From Falsiroseomonas oryzae (GTDB taxonomy: Bacteria > Pseudomonadota > Alphaproteobacteria > Acetobacterales > Acetobacteraceae), in contig NZ_JAPSMD010000001.1 in NCBI RefSeq assembly GCF_027856955.1, positions 1 through 64,000 of the forward strand: a DNA stretch of 64,000 nucleotides, given 5' to 3'. Position 1 is the stretch's first letter, and each line of letters starts with the position of its first letter. Made by a program: the position numbers and the translations under genes. Below are positions 1 through 64,000 of the stretch, piece after piece. The notes under the pieces are model-generated. The model saw nothing but the letters and a program-made list of their open reading frames with translations. It had not been told where the DNA came from and searched no databases.

Positions 1-1424
1 ATGCCGAGCTTGCCGCCGACCTGCCACGCATGCACCGGCGCCGCGCCGCCGGTGGCCAGCAGCGCGTAGTCGCGCGGCACGCGGCCGCGCTCGGCGATGG
101 CCACGCGGGCGGCGCCGGCCATGTTCTCGTTCACCACGTCATGCACGCCGAAGGCGGCGCGCGACGCGTCCAGGCCGATGCGGCTGGCCAGGTCGCCCAG
201 CGAGTCGCGCGCCGCGCCGGCATCGATGCGCATGGCCCCGCCGAGGAAGAAGTCGCCGTTCAGGTAGCCCAGCGCGAGGTCGGCGTCCGTCACCGTGGGT
301 TCCGTGCCGCCGCGTCCGTAGCAGACGGGACCGGGCTGCGCGCCGGCACTGTCCGGGCCGACATGCAGCGTGCCGAGCTCGCTGCGCCGCGCGATGGAGC
401 CGCCGCCGGCGCCGATCTCGATCAGCTCGACCGTGGCGATCTGGATGGGTAGGCCGCTGCCGCGCAGGAAGCGCTTGGTGCGTGCCGCCTCGAAGCCCCA
501 GGCGACCAGCGGCTCGCCCCCGTCCACCAGGGCGAGCTTCGCGGTGGTGCCGCCCATGTCGAAGGCGAGCACGCGGTCCAGCCCGGCCTGCCGGCCGAAC
601 CAGGCGCCGGCCAGGGCGCCCGCGGCCGGGCCGCTTTCCAGCAGCTGCACGGGCGCGCGCTTCGCCTCCGCGACATGGGTGAGGCCGCCGCTGGAGAGCA
701 TCAGGAACAGCTCGCCCGCGATGCCCGCGCGCTTCAGCTCGGCCTCCAGCCGGTCGAGATAGGCTTCGGCCAGCGGCCGGACATAGGCGTTGGCCACGGT
801 GGTCACGGTGCGCGGGTATTCGCGGATCTCCGGCGCGATGTCGGCGGAGAGGGAGAGCGAGAGATGCGGGAAGCGCCGCGCGATGGCTTCCGCCGCCTGC
901 CGCTCATGCGCGGGGTTGGCATAGGCATGCAGGAAGCAGATCGCGAGGCTGGCGACGCCCTGGGCGACGAGCCCGGCCACCTCGTCCAGCGCGGCGGCGA
1001 CATCCAGCGGCTTCTCCACCGTGCCGTCCGGCGCGAGCCGCTCCTGCGCCTCGCGCCGCCAGGGGCGGGGGACGAGGGGCCGCGGCATCTCCAGGAACAG
1101 GTCGTAGAGCTCGTATTTCCGCTCCCGCGCGATCTCCAGCACGTCGGCGAAGCCGGCGGTGGTGAGCAGGCCCGTCGGCGCGCCCTTGCGCTCGATCAGC
1201 GCGTTGGTGAACAGCGTCGTCGCATGCACCACGCGGCCGACCCGGCCGGGCGAGGCGCCGGCCTTCGCCAGCAGGCGCTCCACGCCGGTCATCGCGCCGC
1301 GCGCCGGGTCGTCGGGCGTGGTGCTCTCCTTCCAGATCACCGCGCGCCCGTCGGAGGGATCGAGCAGGACGAGGTCGGTGAAGGTGCCGCCGATGTCGAT
1401 GCCGAGGGAAAGCGACGCTGTCAT
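1..1424 (-). CDS. hyuA: Hydantoinase A / 5-oxoprolinase-type subunit (HyuA), 3' end outside window
   Basis: About 474 N-terminal residues are visible of a family usually near 690. HyuA proteins are the ATP-dependent subunit of N-methylhydantoinases, acetone carboxylase-like enzymes and 5-oxoprolinases, opening cyclic amides in the cytoplasm with a HyuB partner. The start at 1424 gives the classic phosphate-binding motif IDIGGTFTDL near residue 10; a second ATPase motif, FDMGGTTAKL, follows near residue 290. The gene lies 37 bases after a Bug receptor gene on the same strand, so receptor and enzyme probably form one operon that continues left of the window, where hyuB would be expected. The family is clear; the substrate (hydantoin, oxoproline or another cyclic imide) cannot be told from this sequence. 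Confidence 0.9.
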   Translation of the reverse strand, partial: MTASLSLGIDIGGTFTDLVLLDPSDGRAVIWKESTTPDDPARGAMTGVERLLAKAGASPGRVGRVVHATTLFTNALIERKGAPTGLLTTAGFADVLEIARERKYELYDLFLEMPRPLVPRPWRREAQERLAPDGTVEKPLDVAAALDEVAGLVAQGVASLAICFLHAYANPAHERQAAEAIARRFPHLSLSLSADIAPEIREYPRTVTTVANAYVRPLAEAYLDRLEAELKRAGIAGELFLMLSSGGLTHVAEAKRAPVQLLESGPAAGALAGAWFGRQAGLDRVLAFDMGGTTAKLALVDGGEPLVAWGFEAARTKRFLRGSGLPIQIATVELIEIGAGGGSIARRSELGTLHVGPDSAGAQPGPVCYGRGGTEPTVTDADLALGYLNGDFFLGGAMRIDAGAARDSLGDLASRIGLDASRAAFGVHDVVNENMAGAARVAIAERGRVPRDYALLATGGAAPVHAWQVGGKLG

Positions 1425-1461
1425 GAACTTCCTTGCGGGGCGGTGGGCGATCGCCCTGGTG

Positions 1462-2448
1462 TCAGTCGCCGCGGATCGCGTTGGCCTCGATCACCTGCCG
1501 CCAGCGCTCGCGGTCGCGGCGGATGCGTGCCTCGAAGGCCGGGCCGGCCTCGGGCAACGGCTCCAGCCCGCGCTGGCGCAGCGTCGCGGCGGTCTGCGGG
1601 TCGCGCAGGACGGCGTCGAAGATGCCGGCGAGGCCGTCGCGGATCTCGGCCGGCAGGCCGGCGGGACCGACCAGGCCGAACCAGTTGGTGATCTCCAGCT
1701 GTGGGATGCGGGCAGCGAGCGGCGCCAGGTCCGGCGCCATCTCGCTGCGCTGTGTCGCGGTGATGCCGATGCCCTTCAGCTGGCCGCCGCGGATCTGGCC
1801 GGCCACCTCGGCGACGTTTGCCACCATGATGTCAACGCGCCCGGCGGAGACGTCCAGCACGGCGGGGGCGCCGCCGCGATAGGGCACGTGTGTCATGCGA
1901 ACGCCGGTGACGCTGGCGATCAGCGCGCCGCCGAGATGGTTGATCGAGCCGTTCCCGCCCGAGGCATAGGTCGCGGCGCCGTCGCGCTGCCGGGCATAGG
2001 CGGCCAGCCCCTCGATGTCGGAGAAGGGTGCATCCGGCCGCGCCACCAGCGCCATCGGCGTGCCGGCGAGGTTCGACACCGGTGTCAATTCCCGATCGAG
2101 ATCGAAGGGCACCAGCACGCCCGGCATGACCGGCGCGACCGACATGGTGCCCATGATGGCGCTGGCGAGGGTGTGGCCGTCCGGGGCAGCGCGGGCGGCG
2201 GTCTGCGCGGCAATGAAGCCGTAGGCGCCGCTGCGCACTTCCGGCACGGCGGTGAGGCCGCGCACGCGCTGCATGCCCTCCGCGACGATGCGCATCAGGA
2301 TGTCCACGGCGCCGCCGGGCGGAAAGCCGATCAGCAGGCGCACGGGCTGGCTGGGCGCCCAGGCGGCATGCACCGGCCGGGACGCGCCGGCGAGAAGGCC
2401 CGCGGCCAGCAGGGCTCGGCGGGGCACTGGGCTCGATGCATCCGTCAT
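1462..2448 (-). CDS. Bug/TctC-family periplasmic substrate-binding receptor
   Basis: A 328-residue tripartite tricarboxylate receptor (TctC family), an exported binding protein for small carboxylates or amides. The start at 2448 is preceded by GAGGAGGCGAGC, a strong ribosome site, and opens a twin-arginine-bearing signal peptide (PRRALLAAGLL) ending at VHA near residue 31. The Bug ligand motif GFPPGGAVDIL is near residue 42 and VPYRG occurs mid-protein. A longer reading from 2616 is rejected: it would start inside an operator-like repeat. The gene is upstream of hyuA and probably supplies its substrate. Upstream DNA is shared with the Bug gene at 3764. No TctA/TctB partner is present, so the transport channel must be encoded elsewhere. 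Confidence 0.93.
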   Translation of the reverse strand: MTDASSPVPRRALLAAGLLAGASRPVHAAWAPSQPVRLLIGFPPGGAVDILMRIVAEGMQRVRGLTAVPEVRSGAYGFIAAQTAARAAPDGHTLASAIMGTMSVAPVMPGVLVPFDLDRELTPVSNLAGTPMALVARPDAPFSDIEGLAAYARQRDGAATYASGGNGSINHLGGALIASVTGVRMTHVPYRGGAPAVLDVSAGRVDIMVANVAEVAGQIRGGQLKGIGITATQRSEMAPDLAPLAARIPQLEITNWFGLVGPAGLPAEIRDGLAGIFDAVLRDPQTAATLRQRGLEPLPEAGPAFEARIRRDRERWRQVIEANAIRGD

Positions 2449-2597
2449 GCTCGCCTCCTCGACTGCGCCATGTAACTCGCGGTCCCCAGCGGCTGGTTGC
2501 CTTCCGGCCTTGCTGGAGCGGATCATGCCCATCCCGCATGATGTGCCTGGAGCCTTGCCCGCCCATGGCGCAGTCTTCATGGCCAAACATCGCCCTC

Positions 2598-2643
2598 GCA
2601 ACTGAAAACCCGTCATGCCTTCATGACGGATCGGAATGAACCT
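2598..2643. promoter_or_regulatory. Left copy of inverted operator/promoter repeat flanking LysR gene
   Basis: This 46-base segment recurs in inverted orientation at 3595-3640 with only a few differences. Its core, CGTCATGCCTTCATGACG (2611-2628), is a 7-base perfect inverted repeat around 4 bases, suitable for a LysR-type dimer. It lies between the divergent Bug (start 2448) and lysR (start 2658) genes. Binding by the neighbouring LysR protein is inferred from position only. Confidence 0.7.
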
Positions 2644-2657
2644 GCCGGATCCGCGCC

Positions 2658-3617
2658 ATGCGTCGCCATACCCCGCCCACTGCGCTTCTCCAGGCCTTCG
2701 AGGCCTGCGCGCGCCATCTGAGCGTGTCCCGCGCGGCGGAGGAGCTCTCGCTGACCCAGAGCGCCGTCAGCCGCCAGCTTGCCACGCTGGAGGCGCAGCT
2801 CGGCCTCCGGCTGTTCCAGCGTGTCCGCCAGCGCCTGGTCCTGACGGCCGCGGCGGCGGCCTACGCGCCCGAGGTGCGCGCGGCGCTGGCGCGCATCGAG
2901 AGCGCGACGCAGGAGGTGCTGGCGCATCGTGGCGCCGGCGGCACGCTGAACCTGGCGGTCTCGCCCACCTTCGGCGCTCGCTGGCTGATGCCGCGCATGC
3001 CGCGCTTCCAGGCGCTGCATCGCCTGGTGGTGGTGAACATCCGCAACCACACCACGCTGCCCTGGCCGCTCGACTTCGCGGGGGAGGGCGTACACGCGGC
3101 GATCCAGATGGGCTCGGTGGAACGGCCTGGCGTGACGATCCACCCGCTGGTGCGCGACGTGCGCGTGCCGATCTGCGCGCCGGCCCTGCTGGCCGGCGGC
3201 GCGCTGCGCGAGCCGGCGGAGCTGGCGCGGCACACGCTGCTGCAGCAGACCACGCGGCCGCGTGCATGGGTGCATTGGCTGCAGGCGCATGGCGTGAGCG
3301 GCGTGGACGGGCTGCGCGGGCCGCAATACCAGCACCATGCCATGGTCGCGGAAGCCGCGGCGGCAGGCCTCGGCGTCGCGTTGATGCCGCGCTTCCTGGT
3401 GGAGCCGGAGCTGGCGGCCGGGCGGCTCGTCGTCCCCTTCGACCTGCCGCTGGATGACGGGCAGGCCTACAGTCTGGCTTATCCGGACGATGCGGCAGCC
3501 CAGCCGGTGCTGCGTGCCTTCCGTGACTGGCTGCTGGGCGAGGTGGCGCAGGGCGCAGCGCAACCGAGCGAGGCGGCGCATCTTCCCGGCCCGGAGGTTC
3601 ATTCCAGATCGTCATGA
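2658..3617 (+). CDS. LysR-family transcriptional regulator (GcvA-like)
   Basis: A 319-residue LysR regulator. The winged helix-turn-helix covers about residues 5-65 (SRAAEELSLTQSAVSRQLATLE), followed by a periplasmic-binding-protein-like effector domain. The start has no strong ribosome site, but it gives the standard LysR N-terminus and lies just after the left repeat. The gene sits between two outward-facing Bug operons (hyuA side and creatininase-amidase side) and between two inverted copies of one palindromic element, the second overlapping its own stop codon. The likely role is control of both operons in response to a substrate such as a cyclic amide. The effector is unknown. Confidence 0.93.
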   Translation: MRRHTPPTALLQAFEACARHLSVSRAAEELSLTQSAVSRQLATLEAQLGLRLFQRVRQRLVLTAAAAAYAPEVRAALARIESATQEVLAHRGAGGTLNLAVSPTFGARWLMPRMPRFQALHRLVVVNIRNHTTLPWPLDFAGEGVHAAIQMGSVERPGVTIHPLVRDVRVPICAPALLAGGALREPAELARHTLLQQTTRPRAWVHWLQAHGVSGVDGLRGPQYQHHAMVAEAAAAGLGVALMPRFLVEPELAAGRLVVPFDLPLDDGQAYSLAYPDDAAAQPVLRAFRDWLLGEVAQGAAQPSEAAHLPGPEVHSRSS

Positions 3618-3640
3618 AGGCATGACGGGTTTTCAGTTGC
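3595..3640. promoter_or_regulatory. Right copy of inverted operator/promoter repeat
   Basis: This is the reverse complement of 2598-2643 with a few differences; its core palindrome is 3610-3627. It overlaps the last codons and stop of the LysR gene and precedes the Bug gene at 3764. Similarity to the left copy continues for some bases toward each Bug gene and reappears around both ribosome sites, so the whole Bug upstream region looks duplicated. Confidence 0.7.
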
Positions 3641-3763
3641 CGGGGTGATGTTTCACGCGGGAAGCTTGCAGCAAGGCGGGCGGACCTTGCGGGCAGATCA
3701 TGCGCCCGTGGCATGACCTGCCACAGGGCAGGCGCGACACGCGGCACAGTCCAGGAGGCGAGC

Positions 3764-4750
3764 ATGACCCGTGCATCCATCCCGCTCACCCGCCGCGGCC
3801 TGCTGCCCTTGGCGGCGGCATCGCTCGCGCTGCGGCCCGGCGCCGCGCGCGCGAACTGGCCCGAGCGCCCCGTCGAGATCGTCGTGCCCTTCCCGCCGGG
3901 CGGCGGCGTGGACCTGACCGCGCGCATCGCCGCGCGCTTCCTGGACAAGCACACCGGCGGCAAGCCCTTCGTGGTGATCAACCGGCCAGGCGCGGGCGGC
4001 GAGGTGGGCTGGGCCTCAGTGGCTGAGGCGCGGCCGGATGGTCATGTCCTCGCGCTGCTGAACGCGCCCAACATCATGGCCATCCCGATCGAGCGCCGTG
4101 CACGCTTCACCATGGACAGCTTCGCCTTCGTCGCCGCCCTGGTGGACGATCCCGTGACCATCTCGGTGCATGCGTCCAGCCCGCACCGCACGATGGCGGA
4201 TCTGGTCGCCGCGATGCGCGCGCGTCCGGGGCAGATGACCTATGGCACGGCCGGCATCGGCGCAGTGGGTCATATTGCCTTCCTCACCCTGGCGCGCGCC
4301 ACCGGCGTCACGGCGGAGCACGTGCCGTTCCAGGGCGCGTCGAACGTCGCCACCGCGCTGCTCGGCCGGCAGATCGACATGGCGACGACCACTGTCGCCG
4401 AATCGCGCCAGTTCATGAGCGGCGGATCCGATTGGCGCGTCCTCGGCGTCATGTCGCCGCAGCGCATCGAGGGCCTGCCCGACCTGCCGACCATGCGGGA
4501 GATGGGGATCGCGGCGGAAATGGGCTCGATCCGAGGGCTGGGCGCGCCGCGCGGCACGCCGGCGCCGGTGGTCGCCGAGATCGCGGCCGCCGTGGACCGG
4601 ATGGCCAGGGACGCGGAGTACCAGGCCGCGCTGCGCCAGGCCGCGCTGCCGGCCCGCTACCTGCCGACCGAGGGCTACACCGCGCTGCTGGCCTCCATGA
4701 ACCGCGACCTGCAGTCGCTCTGGCAGACCCATCCCTGGCGGCAGCAATAG
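3764..4750 (+). CDS. Bug/TctC-family periplasmic substrate-binding receptor
   Basis: A 328-residue receptor, the same length as the Bug protein at 1462. The start is set by CAGGAGGCGAGC directly before the ATG, nearly identical to the site before the other Bug gene. The signal peptide has TRRGLLPLAAASLAL and ends near residue 30 (AARA). The Bug motif VPFPPGGGVDL follows at about residue 41, and the usual VPYRG is VPFQG here. It heads an operon with the creatininase-like, maleate isomerase-like and amidase genes (33-base gap, then 4-base overlaps), so it probably binds a substrate of those enzymes. The sequence differs enough from the first receptor that a different ligand is plausible. Confidence 0.93.
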   Translation: MTRASIPLTRRGLLPLAAASLALRPGAARANWPERPVEIVVPFPPGGGVDLTARIAARFLDKHTGGKPFVVINRPGAGGEVGWASVAEARPDGHVLALLNAPNIMAIPIERRARFTMDSFAFVAALVDDPVTISVHASSPHRTMADLVAAMRARPGQMTYGTAGIGAVGHIAFLTLARATGVTAEHVPFQGASNVATALLGRQIDMATTTVAESRQFMSGGSDWRVLGVMSPQRIEGLPDLPTMREMGIAAEMGSIRGLGAPRGTPAPVVAEIAAAVDRMARDAEYQAALRQAALPARYLPTEGYTALLASMNRDLQSLWQTHPWRQQ

Positions 4751-4783
4751 CCCGCCACGCGCAGCGCACCCCGAGGAGACAGA

Positions 4784-5572
4784 ATGCGCACCGACCGCGT
4801 CCCCTACGCCGACATCGCCGCCTACCTGAAGGAGAAGGACACCGTCCTGGTGCCGGTCGGTGCGACCGAGTGCTACGGCCCGCATCTCGCCACCGGCACG
4901 GAACTGCGGATCTGCGAGATGTTCGCCACCGAGGTGGGCGAGAAGGCCGGGCTCGCGGTCGTGCCGGTGGTGCCCTTCAACTACTCGCACATGTTCCTGG
5001 AGTATCCGGGCACCTGTTCCGTGGAGATGTCGGCGCTCGAGACCTATGTCGGCCAGGCCTGCGAGGGGCTGGCGACGCAGGGCTTCCGACGCTTCCTCTT
5101 CGTCAACGTGCACAATTCCTCGGTCGGCCCGCTGGAAGGCGTCAGCCGCACGCTGCGCCGCAAGTTCGGTGCGATGGGCGGCCTGATCGACGTCTTCACG
5201 GTGATGCGGGAGAAGGGCGGCGTCACCTTCGAGACGAAGCTGTCGCCCACCGCCCATGCGGCGGAGATGGTGACGTCGGTTGCGCTGCACCTGTTCCCGG
5301 ATATGGTGTTCATGGACCGCGCGGCGGCGCCGGTGCTGAACCCGCCACCGGCGCCAGGCACGCGCTCGCCGGGCGGCAACAAGCTGGTCTTCGACGGCGG
5401 GCACATCATCGTCTTCTCCGACATGGCCGATGACAGTCCGTCGGGCCATCGCGACGATCCGCGGCCGGCGACGGCCGAGAAGGGGCGGCAGCTCTGGGAG
5501 AACTCCGTGGCCTTCGGCGCGAAGGCGGCGGGCATCTTCGCCACGATGCGCCGGCCGGGGGCCGCGGCATGA
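4784..5572 (+). CDS. Creatininase-family amidohydrolase, atypical metal site
   Basis: A 262-residue member of the creatininase / creatinine amidohydrolase family, dinuclear metal enzymes that open cyclic amides or formamides. GAGGAGACAG precedes the start. The N-terminal metal motif, usually E-Q-H-G-P-H-L with a following T-D, reads GATECYGPHLATGTE: Glu29 is kept, the usual metal His is Tyr31 and the usual Asp is Glu40. The later NxHGGN-type motif is VNVHNSS and the Glu of HAAEMVTS is present. The fold is therefore clear, but the metal centre is altered and the reaction may differ from creatinine hydrolysis. It lies between the Bug receptor and the maleate isomerase-like gene, which it overlaps by 4 bases. 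Confidence 0.85.
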   Translation: MRTDRVPYADIAAYLKEKDTVLVPVGATECYGPHLATGTELRICEMFATEVGEKAGLAVVPVVPFNYSHMFLEYPGTCSVEMSALETYVGQACEGLATQGFRRFLFVNVHNSSVGPLEGVSRTLRRKFGAMGGLIDVFTVMREKGGVTFETKLSPTAHAAEMVTSVALHLFPDMVFMDRAAAPVLNPPPAPGTRSPGGNKLVFDGGHIIVFSDMADDSPSGHRDDPRPATAEKGRQLWENSVAFGAKAAGIFATMRRPGAAA

Positions 5573-6318
5573 AGGCCGTCGCGGCCTACAGCCCTTATGG
5601 CTGGCGGGCGCGCATCGGGCTGATCGTGCCGTCCACCAACACCATCAACGAGCCGGAATTCTGGCGCCTCGCCCCGCGCGGGGTGACCATCCACACCGCG
5701 CGCGCCACCTCCACCGGCGAGTTCTCCGAAGCCTACTTCGCCCGGCTACGCGAGGCGGGGCAGCGCTGCGCGGAGGACCTGGCGACGGCCGAGGTGGACA
5801 TCATCGCCTATGGCTGCACCTCGGGCTCCATCGTCTGCCCGCTGGAGGAGATCGTCGCCGACCTGCATGCGCGCACCGGCATTCCCGCGATCGCCACGGC
5901 GGGCTCCGTCGTCGCGGCGCTGCGCGCGCTGAAGGTCAAGCGCGTCGCGGTGGCGACGCCCTATGTGGACTTCATCAACGAGCGCGAGGAGGAGTTCCTG
6001 ACGCGGCACGGCTTCGAGGTCACGTCCCTGCACGGCCTCCGGCTCGGCGAGACGCAGGCGGAGCGGAGATCCATCGGGCGCGTGCCGCCGGAGCACGTCT
6101 ACCGCATGGCGCGGATCTGCGACCGGCCGGAGGCGGAGGCGATCTTCGTCTCCTGCACCAACCTGGCCACGCTGGACGTGATCGCGCAGATCGAGGCGGA
6201 TCTCGGCAAGCCGGTCGTCACCTCGAACCAGGCCTGTTTCTGGCACTGCCTGCGCAGCCTCGGCATCCCGGACCGCATCGAGGGCTACGGACGCCTGCTG
6301 ACGGAGTGCACGGCATGA
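5569..6318 (+). CDS. Maleate isomerase / arylmalonate decarboxylase-like protein (Asp/Glu racemase superfamily)
   Basis: A 249-residue cytoplasmic protein. It has the superfamily's phosphate/carboxylate motif IVPSTNT near residue 19 and both catalytic cysteines: Cys83 in YGCTSGS and Cys196 in VSCTN. These features match maleate cis-trans isomerases more than arylmalonate decarboxylases, which keep only the second Cys. The start overlaps the creatininase stop by ATGA and the stop overlaps the amidase start the same way, so the three genes are translationally coupled. With an amidase next door, maleamate-type ring-opening chemistry is one reading; the true substrate is not determined by the sequence. 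Confidence 0.85.
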   Translation: MKAVAAYSPYGWRARIGLIVPSTNTINEPEFWRLAPRGVTIHTARATSTGEFSEAYFARLREAGQRCAEDLATAEVDIIAYGCTSGSIVCPLEEIVADLHARTGIPAIATAGSVVAALRALKVKRVAVATPYVDFINEREEEFLTRHGFEVTSLHGLRLGETQAERRSIGRVPPEHVYRMARICDRPEAEAIFVSCTNLATLDVIAQIEADLGKPVVTSNQACFWHCLRSLGIPDRIEGYGRLLTECTA

Positions 6319-7601
6319 CGGACCTGGCGGACCTGACTGCGACAACGCTGCTTCGGTGCATCCAGGCGGGCGAGATCAGCGCGGCGGAGGTGATGGAGGC
6401 GTGCCTCGATCGCATCGCAGCGCGGGAGCCAGCGTTGCGTGCCTTCGCCCATCTCGATGCCGACGCCGCGCGGCGATCAGCGCGTGCCGCGGATGCGGCG
6501 CCGGCCGGCGGCCGGCTGCGCGGGCTTCCTCTGGCGGTGAAGGACATCCTGGACGTCGCCGGGATGCCGACCGGGAACAATTCGCCGATCTGGGAGGGTT
6601 GGCGGCCACGAGCGGATGCGGCGTGCGTCGCGCTGGCGCGGGGCGAGGGCGCGGTGATGATCGGCAAGACCGTGACGACGGAGTTCGCCACGCGCCAGCC
6701 CGGCCCCACAGCGAACCCGCACAACCCCGCCTTCACGCCGGGCGGCTCCTCCTCCGGCTCGGCGGCAGGCGTGGCAGCCGGCTTCTTTCCGCTCGCCTTC
6801 GGCACGCAGACCGCCGGCAGCATCCTGCGGCCGGCGGCCTATTGCGGCGTGGTCGGCTACATGCCGACGCATGGGCTGATCCATCGCGCCGGCATGAAGG
6901 TGATGAGCGAGGAGCTCGACACCATCGGCGCCATCGCGCGCAGCGTCGCCGATTGCGCGCTGCTGGTCTCCGCCGTCGCCGGCATCGACCTCGGCGATCC
7001 GGAGCGTCGGGCGGGGCGCGCGCCGCGCCTTCTGCTCTGCCTGGGCCCGGCGGCGCAGATGGCGCAGCCGGAAACGCTGGCCTTGATGGAGCGCGCCGCC
7101 TCGGCTGCGCGGCGCGCCGGCGCGGAGGTGGTAGCGCGCGAGATGCCGCCCGAGGTCGCCGCGGCCCATGCTGCGCACCCGATCGTCATGAACGGGGAGG
7201 GGTCGCAGGCCCTGGCCTGGGAGCTGGCGAACCATTCGGAGCAGCTCTCCGACGTGCTGCGCACGCGCCTGCTGGAGGCACGCGCACGGCCCGCCGAGGT
7301 GCTGGCCGCCGCGCGTGCCGCCTTCCGCACGGCGCGCGCCGCCTTCCCGGCGGTGATTGAGGGGTTCGACGCGATCCTGACGCCCTCCACGGCCGGCGAG
7401 CCGCCCGAGGGGCTTGGCTGGACCGGCGATCCCGCCTTCAACTCGCTCTGGACGGCGCTGCATCTGCCCTGCGTGACGGTGCCTGCGGGCACGGGTCCGC
7501 GCGGCCTGCCGCTCGGCGCGCAGCTGGTCGGCCCGCATGGCGGCGACCGTGCGCTGCTGGGCTGGGCGGAATGGCTGCGGAGCGTGCTCGCCGAGGGCTA
7601 G
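6315..7601 (+). CDS. Amidase signature-family amidohydrolase
   Basis: A 428-residue amidase of the Ser-cisSer-Lys class. The catalytic Lys is in LAVKDILD (about residue 75), and the serines lie in the Gly/Ser-rich GGSSSGSAAG motif, followed by GTQTAGSILRPAAYCG. The family hydrolyses amides to acid and ammonia in the cytoplasm. The ATG at 6315 overlaps the preceding stop. It is the last gene of the Bug-creatininase-isomerase-amidase operon, consistent with a final ammonia-releasing step. Its stop codon overlaps the stop of the convergent oxyR gene by four bases, and no hairpin terminator is visible between them. Confidence 0.92.
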   Translation: MTDLADLTATTLLRCIQAGEISAAEVMEACLDRIAAREPALRAFAHLDADAARRSARAADAAPAGGRLRGLPLAVKDILDVAGMPTGNNSPIWEGWRPRADAACVALARGEGAVMIGKTVTTEFATRQPGPTANPHNPAFTPGGSSSGSAAGVAAGFFPLAFGTQTAGSILRPAAYCGVVGYMPTHGLIHRAGMKVMSEELDTIGAIARSVADCALLVSAVAGIDLGDPERRAGRAPRLLLCLGPAAQMAQPETLALMERAASAARRAGAEVVAREMPPEVAAAHAAHPIVMNGEGSQALAWELANHSEQLSDVLRTRLLEARARPAEVLAAARAAFRTARAAFPAVIEGFDAILTPSTAGEPPEGLGWTGDPAFNSLWTALHLPCVTVPAGTGPRGLPLGAQLVGPHGGDRALLGWAEWLRSVLAEG

Positions 7602-8503
7602 ATGGCACCGGCTGCCGCGCCTTCGGCGAAGCCGCGCAGGCGGCCGGCGATGACCTCGCCGACCGCCTCCACGGCCGCGCGTCGCGGGAAGCTTGCACGC
7701 CACGCGATGCGGACGGTGCGCCCGGCGCGAGTCGAGAGAGGCCGCAGGATGATTCCGGCATCCTGCGCCGCCCCGGCCGCGAGCCCCGGGATCAGTGTGG
7801 TGCCGTAGCCGGCCGCCACCATGTTCAGCAGCGTGGAGAGGCTGGTCGCGCGCATCGTGCGGCTCAGCGCGCCGCTTCGCCCACAGGCCGCCAATGCCTG
7901 GTCCCGCAGGCAGTGCCCGTCCGCCAGCACCAGGATGTCCTCGGCCAGGTCCGCTTCAGCCACCGCCTGGCGCTCCGCCAGGGGATGCTCGGGCGGCAGG
8001 GCGGCCAGGAAGGGCTCGGCGAAGAGTGGCCGGCTGGCCAGGTCCGGCCCGTCCACGTCGGTCGCCAGGAGCGCGGCATCCAGGTCATGCGTGCGCAGCC
8101 GCTCCAGGAGAACAGCCGTCTGGTCCTCCCACGGCTCCACCTCGAGGGCGGCGAATGCCTCGCGCAGCGGTGCGAAGACCAGCGGCAACAGGTAGGGCGC
8201 GAGTGTCGGAATGATGCCCAGCCTGAACCGGCCCGCGAGCGGGTCGCGCAGGCTGCGCGCCAGGCCGAGGATCGTGTCCGCCTCCGCCACGGCCGTCCGG
8301 ACATGCCCGATGAGCCGCTCGCAGGCGGCAGTCGGCGTGACGGTCTTGCTGCCGCGCTCAAACAGCACGACGCCCAGCAACTCCTCCAGCTTGCGCAGCT
8401 GGACCGAGAGGGTCGGCTGGCTGATGCCGCAGGCTTCGGCGGCGCGGCCGAAATGGCCGTGCTCGGCAACGGCGAGCAGGTAGCGGAGGTCGCGGAGGTT
8501 CAT
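7598..8503 (-). CDS. oxyR: Hydrogen peroxide-sensing LysR regulator OxyR
   Basis: A 301-residue LysR protein. The helix-turn-helix is at residues 18-38 (GRAAEACGISQPTLSVQLRK). The redox pair characteristic of OxyR is present: Cys198 and Cys207 in DGHCLRDQALAAC, matching Cys199/Cys208 of the E. coli protein. These form a disulfide on peroxide exposure and switch on defence genes. The gene is divergent from katG, its expected target, across a 316-base gap containing a good OxyR palindrome 22 bases before the oxyR start. Identity is strong from the cysteines plus context. Confidence 0.95.
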   Translation of the reverse strand: MNLRDLRYLLAVAEHGHFGRAAEACGISQPTLSVQLRKLEELLGVVLFERGSKTVTPTAACERLIGHVRTAVAEADTILGLARSLRDPLAGRFRLGIIPTLAPYLLPLVFAPLREAFAALEVEPWEDQTAVLLERLRTHDLDAALLATDVDGPDLASRPLFAEPFLAALPPEHPLAERQAVAEADLAEDILVLADGHCLRDQALAACGRSGALSRTMRATSLSTLLNMVAAGYGTTLIPGLAAGAAQDAGIILRPLSTRAGRTVRIAWRASFPRRAAVEAVGEVIAGRLRGFAEGAAAGAI

Positions 8504-11030
<2,527 letters not shown>

Positions 11031-11049
11031 GGCGGGCGGCACGACCTTC

Positions 11050-11076
11050 GGCCGCGGCAGACATCCTGCCGCGGCC
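11050..11076. terminator. Hairpin terminator after katG (first of two)
   Basis: A perfect 11-base stem, GGCCGCGGCAG (11050-11060) pairing with 11066-11076, around a 5-base loop, followed by GGTTCT. It lies 20 bases after the katG stop. There is no long U tract. Confidence 0.7.
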
Positions 11077-11086
11077 GGTTCTCCGC

Positions 11087-11120
11087 CAGCGCCGGCGTCG
11101 ATTGTGCGACGCCGGCGCTG
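11087..11120. terminator. Second, stronger hairpin between katG and convergent Bug gene
   Basis: A perfect 14-base stem: CAGCGCCGGCGTCG (11087-11100), loop ATTGTG, then the complement at 11107-11120. Its position between two converging genes suggests a bidirectional terminator. The pair resembles the double hairpin at 36957-37064. Confidence 0.7.
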
Positions 11121-11212
11121 CCCGGGTGTGACCGGGCGATCACGTTGCTCGGCCCAATTGCGCTATCTGAAGGCAGCGCGCAGCGCCGGCGGTCGGCCAG
11201 CGAATCCCGCGG

Positions 11213-12193
11213 TCACTCCGGCTGGTAGTTGACGCTGCGCAGCAGCTCCGTGGCGCGCGCGATCTCCGCCGCAATGAAGCGCCGCGAGTCCTCGATGCTC
11301 TCCGTCACCGGCTCCAGTACCTGGCTCGTCAGCCGCTCCACGATGGCGGGCTCGCGCATCGTCTCCTGCATCAGGTCGTTGACGCGCTGGCAGATCTCGG
11401 CGGGCGTGCCCTTCGGCGCCCAGACGCCGTACCAGGACTGGAACTGGTAGCCGGGCAGGCCCGCCTCCGCCATGGTCGGCACATCGGGCGCGAGGCGGGA
11501 GCGCTGTGCCGTCGCGATCCCCAACGCGCGGACCCTGCCATCGGCCGTCGCCGGCAGCAGCGCGAAGCTCGGGTCGATCAGCAGCTGGGCATTGCCGCCC
11601 ATCAGGTCGGTCAGCGCGGGCTGCGTGCCGCGATAGGCCACCATGTCGAGGTTCGCGCCGGTGCGGCGGTTGAACTCGATGGTGGCGAGATGCCCGGCGG
11701 AGCCGAGCGAGGAGATCGCGATGTTCCATTCACGCGGCCGTGCCTTCGCGGCCTCGACAACCTCGGCAACGCTGCGCTGGCTCCGCATGCCGCTGATCAC
11801 CATGACGAGCGGCGCCTGCGCCGTGCGCGCCATCACCTCGAGGTCGCGCTGCGGATCGAAGGTGGCACCACGCAGCACCAGCGGCATGACCGCGGTGTTG
11901 AACGCCGAGGCGAGCAGGGTGAATCCGTCCGGCGGCGCCTGCAGCACGGCGTTCGTGCCGATGAGGCCGGCACCGCCGGTGCGGTTCTCCACCACCGCCG
12001 TCGCGCCGAGCTTCTCCTGCAGCTTCTGGCCGAGCAGCCGTGCCAGCGCATCGTTCGCGGCGCCGGGCGGCCAGGGGCAGATCACGCGGATCGGCCGCCC
12101 ATGCGGCCATGCGCCCTGCGCGCGCACCGCCGGTGCGGCGATCAATCCGAAGGTCCCGGCCGCTGCGGCCGCCATCAAGCTACGCCTGTGCAT
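11213..12193 (-). CDS. Bug/TctC-family periplasmic substrate-binding receptor
   Basis: A 326-residue receptor. The start at 12193 is chosen because AGGGAGGAAGACG precedes it; ten more in-frame residues upstream lack a ribosome site. The signal peptide (MHRRSLMAAAAAG...) ends at VRA near residue 26. The ligand-loop motif is CPWPPGAANDAL, less Gly-rich than usual, and the second loop is VAYRGTQPALTD. It is the last gene of the DUF1537 kinase-PdxA2 operon, about 100 bases after the sialidase-like gene, so a four-carbon sugar acid or related polyhydroxy acid is a reasonable ligand guess. Confidence 0.92.
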   Translation of the reverse strand: MHRRSLMAAAAAGTFGLIAAPAVRAQGAWPHGRPIRVICPWPPGAANDALARLLGQKLQEKLGATAVVENRTGGAGLIGTNAVLQAPPDGFTLLASAFNTAVMPLVLRGATFDPQRDLEVMARTAQAPLVMVISGMRSQRSVAEVVEAAKARPREWNIAISSLGSAGHLATIEFNRRTGANLDMVAYRGTQPALTDLMGGNAQLLIDPSFALLPATADGRVRALGIATAQRSRLAPDVPTMAEAGLPGYQFQSWYGVWAPKGTPAEICQRVNDLMQETMREPAIVERLTSQVLEPVTESIEDSRRFIAAEIARATELLRSVNYQPE

Positions 12194-12291
12194 CGTCTTC
12201 CTCCCTGGCTGGCGGCCGGGCATGGGCGCGCCGGCTCGCGTATCGCTTCGTGGTCGTTCCCGTCCGGCTCACGGTGCGTGCGGGCTCGCGC

Positions 12292-13458
12292 TCATCCCCG
12301 CACCCAGTCCGTGCCGACGCGGACGTATTTGATGGCCTGTCGCCAGTAGGTGTAGGTGATGTGCAGCCGGCCATCCGCCGTCTGGCAGATCGAGGGGTAG
12401 GAGAACTCCCGGTTCAGCCTGTCCTTCGAATTGTTCGTCATGCAGTAGCCGTCGCCGACTTCCAGGTTGCGCCGGACAGGCCAGGTGAGGCCGCCATCCT
12501 CCGACACTGCAAGCGTCATCGGCGCGCGCGGCGCGCCCCAGAAGGCGCTGCGCTCCGTGATCGGCGCGACCTCCGCCCCGCCCAGATCGTCATAGAGCGA
12601 CAGCCGTCGATCCGTCGCGTCGGCCTTGCTGCTGTCGTTGAACACCATGGCCAGCCGTCCGTCCGACAGGCGGATCGCCTGGATGGAGGAGTTGTTGTTC
12701 GGCAGCTCCGTCGGCATGGGCGCCGTCCAGCTGCGGCCGCGATCGGCGGATGCGCTGCGATAGACGTGGTCCGCCCAGCGGCTGCGGAAGAAGGCGACCA
12801 GGCGGCCGTTCCGCAGGTCCACGATGTTCATGTGCACGCAGCCCGTGCTGTCCGGCACGGGATGTTCCGTCCAGCTCCGGCCGGCATCGGAGGAGATCAT
12901 CACCGAGCTGGTGTCGAGGTCGCCGGTCCAGGCGCCGGCCGGTGGCTTGGTGCAGCGCCAGATCGGCAGCAGCCAGTCGCCATTGTCGAGCACGACGATG
13001 GGGCTGCGGATGAAGGTGCCGAAGCCCGGCTGCTCGCCGAACAGCGTCTCGATCGCCCCCCAGCTTCGCCCGCCATCGGCGGAGATGCGACGACGGATGA
13101 TCGCGGTGTCCTGGTTGCCGGCAACCTGTGCCGTCCAGAGCAGCCAGAGCGTCCCGTCCGGCGCCGGGAAGAGCAGCGGGTTCTGTTCCGACCGCGTCGG
13201 GTCGTCGGAGAGGCGCATCGCCGGCGACCAGCGCTCGGCGCCTGGCGCGAGCCGTGAGAAGTGGACCGAGATGTCCGGCACGCCTTCCTGCGTGCCGCCG
13301 AACCAGACGCAGCCGAGATCCCCGCCGGGCAGCGGCATGACGAAGGAGGCGTGGTTCTGCACGCAGGGCGTCGGGATGAAGGCTTCGACCCGCGCGGCAT
13401 CTCCTGGTGATGGGGCAAGGACCTCCGGCCGCTCGATCAGGCCCGTGGTGTCCGGCAT
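12292..13458 (-). CDS. Sialidase-like BNR/Asp-box beta-propeller protein
   Basis: About 388 residues, with no signal peptide or membrane segment, so probably cytoplasmic. Four Asp-box turns of the form S-x-D-x-G-x-x-W are visible (ISADGGRSW, ISSDAGRSW, ASADRGRSW, VSEDGGLTW, about residues 126-330), the hallmark of six-bladed sialidase-fold propellers. Such proteins include exo-sialidases and many uncharacterised glycoside- or uronate-related enzymes. The ATG at 13458 has GGAAAGGG at good spacing; the in-frame ATG at 13467 is too close to that site. It lies 21 bases after the iron-type dehydrogenase gene. A true sialidase role is doubtful given the cytoplasmic location and the acid-sugar neighbours. 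Confidence 0.85.
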   Translation of the reverse strand: MPDTTGLIERPEVLAPSPGDAARVEAFIPTPCVQNHASFVMPLPGGDLGCVWFGGTQEGVPDISVHFSRLAPGAERWSPAMRLSDDPTRSEQNPLLFPAPDGTLWLLWTAQVAGNQDTAIIRRRISADGGRSWGAIETLFGEQPGFGTFIRSPIVVLDNGDWLLPIWRCTKPPAGAWTGDLDTSSVMISSDAGRSWTEHPVPDSTGCVHMNIVDLRNGRLVAFFRSRWADHVYRSASADRGRSWTAPMPTELPNNNSSIQAIRLSDGRLAMVFNDSSKADATDRRLSLYDDLGGAEVAPITERSAFWGAPRAPMTLAVSEDGGLTWPVRRNLEVGDGYCMTNNSKDRLNREFSYPSICQTADGRLHITYTYWRQAIKYVRVGTDWVRG

Positions 13459-13479
13459 GGCGCGCATCCCTTTCCCCGC

Positions 13480-14610
13480 TCAGAGCGCGGCGCGGTAGAT
13501 CGCGAGGATCTGCTCGCGGCTGATGTCGCGCGGGTTGTTGTCCAGCAGCCGGCGGATCGCGTGCGCGTCCTCCGCCATCATGGGGAGATCGTCTTCGGGC
13601 ACGCCGAGACGCGACAGGCGCATCTCGAGGCCGAGCCCCGCGCAGAAGCCGTGCGCGGCCTGCAGGATGTCTGCCTCCGACCGGTGCGCCGGCAGTCCGA
13701 GCGCCTGGAGGATCAGTGCGGTCCTCTCCTGCACGGCGGGCGCGTTGAAGGCCAGGGTGTGCGGGAAGATGACGGCGCAGGCCAGGCCGTGCGCGACATG
13801 GTGGCGCGTGCCCAACGGATAGGCCACCGCATGGCCCGCCGTGGTGTTCACCGGCCCGAGGCAGAAGCCGCCATAGAGCGAGGCGAGGGCAAGCCCGGCC
13901 CGTGCCTCGCGGTCGCCGCCATCCCGCACGGCGCGCGCCAGGAAGCGGCCGACCAGCCGGATTCCCTCGAGCGCGTAGAGGTCGATCAGCGGGTTGGCCT
14001 TGCGGTTGGTGAAGGCCTCGGCGCAATGAGCCAGCGCGTCCACCCCGGTCGCGCCCGTGACGTCGCGCGGCACCGTCAGGGTCAGGTCGGGATCGACCAC
14101 GGCCAGGTCGGCGAGCATGTGGCGGCTCTGCACGGCCAACTTGTTCTGCGTGGCGGGATCAGTCACCAGGGCGCGCGTGCCCGCCTCGCTGCCGGTGCCG
14201 GAGGTGGTCGGCACCTGGACCAGCGCGCAGCGGCGCCCGGCGACGCGCTCTGGCCCGACGACGTCGTGAATCGACTGGCCGCTCCCCGGCAGCACGGCAA
14301 CCAGCTTCGCGAGGTCCATGGCGCTGCCGCCGCCGAAGCCCACGACAAGCTCGGGCCGGACGCGCTCGGCCATGGCCAGGGCGCGATGCAGGTTCGGGAT
14401 GTCGGGCTCGGGCTTGGCCTCGCCGAACACGCTGACCTCGCCCGGCAGTCCGAGCAGGCCCACGCGCGCGGCGTTGGACGCGCCGGTGACGACCAGGCTG
14501 CGGGTGATGCCTCGGCCAGCTGCCCAGCGACCGACCTCGCCGACCAGCCCGGCGCCGAAGGCGATGCGTTGCGGCCGGTCGATCTCGATGGGGCGAAGCA
14601 GGTCGGTCAT
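13480..14610 (-). CDS. Iron-type alcohol dehydrogenase family oxidoreductase
   Basis: A 376-residue NAD(P)-dependent enzyme of the Fe-ADH / maleylacetate reductase superfamily. The nucleotide-binding GGGSAMDLAK motif is near residue 96. Metal ligands expected for the family appear in GVDALAHCAEAF (Asp, His), HGLACAVIFPH (His) and the preceding GHAVAYPLG region. GAGGACAGAGCCG before 14610 supports that start; an in-frame ATG at 14631 overlaps the pdxA2 stop (ATGA) and is an alternative. It lies between pdxA2 and the sialidase-like gene. A role reducing or oxidising an aldehyde or hydroxyacid of the four-carbon sugar acid pathway is inferred from context. Confidence 0.9.
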   Translation of the reverse strand: MTDLLRPIEIDRPQRIAFGAGLVGEVGRWAAGRGITRSLVVTGASNAARVGLLGLPGEVSVFGEAKPEPDIPNLHRALAMAERVRPELVVGFGGGSAMDLAKLVAVLPGSGQSIHDVVGPERVAGRRCALVQVPTTSGTGSEAGTRALVTDPATQNKLAVQSRHMLADLAVVDPDLTLTVPRDVTGATGVDALAHCAEAFTNRKANPLIDLYALEGIRLVGRFLARAVRDGGDREARAGLALASLYGGFCLGPVNTTAGHAVAYPLGTRHHVAHGLACAVIFPHTLAFNAPAVQERTALILQALGLPAHRSEADILQAAHGFCAGLGLEMRLSRLGVPEDDLPMMAEDAHAIRRLLDNNPRDISREQILAIYRAAL

Positions 14611-14627
14611 CGGCTCTGTCCTCGCGG

Positions 14628-15659
14628 TCATGCGGCGGCGCGGTGGGCGGCCAGCTGCTCGGCGTATTCGATCGCCTCGACCAGGCTGCGCTCGCTGGCG
14701 ATGCCCTTGCCGGCGATGTCGAAGGCGGTGCCGTGGTCCACGGAGGTGCGGATGATCGGCAGGCCGAGCGTGATGTTCACGCCGGACAGCGCGTCCCATT
14801 TCCCGGTTGCGGGATCGACCGAGAAGCCGAGCAGCTTGACCGGGATGTGGCCCTGGTCGTGGTACATCGCGACCACGGCGTCGTACTGCCCGGCGCGCAG
14901 CTTCACGAAGACCGTGTCGCCCGGCACCGGGCCGGAGACGTCCAGCCCTTCGGCCGCGGCGCGGGCGATGGTGGGGGCGGAGACCTCGATGTCCTCGCGG
15001 CCGAACAAGCCGCCTTCCCCGGCATGCGGGTTCAGCGCGGCGACGGCGATGCGCGGCCTGGCGATGCCCAGCGCGCGCAGCGCCTCATCCGTCAGGTCCA
15101 GCACCAGGCGCAGGCGCTGCGGCGTCAGGCGCTTCGGCACGTCCTGCAGCGCGACATGGGTGGTGACGTGGCTGACGCGCATGTTGCCGTGTGCCAGCAG
15201 CATCACGGAGCCCTTCACGCCCGTCAGCTCCGCCAGCATCTCGGTGTGGCCGGCATAGTGGTAGCCGGCCTTGTTCAGCGCCTCCTTGTTGAGCGGCGCC
15301 GTGACGATGGCGCCGACCTGGCCGGCCTGGGCCAGGCGCACGCCGCGTTCGACCGCCAGGTAGGCGAAGCGGCCGGCATCGGCGGAGAGGACGCCGGGCT
15401 CGATCGGCGCGCCTTCCGGGCCGGCCTGGAGGAAGCACAGGGCCGGCCAGTCCGGCGTGTCGTCGGTGACCTCCGGAATGGTCAGGCCCGGCGCCAGCGA
15501 CGCGCGGGCGCGCTCCAGCGCGCCGCTGCTGCCGATCACCAGCAGCCGCAGATCGCCGGCCGCGATCCGTGGCGCCAGCACCTGGCACGCCTTGACGATG
15601 ATCTCGGGGCCGATGCCGGCCGGGTCGCCCATGGTGATCGCGAGGTGGCGCGGCTTCAT
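14628..15659 (-). CDS. pdxA2: PdxA2-type 4-phospho-sugar-acid dehydrogenase (4-hydroxythreonine-4-phosphate dehydrogenase family)
   Basis: A 343-residue PdxA-family oxidative decarboxylase. The three metal-binding histidines of PdxA are present: His168 (TTHVALQDV), His212 (NPHAGE) and His267 (YHDQGH), plus the N-terminal ITMGDPAGIGPE motif. Next to a DUF1537 kinase, this family is known as PdxA2: it oxidises 4-phospho-D-threonate or -erythronate and releases CO2 to give dihydroxyacetone phosphate. The start overlaps the kinase stop. True vitamin B6 PdxA normally sits with ksgA or surA, not in such an operon, so the catabolic reading is preferred. Confidence 0.93.
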   Translation of the reverse strand: MKPRHLAITMGDPAGIGPEIIVKACQVLAPRIAAGDLRLLVIGSSGALERARASLAPGLTIPEVTDDTPDWPALCFLQAGPEGAPIEPGVLSADAGRFAYLAVERGVRLAQAGQVGAIVTAPLNKEALNKAGYHYAGHTEMLAELTGVKGSVMLLAHGNMRVSHVTTHVALQDVPKRLTPQRLRLVLDLTDEALRALGIARPRIAVAALNPHAGEGGLFGREDIEVSAPTIARAAAEGLDVSGPVPGDTVFVKLRAGQYDAVVAMYHDQGHIPVKLLGFSVDPATGKWDALSGVNITLGLPIIRTSVDHGTAFDIAGKGIASERSLVEAIEYAEQLAAHRAAA

Positions 15660-16768
15660 GCGTCGATGCTCCGGGTGAGGAGGCCGTTGCCGGCGAGGAG
15701 GTCGCGCCAGAGCGTATCGCCACCGAAGGCGCCGGACTTCGACACCACCTCGAGGCCATCCCAGATGCCGCCGCGCATGACGGAGCGCGGCACGCCGGCC
15801 GCGACCAGGCCGGTCGCCTCCAGCGATCGCGCGCCCAGCGCGCGGCAGATGGCGTGCAGCGTCTCTCCGCCCGCGACGGCCAGCGTGCCGGGGCGCGGCA
15901 GGCGCTGCAACAGGCCGGCCAAGGCGGCGGCGATGCGGCGGGCTGCCTCCGCACGGTCCAGGCCAAGGGGCAGGGCGAGGCTCACCATCGCCGCGCCGCT
16001 GTCCTCCAGCAGCCCGGCGATGCGCGCGGCCTCCGCGGGGCTGCCGTCCGCCGCCTGGGTCCAGCAGGCATCGCAGGCCGCGAGCTGGCGCGCCGTCACG
16101 GCCTGGTCCGAGCCGAACAGCCCGAGGACGGGGCTGCGCAGCGCGGTCGAAACCGGTGCCGCAGAGGCGCCGGCCAGGGCGCGCGCAAGTCCCGCGGTGC
16201 CGCACCACAGCACCGGCTTCGTCGCACCGCGCCCAAGCGTGACGATGCGCGCGAGATCGGCCTCGCCTTCCGCGTCGAAGATCGAGACGCCGCTTGGCAG
16301 CGGCTGGTCGCAGGATCCACGGACCGGCCGCAGCCCCTCCGCCTGCAATGCGGCCAACAGATCGCATGCGACGGCCGTCCAGCTGCCATCCGTCTGCCGC
16401 CTGAGCACCTGCCCTGCGCGGGTGATCCGGCCTTGCGCCGGGAAGGCCGGGGCGAGGACGACATGCGCCCAGTGCCGCGTCGCGAGACAGGCGGCGAGTT
16501 CCGCCGCGACATGGCCGCGCAGCAGGCTGTCGATCTTCTTGAAGGCGATCCCCGCGCCGGCCAGCGCCGGTGCCAGGGCCCGCACGCGCGCCGTGGCCAG
16601 CTCGCGCGGCGCCTCCCGCGTGCCGGAGTCGAGGGCGAGGCTGCCGGTCCGGTCCGTTGCGTCGTCCCAGGCGACCGGCACCGGGCCGCACAGGCCGGTC
16701 AGCTCTGCCGTCGCATCGAGCGCGCCCGTCAGGTCGTCGGCCAGCAGGCGGAGGCGCGGCGCGCTCAT
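15656..16768 (-). CDS. DUF1537 four-carbon acid sugar kinase (DtnK/OtnK-like)
   Basis: A 370-residue kinase of the four-carbon acid sugar family (DUF1537). The N-terminal domain has LLADDLTGALD (about residues 8-18) and KKIDSLLRGH; the C-terminal nucleotide-binding domain has the SKSGAFGGDTL motif. The family phosphorylates acids such as D-threonate, D-erythronate or 3-oxo-tetronate at C4. It overlaps the upstream IclR stop (ATGA at 16765-16768) and the downstream pdxA2 start, so the three are translationally coupled. Which stereoisomer is used is not evident. Confidence 0.93.
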   Translation of the reverse strand: MSAPRLRLLADDLTGALDATAELTGLCGPVPVAWDDATDRTGSLALDSGTREAPRELATARVRALAPALAGAGIAFKKIDSLLRGHVAAELAACLATRHWAHVVLAPAFPAQGRITRAGQVLRRQTDGSWTAVACDLLAALQAEGLRPVRGSCDQPLPSGVSIFDAEGEADLARIVTLGRGATKPVLWCGTAGLARALAGASAAPVSTALRSPVLGLFGSDQAVTARQLAACDACWTQAADGSPAEAARIAGLLEDSGAAMVSLALPLGLDRAEAARRIAAALAGLLQRLPRPGTLAVAGGETLHAICRALGARSLEATGLVAAGVPRSVMRGGIWDGLEVVSKSGAFGGDTLWRDLLAGNGLLTRSIDA

Positions 16769-17622
16769 CGCGCGGCTCCGCCGAGGCCGATCGCGCCGAG
16801 CGAGAGGCGCACACCTTCGCCCAGTTCCGCCGCCAGGCGTTGCGCATGCGGTGCCGCCAGCGCCACGAACTCCGCGGTGGTGAAGCGTCCGCCCCCGACG
16901 GTCAGGCTCACCCCCGCCAGCGGCAGGCCGCGCGCGTCCAGCACCGGCGCCGCAACGGTCCGCAGGCCATAGGCGTTCTCGCCATCCGACACGGCGTAGC
17001 CGCGCGCCCGCACCTCGTCCAGGCGCTGCAGCAGCGTGTCGAGATCGATCAGGGTGCGTTCCGAGAGCTTCACGCGCTGGACGCTGTCGAGGTGGAACAC
17101 CTGCTCGTCGCGCGGCAGCCAGGCCAGGATCGCCTGGCCGAGCGCGGTGGCATAGGCGCCGATCCGCGTGCCCGCGCGGCGCACCACGCCGTGCCGTTCC
17201 AGCCCCGCTTCCACCCTGGCGAGGTAGATCACCTCGCCCCGTTCCAGCACACCGAGGGACGCCGCGTCGGCAATGCGCGGCACCAACTCGCGCAGCAGCG
17301 GCGTGGCATGCCCCGGCAGGTCGTCGGCGGAGAGCACGGCGTGGCCGAGCTCGAGGCATTTCAGGGTCAGGCGGAAGCGCCGGCCGTCCGGCACGCCGCG
17401 CAGGTAGCCGAGCCCCAGAAGGGTGTGGATCAGGCGGAACGCCGTCCCGCGGTCGAGGCCGGTCCGTGCCGCCACCTCGGCGACGGTCAGTTCCGGCACG
17501 TCCTGGCCGAAGGCGCGCAACACGGCGAAGGCCTTCGCGACGGACTGCACGACGTTCTTCGGGTTCTCCGAAGCCTGCTCGCGCGGCGCCGTGCCGACTG
17601 CGTCCGGGGGCTTCGTCTGCAG
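16765..17622 (-). CDS. IclR-family regulator of the acid-sugar operon; possible CTG start
   Basis: An IclR regulator: helix-turn-helix over about residues 20-80 (VAEVAARTGLDRGTAFRLIHTL) and a C-terminal effector domain. The start is unclear. No ATG occurs at a sensible place; a reading from 17811 would run across a palindromic operator-like site. A CTG at 17622 lies 3 bases after AGGGAGGAA, the best ribosome site in the area, and gives 285 residues, normal for the family. A GTG at 17550 just before the helix-turn-helix is the alternative. It is the first gene of the operon with the DUF1537 kinase and pdxA2 and presumably regulates it. Confidence 0.88.
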   Translation of the reverse strand: MQTKPPDAVGTAPREQASENPKNVVQSVAKAFAVLRAFGQDVPELTVAEVAARTGLDRGTAFRLIHTLLGLGYLRGVPDGRRFRLTLKCLELGHAVLSADDLPGHATPLLRELVPRIADAASLGVLERGEVIYLARVEAGLERHGVVRRAGTRIGAYATALGQAILAWLPRDEQVFHLDSVQRVKLSERTLIDLDTLLQRLDEVRARGYAVSDGENAYGLRTVAAPVLDARGLPLAGVSLTVGGGRFTTAEFVALAAPHAQRLAAELGEGVRLSLGAIGLGGAAR

Positions 17623-17662
17623 GACTTCCTCCCTGTCGCCGCCTTCAAGGTTGATCGGATTG

Positions 17663-17676
17663 CGAACAAATGTTCG
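17663..17676. promoter_or_regulatory. IclR-type operator palindrome
   Basis: CGAACAAATGTTCG is a perfect 6-base inverted repeat (CGAACA/TGTTCG) around two bases, about 40 bases upstream of the proposed IclR start. The second IclR gene in the window has a similar CGAAC/GTTCG palindrome next to its start (56185-56197). Autoregulation and operon control are inferred. Confidence 0.65.
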
Positions 17677-17862
17677 GAGTTGCTTGCAGTGGTATCGCCC
17701 CGCGGCCTTCGGGGTCAAGCGGCCAGTCGCCCGACGGTCGCCCCGCGGGGGCGCTGCCCGGCGGCTTGCCGTGCTGATCGGGTGACCATGGGCCACGGGC
17801 AGGCGACACACGGCATCGCCGCCGTATCGGCAGGCAGCGCCGGGCGGCTGGTGTACGTCAGG

Positions 17863-18567
17863 TCAGAGGTGGCGCATGCCCAGCTGGGTGAGCAGCGGAA
17901 GCAGCTGGTCCCGCGCGCGCACGCGGTGTGTCTTCGCGCGATGATGCGCTGCTGCCGCATCGCCGCACCGGATCGCCTCCGCGATGCCGTGGTGCTCCTC
18001 CACAGAGAGGCTCGGCTTCGGGCGCAGGCGGACTGTCAGCATGCGGGCGCGGTGCGACTGGTCCATGATGGTAGCAAACATGCGGGCGAGGCGGGCATTG
18101 CCGCTGCGCTGCACCAGGAGCTGGTGGAAGCGGCCATCCGCTTCCGCCCAGCCGACCAGGTCGTCGCGTGCCAGCGCGGCCGCCATCGCGGCGTTCACCG
18201 CGTCGAGCTCTGCCGCGACGAGGCCGCGCTGCGCCTCGGGCTTCTCGGCGATCAGCTCCGCCGCCGCAGCTTCCAGCGCGACGATCACCTCGTAGATCTC
18301 GCGCATGTCCTCGGGCGAGATGGCGCAGACCACCACGCCGCGCCGCGACAGGACCCGGACCAGCCCTTCCTCCTGCAGGCGGATGATCGCCTCGTGCACG
18401 GGCGTGCGGCTCATGCCGAGCTGGAGGGCGATCTCCTGCTCGGAACCCTGGTAGCCCGGTGGGAAGATGTTGTTCCGGATGGCATCCTTCAGCGCCTCGT
18501 AGGCGCCGTCCACCAGGCTGGGCCTGGCCGCCGGCGCGGCTGCCGTCGCGCTTCGCGGCCTGACCAT
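17863..18567 (-). CDS. GntR-family (FCD/FadR-type) transcriptional regulator
   Basis: A 234-residue regulator: winged helix-turn-helix over about residues 20-85 (EQEIALQLGMSRTPVHEAIIRLQ) and an all-helical FCD ligand domain with histidines typical of its metal/carboxylate pocket (DGRFHQLL, EEHHGIAEA). The start at 18567 follows GGCGGGAGGGACC; an in-frame ATG at 18603 lies within an operator-like repeat and is rejected. It is divergent from the tartrate/D-malate dehydrogenase-like gene with paired 13-base inverted repeats between, so that operon is the likely target. It lies 240 bases upstream of the IclR gene on the same strand and is probably a separate transcript. Confidence 0.92.
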   Translation of the reverse strand: MVRPRSATAAAPAARPSLVDGAYEALKDAIRNNIFPPGYQGSEQEIALQLGMSRTPVHEAIIRLQEEGLVRVLSRRGVVVCAISPEDMREIYEVIVALEAAAAELIAEKPEAQRGLVAAELDAVNAAMAAALARDDLVGWAEADGRFHQLLVQRSGNARLARMFATIMDQSHRARMLTVRLRPKPSLSVEEHHGIAEAIRCGDAAAAHHRAKTHRVRARDQLLPLLTQLGMRHL

Positions 18568-18596
18568 GGTCCCTCCCGCCGATCGGATCACGCATT

Positions 18597-18671
18597 CTTC
18601 CATGCAAGCTGGAGTTTTACCAGTTGACGCGATGATTGGCAGCCCGTAGTTGCGGCCGGCTTGCATGGAAG
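18597..18671. promoter_or_regulatory. Paired 13-base inverted repeats, GntR operators
   Basis: CTTCCATGCAAGC (18597-18609) and its exact reverse complement (18659-18671) lie 62 bases apart centre to centre, about six helical turns, in the divergent gap between the GntR gene and the dehydrogenase gene. Each arm is itself nearly palindromic (TTCCATGCAA). This is a good candidate for two GntR dimers on the same DNA face, possibly looped. Confidence 0.7.
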
Positions 18672-18735
18672 CTCGCGTGGATCCGGCCGCGGACGACCAC
18701 GCCGCTGCCCGAAGCAAGGCGAGGAGACCCGGGAG

Positions 18736-19818
18736 ATGGGCATGCGCAGCTACCGGATTGCGGCCATCGGCGGCGATGGCATCGGCCCCGAGGTGATCTC
18801 GGCCGGCGTGGAGGTCCTGAAGGTCTGTGCCGAGCGAGATGGCGGCTTCGCGCTCGACTTCACCGATTTCGACTGGGGGTCCGACTACTACCGAAGGCAT
18901 GGCGTGATGATGCCGGCCGACGGGGCCGACCAGCTGCGCCGCTTCGACGCCATCCTGTTCGGCGCCGTCGGGGCGCCGGACATCCCGGACCACGTCACGC
19001 TGTGGGGCCTGCGCCTCGCGATCTGCCAGCCGCTCGACCAGTACGCCAATGTCCGTCCGACCCGCGTGCTGCCGGGCATCACGAGCCCGCTTCGCAACGT
19101 CTCCGGCCCCGAGCTGGATTGGATCATCGTGCGGGAGAACTCGGAGGGCGAGTATTCCGGCGTCGGCGGCCGCGCCCATCGCGGGCTGCCGATCGAGGTC
19201 GCGCAGGACGTCTCCGTGATGACGCGTGCCGGCGTGCAGCGGATCATGCGTTACGCCTTCCGCCTGGCGCAGTCCCGGCCGCGCAAGCTGCTGACGGTGG
19301 TCACCAAGTCCAACGCACAGCGCCATGCCATGGTGATGTGGGACGAGATCGCCGCCGAGGTTGCGGCGGAGTTCCCCGACGTCACCTGGGACAAGATGCT
19401 GGTGGACGCCATGACCATGCGCATGGTGATCAGGCCCGGCAGCATCGACACCATCGTCGCGTCGAACCTGCATGCCGACATCCTCTCCGACCTCGCGGCG
19501 GCGCTGGCGGGCTCTCTCGGCATCGCGCCGACCGCCAACATCAACCCGGAGCGTGACGCGCCGTCGATGTTCGAGCCGATCCACGGCTCGGCCTTCGACA
19601 TCACCGGCAAGGGCATCGCCAACCCGATCGCGACCTTCTGGACCGGCGCGATGATGCTGGAGCATCTGGGCGAGACGCCGGCGGCGGAGCGCCTGATGCG
19701 CGCGGTGGAGCGCGTGACGGCCGACCCGGCGCTGCATACGCCCGACCTCGGCGGCCGGGCGACCACGAGGCAGGTGACGGAGGCGGTCTGCGCGGCGCTG
19801 CGGCAGGCCAACGACTGA
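18736..19818 (+). CDS. Tartrate dehydrogenase / D-malate dehydrogenase-like (isopropylmalate dehydrogenase family)
   Basis: A 360-residue beta-decarboxylating dehydrogenase, NAD- and divalent-metal-dependent. GGDGIGPEV opens the protein. The substrate loop reads RENSEGEYSG, as in tartrate/D-malate enzymes, rather than the RELTGG of true LeuB. Further family residues are the Lys in VTKSNAQRH and the metal aspartates in SNLHADILSDL. GAGGAG lies at good spacing before the ATG at 18736. A Bug receptor follows 99 bases downstream, and a GntR regulator is divergent, so uptake and oxidation of tartrate, D-malate or a related hydroxy acid is the likely function. Confidence 0.92.
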   Translation: MGMRSYRIAAIGGDGIGPEVISAGVEVLKVCAERDGGFALDFTDFDWGSDYYRRHGVMMPADGADQLRRFDAILFGAVGAPDIPDHVTLWGLRLAICQPLDQYANVRPTRVLPGITSPLRNVSGPELDWIIVRENSEGEYSGVGGRAHRGLPIEVAQDVSVMTRAGVQRIMRYAFRLAQSRPRKLLTVVTKSNAQRHAMVMWDEIAAEVAAEFPDVTWDKMLVDAMTMRMVIRPGSIDTIVASNLHADILSDLAAALAGSLGIAPTANINPERDAPSMFEPIHGSAFDITGKGIANPIATFWTGAMMLEHLGETPAAERLMRAVERVTADPALHTPDLGGRATTRQVTEAVCAALRQAND

Positions 19819-19917
19819 CGGCTGCCATCCGCCAGCGACGGCGACCGGCGTGTCGCTGCGCGAGACCGCCGAATCAGGCCGCGCCATGACCACCACAGAC
19901 GGCAAGGAGGAACGACC

Positions 19918-20889
19918 ATGAACCGACGCACGCTGCTGGCGGCCCTTCCCTTCGTTCTCGCCGCGCCGTCCGTGCGGGCGCAGGGCGCGTTCCCGAGCCG
20001 GGCCGTGACGATCATCGTGCCCTTCGCCGCAGGCGGCCCCACCGACGTGATCTCCCGGCTGGTGGCGGAAGGCATGGCCCGCGACCTCGGGCACCCCGTG
20101 GTGGTCGAGAACGTCACGGGCGCCGGCGGCACCATTGCCGCCGCGCGTGTCGCGCAGGCGCGGCCGGATGGCCACACGCTGCTGTCCCACCATGTCGGCC
20201 ATGCCAGCACCGCCACGCTCTACCGGCGTCTTCCCTACAGCGTGACCGACAGCTTCGCGCCGCTCGGCCTCGTGTCTGATGCGGCGATGACGCTGGTGGC
20301 GCGCCCCGACTTCCCGGCCAGCGATGTCGCTGGCTTCATGGCAGAGATCCGCCGGCAGGGCGACAAGCTGAACCTCGCGCATTCCGGTCTGGGTGGTGCG
20401 AACCATCTCTGCGGCATGCTGCTGCAGCACGCCGCCGGCACGGCCATGACCGGCGTCGTGTTCCGCGGCAGCGCGCCGGCGATCACCGAGCTCATGGCGG
20501 GCCGCATCGACGTGTTCTGCGACCAGGCCACCAACACCGCGCCGTTCCTGCGCGACGCGCGCATCAAGGGCTACGCCGTGACGCTGCCGGAGCGCGTTCC
20601 GGGCCTCGACCTGCCGACCACGACAGAGGCAGGGCAGCCCTCGCTGGTGATGAGCACCTGGCACGGGCTCTATGCGCCGCGTGGGACACCGGTGGAGGTG
20701 CAGGAGCGCCTGGCGGCCGCCATCCGCGCGGCGCTGCGGGAGGATCGGCTCCGCCAGCGCTTCGCCGAACTGGTGACGGCACCGGCCACGGAGGACCGCG
20801 CCACCCCTGCCTTCCACACGCGGTTCCTGGCAGAGGAAGTGGCGCGCTGGCGTCCGATCATCGAGGCCGCGGGGCAGTACGCGGACTGA
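19918..20889 (+). CDS. Bug/TctC-family periplasmic substrate-binding receptor
   Basis: A 323-residue receptor with a very strong ribosome site (AAGGAGGAACGACC). The signal peptide NRRTLLAALPFVLAAPSVRA ends near residue 21. The ligand motifs are VPFAAGGPTDVI and VVFRGSAPAITE. It follows the tartrate/D-malate dehydrogenase-like gene and is probably cotranscribed; a C4 hydroxy-dicarboxylate is the natural ligand guess. As with the other Bug genes here, no TctA/TctB membrane gene accompanies it. Confidence 0.93.
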   Translation: MNRRTLLAALPFVLAAPSVRAQGAFPSRAVTIIVPFAAGGPTDVISRLVAEGMARDLGHPVVVENVTGAGGTIAAARVAQARPDGHTLLSHHVGHASTATLYRRLPYSVTDSFAPLGLVSDAAMTLVARPDFPASDVAGFMAEIRRQGDKLNLAHSGLGGANHLCGMLLQHAAGTAMTGVVFRGSAPAITELMAGRIDVFCDQATNTAPFLRDARIKGYAVTLPERVPGLDLPTTTEAGQPSLVMSTWHGLYAPRGTPVEVQERLAAAIRAALREDRLRQRFAELVTAPATEDRATPAFHTRFLAEEVARWRPIIEAAGQYAD

Positions 20890-20918
20890 CGCGGGGGGCG
20901 CCGGCGGAGGGGGCGTCT

Positions 20919-20948
20919 GTTCGAAGATATTGTTGGTTTCGAAAATCC
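20919..20948. promoter_or_regulatory. Operator-like element, copy A (TTCGAAGATA ... TTCGAA)
   Basis: This 30-base element starts GTTCGAAGATA and ends TTTCGAAAATCC. A second copy of equal length and spacing lies at 25653-25682 next to the GntR gene at 24902. Both have TTCGA and TCGAA arms, and copy A matches the reverse complement of copy B over TTCGAAGATA. Copy A is about 67 bases upstream of the hydrolase-Ldh2 operon, suggesting control by that GntR. Confidence 0.7.
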
Positions 20949-21014
20949 GTGGCGTAATCCGCGCCGCGCCGGTCCCCGGTGGGCCGGGCGCGACGCGCCG
21001 CGGGAGGCCATGCG

Positions 21015-21887
21015 ATGGACACGCCGATCACCTTCGCTTCGGACGGCCTCACGCTGGCGGGTGACCTGCATATCCCGGACGGGCACCGCCCCGGCGAGAA
21101 GCTGCCCGCCTTCATCGTGCTGCACGGCTTTATCGGCTCGAAGGACAAGAGCCACGCCGAGATCATGGCGCGCCTGCTGGAGGGCTTCGGCTATGCCGTC
21201 CTCCGCTTCGATTTCCGCGGCTGCGGCAAGAGCGAGGGGAAGCGCGGCTATGTGCTCTGCCACGATCAGGTGGCGGACGCGAAGAGCGCCCTGAACTGGC
21301 TGAGCCAGCGGCCGGAGGTCGATCCGAAGCGGATCGCCGTGATCGGCCACAGCTTCGGCGCCGCCGTCGCCTGCTATGCCGGCGCCGTCGATCAGCGCTT
21401 CGCCGCCGTTGTGTCCTCCTGCGGGTGGGGGCATGGCGAGCGCAAGTTCCGCGGCCAGCACCCGACGCCCGAGGCCTGGGCGAAGTTCACCGGCATGCTG
21501 GAGGCGAACCGCGCCCACAAGGAGACGACCGGCGAGGCCCTGACCGTGCCGCGCTTCGATGTGGTGCCCATGCAGGAGCACCTGCGGAAGAACCTGTCGC
21601 CCAATGCGCTGATGGAGGTGTCGGCCGACACTGCGCAGTCGATGTTCGACTTCAAGGCGGAGGAGGTGGTGCACTGGATCAGCCCGCGCCCCGTCCTGTT
21701 CCTGCACGGCGCCGACGACACCGTGACGCCCACCGAGCAGTCGATCCGGCTGTGGGAGAAGGCGGGACAGCCGAAGGACCTGGTGCTGATCACGGGCACC
21801 GACCATTTCCCGCTCGCCGCCGGCAACCCGCGCACGGCGGGGCTGCTGAAGGGGTGGCTCGACGTGCATTTCCCGGCGTCGCGATGA
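21015..21887 (+). CDS. Alpha/beta hydrolase (serine hydrolase)
   Basis: A 290-residue cytoplasmic alpha/beta hydrolase. The nucleophile elbow is GHSFGAA, the acid is in HGADDTVTP and the catalytic His in TDHFPL, so the triad is complete. The oxyanion region is LHGFIGSKD. GCGGGAGGCC lies at normal distance from the ATG at 21015. The next gene (Ldh2 family) overlaps its stop by ATGA. The GntR-type element at 20919-20948 precedes it. Such hydrolases cleave esters or C-C bonds; with an extradiol-type dioxygenase in the same presumed regulon, meta-cleavage-product hydrolysis is one possibility, unproven. Confidence 0.9.
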   Translation: MDTPITFASDGLTLAGDLHIPDGHRPGEKLPAFIVLHGFIGSKDKSHAEIMARLLEGFGYAVLRFDFRGCGKSEGKRGYVLCHDQVADAKSALNWLSQRPEVDPKRIAVIGHSFGAAVACYAGAVDQRFAAVVSSCGWGHGERKFRGQHPTPEAWAKFTGMLEANRAHKETTGEALTVPRFDVVPMQEHLRKNLSPNALMEVSADTAQSMFDFKAEEVVHWISPRPVLFLHGADDTVTPTEQSIRLWEKAGQPKDLVLITGTDHFPLAAGNPRTAGLLKGWLDVHFPASR

Positions 21888-22927
21888 GCCGGGCGCGCAT
21901 CGCCGCCGAGGCTCTGGAGGGCCTCGCGCGGGAGATCCTGGCCGCGGCCGGCACGCCGCCCGCCGCGGCCGCCGTGTGGGCGGAGACGCTGGTGTGGGCG
22001 AACCTGCGCGGCGTGGACAGCCATGGCGTGATGCGCATCCCCCGCTACCTCGAGCAGATCGCGGCCGGCCACATCCGCCCGCAGGCGGAGTTGCGTCTGC
22101 TGAAATCCACGGGCGGGATCGCACTGCTGGATGCCGATGGCGGGCCCGGACCCGTCGCGATGGCACGCGCGATGGACGAGGCGATCGCGGCGGCGAAGCG
22201 CGTGCATGTGGGCTGGTGCGTTGCGCGCCGGATCACCCATGCCGGGGCCGTCGGGCATTTCGCCTTGCGTGCCGCCGCCCAGGGCATGGCGGGGCTGGTG
22301 ATGACCGCCTCGGTCCCGCTGATGGCCTGGCCGGGCAGTCGCGGGGCGGTGGTTTCCACCAACCCGATCGCCATTGCCGTGCCGGGGGGGCGGCACCCGC
22401 CGCTGCTGATCGACCTGGCTACGGCGACCGCAGCCCTGGGCAAGGTGCTGGGCGCGAAGCAGGCGGGCACGCCGATTCCTCCGGACTGGGGCATCGATGC
22501 CGCGGGCCGGCCGACCACCGACCCGGCCGCCGTGGCCACGCTGCAACCCATGGCCGGCCACAAGGGCGCCGGCTTGTCGTTGATGATCGAGTGCCTGGCG
22601 AGCCTCGCCGCCGCCAATCCGGTGATCGCCCCGGCGCTGCGGGGCGAGTTGACCTACGCGATGAACGGCGTCGCCATCGCGCTGGACCTCGCAGCCTTCG
22701 GCGACCCGGCGGAGTTCGCCGAGAGCGTGGACGACCTGGCCGCGACCGTCGCCGCGCAGCCGCGCGCCGAGGGCGCTCCGGCGCTGCTGGTGCCCGGCGA
22801 ACGGGGCGATGCCGAGCTCGCGCGTCGCCGCGTCTCCGGAATTCCGCTGCCGGCCAGCGTCTGGAAGCAGCTCGGCGAGGCGGCCGCGCGGTTCGGTGTC
22901 GCGCTGCCCGCGCCGCTGCCAGGCTGA
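21884..22927 (+). CDS. Ldh2-family (malate/L-lactate-type) NAD(P) oxidoreductase
   Basis: A 347-residue member of the Ldh_2 family, which oxidises 2-hydroxy acids such as malate, L-lactate, ureidoglycolate or sulfolactate using an unusual non-Rossmann NAD fold. Conserved stretches are present: GVDSHGVMRIPRY (about residue 43), the His-containing ITHAGAVGHFALR, and AGHKGAGLSLMIE. The ATG at 21884 overlaps the hydrolase stop. It ends directly against the convergent Bug gene; the two stop codons are adjacent (22925-22930). The substrate is unknown. Confidence 0.9.
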   Translation: MSRARIAAEALEGLAREILAAAGTPPAAAAVWAETLVWANLRGVDSHGVMRIPRYLEQIAAGHIRPQAELRLLKSTGGIALLDADGGPGPVAMARAMDEAIAAAKRVHVGWCVARRITHAGAVGHFALRAAAQGMAGLVMTASVPLMAWPGSRGAVVSTNPIAIAVPGGRHPPLLIDLATATAALGKVLGAKQAGTPIPPDWGIDAAGRPTTDPAAVATLQPMAGHKGAGLSLMIECLASLAAANPVIAPALRGELTYAMNGVAIALDLAAFGDPAEFAESVDDLAATVAAQPRAEGAPALLVPGERGDAELARRRVSGIPLPASVWKQLGEAAARFGVALPAPLPG

Positions 22928-23893
22928 TCAGCCTTCCATGCGGATGCCCTGGCGCTGGATCACCTGGCGCCAGCGCGCGATCTCGGCGGCCACGAAGGGA
23001 CGCATGTCGCCGGGACGGCCGGCCTCGACCTCGCCATCCAGCAATTCGTCCAGGCGGCGGCGGATCGCCGGCTCCGCGATGACGCGCGCGATCGTTGCGT
23101 GCAGCTGGAGCGCCACCGGCTCCGGCAGGCCACGCGGGCCGGCGATGCCGGCCCAGGTCGGCGCATCGAAGCCAGGCAGGGCGGCTTCCGCCACCGTCGG
23201 CACCTCCGGCAGCAGGCCCGAACGACGGGTCGAGCTCACAGCCAGGCACCGCACCGCGCCGCTGCGCACATGCGGAAGCACGCCGACGCTCGTCGTCACC
23301 ATCGCGCTGATCTCGCCGGCCAGAAGCGCCGTGGTGCCGGCCGCGTCGCCGCGATACGGCACGTGCTGCATCTGCACGCCGGCGGTGGCGTTCAGCATCT
23401 CGCCCACCAGGTGGTGCGTGGAGCCCACGCCGGCGGATCCGAAGGTCACGCGGCCGGGCTGGGCGCGCGCCATGTCGAGCAGGGCCCTCAGGTCGCGCGC
23501 CGGGTTGTCGGCGCGCACCACCACCACGAATGCGTAGCGGACCACCAGCGCGACGAAGTCGAAATCGTTCAGTGGGTCGAAGGTGAGGCCCTGCGCGAAG
23601 GCGGCGCTGACCGCATGTCCGCCGGTCAGCAGCCCGAGCGTGTTGCCATCCGCCGGCGCCCGCGCAAGCTGCGCGGAGGCGATGTTGCCGCCGGCGCCGG
23701 GCCGCGGCTCCACCACCACGGGCTGGCCGAGCGCGTCGGCCATCGGCGTTGCCAGGACCCGCGCCAGGATGTCGGCCGTGCCGCCGGGCGCGAAGCCGTG
23801 CAGCAGGCGGATCGGCCGGTCCGGCCAGGCGGCCGCAGGGCGGATGACGAGCGGCGCGGCCAGCAGGCCGAGCGCGGTGCGGCGGGTGAACAT
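22928..23893 (-). CDS. Bug/TctC-family periplasmic substrate-binding receptor
   Basis: A 321-residue receptor. The signal peptide FTRRTALGLLAAPLVIRPAAA ends near residue 22. Motifs are HGFAPGGTADIL and VPYRGDAAGTTA. It is the last gene of the GntR-VOC-Bug group (22-base gap from the VOC gene), so its ligand is probably the substrate or a precursor handled by the dioxygenase and the two alpha/beta hydrolases. Its stop abuts the Ldh2 stop from the other strand, leaving no room for a separate terminator. Confidence 0.92.
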   Translation of the reverse strand: MFTRRTALGLLAAPLVIRPAAAWPDRPIRLLHGFAPGGTADILARVLATPMADALGQPVVVEPRPGAGGNIASAQLARAPADGNTLGLLTGGHAVSAAFAQGLTFDPLNDFDFVALVVRYAFVVVVRADNPARDLRALLDMARAQPGRVTFGSAGVGSTHHLVGEMLNATAGVQMQHVPYRGDAAGTTALLAGEISAMVTTSVGVLPHVRSGAVRCLAVSSTRRSGLLPEVPTVAEAALPGFDAPTWAGIAGPRGLPEPVALQLHATIARVIAEPAIRRRLDELLDGEVEAGRPGDMRPFVAAEIARWRQVIQRQGIRMEG

Positions 23894-23915
23894 GCTGGTG
23901 TCCTTCGCGATGTCG

Positions 23916-24869
23916 TCAGACGCTGGCCGCGTCGCGGAATTCCTGCGGGGCCTGCGGTCCCCACTGGCTGCGCAGGCCCTGGCTCCTTGGCACCTTCCTT
24001 GCGGGCATCGCCGCGTTCAGCACGTCCGTGTCGGTCCAGTGCTCGTGGACGCGACCCCAGGGATCTTTCCAGTAGTCGAAGATCTGGCTGCCGAGCAGGT
24101 GGCGCCCGATCCCCCAGAGGTGGTGGTGGCCCTGCGACTTCAGCCAGTCATGGCCGGCGTGAAGGTCGTCGATGTCCTGCACCTCGTAGGAGATGTGGTT
24201 GAGCCCGGCGCGCTGGTGGCGACCGAACATCATGATGTGATGGTCCACGAATTCGTCGCCGCGGTCGGCGCGGTTGAAGCTGGCCAGCAGCAGGTCGGGA
24301 TCGTCCTCGGCGTGCACGTGCTCCGATACGACGAAGCCCAGGTGCCGGTGCGCCCAGGCGACGGAGGCCTCGATGTCGGGCGTGCTGAGCACCGCGTGGC
24401 CCATGCGCTTCACCTGGGACGGCCGCGCGTCGATGCGCTGGAAGACGCCGAGGCGTTCGCGCGCCGCGCCGGTGTTCATCACGCTGTGCCGTTCCGGCAG
24501 CTTCGCCACGCTGGCGACGCCGTGCACCACCTCGATGGTGAAGCCGTTGTGCTCCTTCAGCCGGACCACCTTGCCGCCGCCCGGCTCGTTCAGCGGCATC
24601 ACGCCGGAAGCGCCGGCGGCCCGGGCAGCCAGGCGATGCAGGTCGGCCTCGCTTTCGGCAAGGAAGCCGATGCCGAGCACGCGATCCGGGCCACGCTGCG
24701 TGATGTGCAGGTGGTGCGCTTCGCCGGTGCCGCGCATGTAGAGCGCGTCCGAGGTGCGGACCTGGCGCAGCAGGCCGAAGTCCGTCAGGAAGGTCTCCGC
24801 GACGTCGAGATCGGGCGCCCCGAGCCGGATCCACGCGACGTCCAGCGCCTTGATGATCGGTTCGCTCAT
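23916..24869 (-). CDS. VOC-family extradiol dioxygenase-like protein
   Basis: A 317-residue protein of two vicinal-oxygen-chelate modules, as in catechol 2,3-dioxygenases. In the C-terminal module the three Fe(II) ligands are in place: His158 (RMGHAVL), His225 (LNHISYEV) and Glu276 (RVHEHW). The family ring-cleaves catecholic aromatics with O2 in the cytoplasm. It lies 32 bases after the GntR gene and before a Bug receptor. Two alpha/beta hydrolases in the same cluster could act on a ring-cleavage product. The natural substrate cannot be read from the sequence. Confidence 0.9.
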   Translation of the reverse strand: MSEPIIKALDVAWIRLGAPDLDVAETFLTDFGLLRQVRTSDALYMRGTGEAHHLHITQRGPDRVLGIGFLAESEADLHRLAARAAGASGVMPLNEPGGGKVVRLKEHNGFTIEVVHGVASVAKLPERHSVMNTGAARERLGVFQRIDARPSQVKRMGHAVLSTPDIEASVAWAHRHLGFVVSEHVHAEDDPDLLLASFNRADRGDEFVDHHIMMFGRHQRAGLNHISYEVQDIDDLHAGHDWLKSQGHHHLWGIGRHLLGSQIFDYWKDPWGRVHEHWTDTDVLNAAMPARKVPRSQGLRSQWGPQAPQEFRDAASV

Positions 24870-24901
24870 TCCGTGCTTCCTCCCCTCTGCGCCGCCGCCG
24901 A

Positions 24902-25612
24902 TCAGGGCGGCGCGGGCATGAATTGCGGCGCGTGTCGCAGCACCGTCTCGGTCGTCTCCCGCAGATGCGCGGCCAGCAACTCACCGGCGAGCTCGGCCTT
25001 CCGCGCGACTGCCGCGTCCCGGATCGCCTCGTGCTCGGCGCGCTTGGCAGGACCCAGGGGGCGGTGGCGTTGCGAGATCAGCCGGTACCGCTCCATGTGG
25101 TCATAGAGCTGGGCGCGCAGCCGCAGCAGCCAGCGCGACGGGCAGGCGGCGACGAGCGCGCGGTGGAAGTCTCGGTGCGCCGCAACCCATTCGCTGCTGC
25201 GCTGCTTGCGTTCCTCGCGCGACAGGCGCTCGATCTTGGCAAGGCGGTGGAAGGCGAGGACGAGCCCGGCCTCCCAGGCATCCTCCCCGTGCCGGACGGA
25301 TTCGACGATGGCGCGCCGTTCGAACTCGATGTGCAGGGCGGACACGTCGCGCAGTTCCGCCGCGGAGATGGCGGCGACCCGGAACCCGCGATTCGCGTCG
25401 AGCTCGACCAGGCCTTCCGGCAGCAGGTGCGAGAGCGCCTCCCGCAGCGTGCCGATCCCCGCGCTATAGCTCTTCTGGAGGTCGGCGAAGCGCAGCCTGG
25501 CGCCGGGCGCGAAGTGCCCGTCGAGGATATCGCCCTTCAGCCGCGACAGGACGTCCTGGCTGACCAGCACTGCGTCGGCCTCGGCCGCTGTCTGCCTGAT
25601 GCGCGGGGGCAC
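24902..25612 (-). CDS. GntR-family (FCD-type) transcriptional regulator
   Basis: A 236-residue regulator with an N-terminal winged helix-turn-helix (about residues 15-75) and a helical FCD domain containing HRDFHRALV and EHEAIRDAA motifs. The proposed start is the GTG at 25612, preceded by GGGGAGGAGG at ideal spacing; in-frame ATGs at 25633 and 25666 lack a ribosome site. It heads a minus-strand operon with the VOC dioxygenase and Bug genes and is divergent from an alpha/beta hydrolase gene. The shared 30-base element lies about 40 bases upstream of the start, and a second copy controls the hydrolase-Ldh2 operon. Confidence 0.9.
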   Translation of the reverse strand: MPPRIRQTAAEADAVLVSQDVLSRLKGDILDGHFAPGARLRFADLQKSYSAGIGTLREALSHLLPEGLVELDANRGFRVAAISAAELRDVSALHIEFERRAIVESVRHGEDAWEAGLVLAFHRLAKIERLSREERKQRSSEWVAAHRDFHRALVAACPSRWLLRLRAQLYDHMERYRLISQRHRPLGPAKRAEHEAIRDAAVARKAELAGELLAAHLRETTETVLRHAPQFMPAPP

Positions 25613-25652
25613 GGCACCTCCTCCCCGTGACATCGCCAGCCTAGGCAGGGAT

Positions 25653-25682
25653 GTTCGATGAAGCAACTATCTTCGAAAATCC
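25653..25682. promoter_or_regulatory. Operator-like element, copy B
   Basis: This 30-base element starts GTTCGATGA and ends TCTTCGAAAATCC, in the divergent gap between the GntR gene and the hydrolase at 25798. It has the same length and arms as copy A (20919-20948). In both, GTGGCGT follows a few bases later. The coincidence of two such elements beside one gene cluster points to a small regulon. Confidence 0.7.
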
Positions 25683-25797
25683 AACCTGTGGCGTGGCCAT
25701 CGCAGCGGACGGATGGCACGGTGCGTCCTGCGCGTCGCGCGAGGCCGCTGGCACTGGACGGCATCGGCGCGGCTGACCCAGGCGAGGAGGGGACCGG

Positions 25798-26610
25798 ATG
25801 ACAGACGTGCCGCAGGCCGACGCCGTCAGCGCCGACACACGCCTCCTCGAGCTACCCGCCGGGCGGCTGGAGCTTACTCTCGCCGGCGCGGGCCGCGTGG
25901 TCGTCCTGCTGCCCTCCCTCGGGCGCGGGCAGGAGGATTTCGACGGCATCGCGCCTGCGCTGCTCGCAGGCGGGCTGCGGCTGGTCAGGCCGGAGCCGCG
26001 CGGCGTCGGCCGCTCTGCGCCGCTGTCGCCCGGCGCGACGCTGCACGACATGGCGGCCGACGTCGCGGCCGCGATGGACGCCGTCGGGACCGGCCCGGCG
26101 CTCGTCGTCGGACATGCGGCCGGCAACTGGGTCGCACGCGTGCTCGGCCACGACCGTCCGGACCTGGTGCGCGGCATTGCGCTGCTCGCGGCCGTGACGG
26201 GCACGAGCGTGGATCCCGAGATCAGCCGCGCCATCACCGCCAGCTTCGACCATGCGCTGCCGGCGGAGGAGCGGCTGCGCCATCTCCAGCGCGCCTATTT
26301 CGCGCCCGGCCACGACGCGCGGGTCTGGCTGGCGGGATGGCACCCCGAGGTTGCGCGTGCGCAGCGCAGAGCGCGCGAGGCCACGACGGACCGCGCGTGG
26401 TTGCGTGCTGCGGCAGCGAAGCCGCTGCTCTACGTTGCCGCCGCGGAGGACGCGATCGCGCCGCCGCCGTCCGAGGCGGAGTTGCAGGCGACACTGGGCC
26501 CGCAGGCGCGGCGCGTCATCATCGACCGTGCCGGCCATGCCTTGCTGCCGGAACAGCCCGCGGCGGTGGCGGCGGCGCTGCTTGCCTTCGCTCGCGACCT
26601 CTGGCGCTGA
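25798..26610 (+). CDS. Alpha/beta hydrolase-fold protein lacking the usual serine nucleophile
   Basis: A 270-residue alpha/beta-fold protein. The nucleophile elbow reads GHAAG (residues 105-109), so the position normally held by Ser, Asp or Cys is Ala107. The acid (AAEDAIAP) and the His (AGHALLPEQ) of the triad remain. Without a nucleophile it may act by acid-base chemistry (lyase, isomerase or cofactor-free type), or be a RutD-like or binding protein. GAGGAGGGGACCGG precedes the start. It is divergent from the GntR-VOC-Bug operon, across operator copy B, and probably belongs to that regulon. Its stop and that of the convergent HutC-type gene are 27 bases apart. Confidence 0.88.
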   Translation: MTDVPQADAVSADTRLLELPAGRLELTLAGAGRVVVLLPSLGRGQEDFDGIAPALLAGGLRLVRPEPRGVGRSAPLSPGATLHDMAADVAAAMDAVGTGPALVVGHAAGNWVARVLGHDRPDLVRGIALLAAVTGTSVDPEISRAITASFDHALPAEERLRHLQRAYFAPGHDARVWLAGWHPEVARAQRRAREATTDRAWLRAAAAKPLLYVAAAEDAIAPPPSEAELQATLGPQARRVIIDRAGHALLPEQPAAVAAALLAFARDLWR

Positions 26611-26637
26611 GCGCGCATCCGTCCTGGCAGGGCGGCG

Positions 26638-27405
26638 TCAGCGCAGCTTGATGTCGATGCGGACCACATCGCCGCGGTAGATCCCGTCCGCGACCAGGAC
26701 CAGGGTGCCGCGCTGGTCGACGGCGGCGCGATGCACATGCGCCACGGGCGCGTTCAGCGGGATCTGCAGCGCTGCCGCGGTCTCCACATCCGCCGTTCCG
26801 ATTGTCAGTGTCTGCCGTGCATCGCCGATGCCGACGCCCGGGATGCCTGCGACGAGCTTCAGCGCGGTCTTGCTGCGCAGATCGGCCCGGGAGACCTTCG
26901 GTCGCAGCCGCTCGTCCAGATACACATCCGCGACCAGGAAAGGCTGGCCGTCGCGCCAGTGGCGCCGCCGGAAATGCGTGTAGGACGGCGCAACGGTGCC
27001 GATCGCAGCGGGCGGCAAGGCCGAGCCTGCGACGCCGGCCCGCTCCTGGAGCACCTCGATCTCCGCCCCTTCGCGGGAACGGAGCAGGCCTGACCAGTCG
27101 GTCTCGACCTCGCACCACAGGCGGCTCGTGGCCGGCGCTTCGCGCACGAAGGTCCCCTTGGCGCGGTAGCGCTCGATCAGTCCCTCCGCCTGCAATTGGT
27201 CCAGTGCCTGGCGTATGGTGGCGCGCGCGACGCCGAACTCGGCCGAGAGGTCGTCCACCGTCGGGATCTGCATGCCGGGCCGCCAGGCGCCCTGTTCGAT
27301 CCGGCGGCGGAACAGGGTGGCCAGCTGGAGGTAGCGCGACACCGCGCTCCTGTTCAGGTCGATGGCCGGGGCGATGCGGCGCGCAGGGTTGGCGGCCATG
27401 GGCAT
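26638..27405 (-). CDS. GntR-family (HutC/UTRA-type) transcriptional regulator
   Basis: A 255-residue regulator: winged helix-turn-helix near residues 20-85 (DDLSAEFGVARATIRQALDQLQ) and a UTRA effector domain (VAPSYTHFRRRHWRDGQPF, then TIGTADVETAAALQIP). The start at 27405 has only a weak ribosome site; the in-frame ATG two codons later is equally possible. It is the last gene of a ten-gene operon beginning at 35330 (10-base gap after the dehydrogenase), so it probably autoregulates that operon and perhaps the divergent dehydratase genes. Confidence 0.92.
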   Translation of the reverse strand: MPMAANPARRIAPAIDLNRSAVSRYLQLATLFRRRIEQGAWRPGMQIPTVDDLSAEFGVARATIRQALDQLQAEGLIERYRAKGTFVREAPATSRLWCEVETDWSGLLRSREGAEIEVLQERAGVAGSALPPAAIGTVAPSYTHFRRRHWRDGQPFLVADVYLDERLRPKVSRADLRSKTALKLVAGIPGVGIGDARQTLTIGTADVETAAALQIPLNAPVAHVHRAAVDQRGTLVLVADGIYRGDVVRIDIKLR

Positions 27406-27415
27406 GGCCCGACCG

Positions 27416-28348
27416 TTAGCCCCTGCCCGCCGCGGCGTCCAGGAAGGGCTGGCCGGCGCGGAAGGCCTCGATGTCGTCCAGGATGCGCGCGATGAGCGCC
27501 GCCCGCGTCTCCTGGGTGATGGAGGCGGAATGCGGCGCCAGCACCACGTTCTCCAGAGCCAGGAAGCGCGGATCGAGCCCCGGCTCCGTCGCGAAGACGT
27601 CGAGCCCGGCGCCGGCAATCGTGCGTGTCCGTAGGGCGTCGATGAGCGCCTCCTCCTGCACCACGGAGCCGCGCGCGACGTTGACGAGGATGCCGCGCGG
27701 GCCGAGGGCGCGCAGCAGCGGGGCGTCGATCAGCCCGTCCGTGTCCGCGCCGCCCGGGACGGTCAGGATCAGCACGTCGGCCCGCTCCGCCAGGTCCATC
27801 AGGGAGGGAACGTGGTCCCACGGCACGCCCGGCTTCGGCCTCGGCCCGGTCCAGGCCACCGTCAACCCGAGCCCCGCGCAGCGCCGCGCAACCGCCTGGC
27901 CGATGCGCCCCAGGCCCACGATGCCGGCGGTCTTGCGGTGGAGGCTGATGCCCGGGCGCATCCGCTCCTGTCCCCAGCGACCCGCGCGGACGAAGCGGTC
28001 GGCCTCGGCGACGAGGCGCGCTGCCCCGTACATCAGGCCGATCGCAGCGTCCGCCACGTCCTCGGTCATCACGTCGGGCGTGTAGGCCACGGCGATGCCG
28101 CGCCGCGCGGCTGCGGCGAGGTCGATGCGCTCGAGCCCCGTGCCCTGGCTGGACAGAAGGCGGAGGTCCGGCATGCGCTCGAACTGCGTCGCGCCGGCGC
28201 CGTTGATCGCCGTGGTGACGGCGATGCGGAACCCGGGACGCGGGCCCTCGCCTGGCCGGTCGTCCACCAGCTCGAATCGCTCCGCGAGCGCGGCACGCAG
28301 ATCGGCCGGGATGGGACACAGCAGCAGGACGGCTTCGCGCGGCGGCAT
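27416..28348 (-). CDS. D-2-hydroxyacid dehydrogenase (NAD-binding)
   Basis: A 310-residue D-isomer-specific 2-hydroxyacid dehydrogenase. The Rossmann motif GIVGLGRIGQAVARR is near residue 145. The catalytic set is complete: Arg in NVARGSVV, Glu in DVFATEP and His in LAPHSAS. The family interconverts 2-oxo acids and D-2-hydroxy acids (glyoxylate/hydroxypyruvate reductases, phosphoglycerate dehydrogenase-like). It lies 3 bases after the enoyl-CoA hydratase gene in the ten-gene operon, suggesting it handles a 2-oxo or 2-hydroxy acid released late in the pathway. Confidence 0.93.
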   Translation of the reverse strand: MPPREAVLLLCPIPADLRAALAERFELVDDRPGEGPRPGFRIAVTTAINGAGATQFERMPDLRLLSSQGTGLERIDLAAAARRGIAVAYTPDVMTEDVADAAIGLMYGAARLVAEADRFVRAGRWGQERMRPGISLHRKTAGIVGLGRIGQAVARRCAGLGLTVAWTGPRPKPGVPWDHVPSLMDLAERADVLILTVPGGADTDGLIDAPLLRALGPRGILVNVARGSVVQEEALIDALRTRTIAGAGLDVFATEPGLDPRFLALENVVLAPHSASITQETRAALIARILDDIEAFRAGQPFLDAAAGRG

Positions 28349-28351
28349 CCG

Positions 28352-29131
28352 TCAGCGTCCCTTGAAGACGGGCTTGCGCTTCTCCGCGAAGGCGCGCCAG
28401 GCCTCCTGCGTGTCCTCTGTCCGGGCGAGCGCGGCGGTCTGGCCCTGCTCGAAGCGGTAGCCCTCATGCAGCGGCATGTATTCGGTCACCTGGAAGCTCC
28501 GCTTGGCCGCCTGGACCGCCAGGGGGACCTTGCCGGCGATCTCGCGCCCGATCTGCTGGGCGGCGGGCAGGAGTTGGTCGCGCGGCAGGCAGAGGGAGGC
28601 GACGTTCATGCGGAGCAGTTCCGGTCCGGTGATCCGGCGCGCCGTGTAGATCAGCAGCCGTGCGTCGGACTGCCCGAAGTGTCGCAGCACATGCCGCACG
28701 CCACCCGCCAGTCCGACGTCCACCTCGGTCATCGCCAGATAGGCATCCTCCGCGACCAGGAGGATGTCGCAGCAGAGCGCGAGCACGCAGCCCGCACCGA
28801 TCGCGGCGCCGTTCACCGCGGCAATCACGGGCTTGGCGCAATCCATGACGCAGTCGAAGGAATCCCGCGTCAGCCGGTTGTGGCGCGGATACGCACCAGG
28901 CTGGCCGGCGATGCTGGGCCGTTCCTTCAGATCGGCTCCGGCGCTGAAGGTCTTGCCGGCGCCGGTCAGCACCACGGCGCGGACGTCCTCTCGGTCGTGC
29001 AGCGCATCGAAGACGTGGACCAGCTCTTCCTTGAAGGCGCGGTTCTGCGCGTTGACCGGCGGACGGCCGAGCGTGACGGTCGCGACGAGGTCGGCAACGT
29101 CCAGCCGCAGCGTCTCGTAGGCGTCGCTCAT
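28352..29131 (-). CDS. Enoyl-CoA hydratase/isomerase family protein
   Basis: A 259-residue crotonase-superfamily protein acting on CoA thioesters. The oxyanion-hole segment is FSAGADL, and NGAAIGAGCVLAL matches the second oxyanion loop. A glutamate lies in MTEVDVGLAGG at the usual first catalytic position. The N-terminus is translationally coupled to the preceding Bug gene (ATGA, 29128-29131). With a family III CoA-transferase in the same operon, it probably hydrates, isomerises or cleaves the CoA ester made there. The subfamily (hydratase, lyase or dehydratase) is uncertain. Confidence 0.92.
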   Translation of the reverse strand: MSDAYETLRLDVADLVATVTLGRPPVNAQNRAFKEELVHVFDALHDREDVRAVVLTGAGKTFSAGADLKERPSIAGQPGAYPRHNRLTRDSFDCVMDCAKPVIAAVNGAAIGAGCVLALCCDILLVAEDAYLAMTEVDVGLAGGVRHVLRHFGQSDARLLIYTARRITGPELLRMNVASLCLPRDQLLPAAQQIGREIAGKVPLAVQAAKRSFQVTEYMPLHEGYRFEQGQTAALARTEDTQEAWRAFAEKRKPVFKGR

Positions 29132-30090
29132 TCCACGCGTATCCCTGCGGCTTCGATCACCTGTTTCCATCGCGCGCTTTCGCTGGCGATGGTGGCCGCG
29201 AGTTCCTCCGGCGAGGAGGGGGTCGCCTCCTCGCCCAGGGCTTCCATCCGGGCGCGGTAGCCCGGGTCGTTCAGGATGCCGACGATCGCCGCGTTGAGGC
29301 GCGCGACGACCGGTGCCGGCGTGCCGCCGGTGGCGGCGATGTAGTTGAAGGGCGCGGCGTCGAAGCCGGGCAGCGCCTCGGCCAGTGCCGGCAGGTCGGA
29401 CGCCAGGCGCGAGCGTTGCGGCGTGGTCACGCCGAGCGCCCGAAGGCTGCCCGCGCGCGACGGCGGCAGCAGGATGGAGAGCGTGTCGAGCGCCATGCTG
29501 ACCGTGCCCGCCAGCAGGTCCGTCATGGCAGGGCCGGTTCCGCGATAGGGCACGTGGGTGATGTCGATGCCGCCCAGGAACCTCAGCATCTCGCCGGCGA
29601 GGTGCGAGGAGGAGCCGACGCCGGACGACGCGAAGGTCAGCGCGCCCGGCCGGGCCTTCGCGAGGGCGATCAGTTCCACCACGTCGCGCGCCGGGACAGA
29701 TGGATGCACCGCCAGCAGGTTGGGCGCGCGCTTGTAGCCGGACACCGGTGCGAAGTCGCGCACGGGATCGTACGGCACGCTGCGCATGAGGTGAGGATTG
29801 ACGATCTGCGGCCCCGGCGTGCCGTAGAGCAGCGTGTGTCCGTCCGGCGCCGCGCGGGCCACCATCTGCGCACCGAGCGTCGCGCCACCGCCCGGGCGGT
29901 TCTCCACCACCACCGGCTGCCCGAGTGCTGCGGACAGTGGCTCGGCAAGCTGGCGCGCACTGGCATCGGCGGAGCCGCCCGCCGCGAAGGGGCAGACCAG
30001 GCGGATCGGCCGGCTCGGGAAGCTCTGTGCAAGTGCCGGCAGCGGCAGCGTGACCGCGGCTGCCAGCAGGGCGCGGCGGGACGGCATCAT
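29128..30090 (-). CDS. Bug/TctC-family receptor, third of three in tandem
   Basis: A 320-residue receptor. Signal peptide PSRRALLAAAVTLPLPALA ends near residue 21. Motifs are CPFAAGGSADAS and VPYRGTGPAMTD. Start and stop both overlap neighbours by ATGA, so it is translationally coupled to the Bug gene before it and to the enoyl-CoA hydratase after it. It resembles the upstream receptor closely in several stretches (for example FASSGVGSS against YASSGIGSS), suggesting tandem duplication followed by divergence. Confidence 0.92.
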   Translation of the reverse strand: MMPSRRALLAAAVTLPLPALAQSFPSRPIRLVCPFAAGGSADASARQLAEPLSAALGQPVVVENRPGGGATLGAQMVARAAPDGHTLLYGTPGPQIVNPHLMRSVPYDPVRDFAPVSGYKRAPNLLAVHPSVPARDVVELIALAKARPGALTFASSGVGSSSHLAGEMLRFLGGIDITHVPYRGTGPAMTDLLAGTVSMALDTLSILLPPSRAGSLRALGVTTPQRSRLASDLPALAEALPGFDAAPFNYIAATGGTPAPVVARLNAAIVGILNDPGYRARMEALGEEATPSSPEELAATIASESARWKQVIEAAGIRVE

Positions 30091-31052
30091 TCGATGGTGA
30101 TCCTCTGTCTTGCGATGACACCGCGCCAGCGCTCGATCTCCTCCTGGACCATCTCCGCCAGCGCCTCCGGCGTGCCGCCCACCGGTTCCGCGCCGAGAGC
30201 GAGGAACCGCGCACGGATCGCGGGGTCTTCCAGCACGCGGTTCAGCGCGGCGTTCAGCGTGGCGATCGCCTCGGGCGGGGTGCGAGCGGGCGCCAGCAGG
30301 TAGTTGAAGGAGGCGTCGTGGTAGCCGGGCAGGGTGCGCGCGATGGGCGGGAGCTCCGGCACCGCGGCGGCGGGATCGCGCGTGCTGACGGCCAGGGCCT
30401 TGAGCTTGGCATCGCGCACGAGTGGCAACAGGGCCGCGGCGGTGTCGAGCGTCATGTCCACGCGGCCTGCCATGACGTCCTGCACGCCCGGCGCGGTGCC
30501 GCGATAGGGAACATGCAGCATCTCGATGCCCGCCATCTGCGCCAGCAGCGCCCCGGCAAGATGCGCGGAGGAGCCGATGCCGGAACTGGCGTAGGTGAGG
30601 CCGCCGGGGCGTGCCCGCGCGACGGCGATGAGCTCGGCCACGCTGTTCGCCGGGAAGTCCGGGCGCACGACCAGCAGCTTCGGCGCCCGCATCAGCGCGA
30701 TGACCGGCGCGAAGTCGGCCTGCGCGTCATAGGGCAGGCTGCGCATCATGAGGGGGTTCAGGATCTGCACCGGCGGTGGTGCATAGAGCAGTGTCAGTCC
30801 ATCCGCGGGCGCGCGTGCCACCGCGACGGCGGCCACCGTGTTGGTGCCGCCGGGGCGATTCTCGACGATGACGGGCTGACCGAGCAGCCCACCGAGCGGA
30901 TCGGCGATCAGCCGCGCGATGGTGTCCGCGGTGCCGCCCGGCGCCAACGGTACGATGATCCGAAGCGGCCGTGCCGGTGTCCAGGCAGGCTGCGCGACGG
31001 CCGGCTGGAGAGGCAGCAGCGCGGCGGCCTGGAGCAGAAGGCGGCGTCGCAT
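30087..31052 (-). CDS. Bug/TctC-family receptor, second of three in tandem
   Basis: A 321-residue receptor. The start at 31052 (MRRRLLLQAAALLPL) opens a normal signal peptide ending at AVA near residue 20; longer readings add residues unlike a signal sequence. Motifs are VPLAPGGTADTI and VPYRGTAPGVQD. It is 5 bases after the first tandem Bug gene and overlaps the third by 4. The three receptors share one operon with CoA-transferase and amidohydrolase genes, presumably binding related ligands. Confidence 0.92.
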   Translation of the reverse strand: MRRRLLLQAAALLPLQPAVAQPAWTPARPLRIIVPLAPGGTADTIARLIADPLGGLLGQPVIVENRPGGTNTVAAVAVARAPADGLTLLYAPPPVQILNPLMMRSLPYDAQADFAPVIALMRAPKLLVVRPDFPANSVAELIAVARARPGGLTYASSGIGSSAHLAGALLAQMAGIEMLHVPYRGTAPGVQDVMAGRVDMTLDTAAALLPLVRDAKLKALAVSTRDPAAAVPELPPIARTLPGYHDASFNYLLAPARTPPEAIATLNAALNRVLEDPAIRARFLALGAEPVGGTPEALAEMVQEEIERWRGVIARQRITIE

Positions 31053-31057
31053 CGCGG

Positions 31058-32026
31058 CTACTCCAACCGTGTGCCGGTGACGCGTACGACCTCGCCCCAT
31101 TGGGCATAGGTCGCGCGGATGAAGGCCGCGAAGTCCGCAGGAGTGCTGCCGACGATCCGTCCACCCTGGTCCAGCAACTGCCGTCGCGTCTCCGCGTCGT
31201 CCAGAGCGGTGCGCAACGCGGCGTGCAGGATGGCAATCCGCTCGGCCGGGATGGCCGCGGGGCCGAGCACACCGTACCAGGTCTCGCTGACCATCCCGGA
31301 CACGCCAGCCTCCACCGCCGTCGGAACGTCCGGCAGCACGCCGATGCGTTCGGCGGACGTCACCGCCAGGGCCGGCAATGTCCCAGCACGGACCTGGCCG
31401 ATCAGCGCGGGGGTGTCGGCCATCAGGATCTGGATCCGTCCAGCGATCAGGTCGGTGACGGCGGGCGCCGCCCCGCCATAGGGCACGTGGGTGATGTCGA
31501 TTCCCGTGCGCATCTTCAGGAGTTCGCCCGCCATGTGCAGCGACGAACCAATGCCGGCGGAGCCGAAGGCGAGCTGGCCGGGCCGCGCCCGTGCCATCGC
31601 GATCAGCTCGCCGAGGCTCCTCACGCCCAGGTTCGGGGCAACGGAGACCACCTGCGGCACGCCCAGGACCTGGCCGATGGGCGCAAGGTCGCGCAGCGGG
31701 TCGTAGGGCATGTTGCTGCGCAGATGCGGCAGGATCACCACCGCGCCGCTGCTGGCCATCACCAGCGTGTGCCCGTCGGGGCGCGCCTTGGCCGCCGCGT
31801 CCACGCCGATGGTGCCACCGGCGCCGGGCCGCGCCTCGACCACGATCGGGCGTCCCAGCCGCTCGCCCATCGTCTTCGCGACCACGCGCGCGATGATGTC
31901 GGCGGGACCGCCGGCGGCGAAGGGCACGATCATGCGCAGCGGCTGGTCCGGGAAAGCCTGGGCGCGCGCGCGTCCCGTCAAGGCGGGAAGCATCAGCGCG
32001 GCCAGCGCCGCCCTTCGTTCGAGCAT
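31058..32026 (-). CDS. Bug/TctC-family receptor, first of three in tandem
   Basis: A 322-residue receptor. The ATG at 32026 is 6-7 bases after GGGGAGGA; an ATG two codons upstream is too close to that site. The signal peptide LERRAALAALMLPALTGRARA ends near residue 22. Motifs are VPFAAGGPADII and VPYGGAAPAVTD. It lies 25 bases after the amidohydrolase gene. It is the most divergent of the three tandem receptors, so it may see a different ligand from the other two. Confidence 0.92.
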   Translation of the reverse strand: MLERRAALAALMLPALTGRARAQAFPDQPLRMIVPFAAGGPADIIARVVAKTMGERLGRPIVVEARPGAGGTIGVDAAAKARPDGHTLVMASSGAVVILPHLRSNMPYDPLRDLAPIGQVLGVPQVVSVAPNLGVRSLGELIAMARARPGQLAFGSAGIGSSLHMAGELLKMRTGIDITHVPYGGAAPAVTDLIAGRIQILMADTPALIGQVRAGTLPALAVTSAERIGVLPDVPTAVEAGVSGMVSETWYGVLGPAAIPAERIAILHAALRTALDDAETRRQLLDQGGRIVGSTPADFAAFIRATYAQWGEVVRVTGTRLE

Positions 32027-32051
32027 TGCCATTCCTCCCCTGTCGTTGCCG

Positions 32052-32912
32052 TCACGCCTCGAAGCCGAAAAGTGCTGCCGGGTTCTCCACCAGGATGCGC
32101 AGCGCGAGCGCCGGGTCCCCCGTCCAGTCCAGGAAGAGGTCGAGCATCGCGCCCGCATCGGGTTCGGGCGTCAGCCGGACGAAGGGCCAGTCCGACCCCC
32201 ACAGGATGCGTGCCGGGTTGGCAGCGAGCAGGGCGTCGTGCAGCGGGCGGAGCGTCGGCAGGCCGCGGCCGCCATTGGGTACGCGGCACAAGGTTGCCTT
32301 CACCCAGGCCGTCCCTTCCCGCACATGGCCCAGGATCCTGTCGAATGCGGGATCCGTCGGTCCATCAGGCATCGCCATGTGATCCAGCACGAGCGGCACG
32401 CCGAGGCGTGCGAGTCCGGGCAGCATCTCCGCAGCTTGTGCCGCGCTGGCCCAGACATGCGCCTGCCAACCCAGTGCGCGCAGCCGCGGCGCCAGGCTCC
32501 GCAGCGCATCCACGCCGATGCTGCCGGGATAGCGCCCATGTCCATCCGGTGCGCGCATCTCGACGAAGCGGAGCGCGCGGATGCCGGCCTTGTGCCACGC
32601 CTCCAGAGTCGCGTCGGGGATGGAGGCGTCGGCGATCATGACACCGCGCAACCGGCCGCCGCCGCGGGCCAGCGCGTCCAGCAGGCATGCGGGGTCGCGG
32701 CCGTACGGGGCCGGCTGCACAAGCACGGCGCGTGTCAGGCCCAGCGTGGCGCGCACAGCCGCGTGCGCGGCCAAGGTGGCGTCGGGCAGTGCATAGGGCG
32801 ATGGGCCGTTCGGGAAGCGCGGGTCGAAGACATGCGTGTGGGCGTCGCAGGCGCCAGGCGGTACGTCATGGCGCGGCCTCGAGGCACGTGGGGCCGGGAT
32901 CCGGCCCGTCAC
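32052..32912 (-). CDS. Amidohydrolase-2 family metal hydrolase (2-pyrone-dicarboxylate lactonase-like)
   Basis: A 286-residue TIM-barrel amidohydrolase of the group that includes 2-pyrone-4,6-dicarboxylate lactonase (LigI) and related lactonases and decarboxylases. The N-terminal metal motif CDAHTHVFDPRF (about residue 22), a His in VLDHMAMP and the catalytic Asp in WGSDWPF are visible. The start is a GTG overlapping the preceding stop (GTGA, 32909-32912), with GGAG seven bases upstream. In an operon with a carboxymuconolactone decarboxylase-like protein and CoA-transferase, a lactone ring-opening role is reasonable. Confidence 0.88.
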   Translation of the reverse strand: MTGRIPAPRASRPRHDVPPGACDAHTHVFDPRFPNGPSPYALPDATLAAHAAVRATLGLTRAVLVQPAPYGRDPACLLDALARGGGRLRGVMIADASIPDATLEAWHKAGIRALRFVEMRAPDGHGRYPGSIGVDALRSLAPRLRALGWQAHVWASAAQAAEMLPGLARLGVPLVLDHMAMPDGPTDPAFDRILGHVREGTAWVKATLCRVPNGGRGLPTLRPLHDALLAANPARILWGSDWPFVRLTPEPDAGAMLDLFLDWTGDPALALRILVENPAALFGFEA

Positions 32913-33508
32913 GCGATCCGCTCCGGCAGCGGGAAGAGCCCGGTGGTCGGCGCATCCAGCGGGTCGGCCTCGCCGTTCGGCAGCGGCACGCCATGCGCAT
33001 TCAGCGTCATCGACACCATCGTGTAGTAGCCGATGAGTGCCGTGAGCTCGACCACACCCTTCACGCCGAAGGCGTCGAGCGCCGCCTGGTAGGTCCGCTC
33101 GGGCACGCGGCCGTCGTGGTGCAGGGAGCGGGCGAAGTCGTAGACCACGGCCTCCTGCGGATCGGCGATCGCGGGCGGTCGGCCTGCACGGAGCGCGTCC
33201 AGGATGCCTGGCGCGATTCCGGCTTCGACGGCGGCACGCGCATGGACCCACCATTCCACCTGGCTGCTCCAGCGCCGTCCGGTGACGCAGATGGCAAGCT
33301 CCGACAGTCGCTTCGGCAGGGAGGTGTTGAAGCGCAGCGCCTCGCCCATGGCGGACCAGCGGGCGGCCAGCTCGGCATTGTGGATCGCCGCACGTAGCGG
33401 GCCGATCACGGTGCCGCGCGGGCCGGCCACGACCTTGTCCCACACCTCGCGCTGTGCGGTGTCGAGTTCCTCGCGGGAGGCCGGGAGGGGGATCCGCGGC
33501 GCCGTCAC
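32909..33508 (-). CDS. Carboxymuconolactone decarboxylase family protein
   Basis: A 199-residue all-helical protein of the CMD/AhpD superfamily. It carries the QVEWWVHARAAVEAGI stretch characteristic of the family, but no CxxC redox motif, so it is closer to lactone decarboxylases than to AhpD peroxidases. Paired by 4-base overlaps with the CoA-transferase upstream and the LigI-like hydrolase downstream, it could act on a lactone intermediate. The function is inferred from family and neighbours only. Confidence 0.88.
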   Translation of the reverse strand: MTAPRIPLPASREELDTAQREVWDKVVAGPRGTVIGPLRAAIHNAELAARWSAMGEALRFNTSLPKRLSELAICVTGRRWSSQVEWWVHARAAVEAGIAPGILDALRAGRPPAIADPQEAVVYDFARSLHHDGRVPERTYQAALDAFGVKGVVELTALIGYYTMVSMTLNAHGVPLPNGEADPLDAPTTGLFPLPERIA

Positions 33509-34713
33509 AGGACGCCCTTCGCTGCCAGGGCGAGGAGTTCCGCCTCCTCCAGGCCGAGGTCACGCAGCACCTCCGACGTGTGCTGGCCGAGCGTGGGCGG
33601 GCCTTGGTCGAAGGAGAGCGGCGCGTCCTGCAGGCGGATCGGACTGACCACCTGGGGCACGGTGCCGGCCACCTGATGCGGCAGGTGCCGCAGCATACCG
33701 CGATGCTGCACCTGCGGGTCGCCGAAGACATCGGGAACGCTGTTGATCGGGCCGCACGGCACGCCCGCCGCATCCAGCAGGGTGGTCAGCTCCAGCCGCG
33801 TGAACTCCACGAAGCGCTCCGACAGCAGCCGCGTGAGCTCGGCCTCGTTCCGCACGCGGTCGGCATTGCGCACGAAGCGCGGGTCCTGCGCCCAGGCCGG
33901 CCGTGCGATGGCCTCGCACAGCTTCACGAACTGGCCGTCGTTGCCGACGGCGAGCACGACGTGGCCATCCCGGGCCGGGAAGACATCCTGCGGTTGGATG
34001 TTGGGGTGCCGGTTCCCGGCGCGATGCGGGACCCGGCCGCCGACCAGCCAGTTCATGGCCTGGTTCGCGAGGATGCCGGCCTGCACATCCAGCATGGCCA
34101 GGTCGATCGTCTCACCTTCGCCCGTCCGCTCGCGCCGCGCCACCGCAGCCAGGATCGCAACGGCCGCGTACATGCCGGTCATCAGGTCCACGATCGGCAC
34201 GCCGACCTTCTGGGGTGCACCGTCGCGCTCACCGGTCAGGGACATCAGCCCGCCCATGGCCTGGATCATGAAGTCGTAGGCCGCCTGATCGCGCCGGGGG
34301 CCGGTCTGTCCGAAGCCGGTGACGGAGCAGTAGATCAGGCTCGGCCTCGAGGCGCGCAGCGATGCGGCGTCCAGCCCGTATCGCGCCAGGGCGCCGGCCT
34401 TGAAGTTCTCCACGACGACGTCGCAGCCCGCCGCAAGCCGCCTGGCCAACTCCTGGCCCTCGGGCCTGGCGATGTCGAGCGTCACCGACCGCTTGCCGCG
34501 ATTGACTGCCAGGAAGTAGCCGGCCTCCTTCGTCGGCGTGCCGTCCTCCGCGGTGAGGAAGGGCGGCCCCCAGGCGCGCGTGTCGTCGCCGGTCCCGGGG
34601 CGCTCGATCTTGATCACGTCGGCCCCGAGGTCGGCCAGGATCTGCGTCGCCCATGGCGCCGCCATGATGCGTCCAAGATCCAGGATACGGATGTGGGAGA
34701 GGGGGCCAGGCAT
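33505..34713 (-). CDS. Family III CoA-transferase (CaiB/BaiF)
   Basis: A 402-residue CoA-transferase, normal length. The catalytic Asp that forms the acyl anhydride is Asp176 in VGVPIVDLMTG. N-terminal LDLGRIMAAPWATQILADLGADVIKIE-type sequence is typical, as is GNRHPNIQPQDVF. The enzyme moves CoA between carboxylic acids in the cytoplasm and would activate the imported acid. It is second in the ten-gene operon, 5 bases after the GST gene. The enoyl-CoA hydratase in the same operon is a likely next step. Confidence 0.94.
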   Translation of the reverse strand: MPGPLSHIRILDLGRIMAAPWATQILADLGADVIKIERPGTGDDTRAWGPPFLTAEDGTPTKEAGYFLAVNRGKRSVTLDIARPEGQELARRLAAGCDVVVENFKAGALARYGLDAASLRASRPSLIYCSVTGFGQTGPRRDQAAYDFMIQAMGGLMSLTGERDGAPQKVGVPIVDLMTGMYAAVAILAAVARRERTGEGETIDLAMLDVQAGILANQAMNWLVGGRVPHRAGNRHPNIQPQDVFPARDGHVVLAVGNDGQFVKLCEAIARPAWAQDPRFVRNADRVRNEAELTRLLSERFVEFTRLELTTLLDAAGVPCGPINSVPDVFGDPQVQHRGMLRHLPHQVAGTVPQVVSPIRLQDAPLSFDQGPPTLGQHTSEVLRDLGLEEAELLALAAKGVL

Positions 34714-34718
34714 GTGCC

Positions 34719-35330
34719 TCAGGCGTCCTCGATCCGGGTTGCGAGCATGGAAGGTCGCTCCGCGAAGCGGACCTGCCAGGCCGAGAAGCGCGGGCAGCGG
34801 TCTCGCCAGCCCAGGTCAGGGAAGCGGAAATCCAAGTAGGCGCCGGCGATCGCTGCCGTGATCTGCGCAAGGCCGAGCGGACGCTGCGACATCGCCTCGG
34901 TCTCGTCCTCCAGTGCCGCCAGCACGGCGTCGCTCTTCATGGCGAAGGCGTCGAGCAGGGCCGGCAGGGGCTGCGTCTTCTCGCGCTCGTTCCGCCACAG
35001 GATGAGCATGTCGAGGAAGCCGTTCGCCAGCGCATGGCGGCGCAGCTCTGTGAAGCGCGCGTGGCCATCGCGGGGAATCAGGCGCCCGCCGCCGGCCAGG
35101 TGGTCGAGATACTCGACGATGACCAGGCTGTCGTAGAGGATCGTGCCGTCCGCCAGGACAAGCGTCGGGATCTTGCCCAGCGGATTCTCGGCCAGGAGCT
35201 GGCGCGCAGGCTGCTGCATCGACACGACGGTGCGGATGGTGCGGATCCTGTCCGCCAGGCCGAGCTCATGCGCGGCGACCATGACCTTGCGGACGAATGG
35301 GGAGCGCGGCGACCAATGGAGCGTCATCAT
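34719..35330 (-). CDS. Glutathione S-transferase family protein
   Basis: A 203-residue GST. The N-terminal thioredoxin fold has SPRSPFVRKVMVAAHELGL with a Ser near residue 7-10 as the likely glutathione-activating residue, and the glutathione-binding motif NPLGKIPTLVLADGTILYDS. A helical C-terminal domain follows. It is the first gene of the ten-gene operon and divergent from the class I dehydratase genes. Some catabolic GSTs are maleylpyruvate or maleylacetoacetate isomerases or open ether bonds; which applies is not clear. The start could be 35330 or 35327 (two adjacent ATGs). Confidence 0.92.
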   Translation of the reverse strand: MMTLHWSPRSPFVRKVMVAAHELGLADRIRTIRTVVSMQQPARQLLAENPLGKIPTLVLADGTILYDSLVIVEYLDHLAGGGRLIPRDGHARFTELRRHALANGFLDMLILWRNEREKTQPLPALLDAFAMKSDAVLAALEDETEAMSQRPLGLAQITAAIAGAYLDFRFPDLGWRDRCPRFSAWQVRFAERPSMLATRIEDA

Positions 35331-35359
35331 GTACGGCCGCCGCGCCTCCCTTGCCTTTA

Positions 35360-35383
35360 GACCAAAAGGTCAGTCATATGACT
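35360..35383. promoter_or_regulatory. Two adjacent palindromes in divergent promoter
   Basis: GACCAAAAGGTC (35360-35371) and the perfect 12-base palindrome AGTCATATGACT (35372-35383) lie side by side in the gap between the GST operon and the dehydratase alpha gene. They are probable operators for both transcripts. The HutC-type regulator closing the operon is the first candidate to bind. Confidence 0.6.
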
Positions 35384-35458
35384 TATACCCCATTGCCACT
35401 CCGCGTCCAGTCCCGGCCGGCTGACGCATTACGGGGCCAGCCGGAGGAGACGGTCCGC

Positions 35459-36328
35459 ATGCCGATCACCTACGACGCCGTGAAGCGTCTCTCCGGCCAG
35501 CTCTACGACTGGTCGCTGCGCCGCGTGCCGGCGGATACCAAGCTCGGGCTTCGGCGCGCGTTGGAGACGGAGACGCATGACGGTGCGCGACAGATCCTGC
35601 GGATGATGCTCGGCTCCGCGAACCGGGCCGAGCAGGAGGAACGGTTCGTCTGCTCGGACGCCGGCGTGCCCGTGTACCATGTGACTATCGGCACCGCGGC
35701 CCGGCTGGAAGGAGACATCCGCCAGGCGATCAGCGACGGGTTCGACGAACTCGTGGCCAGGATCGATCCGCCCCTGCTGAAGCATGTGACGAACCCGCTG
35801 ACCAACGAGCGCGGCTACAAGGGGAAGGACATGCCCCTCGTGAGCTGGGATGTCGCCGGCGGTGCGGACTGGGTGGAGATGCTGTGCCAGCCCAAGGCGC
35901 TCGGCTCCGGCCGGTGGGCGGCGCTGGAGACCTTCTCCTTTCCCTCGCTCGGACAGATCGAGGACTATGTGATGAAGGTGGTCATGCAGGCCGGTTCGCA
36001 GCACTGCCCGCCGGTGATCATCGGGGTCGGGATCGGTGGCAGCTTCGACGTTGCCGCACGGATCGCCACCAAGGCGACGATGCGTCCGGTCGGCAGCGTG
36101 AACGCAGAACCCATGCTGGCCGCCATGGAGGAGCGGCTTCTGCGTGCCGTCAACGCCACGGGCTTCGGCCCGATGGGTACGGGCGGCGACACGACGGCGC
36201 TTGCTGTGCATGTGGATTACGCTGCGGGTCACGGCTACACGCCGGTGGCGGTCTGCTTCAACTGCTGGATCAACCGCCGCACGCGCGCCCGATTGCATCC
36301 GGATGGCAGCGTGGAACGGATGGAGTGA
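35459..36328 (+). CDS. Class I fumarase / L(+)-tartrate dehydratase-type alpha subunit
   Basis: A 289-residue iron-sulfur hydro-lyase subunit. Three cluster cysteines are in place: Cys65 (RFVCSDAG), Cys183 (SQHCPPVIIGVGIGG) and Cys266 (VAVCFNCW). The active-site loop QPKALGSG replaces the usual PKGGGSE. The start at 35459 follows GGAGGAGAC; an upstream ATG at 35378 is rejected because it lies inside a palindromic operator and lacks a ribosome site. The beta subunit gene follows 5 bases later, so this is a two-protein enzyme. The altered loop suggests a substrate other than fumarate. Confidence 0.9.
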   Translation: MPITYDAVKRLSGQLYDWSLRRVPADTKLGLRRALETETHDGARQILRMMLGSANRAEQEERFVCSDAGVPVYHVTIGTAARLEGDIRQAISDGFDELVARIDPPLLKHVTNPLTNERGYKGKDMPLVSWDVAGGADWVEMLCQPKALGSGRWAALETFSFPSLGQIEDYVMKVVMQAGSQHCPPVIIGVGIGGSFDVAARIATKATMRPVGSVNAEPMLAAMEERLLRAVNATGFGPMGTGGDTTALAVHVDYAAGHGYTPVAVCFNCWINRRTRARLHPDGSVERME

Positions 36329-36333
36329 CGGGG

Positions 36334-36948
36334 ATGCGGCGGATGCGCATGCCGATGAGCCCGGCGGAGGCGCGCAGCCTGCACGCCGGGGAGATGATCC
36401 TGCTGGACGGCGAGATCGTCATCACCGCCGGGTTGCCGACGCACCAGCGTCTGCTGGCCTGCGCGGAGGAAGGCCGGGATCCGCCGATGCGGATCGCCGG
36501 CGGATCGCTGCTGCACCTCGGCTCCTACAGCCGCGACACGGCCGAGGGTGGGCTCGAAGTGCTGTACATGAACCCCACCACCAGCACGCGCTTCAATCCC
36601 ATGATGCCGCGGCTCATTCGCCATTACGGCCTGACCGCCGTGGGCGGCAAGGGCGGGCTCGATGCGAGCTGCGCGCAGGCGATGGCGGAGGTCGGGTGTG
36701 TGTATCTGTCGTTCCTCGGCGGCGGTGCACCGCTGCATTCCAGCGCGATCCGCGAGGTGCGAGAGGTCGCATGCCACGACCTGGTCGCGCATTACCGTCT
36801 CGTCCGCCTTGCGGTGGAAGGCCTGGGACCCGTGACCGTGGGCATCGACGCACATGGGAACAGCTTGTTCGACACGCTGCAGGCACGCGCGCGGGAGCGC
36901 ATGCCGGAGATCCTGGCCCGTCTGGCGGCGGACCGCGAACAGGCCTAG
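36334..36948 (+). CDS. Class I fumarase / L(+)-tartrate dehydratase-type beta subunit
   Basis: A 204-residue subunit matching the C-terminal swivel domain of class I fumarases and TtdB. Recognisable segments are LHAGEMILLDGEIVITAG and MMPRLIRHYGLTAVGGKGGL; PMRIAGGSLLHLGSYSR and NPTTSTRFNPMMP follow the family. Two close ATGs occur downstream, but 36334 is best placed after the alpha stop. It ends just before a strong double hairpin. With the alpha subunit it would hydrate or dehydrate a hydroxy-dicarboxylate, likely feeding or draining the pathway encoded by the divergent ten-gene operon. Confidence 0.9.
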   Translation: MRRMRMPMSPAEARSLHAGEMILLDGEIVITAGLPTHQRLLACAEEGRDPPMRIAGGSLLHLGSYSRDTAEGGLEVLYMNPTTSTRFNPMMPRLIRHYGLTAVGGKGGLDASCAQAMAEVGCVYLSFLGGGAPLHSSAIREVREVACHDLVAHYRLVRLAVEGLGPVTVGIDAHGNSLFDTLQARARERMPEILARLAADREQA

Positions 36949-36956
36949 CCCGCGAT

Positions 36957-36997
36957 CGCCCTGAGCGTGCACACCGAAGGTGGGCACGCTCAGGGCG
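36957..36997. terminator. Hairpin terminator after dehydratase beta gene (first of two)
   Basis: A perfect 14-base stem, CGCCCTGAGCGTGC (36957-36970) pairing with 36984-36997, 13-base loop, 9 bases after the stop codon. Further outer bases (GCGAT/ATCGC) could also pair. Confidence 0.75.
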
Positions 36998-37018
36998 TGA
37001 ATCGCCGGGCCAGAGAAG

Positions 37019-37064
37019 CTAGACCGGCGTAGGCCTGAACACAGTCAGGGCTACGCCGGTCTAG
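37019..37064. terminator. Long hairpin overlapping the stop of the convergent gene
   Basis: A 20-base stem with one mismatch (37019-37038 with 37045-37064) and a 6-base loop. The right arm contains the TAG stop of the minus-strand gene ending at 37061. With the previous hairpin it forms a bidirectional terminator between converging operons. Confidence 0.8.
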
Positions 37065-37795
37065 CCGGCCTGCGCTCCGCTGCCGAGCGTGAATATCCTG
37101 CCGACCGCAGCCGCCGGCCGAGGATCCAGGCCGAGCGCATCCAGGCAGGCCCAGATGCCCGCGGCCGCCGAATCGATCACCGGAATTCCGAGGTCCGCTT
37201 CGAGCGGCGCCATGGCCGGCCATCCCTGCAGGTTGGTGCTCCACAGCAGGATGCAGTCGGGGCGGCACTCCGAAGCGACGTCGCGCGCAAGGGCGATGAT
37301 CCGCTCCATCGGCACCGCTGCGGCGGCAGCGTTGTCGCTGAGCGCCATGGCGCGCACTCCGACGCAGGCCACGCCTAGCCCCGCCGCAGCTTCCGCGGCA
37401 TGGGCCACGGTGCCGGGCGTGACGAACGCGATGCGGCGGGAGCCGAGCCGATGCAGCAAGGCGGCGGTGCCCAGCGCGGCGGTGACCGCCGTGCAGCCGG
37501 CGGCCTCCGCCATGGTCGTGCACAAGGCGCGGTCGGCGTCCAATCCGACCGCCGCGCCGCGCGTACCGTTCCAGCACACGACACCGACGCCAGCATGGCC
37601 GAGCTGCCATGCGGCCTGCCGGTAGGCCTCCGCATCGTAGCCATCCTTCGGCTGGCCGCTTCCGGATCCGTAGTAGGGGATGCGCGCGACGCAGGAATCG
37701 AGCTGCTGGAAGTGGCGCAGGATCGCGGCCAGCGTCCTCTCGACGGTCCGGTTGGAGGACGGCGTGATGGTGCCGATCGCCGGCGGAGCGCTCAT
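37061..37795 (-). CDS. Asp/Glu racemase-superfamily protein lacking both catalytic cysteines
   Basis: A 244-residue protein related to maleate isomerase: ITPSSNRTVERT at residues 10-21 matches the family's substrate motif. Compared with the two-Cys protein at 5569, the first catalytic Cys position is Asn76 (CWNGTRG) and the second is Ser186 (LWSTNLQ). A cysteine-based racemase or isomerase mechanism is therefore unlikely; it may be a different lyase, a hydrolase or a binding protein. GGGAGAACCC precedes the start. It is the last gene of the first ABC-importer operon, 57 bases after the oppF-like gene. Confidence 0.82.
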   Translation of the reverse strand: MSAPPAIGTITPSSNRTVERTLAAILRHFQQLDSCVARIPYYGSGSGQPKDGYDAEAYRQAAWQLGHAGVGVVCWNGTRGAAVGLDADRALCTTMAEAAGCTAVTAALGTAALLHRLGSRRIAFVTPGTVAHAAEAAAGLGVACVGVRAMALSDNAAAAAVPMERIIALARDVASECRPDCILLWSTNLQGWPAMAPLEADLGIPVIDSAAAGIWACLDALGLDPRPAAAVGRIFTLGSGAQAG

Positions 37796-37852
37796 GCCCG
37801 GGTTCTCCCTTGTGGCTGCCCGGCCACGGCCGGCGCCCAACCGAAACCGATG

Positions 37853-38820
<968 letters not shown>

Positions 38821-38824
<4 letters not shown>

Positions 38825-39810
38825 GCGATCTCGTCCGCGCGGATGCAGGCGGCCTTGTGCCCGGGCCCCAACTCCCGCAGCGCAGGCTCCTCGGCGCGGC
38901 AGGCCTCCACCGCGTGACGGCAGCGCGCGGCGAAGCGGCAGCCGGCGGGCGGATGCAGCAGGCTGGGCACCGTGCCGGGAATGGCTTCGAGCCGCCGATG
39001 CTCCGTCGCGGCCATGTCGAGACGCGGGATGGAGCGGATCAGGCCCTGCGTGTAGGGGTGGCGTGGGCGCGCGAAGAGTGCGGCGACCGGCGCTTCCTCC
39101 ACCACCTTGCCGGCATACATGACGACGACCCGCTGCGCCGTCTCCGCCACCACGCCCATGGCATGGGTGATGAGCAGCACGGCCATGCCAAGGCGCTGCT
39201 TCATCTCGTCCAGGAGGTCGAGGATCTGCGCCTGGATGGTGACGTCGAGCGCGGTGGTCGGCTCGTCCGCGATCAGCAGCTTCGGGCTGCAGGACAGCGC
39301 CATGGCGATCATCACGCGCTGACGCATCCCGCCCGAGAACTGGTGCGGGTAGTCGTGCACCCGGCGTGACGGGTTCGGGATGTTGACCAGGCGCAGCATT
39401 TCCGCCGCGTGGTCAAGCGCGGCACGACGCGAAAGCCCTTCATGCTCGCGGATCGCCTCGGCGATCTGGCTGCCGACCGTGTAGACGGGGTTGAGCGAGG
39501 TCATCGGTTCCTGGAAGACGAAGCCGATCTCCTTCGCGCGGATGGACCGCATCTGCTCCGGGCCCATCGGGACGAGGTCGCGTCCCTGCCAGAGGATCCG
39601 GCCCGCCACGATGCGGCCTGGCGGCATGGCGATCAGCTTCAGGATCGTCATGGCGGTGACGGTCTTGCCGCAGCCGGACTCGCCGACCACCGAGACGGTC
39701 TCTCCGCGGTCGATCCCGATGTCGACGCCGTCCACCGCGCGGACCATGCCGTCATCCGTGGCGAAGTGGACCTTCAGCCCCTGGATGTCGAGGATGCGCC
39801 CGTCGTTCAC
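38821..39810 (-). CDS. Dipeptide/oligopeptide ABC importer ATPase, OppD/DppD type
   Basis: A 329-residue ATPase with Walker [13 protein letters not shown], signature [15 protein letters not shown], Walker [13 protein letters not shown] and the C-terminal [11 protein letters not shown] cysteine motif. It overlaps the permease gene (39807-39810) and the oppF-like gene by four bases each, typical of a tightly coupled Opp operon. Confidence 0.95.
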
Positions 39811-40742
39811 TTCACGCGCCTCGGGTCCAGCGCGTCACGCAGCCCGTCACCCAGGAAGTTGATGCTCAGGACGGTCAGGAATATTGCGAGGCCCGGGAAC
39901 AGCGCCCAGTGAGGCGCGAAGTCCAGATTGTCCTTGGCGTCGAACAGCAGGCGTCCCCAGGTCGGGATGTCCGGCGGGAAGCCGAGGCCGAGGAAGGACA
40001 GCGTGCTTTCCGCGATGATCGCGGCTGCGACGTCGATGGTGGCCGCGACGATGACGGGACCGAGCGCATTGGGCAGGATGTGCCGGAGCACGAGACGCAG
40101 GCGCGAGGCGCCGAGCGCCCTGGCCGCCTCCACGAACTCCTTCTCGCGCAGGGAGAAGAACTGCGCCCGCACCAGCCGTGCCACCGGCATCCAGTTGAAG
40201 CCGCCGATGACGATGACGATCAGGATGAAGACCCCGATCTCCGGGCCGACCACCTGCGTCAGCGCATCGCGGAACAGATAGATGATCAGCAGCAAGAGCG
40301 GCAGTTGCGGCAGCGAGAGGAACAGGTCCGTCAGCCACATCAGGCCTGCATCCACCCGCCCGCCGCTCATCCCGGCGACCGCGCCGACCAGCACGCCGAA
40401 GGTGACGGCGACCAGCATGGCGGCGAAGCCGACCGCGAGCGAGATGCGCCCACCATAGAGGATGCGCGCCAGCAGGTCCTGCCCGAGGTCGTCGGTCCCG
40501 AGGGGATGGTCCCAGGACGGACCCTGCAGCCGAGCGGTGAAATCGATCTCGTCGATCGGCACCGACCAGAGCAGCGGTCCGAGCAGGACTGCCAGCACCA
40601 ATGTTCCGAGGATGGCGGCGCTGACTACCGCCAGACGGTGCTTGCGGAATCGCCGCCAGGCCTCCTTCCAGGGGCCGACGCGCGGGCGCGCGACGAGGGC
40701 GGGCGCGTCAGCGGTAGCTGATGCGTGGGTCGAGCCAGCCAT
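39807..40742 (-). CDS. ABC importer permease, OppC/DppC type
   Basis: An inner-membrane permease of about 311 residues with six predicted hydrophobic segments and the cytoplasmic EAA loop (EFVEAARALGAS...HILPNALGP) that contacts the ATPases. The start is uncertain: ATGs at 40742 and 40760 both lie within the 3' end of the oppB-like gene and neither has a clear ribosome site, suggesting translational coupling. LGTDDLGQDLLARILYGGR matches the family's conserved periplasmic-side stretch. Confidence 0.93.
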   Translation of the reverse strand: MAGSTHASATADAPALVARPRVGPWKEAWRRFRKHRLAVVSAAILGTLVLAVLLGPLLWSVPIDEIDFTARLQGPSWDHPLGTDDLGQDLLARILYGGRISLAVGFAAMLVAVTFGVLVGAVAGMSGGRVDAGLMWLTDLFLSLPQLPLLLLIIYLFRDALTQVVGPEIGVFILIVIVIGGFNWMPVARLVRAQFFSLREKEFVEAARALGASRLRLVLRHILPNALGPVIVAATIDVAAAIIAESTLSFLGLGFPPDIPTWGRLLFDAKDNLDFAPHWALFPGLAIFLTVLSINFLGDGLRDALDPRRVK

Positions 40743-41667
40743 ACAGGACATCGGCGACAAGGTTGAAGAAGACCACCAGGCAGGCGAAGACGAAGGTCAC
40801 CCCCATGATGACCGGCGTGTCATTGGCCAGGATGGCGCTGATGAGCAGCGAGCCGATCCCAGGCACGCGGAAGATCTGCTCCGTCACGATCGCGCCGCCG
40901 AACACGGCCGGCATCTGGAGGGCGACGAGCGTCACCACGGGGATCATTGCATTCCGCACGACATGCCGCATCGTCACCGCGCTTTCCGAAATGCCCTTCG
41001 AGCGGGCGGTGGTGACATGGTCCAGGCGGATCACGTCCAGCACCGCCGAGCGCACGAAGCGCGTCCAGGCAGCCCCCTGGAACAGGCCGAGCACCAGCAC
41101 GGGCATGATGGACTGGCGCAGCTGTTCCCACCACCAGCGCCAGCCCGTCGCGTCGATCTGCGTGCGGAACACGAAGGGCAGCCAGTCCAGGTAGATCGAG
41201 AAGAGCAGGATGAAGAGCAGCCCGGTGAAGAAGGTCGGGAGCGAGAACCCCACGAACGCCAGCGTGTTGGCGATCTGGTCGAAGATCGAATAGGGGCGCG
41301 TCGCCGCGTAGATCCCGACCGGCAAGGCGATGGCGAGCGCGAGCAACTGCGCCGCGCCGATCACTGCGATGGTGGTCGGCAGGCGCTGCAGGATGAGATC
41401 CGCGACGGGGCTTCGGCTGACGAAGGAGAAGCCCCACTCCCCCCGCAGCATGGCAAGGAGCCAGCTCAGGTAGCGGACATGGATCGGATCATCCAGCCCG
41501 AGGCTCGCGCGCAGGTTGGCGCGGACGTCGGGCGGGATGGCGGGGTTGGTCGCGAGTTCCTCGAACGGGTCGCCCGGGGCGAGTGCAAGCACGGTGAACA
41601 GGATCACGCTGATCCCGAGCAGGCTCGGGATCGCGATGATCAGGCGACGGACGAGATACTGCGTCAC
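40708..41667 (-). CDS. ABC importer permease, OppB/DppB type
   Basis: A 319-residue inner-membrane permease: N-terminal MTQYLVRRLIIAIPSLLGIS membrane segment, five further segments, and an EAA loop around TARSKGISESAV...RNAMIPVV. It pairs with the OppC-type protein. It lies 18 bases after the substrate-binding protein gene, and its 3' end overlaps the start of the next permease gene by about 35 bases. Confidence 0.94.
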   Translation of the reverse strand: MTQYLVRRLIIAIPSLLGISVILFTVLALAPGDPFEELATNPAIPPDVRANLRASLGLDDPIHVRYLSWLLAMLRGEWGFSFVSRSPVADLILQRLPTTIAVIGAAQLLALAIALPVGIYAATRPYSIFDQIANTLAFVGFSLPTFFTGLLFILLFSIYLDWLPFVFRTQIDATGWRWWWEQLRQSIMPVLVLGLFQGAAWTRFVRSAVLDVIRLDHVTTARSKGISESAVTMRHVVRNAMIPVVTLVALQMPAVFGGAIVTEQIFRVPGIGSLLISAILANDTPVIMGVTFVFACLVVFFNLVADVLYGWLDPRISYR

Positions 41668-41685
41668 GCTGCGCGCGCTGCCGTC

Positions 41686-43482
41686 TCAGGTCTCGCGGAA
41701 CCAGTGGCCGAGCAGCCAGAAGTCGTTGTCCCAGGCGGACAACACGGGACGCAGGTTGTTCAGGCTGGCCCGCACGCGCGGCCGGCCGACCACGGGAATG
41801 ACGTGGTTGCTGCCGACGATGAGGTCGTTCATGCGGATGAACAGCGCGGCCCGCTTCACCGGATCCAGCTCGCCCTCCGATTCGCGGAAGATGCGGTCAT
41901 ATTCCTCGCTGCGCCAGCGGACGATGTTGCGGCCCTGCCAGCTGTTTGCCCGGGTGGAGATTTCCCAGGACACGAACTGGTTCATGAAGAGCTGCGGATC
42001 GGCCTGCGGCATCGTCGTGGTGTACATCTGCATGTCGGCCCAGAACTTCGTGTAGGTGTCCGGGTTGGCGACGTCCGAGGAGAAGAAGACGGAGGCAACG
42101 ACGGACTTCAGCTCCAGGTCGATGCCGGCGCGCTGCGCCGCCTGCTTGTAGACCGCCTGGGTCCGCTGGCGGGGCGTGTTGACGGAGGTCTGGTAGACGA
42201 AGCGCAGGCGCACGCCGTCCTTCGCGCGGATGCCGTCTCGCCCGCGCACCCAGCCGGCGCGGTCCAGGATCTCGTTCGCGCGGTTGAGGTTGAACTCCCA
42301 GCGCATGTTGGTCGACCGGAAGCGCGGCGGGTTGTTCAGGAAGTTGGCGGTTGCAGGTCCGCCCCTGCCATAGATGAACTGCTCGATCGCGTTGCGGTCC
42401 AGCAGCAGCGACATGGCCTGGCGCACCGCCGGGTCGCGGAAAGCGGGATGCTGCGTGCTGATATGCGCCCGCTCGCCTTCCACCTCGCGGTGCGGATCGG
42501 TGGCGTTGAGCATCACGAACTCGATGTCGCCGCCCTCGACGATGTCCACGCGTCCGCGTCCCGCGGCTTCGAGCCGCTTCAGGATCTCGTCCTCGACCTG
42601 GAGGTTCCAGGCATAGTCGAAGTCGCCGGTCTGCAGCACCGCGCGCGCCGCGGACACGGCATCGCCGCCGCCCTTCACCTCGACCGTGTCGAAGAACGGG
42701 TGCTCCGGCATGTGGTAGCTCGGGTTCAGCTCGGCGCGCAGCGTATCGCCGGGCGTGAAGCTGACGAACCGATACGGGCTGGTGCCGACAGGCCGAAGGT
42801 TGGCCGGCGCATCGCGCGAGTTGGCGCCTGCGAAGTTCTGGAACAGGTGCTTCGGGATGATCATCCCGCGAGAGGCGACGAAGGCATCCGCCCAGAACGG
42901 CTGCGGCCGCTCGAACTCGACGCGTACCGTGAAGTCGTCCACCTTGGTCACGTTCACGTCGCGGTAGCTGCCCGAGGTGACAGCGGCAACGGCGGGGTTG
43001 CGGCCGTACTCCCAGTTGAACACCACGTCGTCGGCGCTGAAGTCCTGCCCATCGTGCCACTTGGCGCCGCGCTTCAGCTTCCAGGTGACGGTGCGCCCAT
43101 CTGCCGAAAGGCCGCCATTGTCCGTGGATGGGATTTCCGCTGCGAGGATCGGCACCAGCGTGCCGTCCTGCGCCCAGCCCGCCAGCGGTTCGTAGAAGAC
43201 GCGGCTTGCATCCTGGTTGGTGGTGCCGACCGCGAAATGCGGGTTCAGCAGGGTCGAGGCCTGCCAGTAGAGGATGCGCAGCGGGCCCCCGCCGCCGCGA
43301 CGCCCTGGCCTGTAGGCAGGGAGACTCTGCGCCGAGGCCGGGGAGATCCCGGCCAGGGCCAGCAACTGCGTCGCCATGGGCGCGGTGAGGCCGACGGCAG
43401 CCAGCCGGCGCACGAAGCCGCGGCGCGACAGCGTGCCACGCTGCACGCGGCCGATCATCTGACGGAGATCGTCCTCGTTCAT
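41686..43482 (-). CDS. ABC importer substrate-binding protein, family 5 (DppA/OppA-like)
   Basis: A 598-residue periplasmic binding protein. The N-terminal ~25 residues precede a twin-arginine motif (SRRGFVRRLAAVG) and a hydrophobic stretch ending ASA near residue 54, suggesting Tat export. The SBP_bac_5 fold signatures are present (KLKRGAKWHDGQDFSADDVVFNWE). GGGAGAGAGTTGGG precedes the start at 43482. The 141-base gap from the M20 gene is the largest inside this operon and may hold a secondary promoter. With an M20 hydrolase upstream, the ligand may be a peptide or N-acyl amino acid. Confidence 0.94.
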   Translation of the reverse strand: MNEDDLRQMIGRVQRGTLSRRGFVRRLAAVGLTAPMATQLLALAGISPASAQSLPAYRPGRRGGGGPLRILYWQASTLLNPHFAVGTTNQDASRVFYEPLAGWAQDGTLVPILAAEIPSTDNGGLSADGRTVTWKLKRGAKWHDGQDFSADDVVFNWEYGRNPAVAAVTSGSYRDVNVTKVDDFTVRVEFERPQPFWADAFVASRGMIIPKHLFQNFAGANSRDAPANLRPVGTSPYRFVSFTPGDTLRAELNPSYHMPEHPFFDTVEVKGGGDAVSAARAVLQTGDFDYAWNLQVEDEILKRLEAAGRGRVDIVEGGDIEFVMLNATDPHREVEGERAHISTQHPAFRDPAVRQAMSLLLDRNAIEQFIYGRGGPATANFLNNPPRFRSTNMRWEFNLNRANEILDRAGWVRGRDGIRAKDGVRLRFVYQTSVNTPRQRTQAVYKQAAQRAGIDLELKSVVASVFFSSDVANPDTYTKFWADMQMYTTTMPQADPQLFMNQFVSWEISTRANSWQGRNIVRWRSEEYDRIFRESEGELDPVKRAALFIRMNDLIVGSNHVIPVVGRPRVRASLNNLRPVLSAWDNDFWLLGHWFRET

Positions 43483-43623
43483 CCCAACTCTCTCCCGTTC
43501 GTCACGGTGCCGGCCGTTGAACCCGGCCTGGCCAGCCGCGCAGGCCCCCAAGTGGGGGGATGGTGACGGAAAGGGTGCCTGCCCGTCCAGCGCACATTGC
43601 GCGGCTCTTCGGCTCTTGCCCGT

Positions 43624-44823
43624 TCAGCCCTCCGGCGCGCCCATTTCGTGCTCGACCACGCTCACCCAATAGGCAACGCCGAGCGGGATGATGTCGTCGT
43701 TGAAGTCGAAATGCGGCGTATGGAGATTGGGCGAGGTGCCGTCCGGCCCTCTGCCGCCGCCGATGAACATGAACGACCCCGGGCAGGCCTGCAGCATCAG
43801 CGCGAAGTCCTCCGCCCCCGTCACTGGCGCGAAGCTCGGCTCCACGGCGGTCGGCCCCACCAGCGCCGACGCTGCCGCGATCGCGACCTGCGTCTGCTCG
43901 GCATGGTTCACCAGGGCAGGCGTCCCGCGGAGATAGGTGACGTCCGCCGTGCACCCATGCGCAGCGGACAGGCCGTGCGCCAGCTCGCCGATGCGCCGTT
44001 CCAGGATGTCGCGGACGGACGGCGTGTAGCTCCGCGCCGTGCCGGTGATCGTCAGCTCCGCCGGCATCACGTTGGGCGACACGGGCGACCCGCCCTGGAT
44101 CGAGCCGACGCTCAGCACCGCCGACTCCACCGCGGCGACGTTGCGACCGATGATGGTCTGCAGCGCAAGGACGAAATGCGCCTGGACGATCGTGATGTCG
44201 GTGGCCAGGTGCGGCGTGGAGCCGCCATGCCCGCCGGTGCCGCGGAACGTGACGCTGAACCGGTCCGCGGCGGCCAGGGCAGGGCCGGTGCGGGTGGCGA
44301 AGCGGCCGGCCGGCAGCGTCGGCTTGTTGTGCAGCCCGTAGACGGCATCGCAGGGGAAGCGCTCGAAGAGGCCGTCGGCCAGCATGGCCTTTGCACCGCC
44401 GCGCCCTTCCTCCGCGGGTTGGAAGATCAGGTGCACGGTGCCGGCGAAGTCGCGGTGCGCGGCCAGCCAGCGCGCGGCGCCGAGCAGCATCGTGGTGTGT
44501 CCGTCATGGCCGCAGGCATGCATGACGCCCGGGTTCCGGGATGCGTAGGGCAGGCCGGTCGCTTCCGGTATCTGTAGGGCGTCCATGTCGGCGCGAAGGC
44601 CGATTGCGCGCTGGCCGGGTCGCGTGCCGCGGACGGTCCCCACGACCCCGAAGCGGCCGATGCCTTCGGTTACCTCGATGCCGAGCCGTCGAAGCTCCCC
44701 CGCGACGAGGGCGGAGGTCCGGGCTTCCTCCATGCCGAGCTCCGGGTGGGCGTGGATGTCCTGGCGGATCGCGGCCAGCTCCGCCTGCCAGCCGGTGACG
44801 GCCTCGATCACCGCGTTCGTCAT
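43624..44823 (-). CDS. M20-family amidohydrolase (hippurate/indole-acetyl-amino-acid hydrolase type)
   Basis: A 399-residue dinuclear metal hydrolase. The metal and catalytic residues are visible: Cys104 and His106 in MHACGHDGHT, Glu138-Glu139 in FQPAEEG, His in GLHNKP, and the C-terminal His in HTPHFDFN. The Cys/His pair is typical of N-acyl amino acid and hippurate hydrolases rather than ArgE/DapE. The start at 44823 follows GGAGGAG. As first gene of the ABC-importer operon, it probably hydrolyses the imported amide in the cytoplasm. Confidence 0.94.
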   Translation of the reverse strand: MTNAVIEAVTGWQAELAAIRQDIHAHPELGMEEARTSALVAGELRRLGIEVTEGIGRFGVVGTVRGTRPGQRAIGLRADMDALQIPEATGLPYASRNPGVMHACGHDGHTTMLLGAARWLAAHRDFAGTVHLIFQPAEEGRGGAKAMLADGLFERFPCDAVYGLHNKPTLPAGRFATRTGPALAAADRFSVTFRGTGGHGGSTPHLATDITIVQAHFVLALQTIIGRNVAAVESAVLSVGSIQGGSPVSPNVMPAELTITGTARSYTPSVRDILERRIGELAHGLSAAHGCTADVTYLRGTPALVNHAEQTQVAIAAASALVGPTAVEPSFAPVTGAEDFALMLQACPGSFMFIGGGRGPDGTSPNLHTPHFDFNDDIIPLGVAYWVSVVEHEMGAPEG

Positions 44824-44904
44824 GCCGCACTCCTCCGTCTCCGGCACGCAGCATGCCCTCTGCGGCTGCCGCCGGCGAGTGGGCCTGGGGCCTGGCGCTT
44901 GCCG

Positions 44905-46269
44905 TCAGGCAGTCTTGATCCGGCCGGTCCCGCTGCCGGCGAGCGGCAAGGCCAGGATGGCCTCGAAGCCATCCTCCCGGCCGGTGGCGGGCGAGTGAAG
45001 GGTCAATGTGCCGCCCAGCTGCTCGGCGATTGCCTGCACGATGGAGAGGCCGAGGCCCGAGCCGCCGCCGCCATGCGAGACGAAGCGGCGGGTGAGCAGG
45101 GGCAGGCGCTCCGGCGGCAATGGCGCGCCGCCATTCACAACGCGCACGCCGCCGGACGCCAGGGCGGTCAGGTGTACCACGCCGCCGGGCGGGCCGTGGC
45201 GCAACGCATTCTCGATGAGGTTCCGGAGGGCAATGCCGAGCGCATCAAGATCCGCGTCCACCATCAATGCGGGCAGCCCGCCATCGTCGAGGCGGAGCCG
45301 CCCGGCCACGTCGGGTTGCGCCGCGAACTCCTCGACCAGAAGGTGCAGCGGAACGAGGAGATCCACTGGCGTGCGCTGGAGGCCGACGCCCGCTTCCGCC
45401 CGGGCGAGCTGCAGCAGCTTCTCCAGACGGCTGCCCAGCCGGCGCAGTCCCGCGACCATCTCCTCCGCATCGCGGCGTTCGGGGCTCTCCGCAGCAAGCC
45501 GCGCCGTCAACAGCTGCGCCTGCGCCAGAGTGGCCGCGACTGGCGTTCGCATCTCATGCGCGGCGTTCGCGCTGAAGCTGCGCTCCGCCTCCAGCGCCTG
45601 GCGCAGCCGCCGCAGCAGCAGGTTGACGTCGTCCCGCATCGCGGCGAGTTCGGCGGGCAGATCCGGCGCCTGCACCGGCGACAGGTTCGCCCCGCCGCGC
45701 TGCGCGATCTCCGCCTGCAGACGCGCCACCGGCGCGAAGCCGCGCCGCACCGCCGGGGGGATGAGCACGAGGGCAGCAACGACGAGGGCGAGCAAGGGCG
45801 TCAGCAGCCGCCAGAGCGTCGGATTGATGGTGTGCGGACGGTGTTCCGGGGGCTCCGCCACCGACAGAAGGAAGCGACCATCGGGCGCCCGCTCGGTGTA
45901 GGTGCGCGCGCGCCCGATGTCGGCGAAGCCCGGTGGCGGCATCGGCGCTTCCGACGCGCCATGCGAACGCATCACCAGCCGTCCGTCGGGCGTGAACAGG
46001 CGCCAGGTGATGTACTCGTCATGCGGGGTCGCCTGGCTCACGATGATCGCCTCCACGCCCTGATCGGCCTCGATCAGGGCCGCGTGGCGCGTGGTGATGT
46101 CGGCCAGCAGGATCTGCGCGGTTTCCTGCAGGATGCTGTCGAACACCTCGTTCAGCTCGCGCACCACGACCAGCGCCGCGGTCGCCGCGGAGAGGAGCCA
46201 GAGCACGAAGAGGCCTGCCCCAAGGGACAGCGCGAGCCGCCCGCCCATGCTGCCAGGCCACAGGCGCAT
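44905..46269 (-). CDS. Two-component sensor histidine kinase (QseC-like)
   Basis: A 454-residue inner-membrane kinase: membrane segment about residues 12-36, periplasmic sensor region about 37-152, second membrane segment about 156-176, HAMP-like linker, then the dimerisation domain with phospho-acceptor His238 (AAHEMRTPVA). The ATPase domain has the N-box NLIENALRHG and GSGLGLSIV; the G1 box reads VVNGGAPL rather than the usual DNGPGI, a small departure. The ATG overlaps the response-regulator stop by one base (TGATG). It is divergent from the giant RTX protein gene, a candidate target of this system. Confidence 0.93.
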   Translation of the reverse strand: MRLWPGSMGGRLALSLGAGLFVLWLLSAATAALVVVRELNEVFDSILQETAQILLADITTRHAALIEADQGVEAIIVSQATPHDEYITWRLFTPDGRLVMRSHGASEAPMPPPGFADIGRARTYTERAPDGRFLLSVAEPPEHRPHTINPTLWRLLTPLLALVVAALVLIPPAVRRGFAPVARLQAEIAQRGGANLSPVQAPDLPAELAAMRDDVNLLLRRLRQALEAERSFSANAAHEMRTPVAATLAQAQLLTARLAAESPERRDAEEMVAGLRRLGSRLEKLLQLARAEAGVGLQRTPVDLLVPLHLLVEEFAAQPDVAGRLRLDDGGLPALMVDADLDALGIALRNLIENALRHGPPGGVVHLTALASGGVRVVNGGAPLPPERLPLLTRRFVSHGGGGSGLGLSIVQAIAEQLGGTLTLHSPATGREDGFEAILALPLAGSGTGRIKTA

Positions 46270-46925
46270 CAGGGTCGCACCCGGTAGCCGACGCCGCGCA
46301 GCGTGTCGATCGCGTCCGAGCCAAGCTTCTTGCGGATGCGGCTGATGCACACCTCAACCGCATTGCTCTCGATCTCCGCGCCGTAGGCGTAGATCGCCTC
46401 CTCGATCTGCTCGCGGGAGACGACGGCGCCGGGCCGCTGCAGCAGCCGTTCCATGACGGCCCATTCCCGCGCGGTCAGCGTGATCTCCGCGCCCCGCAGC
46501 CTGGCGCGCCGGTCATCGAGGTTCAGCTGCGCCTCGCCGGCCCGTACCTCCCGTTCAGGCCGCGCTGCCGCACGGCGCGCCACGGCCTGCACCCGGGCCA
46601 GCAGCTCGCCGAGGTCGAAGGGCTTCACGAGGTAATCGTCCGCGCCTGCCTTCAGCCCCTCGATCCGGTCGGTGATCTGGTCGCGCGCGGTCAGCACGAT
46701 CGCGGGGCGCCAGTCGCCGCGGCTGCGCATGGCCCGCAGCACGCCGAGCCCGCTGCCGTCCGGCAGCCCGAGGTCGAGAAGCAGCAGGGCATGGTCGCCG
46801 GGACGCAGGGCGGCCTCGGCATCGGCGCAGCTTCCGACGAGGTCGACGGCGTGGCCTGCAAGCGCCAGATGCTCGCGCACCGCGCGCCCGAGCGCAGGAT
46901 CGTCCTCGACCAGCAGAATTCTCAT
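46269..46925 (-). CDS. OmpR-family response regulator
   Basis: A 218-residue regulator: receiver domain with phospho-acceptor Asp51 (LLLDLGLPDG) and the conserved Lys in VKPFD, then an OmpR/PhoB winged helix with NAVEVCISRIRKKLG and DTLRGVGYRV. It is cotranscribed with the sensor kinase. An 11-base direct repeat of the OmpR/PhoB type lies about 25 bases upstream of its start, between it and the giant gene, so autoregulation and control of the giant gene are plausible. Confidence 0.95.
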   Translation of the reverse strand: MRILLVEDDPALGRAVREHLALAGHAVDLVGSCADAEAALRPGDHALLLLDLGLPDGSGLGVLRAMRSRGDWRPAIVLTARDQITDRIEGLKAGADDYLVKPFDLGELLARVQAVARRAAARPEREVRAGEAQLNLDDRRARLRGAEITLTAREWAVMERLLQRPGAVVSREQIEEAIYAYGAEIESNAVEVCISRIRKKLGSDAIDTLRGVGYRVRP

Positions 46926-46946
46926 CCCGGGCGCGAATGCCTCCCG

Positions 46947-46969
46947 CTGTCAGGCTGCCGTCAGGTTGC
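46947..46969. promoter_or_regulatory. 11-base-period direct repeat, likely OmpR-type regulator site
   Basis: GTCAGGCTGC and GTCAGGTTGC begin at 46949 and 46960, exactly 11 bases apart, in the 120-base divergent gap between the response regulator and the giant RTX gene. OmpR/PhoB-type regulators bind direct repeats with this period. Confidence 0.65.
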
Positions 46970-47045
46970 GGGTCTAGCAAGCCGGACCTGCCGCATCGCG
47001 CCCAATCGGAGGCGAGTGGCACAAAAGCCGCCAAGAGGGGCAAGG

Positions 47046-50000
47046 ATGCCGCTTCCCGCCACGAAGATCGTGCTGAACGCCGCCACCGTCGGCGCCGGCG
47101 GCTATGTGCTGACACCGCAGGAGCCGGGCGATTTCGACTTCAGCGTCACCGGCTACCCGACCTCGACCTGGGTCGGCGCAATCGGCGACCTCGACGGGGA
47201 CGGCGTTGCGGAGGTCGTCACGGCGGCGCCGGGCAACAGCGACCAGGAGCCGGGCGGCGGCCGCGTCTACATCACCTTCGGCAGTGCGACGGGTGCGGCC
47301 CCCACGAAGCTGGGCGATGACCTGAGCGCCTTCCGCATCGACGGCGCCGCCATCGACGACCACGCCGGCGTTGCCATCGCGGCCGTCGGTGACCAGGACG
47401 GCAACGGCCTGGCCGACCTGCTGGTTGGCGCTGCGCTGGCCGATCCGGGCGGACAGGATGCGGCAGGCACCGCCTATGTGGTGTGGTCCACCGGCGTCGC
47501 CGGCAGCGTGGACCTGCTCGATCTTGAAAGCGAGGCGTCGGGGGAAGGCTTCGCGATCTTCGGCGAGGCGGCAGGCGACCATGCCGGTCACGCGCTCGGC
47601 GCGATCGCCGATCTGAACGGCGACGGCACGGCGGAGATCCTGGTGGGCGCGCCGGGCAGCGACGCTGCGGGCATCGATGCCGGCGCGACCTATGTCGTCT
47701 GGGGGCGCGACGGGGACGACACGACCGTCGCGCTGACCGACGTGGCCGGAGGCGCCGGCGGGTTCCGCATCACCGGCGAGGCGGAGGGGGACGAGGCGGG
47801 CTCCGCCCTCGCATCGCTGGCCGACCTGAACGGCGACGGCAAGGCCGAGATCCTGGTGGGCGCACCCGGCAGCGATGCCGGTGGCGTGGATGCCGGCGCG
47901 GCGTATGTGGTGTTCGGCAAGGCCACCGGCGCGGCGGTGGATCTTGCCGCCGTGGCGGTCGGCACCGGCGGCTTCCGCATCACCGGCGCGACGCCCGGCG
48001 AGCGGGTCGGCAGCGTCCTGGCCGCGCTGGGGGACGTGAATGGCGACGGGCGCAGGGATATCCTGCTCGGCGCGGATGGGATCGCCTATGTCGTCTTCGG
48101 CAAGGCCGATAGGGCGGAGGTCGATCTTGCCGCCGTCGCGGCCGGCGCCGGGGGGTTCGCGATCCTGCCGGAAGGCGCGGGCGACCTGTCCGCCATCGCG
48201 GTGGCAGGTGGCGGCGACCTCAACCGGGACGGCGTCGCCGACATCGTCATCGGCGCGTCACACAATGACGAGGGCGGCTTCAATGCCGGCGCCGTCTATG
48301 TGGTCTGGGGCGGCGCCAAGGGGCCGGTGGACCTCTCCGCCATCGCACTCGGCGCCGGCGGCGCGAAGGTGGTCGGCGCCGCTGGCAGTTTGACCGGCAG
48401 CAGCGTCGCCGTCGCGCCCGACATGAACGGCGATGGCGCAGCCGAACTCATCATCGGCTCCCCCGGCGCGAGCGGCGAGCGCGTGAGCGTGCTCTACGCC
48501 CCCGCCGCGTGGCAACCGGACCTCAACGTCTACGGCACGAACGGCGACGATGCGCTGGGCGTCGGCGCTGGCGGGCTGCACGTGATCGGCGACGGTGCGG
48601 ACAGCATCTACGCGTTGGACGGCGCGGATTCCGTCGCCGCAGGCGGCGGCGCCGACATGCTGGACGGCGGCAGCGGCCCGGACACGCTGGCCGGCGGGAA
48701 CGGCAACGACACGTACGTGGTGGATTCGGCGGATGACGTGGTGGCCGAGGCGGGGGGCGAGGGTGCGGACACCGTTCTCGCGGCCGCCAGCTTCACACTG
48801 CCCGACGAGGTCGAGGTCCTGAAGCTGACCACGACCGGGCGCGTCGGCAGCGGGAATGCGCTCGACAACCTGTTGCTCGGCACGACCGGTGCTGACACGC
48901 TGAAGGGCGCCGCCGGGATCGACACGCTCGGCGGCGATGCCGGGAACGACTCGCTCGACGGCGGCACCGGCGCCGACAGCATGGCCGGCGGTACCGGCAG
49001 CGATGCCTATTTCGTGGACGACGCGGGCGACGCCGTCGTCGATGCAAGCGGCGTGGACACGGTAGTGGCCGGCATCGACGGCTATGTGCTGGGCGCCGAT
49101 ATCGAGGTCCTCGTTCTGGCGGGCGGCGCGCATGCCGGCAGCGGCCATGGCGGCGCCAACACGCTGGTCGGCGGCGCCGGCGCGGACAGCCTCTTCGGAC
49201 TTGGCGGCCTCGACTCCCTGGTCGGCGCGGGGGGCGACGACCGGCTGGATGGCGGGTCCGGGGCGGACAGCATGGCCGGGGGCGCCGGGAACGATCTCTA
49301 CCTCGTGGACGACATCGGCGACCGCGTCACGGAACTCGCGCTGGGCGGCCTGGACACGGTGAGCAGCGTCGTGGACCACACCCTCGCGAGCGAGGTGGAT
49401 GTCCTTGTCCTCGCCGCCGCCGGGCACCGCGGCACCGGCAACGGCGGCGCCAACCTGATGATCGGCAGCGCGGGCGCGGACACGCTGGACGGCGGCGCCG
49501 GTGCCGATACGCTGGAAGGCGGGACGGGCGACGACACCTATATCGCAGACGGCGCCGACGTGATCGTGGAGACGGCGGCAGGCGGGCACGATGTGGTGCG
49601 ATCCTCCGTCGGGCTCGCTCTCGGCGACGAGGTGGAGGATCTGGTCCTCACGGGCCTTGGGCTGGCGGGCACCGGCAATGCATCGGCCAATGCGATCCTT
49701 GGTTCGGCCGGCGCCGACACGCTGGACGGCGGCGGCGGCGCAGACACGCTGACCGGCGCTGCCGGAAACGACCTCTATCGGGTGGACGATGCCGCGGACG
49801 CCGTGACGGAAGCGCCCGGCGGTGGCATCGACAGCATCGCCGCCTCGGTCGACGCCGTCCTGCCGGCGGAGGTGGAGGCACTGCTGCTGGAAGGTGCCGC
49901 GCGCCACGGCACCGGCAACGCGCTCGACAACCTGCTGCGCGGCGGCGCGGGCAACGACCTGCTGGAAGGCGTGGACGGAGCGGACACCCTGGATGGCATG

Positions 50001-52562
50001 GCCGGCGCCGACACCATGGATGGCGGCGCCGGCAACGACACCTACCTCATCACGGATGGTGGCGACGTGGTGGTGGAACTGCCGGGCGGCGGCTTCGACA
50101 CGGTTGTCGTCTCGACGGACTGGGTGCTGGCGACGGGGATCGAGGGCGTCCAGCTCGTCGGCACCGGGCACAGCCTCACCGGGAATGCCGAAGGCAACAC
50201 GATCAGCGGCAATGCCGGCGACGACACGCTGGACGGCGCCGAGGGTGACGATGTCGAGCTCGGTGGCGATGGCGACGACCTGCTGATCTGCGACTCAGGC
50301 CGTGACACGCTGTCCGGCGGGTCTGGCGACGACCGCTTCGAGATCCGTGGCGGCAGCGCGCATGTCGAGGACTTCCTGGGCCACGACACCGTCGACGCGA
50401 GCGACGCGAGCGGCGACAGCTCGATCGACCTGTCGGGCGAGGGGCAGAGCACCGTCGGCGGGCAGATCTGCGACTTCGGCCAGGGCGGCAGCGCGGCCGG
50501 GCCGCTCGACCTGCAGTTCCTGCAGGACCTGACAGGGTCCTTCATCGACGACCTGCCGATGGTGAAGAGCCTGGTGCCGCAGATCGTCGCCGCCTTGCAG
50601 GCCGTGCAGCCGGACAGCGCTTACGGCGTCTCGTCCTTCCGGGACAAGGCCTATGGCGCATTCGGCGCGCCGGGCGACTGGGTCTACCGGCAGGAGAGCG
50701 GCCTGTCGAAGGACACCGCGAGCCTGACCGCCGCCTACACCGCCATGGTGGCGAACAACGGCGCCGATGCGCCCGAGGCGCAGATCGAGGCACTGATGCA
50801 GCTCTCGCTGCACGTCGCCGATGCCGGCTTCCGCACCAATTCGGCGCGCTTCGTGGTGCTGTTCAGCGACGCGCCGTTCCATGTGGCGGGCGACGCGCCA
50901 GCCGCCTGGGCTGACAACGACGGCGATGGCGTGATGGACGGCACGCCCCCCGGCACCGGCGAGGACTATCCGGCCATCGCCCAGGTCAAGGCGGCGCTGG
51001 AGGTGGCGAACATCATCCCGGTCTTCGCGGTGACGCTGGGCAACGAGGCTGCGTATCAGGGCCTGGTGACGCAGCTTGGTCGCGGTGCCCAGGTGACGCT
51101 GAGCGCCGACAGCTCGAACGTCGTCGCCGCCATCACCACGGGCCTCACGGCGGTGACGCGCACCAGCATCGAGGATGCCTGGGGCGGCGCCGGCAACGAC
51201 ACGCTCAAGGGCAACGCGTCCGGCAATGCGCTGGAAGGCGCGGCCGGCAACGACTTGCTTGCCGGCGGTGCAGGCAACGACTCGCTGTCCGGCGGACTCG
51301 GTCATGACCGCATGGAGGGTGGGTCCGGCGCAGACAGCATGGCCGGCGGTACGGGCCACGACACCTACGCCGTGGACGATACGGGCGACGTGGTCACCGA
51401 GTCGTCCCTCGGGGCCGGTGGGCGCGACACGGTGGAAGCCTCCTGCGACTGGGCCTTGGGAACCGGCCTCGAGGGCCTGGTCCTCAAGGGTGCCGCAGTG
51501 CACGGCGTCGGCAACCTGCTCGGCAATATCCTTGTCGCGGCCGGCGCAGCCTGGCTCGAGGGTCTCGGCGGGAATGACGCGCTGACCGGCGGCCTCGGCG
51601 CAGACACGCTCGATGGCGGCACCGGTGCCGACCGGTTGGCCGGCGCGGCGGGCAATGACCTCTACAAGGTGGATGACGCCGGCGACCTGGTGGTGGAGGC
51701 AGCGGCCCGTGCCGGCGGCCTGGACACGGTGGAGTCGTCGGTCGACTGGAGCCTCGGCACCGGGCTGGAGGCCCTGGTCCTGATGGGGCCGGCGTCGCAC
51801 GGCGTCGGCAATGCGCTGGCGAACTCGCTGGTCACGACCGGCGGGGCAGCCTCGCTGGAAGGGCGCGACGGGAACGACGTACTGGGCGGAGGTCTCGGCG
51901 CAGATACCCTCGATGGCGGCACCGGCGTGGACCGCATGGCCGGCGGCGCCGCGGACGACGTCTATCTCGTGGACGACGCGCGCGACCTGGTGCTGGAGGA
52001 TCCCGGTGCCGGTCGGGATACGGTGCTCTCGACCGTGTCCTTCACCCTGCGCACGGGGGTGGAGGTGCTGCGCCTTGGCGGAGCGGCGCTGGTCGGCACC
52101 GGCAGCATCGACGCCAACGAGATCGAGGGCAATGCGCTCGACAATCTGCTTCTGGGCGGCGTTGGCGCGGACACGCTGCTGGGTGGAGACGGCGCCGACA
52201 CGCTGGATGGCGGCAGGCAGGGCGACCTCCTGACCGGTGGGGGCGGGGCGGACACCTTCCGCTACGCTTCGCTGGCGGATCGCGCCGATGGTATCGCGGA
52301 TTTCGACCCGCTGGCCGACACGCTGCTCGTGTCCGCGGCAGGCTTCGCGGGCGGGTTGCTCCAGGGCATGGACATCACGGCGGAGAACCGCTTCGTGGTC
52401 GGCACCGCGGCGACTGGGGCGTTCGGCCAGTTCCTCTGGCACGCACCGCAGGGGCGGCTGTCCTGGGACGCGGACGGCACGGGCGCTGGCGGACCCGTGC
52501 TGCTGGCAGTCCTTTCGCCGTGGCTGGCGCTGTCCGGCGCTGACCTCGTGGTCGGCGCCTAG
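47046..52562 (+). CDS. Giant secreted-type RTX protein with integrin-alpha-like propeller and integrin-beta-like I domain
   Basis: A 1838-residue protein with no N-terminal signal peptide. Residues ~1-490 form seven FG-GAP blades, each with a calcium loop of the DxNGDGxAE kind (DLDGDGVAE near 48 to DMNGDGAAE near 459), as in integrin alpha heads. Residues ~500-1105 and ~1379-1740 are glycine/aspartate-rich RTX repeats containing nine GxDxYxVDD-type units. Between them, about 1155-1375, is a von Willebrand A/I-like domain whose metal motif DLTGSFIDDL (Asp1161) matches the integrin-beta MIDAS pattern D-L-S-x-S-x-x-D-D. The last ~100 residues resemble the C-terminal region of type I-secreted RTX proteins. 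It is expected to be exported and to fold on binding calcium; adhesion is inferred. No type I secretion genes are in the window. AGAGGGGC precedes the start. Confidence 0.9.
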   Translation: MPLPATKIVLNAATVGAGGYVLTPQEPGDFDFSVTGYPTSTWVGAIGDLDGDGVAEVVTAAPGNSDQEPGGGRVYITFGSATGAAPTKLGDDLSAFRIDGAAIDDHAGVAIAAVGDQDGNGLADLLVGAALADPGGQDAAGTAYVVWSTGVAGSVDLLDLESEASGEGFAIFGEAAGDHAGHALGAIADLNGDGTAEILVGAPGSDAAGIDAGATYVVWGRDGDDTTVALTDVAGGAGGFRITGEAEGDEAGSALASLADLNGDGKAEILVGAPGSDAGGVDAGAAYVVFGKATGAAVDLAAVAVGTGGFRITGATPGERVGSVLAALGDVNGDGRRDILLGADGIAYVVFGKADRAEVDLAAVAAGAGGFAILPEGAGDLSAIAVAGGGDLNRDGVADIVIGASHNDEGGFNAGAVYVVWGGAKGPVDLSAIALGAGGAKVVGAAGSLTGSSVAVAPDMNGDGAAELIIGSPGASGERVSVLYAPAAWQPDLNVYGTNGDDALGVGAGGLHVIGDGADSIYALDGADSVAAGGGADMLDGGSGPDTLAGGNGNDTYVVDSADDVVAEAGGEGADTVLAAASFTLPDEVEVLKLTTTGRVGSGNALDNLLLGTTGADTLKGAAGIDTLGGDAGNDSLDGGTGADSMAGGTGSDAYFVDDAGDAVVDASGVDTVVAGIDGYVLGADIEVLVLAGGAHAGSGHGGANTLVGGAGADSLFGLGGLDSLVGAGGDDRLDGGSGADSMAGGAGNDLYLVDDIGDRVTELALGGLDTVSSVVDHTLASEVDVLVLAAAGHRGTGNGGANLMIGSAGADTLDGGAGADTLEGGTGDDTYIADGADVIVETAAGGHDVVRSSVGLALGDEVEDLVLTGLGLAGTGNASANAILGSAGADTLDGGGGADTLTGAAGNDLYRVDDAADAVTEAPGGGIDSIAASVDAVLPAEVEALLLEGAARHGTGNALDNLLRGGAGNDLLEGVDGADTLDGMAGADTMDGGAGNDTYLITDGGDVVVELPGGGFDTVVVSTDWVLATGIEGVQLVGTGHSLTGNAEGNTISGNAGDDTLDGAEGDDVELGGDGDDLLICDSGRDTLSGGSGDDRFEIRGGSAHVEDFLGHDTVDASDASGDSSIDLSGEGQSTVGGQICDFGQGGSAAGPLDLQFLQDLTGSFIDDLPMVKSLVPQIVAALQAVQPDSAYGVSSFRDKAYGAFGAPGDWVYRQESGLSKDTASLTAAYTAMVANNGADAPEAQIEALMQLSLHVADAGFRTNSARFVVLFSDAPFHVAGDAPAAWADNDGDGVMDGTPPGTGEDYPAIAQVKAALEVANIIPVFAVTLGNEAAYQGLVTQLGRGAQVTLSADSSNVVAAITTGLTAVTRTSIEDAWGGAGNDTLKGNASGNALEGAAGNDLLAGGAGNDSLSGGLGHDRMEGGSGADSMAGGTGHDTYAVDDTGDVVTESSLGAGGRDTVEASCDWALGTGLEGLVLKGAAVHGVGNLLGNILVAAGAAWLEGLGGNDALTGGLGADTLDGGTGADRLAGAAGNDLYKVDDAGDLVVEAAARAGGLDTVESSVDWSLGTGLEALVLMGPASHGVGNALANSLVTTGGAASLEGRDGNDVLGGGLGADTLDGGTGVDRMAGGAADDVYLVDDARDLVLEDPGAGRDTVLSTVSFTLRTGVEVLRLGGAALVGTGSIDANEIEGNALDNLLLGGVGADTLLGGDGADTLDGGRQGDLLTGGGGADTFRYASLADRADGIADFDPLADTLLVSAAGFAGGLLQGMDITAENRFVVGTAATGAFGQFLWHAPQGRLSWDADGTGAGGPVLLAVLSPWLALSGADLVVGA
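48590..50350 (+). repeat. First RTX repeat block within giant gene (six units)
   Basis: Six units of about 78-99 residues, each with a GGxGxDxL run, a GxDxYxVDD stretch and a GTGNAxxN stretch. Unit markers begin near 48700, 48996, 49290, 49530, 49764 and 50031. Long antisense reading frames here are composition artefacts. Confidence 0.85.
50505..51175 (+). other. Integrin-beta-like I/vWA domain coding segment
   Basis: Encodes about residues 1155-1375. The metal motif is at 50526-50552, followed by MVKSL and a GVSSFRDK strand that parallel the integrin-beta order D-L-S-x-S-M-x-D-D-L, VKxL and GFGxFxxK. A VVLFSDAPFH strand follows. Confidence 0.75.
51181..52260 (+). repeat. Second RTX repeat block within giant gene (three units)
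   Basis: Three further units of about 98-101 residues, with GxDxYxVDD-type markers near 51355, 51650 and 51953, resuming after the I-like domain and leading to the C-terminal secretion-type region. Confidence 0.85.
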
Positions 52563-52579
52563 GGCGGCGCCGCGGCGGG

Positions 52580-53569
52580 CTATTGCGGCTCGATCCGGGC
52601 GTCCCGCACCACGCGCGTCCACTTCGCCAGGTCGGCCGCAATCTCGCGTCCGAAGGCATCCGGGGCGTCGGGCGGAAAGGCCTGGATGAAGGTCTGCGCC
52701 AGGCGCCGGGCGACGCCGGAGTCCGACATCACGCGCCGCAGGGCGTCCACCCACCAGGCGACGATGTCGGGCGGCGTACCGGCGGGTCCCAGCATCGCGG
52801 TCCAGGACAACGCCTCGATGGCCGCCAGTTCGGGCACCCCGCTCTCCGCCAGGCCCGGCACTTCCGGCACGAGATCGGACCGTCCCGGCTGGATCAGCGA
52901 CAGCGCCCGCACCGTGCCGCCGCGCGCCTGCGGTACGGCGGAGGCGAAGCCGTCGATCATGAGGTCCACGCGGCCGGCTGCGAGGTCGGTCAGTGCCTGG
53001 GCGCTGCCGCGATAGGGCACCGATTCGATCTTCGTGCCGAGCGACAGGCCAAGCAATTCCATCGCCAGGTGGCTCATCGTGCCAAGGCCGGGATTGGCGG
53101 CCGTGAAGCGGCCGGGCGGCGCGGCGCGCAGCACTGCTGCGGCTTCCGCCATGGTGCGCGCCGGGAAGTTCGGCGAGACGACGAGGATGAAGCCGTTGCG
53201 TGCGAAGACGCCGATCGGCGCGAGGTCGCGGACGGGGTCGTAGGGCAGGTTGCGCGTCAGCGGCGGGTTCACCACCAGCGGCGACTGGGTGGTGACCAGC
53301 AGCGTGTAGCCGTCCGGCCGCGCGCCTGTCACCGCCTGCACGCCAAGCGCACCGGAGGCGCCGGCCCGGTTCTCCACCACCACGGTCACGCCCTGCCGCG
53401 ACTGCATCTCCTCGGCAACCAGCCGGGCGAGGATGTCGCTGGTGTTGCCCGGCGGGAACGGCACGACCACGCGCACCGGCCGCGTGGGATAGGCCTGCGC
53501 GAAGGCGGGCAGGGGCAGCGCGGCGGCGGCGCCGAGCGCGAGCAGCGTACGCCGGGTGGTCTGCATCAT
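52580..53569 (-). CDS. Bug/TctC-family periplasmic substrate-binding receptor
   Basis: A 329-residue receptor. The signal peptide QTTRRTLLALGAAAALPLPAFA ends near residue 25. The first ligand loop reads VPFPPGNTSDIL, with Asn-Thr in place of the usual Gly-Gly, and the second is VPYRGSAQALTD. It is the last gene of the LeuCD-like operon (27-base gap) and probably binds the carboxylate processed by that dehydratase and the isocitrate-lyase-family enzyme. Only 17 bases separate its stop from the convergent giant gene; a 6-base GGCGCC stem there is too weak to call a terminator. Confidence 0.92.
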   Translation of the reverse strand: MMQTTRRTLLALGAAAALPLPAFAQAYPTRPVRVVVPFPPGNTSDILARLVAEEMQSRQGVTVVVENRAGASGALGVQAVTGARPDGYTLLVTTQSPLVVNPPLTRNLPYDPVRDLAPIGVFARNGFILVVSPNFPARTMAEAAAVLRAAPPGRFTAANPGLGTMSHLAMELLGLSLGTKIESVPYRGSAQALTDLAAGRVDLMIDGFASAVPQARGGTVRALSLIQPGRSDLVPEVPGLAESGVPELAAIEALSWTAMLGPAGTPPDIVAWWVDALRRVMSDSGVARRLAQTFIQAFPPDAPDAFGREIAADLAKWTRVVRDARIEPQ

Positions 53570-53596
53570 CGCACTCTCCTTCCTTCTGGCCTTGCT

Positions 53597-54121
53597 TCAG
53601 GCGGCGTTCATCGCGTCCAGCCGACGGCGGAACATCGGGCCCCAGCCGCCGGCGCGCAGCATCTCGACCAGGTGTGGTGCGAGCGGGGGGAAGCCGGCCT
53701 CCGTCCCGCGGTCCAGGTTGCGCACCCGGGCCGTGGCGAAGTCCACTTCGATCGCCTCGCCGTTCGCGAACATGGCCCGCACCCCGGGGCAGCGCGGCAG
53801 CACCGGCAGCCCGGCGGCGAGCGCGTTGCGGAAAGACCCGATCGGGATGCTCTCCGCAACAAGGCCGACGCCGCAGCCCTTGAGGCCGATCATGCCCTGT
53901 ATGTGGGCGTTGCCCTGCGCGAAGCGCCGGCCGCCGACGACGATGTCGCCAGGGCGCGCGCGCCTTGGGAAGTCCGGGTCGAGGCCGGCGAAGACGTGCT
54001 CCTTCAGGACCTCCGGCCTTGTCTCACGCTTCAGCGCCCATTCCAGCGCCATGAGGTCGCCATCGATGGCGACGTTGTCCGGGTAGACCCAGGCGCGGCC
54101 GCGCAGCACCAGATCGCTCAT
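53597..54121 (-). CDS. LeuD/DmdB-like small subunit of an aconitase-superfamily dehydratase
   Basis: A 174-residue swivel-domain subunit. The segment GRRFAQGNAHIQGMIGLKG is in the place of the usual GxGSSREHAP active-site loop, and AESIPIGSFRNALAAGLPVL matches the LeuD strand-helix region. With the adjacent large subunit (4-base overlap) it would form an isopropylmalate-isomerase-like or 2,3-dimethylmalate-dehydratase-like enzyme. The altered loop suggests a substrate other than isopropylmalate. It is not a leucine-pathway gene by context. Confidence 0.85.
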   Translation of the reverse strand: MSDLVLRGRAWVYPDNVAIDGDLMALEWALKRETRPEVLKEHVFAGLDPDFPRRARPGDIVVGGRRFAQGNAHIQGMIGLKGCGVGLVAESIPIGSFRNALAAGLPVLPRCPGVRAMFANGEAIEVDFATARVRNLDRGTEAGFPPLAPHLVEMLRAGGWGPMFRRRLDAMNAA

Positions 54122-55404
54122 GCCGCCATGCTCCAGCCGGCGTCCCGCAGGAAGGGGCGTGGGTCCGTGATGACCCCGGTCACGGCGGAGGCCGCGACCG
54201 TCGCCGGTCCGGCGATGTGCAGAACGGCCTCATGCGCGCCGAGCCGCCCCGGCTCGTTGCGCGTGCCCGTGCCGATCGAGGATTCGCCGGGCGCGACGCC
54301 GCCGATGCGCCCGCCCGCGCAGACGCCGCAGCCCGGCGCGGTGACCATGCCGCCCGCGCGCAGGAAGGTCTCGATCAGCCCCTCCGCCGCGGCCTGCGCG
54401 GCAACGTTCTGCGTCGCGGGGGTGACGATGAAGCGAACCCCGGGCGCCACCTGGCGGCCGCGCAGCACCGCGGCCGCCACGCGCAGATCCTCGATCATGC
54501 CGGACGCGCAGGAGCCCACGAAGGCGTGCTGGATGGGCTTGCCGGCCACCTCCGTCACGTCCACCACGTTGTCCGGCGTGGGCGGGAGGGCCACCTGCGG
54601 CGCGAGCGCCGAGAGATCGAGCGCGACCCGCGCGCGGTACCGCGCATCGATATCCGGCAGGGCCGCGTGCATGGGCCGCTGCGCCCGGGCGCGCACCTCC
54701 TGCAGGCAGCGCGCATCGGGCTCGACCACGGACGACACCGCGCCGAGTTCGACGGGCGTATTGCAGAGGGTCTGCCGGGCATCCAGCGACAGGGCCGCCA
54801 AGCCTGGCCCGCCGAACTCCACCACGGCATCCTCGAACAGCGCCGCGTCGTGCGACGCGATCAGCTTCTGCGCGGCGTCGCGCGCGAAGACGCCGAAGGG
54901 CATGCGTCCGGTGAGGTCCACCCGCAATGTCTCCGGCACCTGCAGCCAGACGGAACCGCAGGCCAGCACTTCCGGGATCTCGGTCAGCACGGCGACGCCG
55001 AGTGCCCCGATCGCCCCGTAATTGGTTACGTGCGGGTCGTAGGCCAGGACGAACATGCCCGGCACCACGATCCCCTCCTCGATCGGGAAGACGTGGCCGA
55101 GCCCGCCGCGGCCGGAGTCGCGGTGCTGCACGCCGAAGCGCTGCGCGATCCCGCGGACCGCCTGCTGCCTGGCGAAGGCCTGCGGCGACACCGCCAGCGG
55201 CTCGTGATCCGTGACCAGCAGCACGCGGGCGGGATCGTGCAGCCGGGTGACTCCATACTCCTCCAGCGTGCGGAAGGCGTTGACGGTGTACCAGTCGTGC
55301 ACGGTGACCAGCTCCGCCTCCGGCATCACGATCTCGCCCGCCACGACGCGCCGCCCGCAGATGCGCGATAGGATCTTCTCCGCAATGGTCTGTCCGCCTG
55401 TCAC
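54118..55404 (-). CDS. LeuC/DmdA-like large subunit of an aconitase-superfamily dehydratase
   Basis: A 428-residue iron-sulfur subunit. Three cluster cysteines are present: Cys299 (VGSCASGMIEDL), Cys359 and Cys362 (APGCGVCAG). SIGTGTRNEPGRLG corresponds to the STSNRNFxGR motif. At about 420 residues it is of the archaeal/HacA-DmdA size class, not the ~470-residue LeuC of proteobacteria. It overlaps both the IclR gene upstream and the small subunit downstream by 4 bases. Together with the divergent lyase gene it suggests a hydrate-then-cleave pathway for a branched dicarboxylate. Confidence 0.9.
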   Translation of the reverse strand: MTGGQTIAEKILSRICGRRVVAGEIVMPEAELVTVHDWYTVNAFRTLEEYGVTRLHDPARVLLVTDHEPLAVSPQAFARQQAVRGIAQRFGVQHRDSGRGGLGHVFPIEEGIVVPGMFVLAYDPHVTNYGAIGALGVAVLTEIPEVLACGSVWLQVPETLRVDLTGRMPFGVFARDAAQKLIASHDAALFEDAVVEFGGPGLAALSLDARQTLCNTPVELGAVSSVVEPDARCLQEVRARAQRPMHAALPDIDARYRARVALDLSALAPQVALPPTPDNVVDVTEVAGKPIQHAFVGSCASGMIEDLRVAAAVLRGRQVAPGVRFIVTPATQNVAAQAAAEGLIETFLRAGGMVTAPGCGVCAGGRIGGVAPGESSIGTGTRNEPGRLGAHEAVLHIAGPATVAASAVTGVITDPRPFLRDAGWSMAA

Positions 55405-56174
55405 TCCGCGGCTCTCCTGTGCTGCCAGCCCAAGGCGGCTGAGATCTCCGCCGCCGAGACGCGCAGCGCCTGCGCCACGCGCGCCTCGCGCGCGGGGTCG
55501 AAGCGCACCATGGGAATCCCGACGGAGAGGCCGGCGCAGGCGCGGCCTTGGGCGTCGAAGACCGGCAGCCCCATGGCGACGATCCCTGGCACCATCTCCT
55601 CGCGGCTGTACGCGATGCCGCCGGCCGCAACGGCCGCGAGCTCGCGCCGCAGCGCCTGCGGGTCCGTCACGGAGTGGGGCGTGACGCGTTGCAGGGCGCC
55701 CGAGCGCAGCCAGGCCTCCCGTTCCTCCTCGGGCGCGAAGGCCATGATGGCCTTGCCGCCGGCCGAGGCATTGATCGGCCCGCGCTGGCCGAGCTGCCGC
55801 GAATAGAGGATCGGCTGGTCGCAGTTCTCCTTGCAGATCACCACGACGTCGTCGCCCTGCCGCAGCACCAGCGCGGTGGATTCGCCCGTCCGCAGCATCA
55901 GGGAGGCGACGACTGGCTGCGCGATGCGCGCGACGTCGGTGCGGCGGATCAAGGTGCCGGCAAGGGCCAGCAGGGCAGGACCCAGCCGGTAGCGGCCCCC
56001 CTCGGCGGTGACGTAGCCCCGCCGCTCCAGTGTGGCCAGCAGCTCCGTCAGGCTGGACTTCGGCATCGCCAGATGGCGGGCCATCTCGCCATGCGTCGGC
56101 GGCTGCGGCTCCGCGGCCAGCAGCTCCAGTACGTCCAGAGCGCGCACGGCGGACTTGACGGGAGAGGGCGGCAT
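55401..56174 (-). CDS. IclR-family transcriptional regulator
   Basis: A 257-residue IclR regulator: helix-turn-helix over about residues 5-70 (GEMARHLAMPKSSLTELLATLERRGYV) and the effector domain with INASAGGKAIMAF and GIAYSREEMVPGI stretches. It heads the LeuCD-like/Bug operon and is divergent from the isocitrate-lyase-family and amidase operon across an 84-base gap containing a CGAAC/GTTCG palindrome. Dual control of both directions is likely. Confidence 0.95.
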   Translation of the reverse strand: MPPSPVKSAVRALDVLELLAAEPQPPTHGEMARHLAMPKSSLTELLATLERRGYVTAEGGRYRLGPALLALAGTLIRRTDVARIAQPVVASLMLRTGESTALVLRQGDDVVVICKENCDQPILYSRQLGQRGPINASAGGKAIMAFAPEEEREAWLRSGALQRVTPHSVTDPQALRRELAAVAAGGIAYSREEMVPGIVAMGLPVFDAQGRACAGLSVGIPMVRFDPAREARVAQALRVSAAEISAALGWQHRRAAE

Positions 56175-56184
56175 GGTCTTATTC

Positions 56185-56197
56185 CGAACTTAGTTCG
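56185..56197. promoter_or_regulatory. IclR-type operator palindrome
   Basis: CGAACTTAGTTCG is a perfect 5-base inverted repeat around TTA, 10 bases from the IclR start. CCGAAC recurs at 56203-56208. The site is similar to the palindrome before the other IclR gene (17663-17676). Confidence 0.65.
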
Positions 56198-56258
56198 CCA
56201 TACCGAACACGCTGCCGATCCGCAAGTCCCCCGACCGCCACGCCTGCCGGGAGCGCCC

Positions 56259-57146
56259 ATGGCCCAGGACACGCCCGCCGCCCGACTCGCCGCGCTGATG
56301 AGCGCCGCGCGTCCGGTGCTGGCCCCGGGCGTGTGGGACGGGCTGTCCGCCAAGGTCGCGCTGCGGGCAGCGGCCACGGCGCTGCATGCCTCGGGCGGCG
56401 CGATCGCGCGCGCCGCAGGCCAGCCGGACCTCGGGATCATCGGGCTGACCGAGATGTCGGCGCGGATCGCCGAGATCGTCGAGGCCGCCGGCGCCGTCCC
56501 GGTGATTGCCGACGCCGACACGGGCTATGGCGGGCCGCTGAACGTGGCGCAGACCGTGCGCTGCCTCGCGCGGCTCGGCGTCGCGGCGCTCCACCTCGAG
56601 GACCAGCCTTTCCCGAAGCGCTGCGGCCTGCTGGAGGGTGTGCAGGTGGTGCCGCGGGACGACATGCTGGCCCGGCTGCGCGCCGCACGCGCGGCGTGCC
56701 CGGCGGGAGGGCCGCTGCTGATCGCGCGCACCGATGCTGTGCAGGCCGAGGGCCTTGAATGCGCGCTCGACCGCATGCGGGCCTATCTTGCCGGCGGGGC
56801 CGACATCGCCTTCGTCGAGGGCCTGGACGACGCCGACGGCATCGCGCGCGCATCCGCGGCGCTGGCGCCGGCGCCACTGCTGTTCAACGCCAGCATGAGT
56901 GCGACCGGGCTGCCGCTGTCGCTGCAGGACCTCGCGGCCCTGCGGGTCGGCATCGTCATCTACCCCGGCGATGCGCAGCGCGCCGCGATCGCTGCCATGG
57001 ACCGCACCTTCGCCGCATTGCTGCAGGCCGGCGACAGCCGCGCGGTTGCCCGTGAGCTGGCACCTCCCGCGCTGCGCGACGAGCTGGTCGGCACGGCGGC
57101 ACTGATGGCCGCGGAAGCAAGCTGGAGCCGCCAGGGCGATGGCTGA
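56259..57146 (+). CDS. Isocitrate lyase/PEP mutase-superfamily lyase (2,3-dimethylmalate lyase-like)
   Basis: A 295-residue TIM-barrel protein. Metal-binding ADADTGYGG (about residue 87) and HLEDQPFPKRCG (about residue 115) match methylisocitrate / dimethylmalate / oxaloacetate-type lyases; the KRCG motif holds the catalytic Cys of the C-C lyases, arguing against PEP mutase or a decarboxylase. It cleaves a 2-substituted malate into pyruvate or glyoxylate plus an acid. The amidase gene overlaps its 3' end by 8 bases. It is divergent from a LeuCD-like dehydratase, as expected if the dehydratase makes its substrate. Confidence 0.9.
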   Translation: MAQDTPAARLAALMSAARPVLAPGVWDGLSAKVALRAAATALHASGGAIARAAGQPDLGIIGLTEMSARIAEIVEAAGAVPVIADADTGYGGPLNVAQTVRCLARLGVAALHLEDQPFPKRCGLLEGVQVVPRDDMLARLRAARAACPAGGPLLIARTDAVQAEGLECALDRMRAYLAGGADIAFVEGLDDADGIARASAALAPAPLLFNASMSATGLPLSLQDLAALRVGIVIYPGDAQRAAIAAMDRTFAALLQAGDSRAVARELAPPALRDELVGTAALMAAEASWSRQGDG

Positions 57147-58446
57147 GATCCCGACCATCTCGGAGGCCCTGCAGCACGGCACGTCCGGCAGCGAACTGCT
57201 GGAAGGCTGCCTCGCTCGCATAGCGGCGCGCGACGGCAAGCTGCATGCCTTCGTGCACCTGGACGCCGCAAGGGCACGGCAGGGCGCGGCTGCCGGTGCG
57301 TTGGCGGGCATACCCTGGGCGATCAAGGACACCTTCGACGTCGAGGGCCTGCCCTGCACCGCCAATTCCCGTCTTCGCGAAGGCCGTGTGGCAACGTGCG
57401 ACGCGGCGATCGTCACGGCGTTGCGCCGCGCGGGTGCCACGCTGCTGGGCAAGTTATCCACCTGGGAATACGGCACGGGAACCGGCGCCGAACATTTTGA
57501 CCTGCCCGCACCGCCGGCGCGCAATCCCTGGGACATGACGCGCTTCACCGGCGGCTCCTCCACGGGCGCGGGCGTCGCGGTCGCCACCGGCATGGCGCTC
57601 TTCGCCATCGGCTCCGACACCACCGGATCGGTGCGCCTGCCGGCTGCCGCCACCGGCACCTGCGGCGTGGTCATCACGGGCGGCCGCCTGCCGCTGGACG
57701 GCGCCTTGCCCAACACCTTCTCCATGGACCGCCCCGGCCCGATCGCCTGGACCGCCGAGGACGCCGCGATCGTGCTCGACGCCGTGTGCGGCACGCGGCT
57801 CCGTGCGCAGGGCACGGATGGTGCCGCCGGCCTGCGTGTCGGCGTGGTGCGCGACGCCGGGCCGGGATTTGCGGTGCCCGATGCGGACCTTGCCGCGGGC
57901 TTCGAGGCAGGGTTGGCGGTCCTGTTGCGCCTGGGCGCCCGCATCTCCGACGTGCAGCTGCCCTGGCCGGCATCCACCTGCCTGGATGCTGCAAGGCTGA
58001 TCGGCGCGGCGGAATCGGCCGCGATCCACGAGAAGGAACTGCGCGAGAGCCCCGGCCGCATGGGCGCGGCGCTCCGCGACAAGCTGCTCGCCGGCTGCGG
58101 CGTGCGCGCCGTGGACTACCTTGCAGCGCAGCGTTTCCGTCGCGCCTTCTCGGAGGCGATGGAGGCCCTGTTCGCGGAGCACGACGTGGTGCTGTCCCTG
58201 GGCGCGCTGCACCTGCCGCCGCGGCTCGGGGTCGAGCCGGAATCGACCGCCTACACCGGCGAGACGATGCTGACCCCCGCCAGCCTCGCGGGCCTGCCCG
58301 CCCTCGTGCAGTGCAACGGCTTCGCCGCCGGCGGACTTCCCCTGCATTGGCACGCCATGGCACGGCGGGGTGACGAGGCGTCGCTGTTCCGGCTTGCGAT
58401 GGCGTACGAGCGCGCCACGCCCTGGCGGGAGCGACGACCTTCATGA
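57139..58446 (+). CDS. Amidase signature-family amidohydrolase
   Basis: A 435-residue amidase with catalytic Lys in WAIKDTFDV (about residue 62), serines in TGGSSTGAGVAVATG and the cis-Ser segment GSDTTGSVRLPAA. It overlaps the lyase gene by 8 bases and is followed by a coupled small reading frame and a dipeptide-type ABC importer. It may release a carboxylic acid for the lyase/dehydratase steps from an imported amide. It is not closely similar to the amidase at 6315 outside the motifs. Confidence 0.93.
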   Translation: MAEIPTISEALQHGTSGSELLEGCLARIAARDGKLHAFVHLDAARARQGAAAGALAGIPWAIKDTFDVEGLPCTANSRLREGRVATCDAAIVTALRRAGATLLGKLSTWEYGTGTGAEHFDLPAPPARNPWDMTRFTGGSSTGAGVAVATGMALFAIGSDTTGSVRLPAAATGTCGVVITGGRLPLDGALPNTFSMDRPGPIAWTAEDAAIVLDAVCGTRLRAQGTDGAAGLRVGVVRDAGPGFAVPDADLAAGFEAGLAVLLRLGARISDVQLPWPASTCLDAARLIGAAESAAIHEKELRESPGRMGAALRDKLLAGCGVRAVDYLAAQRFRRAFSEAMEALFAEHDVVLSLGALHLPPRLGVEPESTAYTGETMLTPASLAGLPALVQCNGFAAGGLPLHWHAMARRGDEASLFRLAMAYERATPWRERRPS

Positions 58447-58595
58447 CGGGCGACATGGCAACGCGCGCAGCCGAACTGGCCGCAGCGATGGCGAATGCCG
58501 GCGCGCGGCTGCCGCGCGACTGGCCCAAGGAGCTTCGGCCGGCGAACCCCTCGGCCGATGATGACAACAAGACGGGAGAGCGTAGGAATGGGTGA
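58443..58595 (+). CDS. Possible 50-residue small protein coupled to amidase and binding-protein genes
   Basis: A short reading frame whose ATG overlaps the amidase stop (ATGA) and whose TGA overlaps the start of the binding-protein gene. The product has an alanine-rich helix (MATRAAELAAAMANAGARL) then a proline-rich, acidic tail; no membrane segment or known motif. Start and stop both couple to neighbours, as for the other genes in this operon, which favours it being real, but it could simply fill the gap. I do not recognise it. Confidence 0.45.
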   Translation: MTGDMATRAAELAAAMANAGARLPRDWPKELRPANPSADDDNKTGERRNG

Positions 58596-60141
58596 CGATC
58601 GCATGCCCGGCTTCGGCCGGCGCGGACTGCTTGCGGGCACAGCGGGGCTGGCGCTCGGCGGCGCCTTCGGGAAGCCGGTGATGGCCCAGGGGGCACGCAC
58701 GCTGCGCGTCCGCTTCGGCTCCGACATCTCGCAGCTGGATCCGGCGCGGATCTTCCAGAACGAGAACCAGTCCATCGCCAGCCACATCTACAACGGCCTG
58801 GTGCAGTACGATCAGCAGACCAACGCGATCGTGCCCGACCTGGCGACCGGCTATGAGGTCTCGGCCGACGGCACCGTCTGGACCTTCCGCCTGCGCCCGA
58901 ACGTCACCTGGCACAAGGGCTACGGCGCCTTCACCTCGGACGACGTGAAGTTCTCCTTCGAGCGCGTGCTCGATCCAGCGACCGGCAGCCTCTACCGCGG
59001 CCAGTTCGCCGGGCTCCGGGAGGTCCAGGCGCCGGACCCGATGACGGTGCGGCTGGTGCTGGATTCGGCGAACTCCGGCTTCCTGCACAAGCTCTGCGCC
59101 TTCAACCAGGGCTGGATCGTCTCGCGTCGCGCGGTCACCGAGATTGGCGAGCGCTACAGCATGAACCCGATCGGCACCGGGCCCTTCGTGTTCGAGCGCT
59201 GGACGGCGGGGAACGAGGTGCGGCTCTCGGCCAATCCCGACTACTTCGCTGGTCCCTCCACCCTCTCCGAGGTCGTCTTCCGCATCGTGCGCGACGAGAC
59301 GGCGGCGGCCATCGCGCTGGAGAACCGCGAGCTCGACATCTTCTACGCGCTGCAGACGCCGGAGGTGATCGAGCGCCTGCGCCGCGTGCAGGGCATCACG
59401 GTGCTCGACCGGCCGGCGAACAACACGGTCAACCTGGTGCTGAATACCACCGCGGGACCGCTGCGTGACATCCGCGTGCGCCGCGCGATGGCGCATGCGA
59501 TGAACCGACGCGCGCTGATCGACGGCTTCTTCCGCGGCACCAAGTTCGAGGCGACGAGCGTGCTCACCTCGACCTTCCAGGAATTCAGCGAGGAGGGCGT
59601 GCCGCGCTACGCCTTCGATCCCGATCGCGCCCGCGCCTTGCTGCGTGAGGCCAACGTTTCCAACTTCCGCTTCGAGATCACGACGGTCGGCCTCAATCCC
59701 TTCGACCGCTTCCCCGTCGCCCTCGCCAACGACCTGCAGCAGGTCGGCATCCAGGCGACCGTGCGCGTGCTGGAGCGCGGCGCCTATGTCCAGGCGCGCA
59801 GCAGCGGCAACGTGCAGTCCTGCATCACCGCCGTGGTGGGTCCGCCCGATCCGGACAGCCCGCTGGTCACGCTCTATCACACGCGCAGCCATCCGCCGGG
59901 GCTCAACACCTCGCGCTACGACCGCGCGGACGATCTGCTGGCGGAAGCCGCGCGCGCGCCCGACCTGGCCGGGCGACGCGCCGTCTACAACCGCCTGCTG
60001 CGCCAGACCATGGACGACCTGCCCGTGATCCCGCTCTACGCGGACCGGCTGTTCATCGCGCATGGCCCGACGGTGGCGGGCTTCGTGCAGAACAGCCTGT
60101 TCACGGTGAACGTCACGCCGGTCTCGCTGCGCAGCGCCTGA
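58588..60141 (+). CDS. ABC importer substrate-binding protein, family 5 (DppA/OppA-like)
   Basis: A 517-residue periplasmic binding protein. A signal peptide with GRRGLLAGTAGLALGGAFG ends near residue 34 (VMA). SBP_bac_5 signatures are present (YEVSADGTVWTFRLRPNVTWHKG, SDDVKFSFERVLDP). GGGAGAGCGTAGGA precedes the start at 58588. Its stop overlaps the oppB-like start by one base (TGATG). The ligand is unknown; the neighbouring amidase hints at a peptide or amide. Confidence 0.95.
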   Translation: MGDDRMPGFGRRGLLAGTAGLALGGAFGKPVMAQGARTLRVRFGSDISQLDPARIFQNENQSIASHIYNGLVQYDQQTNAIVPDLATGYEVSADGTVWTFRLRPNVTWHKGYGAFTSDDVKFSFERVLDPATGSLYRGQFAGLREVQAPDPMTVRLVLDSANSGFLHKLCAFNQGWIVSRRAVTEIGERYSMNPIGTGPFVFERWTAGNEVRLSANPDYFAGPSTLSEVVFRIVRDETAAAIALENRELDIFYALQTPEVIERLRRVQGITVLDRPANNTVNLVLNTTAGPLRDIRVRRAMAHAMNRRALIDGFFRGTKFEATSVLTSTFQEFSEEGVPRYAFDPDRARALLREANVSNFRFEITTVGLNPFDRFPVALANDLQQVGIQATVRVLERGAYVQARSSGNVQSCITAVVGPPDPDSPLVTLYHTRSHPPGLNTSRYDRADDLLAEAARAPDLAGRRAVYNRLLRQTMDDLPVIPLYADRLFIAHGPTVAGFVQNSLFTVNVTPVSLRSA

Positions 60142-61082
60142 TGCTGTTCCACGTCGCCCGTTGCGCCGGCCAGCTGGCCGTCGCGCTGGTCGGGATCGTC
60201 ACCGTGGCCTTCTTCCTGATGCGGGCCATCCCGGGCGATCCCGCCCTCTACATGCTGGGCGACTTCGCCACGGCCGAGGCGCTCGCGACCTTGCGCGCGC
60301 GCCTCGGCCTCGACCTGCCGGTCTGGCAGCAATACTTCGTCTTCCTCGCCCGCGCGGCGCAGGGCGACCTCGGCAGCTCCGTGGTCACCGGCCAGCCCGC
60401 GCTGGCGGAGATCTGGGCCGCTGTCCCGCCCTCCGCCGCCCTGGCGGTGGCGGGCATGCTGGTCGCGGTGCTGGCCGGCGTGCCGCTCGGCATCGTCGCC
60501 GCGGTGCGCCAGGGCAGCGCGACGGATGTTGCGGTGATGCTCGTCGCGCTCGGCGGCATCTCCTTCCCGGTCTTCTGGGTCGGGCTGGTGGCGATCCTCA
60601 CATTCTCCCACGCGCTCGGGCTCTTCCCGGCGCTCGGCGCGGCCAGCGAGCCTGGGTTCTGGAAGGGGCTGCACCACATGGCGCTGCCGGCGCTGGTGCT
60701 CGGCCTTTCCGTCGCCGCCTACATCGCGCGGCTCACGCGCTCCGCCATGCTGGAAGTGCTGGGCCAGGACCACATCCGGGTCGCGCGCGCCATGGGCGTG
60801 CCTGAGCGGCGCATCGTCTGGAAGCTCGCCTTCCGCAACGCGCTAATCCCTGTGCTGGCGGTGATCGGCGTGACCTTTGCCTGGTCGCTCGGCAATGCGA
60901 TCCTTGTGGAAGCGGTGTTCAGCAGGCCGGGCCTTGGCTCCACGATCCTCAAGGCAATCCTGGCGCGTGACTACCAACTGGTGCAGGCGGGCGTGCTCGT
61001 GCTGGCCGCGGCCGTCGTGCTGCTCAATACCGCGCTCGACCTGATCTACGGCGCGATCGACCCGAGGCTCCGTCGCCAATGA
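60141..61082 (+). CDS. ABC importer permease, OppB/DppB type
   Basis: A 313-residue inner-membrane permease: N-terminal membrane segment (VARCAGQLAVALVGIVTVAF), five more, and the EAA loop RVARAMGVPERRIVWKLAFRNALIPV. It forms the pore with the next gene's product and overlaps it by 4 bases. Operon order (binding protein, B, C, D, F) is canonical. Confidence 0.95.
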   Translation: MLFHVARCAGQLAVALVGIVTVAFFLMRAIPGDPALYMLGDFATAEALATLRARLGLDLPVWQQYFVFLARAAQGDLGSSVVTGQPALAEIWAAVPPSAALAVAGMLVAVLAGVPLGIVAAVRQGSATDVAVMLVALGGISFPVFWVGLVAILTFSHALGLFPALGAASEPGFWKGLHHMALPALVLGLSVAAYIARLTRSAMLEVLGQDHIRVARAMGVPERRIVWKLAFRNALIPVLAVIGVTFAWSLGNAILVEAVFSRPGLGSTILKAILARDYQLVQAGVLVLAAAVVLLNTALDLIYGAIDPRLRRQ

Positions 61083-61978
61083 GTGCAACCTCGGATGAGA
61101 TGGATGCGGCCGAGGAGGCAGCGTCACGCCGGCGCGCCACGATCCGGCGCTACACGCGCCATCCCGGCCTCGTCATCGGTGCGGTCGGCGTGCTGCTTCT
61201 GATTCTCGTGGCGCTCTTCGCCCCTTGGATCGCGCCGCATTCGCCGACGCGCACCGACCTGATGAACAACCTTGCGGCACCGTCCGCGACCTATCCGCTG
61301 GGGACCGACCAGTTCGGCCGATGTGTCTTGTCCCGCCTGATCTACGGCGCGCAGGTGTCGCTGCAGGTCGGCTTCTTCGTCGTGCTCATCTCGCTGGGCG
61401 CAGGAACGCTGCTTGGCGCCGTGGCGGGCTACGCCGGCGGCTGGATCGAGCGCGCGCTGGTCGCCTGCATCGATATCCTGCTGGCCTTCCCGTCCTTCCT
61501 GCTTGCGCTGGCGCTCGTGGCGGCGCGCGGCAACACGCTGGATTCGATCGTGCTTGCGGTGGCCATCGCCTACACGCCGCGCGTGGCGGCGGTGATGCGC
61601 TCCGTCGTGCTGACCATCCGGCCGCGCCCCTTCATCGAGGCGTCGCGCGCCATCGGCCTCTCGCCCTGGCGCATCGTGGTGCGGCACGTCATCCCGAACG
61701 CGCTGCCGCCGGTCATCGTCGTCGCGACGATCAGCGCGGCCACGGCCATCCTGGCGGAGGCCGGCCTGTCGTTCCTCGGCCTCGGCGTGCAGCCGCCCAC
61801 GCCCACCTGGGGCAACGTCATCGCGGAGGGGCAGACCTCGATCACGACCAACCCGATGATCTCCCTCTCGGCCGGGCTCTGCATCGCCTTCACGGTGGTC
61901 GTGCTGAACCTTCTCGGGGATGGCCTGCGCGACACGCTGGACCCGCAGATGCGGCGCAGCACGGGCAAGCTGCTGTGA
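61079..61978 (+). CDS. ABC importer permease, OppC/DppC type
   Basis: A 299-residue permease with a short charged N-terminus, six hydrophobic segments, the LGTDQFGRCVLSRLIYGAQ stretch and the EAA loop FIEASRAIGLSPWRIVVRHVI. It overlaps the OppB-type gene by 4 bases and the OppD-type gene by GTGA. Confidence 0.95.
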   Translation: MSATSDEMDAAEEAASRRRATIRRYTRHPGLVIGAVGVLLLILVALFAPWIAPHSPTRTDLMNNLAAPSATYPLGTDQFGRCVLSRLIYGAQVSLQVGFFVVLISLGAGTLLGAVAGYAGGWIERALVACIDILLAFPSFLLALALVAARGNTLDSIVLAVAIAYTPRVAAVMRSVVLTIRPRPFIEASRAIGLSPWRIVVRHVIPNALPPVIVVATISAATAILAEAGLSFLGLGVQPPTPTWGNVIAEGQTSITTNPMISLSAGLCIAFTVVVLNLLGDGLRDTLDPQMRRSTGKLL

Positions 61979-62958
61979 GCGCCGCCTTCGCACTTCGCGG
62001 ACTGACGGCGGCCGTGCCGGGCGACAAGGGCCCTGTGCGGCTGGTCGAGGACGTGTCGCTGGAGGTCGATGCCGGCGAGACCCTCGCGGTGGTCGGGGAG
62101 AGCGGCTCCGGCAAGACCGTCACCTTCACGTCGGCGCTCGGCCTCCTCCCGCGCCCGGGACGTGTCATTGCCGGAGAGGCGATGCTGGACGGCGTGGACC
62201 TGCTGAAGCTGCCGGCGGAGGACCTCCGCTGCATGCGCGGCGCCCGCATCGGCATGGTGTTCCAGGATCCGCTCACCGGCCTGAACCCGGTCTTCAGGAT
62301 CGGCGACCAGATCGCGGAGGTGCTGCGCGCGCACCAGCCAGTCTCGCGCCGCGCCGCGCGCGACCGGGCGGTGGAGCTGCTGCGCCGGGTGCAGATCCCG
62401 GACCCGGCGCGCCGGATCGACGACTATCCGCACCAGTTCTCCGGCGGGATGCGGCAGCGCGTCCTCATCGCGATGGCGATCGCGCTCGGGCCGCGCGTAC
62501 TGATCGCGGACGAACCCACCACGGCGCTCGACGTGACGGTGCAGGCGCAGGTGCTCGACCTGCTGGGCGACCTTCGCCGGGCCGATGGCATGGCCATGGT
62601 GCTGATCACGCACGACCTTGGCGTCGTGGCACGGCAGGCCGACCGCGTCGCGGTGATGTATGCCGGACGCGTCGTTGAGACCGGCACGGTCGAGCAGGTG
62701 TTCCGCGCCCCGCGCCATCCCTACACCGTCGCCCTGTTCCGCAGCATGCCCGACCTCGATGCGCCGGCCGGCAGCATGCTCGCCCCGATCGCCGGGAGCC
62801 CGCCCGATCCGGCGCGCCGGCCGGCCGGCTGCGCCTTCGCCCCGCGCTGTCTCGTCGCGGATGATCTCATGGCCTGCCGGAGCGAGACGCCGCGTCTGCG
62901 CGGTGCGCCACACGCGGCGGCCTGCCATCGCCTGGATGAGCGGGAGCCGACCGCATGA
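61975..62958 (+). CDS. Dipeptide/oligopeptide ABC importer ATPase, OppD/DppD type (GTG start)
   Basis: A 327-residue ATPase: Walker A GESGSGKTVTF, signature [15 protein letters not shown], Walker [13 protein letters not shown], and the C-terminal GCAFAPRC cysteine motif. The GTG at 61975 overlaps the permease stop (GTGA) and gives a standard N-terminus; no ATG lies nearby. Confidence 0.95.
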   Translation: MSAAFALRGLTAAVPGDKGPVRLVEDVSLEVDAGETLAVVGESGSGKTVTFTSALGLLPRPGRVIAGEAMLDGVDLLKLPAEDLRCMRGARIGMVFQDPLTGLNPVFRIGDQIAEVLRAHQPVSRRAARDRAVELLRRVQIPDPARRIDDYPHQFSGGMRQRVLIAMAIALGPRVLIADEPTTALDVTVQAQVLDLLGDLRRADGMAMVLITHDLGVVARQADRVAVMYAGRVVETGTVEQVFRAPRHPYTVALFRSMPDLDAPAGSMLAPIAGSPPDPARRPAGCAFAPRCLVADDLMACRSETPRLRGAPHAAACHRLDEREPTA

Positions 62959-63986
62959 GTGCGCTCCTCGAGGTCGCCGATCTGCGGAAGAGCTTCGCCG
63001 GCGGCCGTAGCCTGTTCGGCGGCGCCAGGCCGATGGTGCGCGCCGTCGACGGCATCTCTTTCGATCTCGCGCGCGGCGAGACGCTCGGGCTTGTCGGCGA
63101 GACGGGCAGCGGCAAGAGCACGCTCGGGCGCCTTGTGCTTCGGCTGATTGAGCCGAGCGCCGGACAGGTAAGGTTCGAGGGCCAGGACGTCACGCGCGCT
63201 TCACGCACGGCCATGCGCGCATTGCGGCCGCGCATGCAGATGGTGTTCCAGGATCCCTACGGTTCGCTGGATCCGCGCATGACGGCGGGCGAGATCGTGG
63301 CGGAGCCGATGACGGCACATGGTATGGCGCGCGCGGAGGCCATGCGCCGCGCGAACGACCTGATGGAGCAGGTCGGTCTCCGCCGGGCGATGGCCACGCG
63401 CTACCCGCACGAGTTCTCCGGCGGCCAGCGCCAGCGCATCGGGATCGCGCGCGCCATTGCCCTTGACCCCGCCCTCGTCGTGCTGGACGAGCCGGTCTCC
63501 GCGCTCGACGTCTCGGTCCAGGCGCAGATCCTCAACCTGCTCGCGGAGATCCAGGCGCGTTCCTCCGTCGCCTATCTCTTCATTGCGCATGACCTGGCCG
63601 TGGTGCGTCATGTCAGTGACCGCGTCGCGGTGATGTATCTCGGCCGCATCGTGGAGATCGCACCACGCGATGCCCTCTATGGCGCGCCGCGTCACCCGTA
63701 CACGGTCTCGCTGCTCTCGGCGGTGCCGCGGCCCGACCCTGCACGGGAGAAGTCGCGCATCCGAAGCCGCCCGATCGGCGAGATCGGCAGCGCCGCCGCG
63801 CTCCCGTCGGGCTGCCGCTTCCACCCGCGCTGTCCGCGTGCGCGTCTGGTCGCCGCGCGGGGCGGTGAGACCCTGCCCGCCGCGGGCACCCACCTGCCGC
63901 GCGCCTGCGTGGAGCAGGACCCCGTGCCGGCTCCGGTCGGTGCCGCGGCGCATCTCGCCGCCTGCCACTTTCCCGACGAGACCTGA
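62955..63986 (+). CDS. Dipeptide/oligopeptide ABC importer ATPase, OppF/DppF type
   Basis: A 343-residue ATPase: Walker A GETGSGKSTLG, signature [15 protein letters not shown], Walker [13 protein letters not shown]. The C-terminal extension has GCRFHPRCPRA, but the third cysteine usually found a few residues later is absent and the tail is somewhat longer than in the other OppF-type protein here. It overlaps the OppD-type gene by ATGA and completes the importer. Confidence 0.95.
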   Translation: MSALLEVADLRKSFAGGRSLFGGARPMVRAVDGISFDLARGETLGLVGETGSGKSTLGRLVLRLIEPSAGQVRFEGQDVTRASRTAMRALRPRMQMVFQDPYGSLDPRMTAGEIVAEPMTAHGMARAEAMRRANDLMEQVGLRRAMATRYPHEFSGGQRQRIGIARAIALDPALVVLDEPVSALDVSVQAQILNLLAEIQARSSVAYLFIAHDLAVVRHVSDRVAVMYLGRIVEIAPRDALYGAPRHPYTVSLLSAVPRPDPAREKSRIRSRPIGEIGSAAALPSGCRFHPRCPRARLVAARGGETLPAAGTHLPRACVEQDPVPAPVGAAAHLAACHFPDET

Positions 63987-63996
63987 GGAGATCGCG

Positions 63997-64000
63997 ATGG
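63997..64000 (+). CDS. Probable start of the next operon gene (cut by window edge)
   Basis: GAGGAG, seven bases before an ATG at 63997 and just after the OppF-type stop, looks like the start of a further gene in the importer operon. Only the first codon is visible, so nothing can be said of its product. Confidence 0.5.

Follow-up and report, generated by a model that had tools for sequence, protein, structure and literature searches.

Integrin-type β-propellers and βI domains are each already known in bacteria, where they are described separately in the accessible text of the relevant papers (PMC3192720, PMC2651865). The bacterial propellers have one calcium site per repeat (Chouhan et al. 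2011, PMC3192720), and integrin-β-like proteins have been noted in Trichodesmium (PMC3192720) and in cyanobacteria generally (PMC2651865), to judge by the parts of these papers available. The accessible text of a further study counts 46 vWA proteins among the predicted RTX adhesins of type I secretion (PMC3034196). BapP of Pseudoalteromonas tunicata is described in the sections at hand as a calcium-dependent adhesin with an N-terminal propeller and a suggested type I secretion (PMC12153261). Among eukaryotes, the SibA-E proteins of Dictyostelium have an integrin-β-like vWA domain (PMC2651865, PMC9453864), together with repeats that have been likened to RTX/adhesin repeats (PMC2651865), again according to the accessible text. 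The available portion of a paper on fibrillar adhesins mentions neither 'integrin' nor 'FG-GAP' (PMC8286594), and the terms integrin, VWA and von Willebrand are absent from the main text of the BapP paper (PMC12153261). In the literature searched, partly accessible and with subscription journals mostly outside it, there is no report of both integrin modules in one bacterial protein.

Such a protein is encoded in Falsiroseomonas oryzae, in a window of 64,000 nucleotides of contig NZ_JAPSMD010000001.1, the whole stretch of DNA that was analysed. A first-pass annotation had proposed that a single RTX polypeptide with integrin-α-like and integrin-β-like modules is encoded at positions 47046-52562, and this is borne out by the open frame on the forward strand, of 1838 amino acids, and by Pfam. 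From its N- to its C-terminus the protein carries seven FG-GAP blades, a run of RTX repeats, an I domain of Integrin_beta type and further RTX repeats (Table 1). The RTX repeats (HemolysinCabind, PF00353) make up 20 stretches with an E-value of 2.3e-66. The Pfam listing extends to an E of 10, and the HMMER filters drop most matches above an E of about 0.1. The N-terminal sequence MPLPATK is common to the relatives (consensus MPIPxTK), and because of this conserved MPxPxTK start we favour the ATG at 47046 over an upstream ATG at 46791; on sequence grounds the annotated start is probably right. The GC content of the gene is 72.1%, against 71.4% for the window, so that there is no compositional sign of recent foreign DNA. 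A phage or viral origin is likewise rejected: there was no phage match, none of 27 pattern matches in viral contigs was confirmed, and no PHROG was found with an E-value of 0.001 or below. Around the gene start, repeats were looked for and proved to be short ones only.

Table 1. Features of the adhesin gene and the adjacent two-component genes, in window coordinates.
Feature	Position	Strand	Basis
Sensor histidine kinase (2CSK_N, HisKA, HATPase_c); extent of the listed ORF, start approximate	44905..46350	-	Pfam
OmpR-type response regulator (Response_reg + Trans_reg_C), divergent, 120 bp from adhesin gene start	46269..46925	-	Pfam
Whole gene: seven-bladed propeller, RTX, I domain, RTX, C-terminal tail	47046..52562	+	Open frame, Pfam, conserved N-terminus
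Integrin-α-type seven-bladed FG-GAP β-propeller, residues 6-494	47061..48527	+	Pfam, blade HMM, AlphaFold2, structure match
First RTX block (residues 497-1145, limits approximate), separating the propeller from the I domain	48534..50480	+	PF00353, spacer lengths in relatives
Integrin-β-type I domain, residues 1152-1375 as searched	50499..51170	+	PF00362, PDB matches, AlphaFold2
MIDAS/ADMIDAS segment DLTGSFIDD, residues 1161-1169	50526..50552	+	Sequence, conservation over 80 domains
Second RTX block (residues 1385-1775, limits approximate)	51198..52370	+	Pfam
C-terminal tail ending ALSGADLVVGA and stop; candidate type I secretion signal	52371..52562	+	Sequence, relatives' ends

The I domain is of the integrin-β kind. 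Residues 1152-1369 match Integrin_beta (PF00362) with an E-value of 2.6e-24 and 86.7 bits, well above the cut-off of 24.8, while the generic VWA model PF00092 does not appear in the Pfam listing of the protein (E up to 10, HMMER filters on); a generic VWA identity is therefore rejected. Among the relatives, L072 matches both models (VWA E 9.4e-6, Integrin_beta E 4.2e-35), and L031 and L037 give weak matches to VWA_4, below the cut-off of that model. Searched alone against PDB sequences, the domain finds 62 matches, the best 60 of which are all integrin β or β-like; a profile of 35 bacterial I domains finds 78, with integrin β-2 the best at E 9.1e-46, and again the best 60 are all integrin β or β-like, while those outside the best 60 (2 of 62 and 18 of 78) could be other VWA domains. 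The AlphaFold2 model of the domain has a pLDDT of 89.8 and a pTM of 0.89. Compared with known structures, it matches integrin β in all 50 matches listed, in both structure lists, a family missing from the matches listed not thereby being excluded; VIA-align gives Z 29.2-31.3, with 217-221 of 224 residues aligned. The suggestion of the first-pass annotation that the segment 1155-1375 is more than a generic VWA domain is thus upheld by sequence, PDB and fold matches alike.

The metal-ligand residues can be followed through 80 bacterial I domains, comprising that of the window and those of 79 loci, with L083 omitted as partial; residue numbers follow integrin β-3. D119, S or T at 121, S123, D127, D158, D217, E220 and D251 are each found in 80 out of 80. 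Position 121 is S in 46 and T in 34 domains, position 126 has D in 76 and N in the other 4, and P219 is P in 67. The two search patterns by which the loci were found contain D119, 121, S123, D126 and D251, so that the counts at these positions are partly built in; D127, D158, D217 and E220 are in neither pattern. The loci counted are also those closest in likeness to the window. The MIDAS (DxSxS, E220, D251) is present in all 80, as D, T, S, E and D in the window protein. The motifs DLTGSFIDDL, VKSL and GVSSFRDK that had been read as integrin-β-like all occur in the window protein, and the adjacent DD that had been likened to the ADMIDAS holds up as the pair D126 D127. At the SyMBS, D158, D217 and E220 are kept throughout, and N215 is Gly in 79 domains and Glu in one. 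The alignment thus points to conservation of the MIDAS, the ADMIDAS and most of the SyMBS ligands across the 80 domains.

The propeller is equally well defined. Pfam finds seven FG-GAP stretches (E 2.9e-36), and our own blade HMM also finds seven blades, the first starting at residue 26, after the conserved Met region; as this HMM was built from blades of the same family's proteins, Pfam is the independent check. All 52 matches of the propeller to PDB sequences are integrin α (best E 1.8e-6). Its AlphaFold2 model, which like that of the I domain was made as a single module, has a pLDDT of 90.0 and a pTM of 0.91, and integrin α is found in all 50 structure matches listed, in both structure lists. 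VIA-align gives Z 32.7-34.4 and rmsd 2.6-3.4 with 371-398 of 508 residues aligned, and the Foldseek TM-scores by query are moderate, at 0.54-0.58. The earlier reading of a seven-bladed propeller of integrin-α type is confirmed by the stretch count, the model and the structural alignment. A calcium loop is present in 27 to 35 of 35 propellers, depending on the blade.

Do the two modules act as an integrin head, as the first-pass annotation had raised? The contact between α and β in integrins is marked by the R/K261 finger, the specificity-determining loop and an aromatic cage. At the finger position R is found in 1 of the 80 I domains, with no K among the residues listed, and the window protein has P. 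Both Cys columns of the specificity-determining loop are gaps in 80 of 80, so that the loop and its disulfide are absent. On the propeller side, aromatic residues account for 3 of the 175 FG positions counted (five blades in 35 propellers, blades 1 and 6 being uncounted), small residues taking their place in the bacterial propeller. The distance from the last blade to the I domain varies from 466 to 746 residues in 38 relatives, and is 633-661 in 28 of them. With finger, loop and aromatic cage missing, and the spacer both long and variable, an integrin-like head is unlikely, and the idea that the modules act as one is not supported. The protein thus differs from its animal counterparts on both sides. 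It resembles integrin β in the sequence and predicted fold of its I domain, in MIDAS, ADMIDAS and most SyMBS ligands, and departs from it in lacking the loop and the finger and in the Gly at position 215. Its I domain is flanked by RTX repeats, and no hybrid, PSI, EGF or tail domain, membrane anchor or any other integrin β domain occurs in the Pfam listing (E up to 10). It resembles integrin α in its seven FG-GAP blades and their predicted fold, and there is no Pfam match in the window protein to the thigh, calf or transmembrane parts of that subunit. On these sequence features it is probably a sticky surface protein of a different kind, and not an integrin head.

The comparison with the bacterial and Dictyostelium systems can be drawn on the same basis. 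The propellers of PMC3192720 share the single calcium loop per blade, and the fusion to RTX repeats and an I domain found here is not described in the accessible text of that paper. The cyanobacterial proteins, as far as the available descriptions go, share an I domain of integrin-β type in a bacterium. Ten cyanobacterial relatives were found in our own search (L071, L072, L073, L077, L078, L083, L085, L088, L092 and L096), and unlike the window protein they have no propeller in their ORFs. The vWA-containing RTX adhesins of LapA type are alike, to the extent that their description is accessible, in combining RTX repeats with a MIDAS domain. The window protein differs from them in having an integrin-β type of domain in place of a generic VWA, in its N-terminal propeller, and in a genome without LapG. 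BapP likewise has its propeller at the N-terminus of a calcium-dependent adhesin, one for which type I secretion has been suggested, and differs in having five blades, a Sec signal peptide and Ig-like repeats, according to the available sections (PMC12153261). The SibA-E proteins are eukaryotic membrane receptors for which the accessible text describes no propeller.

How general is this architecture? A genome scan with I-domain patterns confirmed 120 relatives, of which the best 80 were kept; because these were ranked by likeness to the window, the share of loci with a propeller is inflated. Propeller and I domain lie in the same ORF in 42 of these 80 loci, 38 of which have exactly seven blades above 20 bits, the other four being cut at the 5′ end. 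Pfam applied to L032, L037, L036 and L031 gives FG-GAP, RTX and Integrin_beta in each of the four, with 6, 7, 4 and 6 FG-GAP stretches, respectively, passing individually; L036 also matches Peptidase_M10_C, the serralysin C-terminal domain. The arrangement of propeller, RTX and I domain is thus a conserved family and not a one-off, and homologues with the same domain order do exist. The combination had been said to look unusual, a description to be tempered, since at least 42 further loci have the two modules within a single ORF. The hosts include Acetobacteraceae, Caulobacteraceae, Rhodobacter relatives, sphingomonads, Ideonella, a Nitrosovibrio bin and Methylococcaceae; several are metagenome bins, the names of which may be wrong. 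PF00362 is patchy in its distribution, occurring in 3 of 15 genomes of the genus, 4 of 59 relatives and 4 of 385 genomes of the class, counting each time the genome of F. oryzae itself, which has one such gene.

Some loci depart from this pattern. L028 and L054 have five blades and one blade, respectively, encoded by an ORF of their own upstream of the one with the I domain, so that these copies look broken or misassembled. L055 and L065 have two I domains per ORF and no propeller. On a plasmid of Rhodobacteraceae bacterium M382 an I domain is contained in a metallopeptidase-like RTX protein (L014:6492-10481), for which the record annotates an M10 C-terminal domain and a zinc motif can be read by eye in the N-terminal part. 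Another is found on a plasmid of Vibrio gigantis, in an unannotated ORF with a subtilase-like part, also read by eye (L015:2-2026). In some relatives lacking the propeller (L072:8383-9570 and L095:6838-9294) the strands flanking the I domain look like those of the integrin hybrid domain. In L072, residues 333-361 of this segment align with β-7 335-364, sharing LRALGF, at a non-significant -4.1 bits. The same L095 protein matches the vWA_SIBA-E model with an E-value of 7.8e-8, and the window protein does not.

In a tree of the I domains, 45 propeller rows (the window, the 42 in-frame loci, L028 and L054) fall into one branch of 49 rows with support of 100/98, which also holds L030, L043, L055 and L068. 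Two integrin rows lie outside it on a long branch, beside a cyanobacterial row (85/77). Constraining the 49 rows together with the integrins is not rejected, with p-AU of 0.307. L083 was left out of the trees as partial, and the second tree, used for the AU test, dropped P0002, P0003, P0010, L096 and L088. The tree suggests that the fusion arose within Pseudomonadota, a joint clade with integrins not being rejected by the test. An ancestral fused integrin was considered and set aside, since the integrin rows are placed outside the propeller branch, yet the same test allows a joint clade.

The two-component genes beside the adhesin gene recur in the family. Of 36 propeller loci, 16 have a similar OmpR-type response regulator close upstream; of 33 other loci, none has. 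The 33 include L028, L054, L055 and L068 of the propeller branch, and 11 loci were excluded from the count as having little upstream DNA. Twelve of the 16 regulators are divergent within 312 bp, and four are co-directional at 1.4-1.5 kb; a kinase like that of the window accompanies the regulator in 12 of the 16 loci. The 16 loci are L021, L022, L031, L032, L033, L035, L042, L046, L050, L053, L057, L076, L023-L025 and L061. The remaining 20 of the 36 have no regulator nearby by scripted count. L020, which falls outside the 16 because its start was wrongly placed in the scripted count, also has a regulator-kinase pair. The link to the regulator is not exclusive to propeller loci, as L073, which has no propeller and stands outside the count, has a regulator directly downstream.

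How might the protein leave the cell? No Sec signal is seen by eye at its N-terminus, and this together with the RTX repeats argues for type I secretion. C-terminal ends of this kind in RTX proteins are type I secretion signals. The genome of F. oryzae contains a gene for a PrtD-family exporter (670.8 bits against a cut-off of 510.15), a candidate exporter for the window protein. The ten ORFs tested around the gene in the window include no exporter. With one PrtD-like fragment as query, matches were found in 3 of 81 sequences (the window and 80 loci, with flanks up to 10 kb), and at none of the propeller loci. LapA-type proteins carry an N-terminal retention module. No retention module was found by Pfam in the window protein, and LapG (PF06035) is absent from its genome (0/1), Caulobacter vibrioides being positive as a control. 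With no LapG, and with the propeller beginning at residue 6, retention of the LapA type is rejected, and the protein may be released from the cell rather than retained.

The mechanism that we infer from the computed domains, predicted folds, metal-ligand residues, family conservation, neighbourhood and exporter gene would run as follows. The large RTX protein would leave the cell by a type I secretion system, whereupon extracellular calcium would fold its RTX β-rolls, seven-bladed propeller and I domain. The I domain would use its MIDAS metal to bind an acidic group of a partner molecule, as in integrins, with the propeller as a second, separate binding or scaffold module and the RTX block as a calcium-stiffened spacer. 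The targets would probably be surfaces, biofilm matrix or other cells, and the divergent OmpR-type two-component pair probably controls expression. On balance we consider it fairly likely that this is what the protein is: an adhesin exported by type I secretion and folded by calcium, with its ligand site at the MIDAS, and unlike an integrin head. The calcium-dependent adhesin suggested by the first-pass annotation is accordingly plausible.

Other readings have been weighed against this one. The protein might instead be a released component of a matrix or scaffold, in which the I domain of one molecule would bind the propeller of another, or the modules would attach to polysaccharide, building up biofilm matrix instead of holding on to a receptor. 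No membrane anchor or retention module was found, the same type of I domain occurs elsewhere with unrelated modules (metallopeptidase-like and subtilase-like), and the wider propeller supercluster includes the fungal PVL lectins in the accessible text of PMC8023676, all of which would fit. Yet the integrin MIDAS pattern is so tightly kept that a specific acidic ligand seems likely, and we judge a matrix role unlikely. It is a doubtful proposition that the protein is a one-chain counterpart of the integrin head, in which the modules dock by a contact not of the animal kind and the I domain changes shape on binding ligand, whether drawn from a bacterial stock of integrin modules or reinvented independently. 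Very unlikely is a protein for sensing or storing calcium or other divalent metals, with an I domain of structural role only. Its very many predicted calcium sites, in seven blades and 20 RTX stretches, and the adjoining two-component pair are consistent with this, but ordinary RTX proteins hold calcium without any I domain, and the MIDAS is the ligand-binding site in those characterised I domains that keep it. The least likely is a single-chain head in which propeller and I domain dock within one chain with ligand at the joint, as in αV-β3, for although both modules are of integrin type in their sequence and in their predicted fold, are joined in one ORF in the 42 loci, and could share a branch with integrin β under the AU test, the finger, loop and aromatic residues of that joint are almost wholly missing and the spacer is long and varies between relatives.

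The favoured reading is thus of an RTX surface protein built from two integrin-type modules, the pairing of which in one bacterial protein appears, in the literature covered, to be new. It bears on the origin of integrins in that both types of module share one conserved bacterial protein. This calcium-dependent bacterial system lends itself to asking what an integrin-β MIDAS domain binds without an α subunit, whether propeller and I domain can touch, and how type I secretion delivers a protein of this kind. The known repertoire of RTX surface proteins is also widened.
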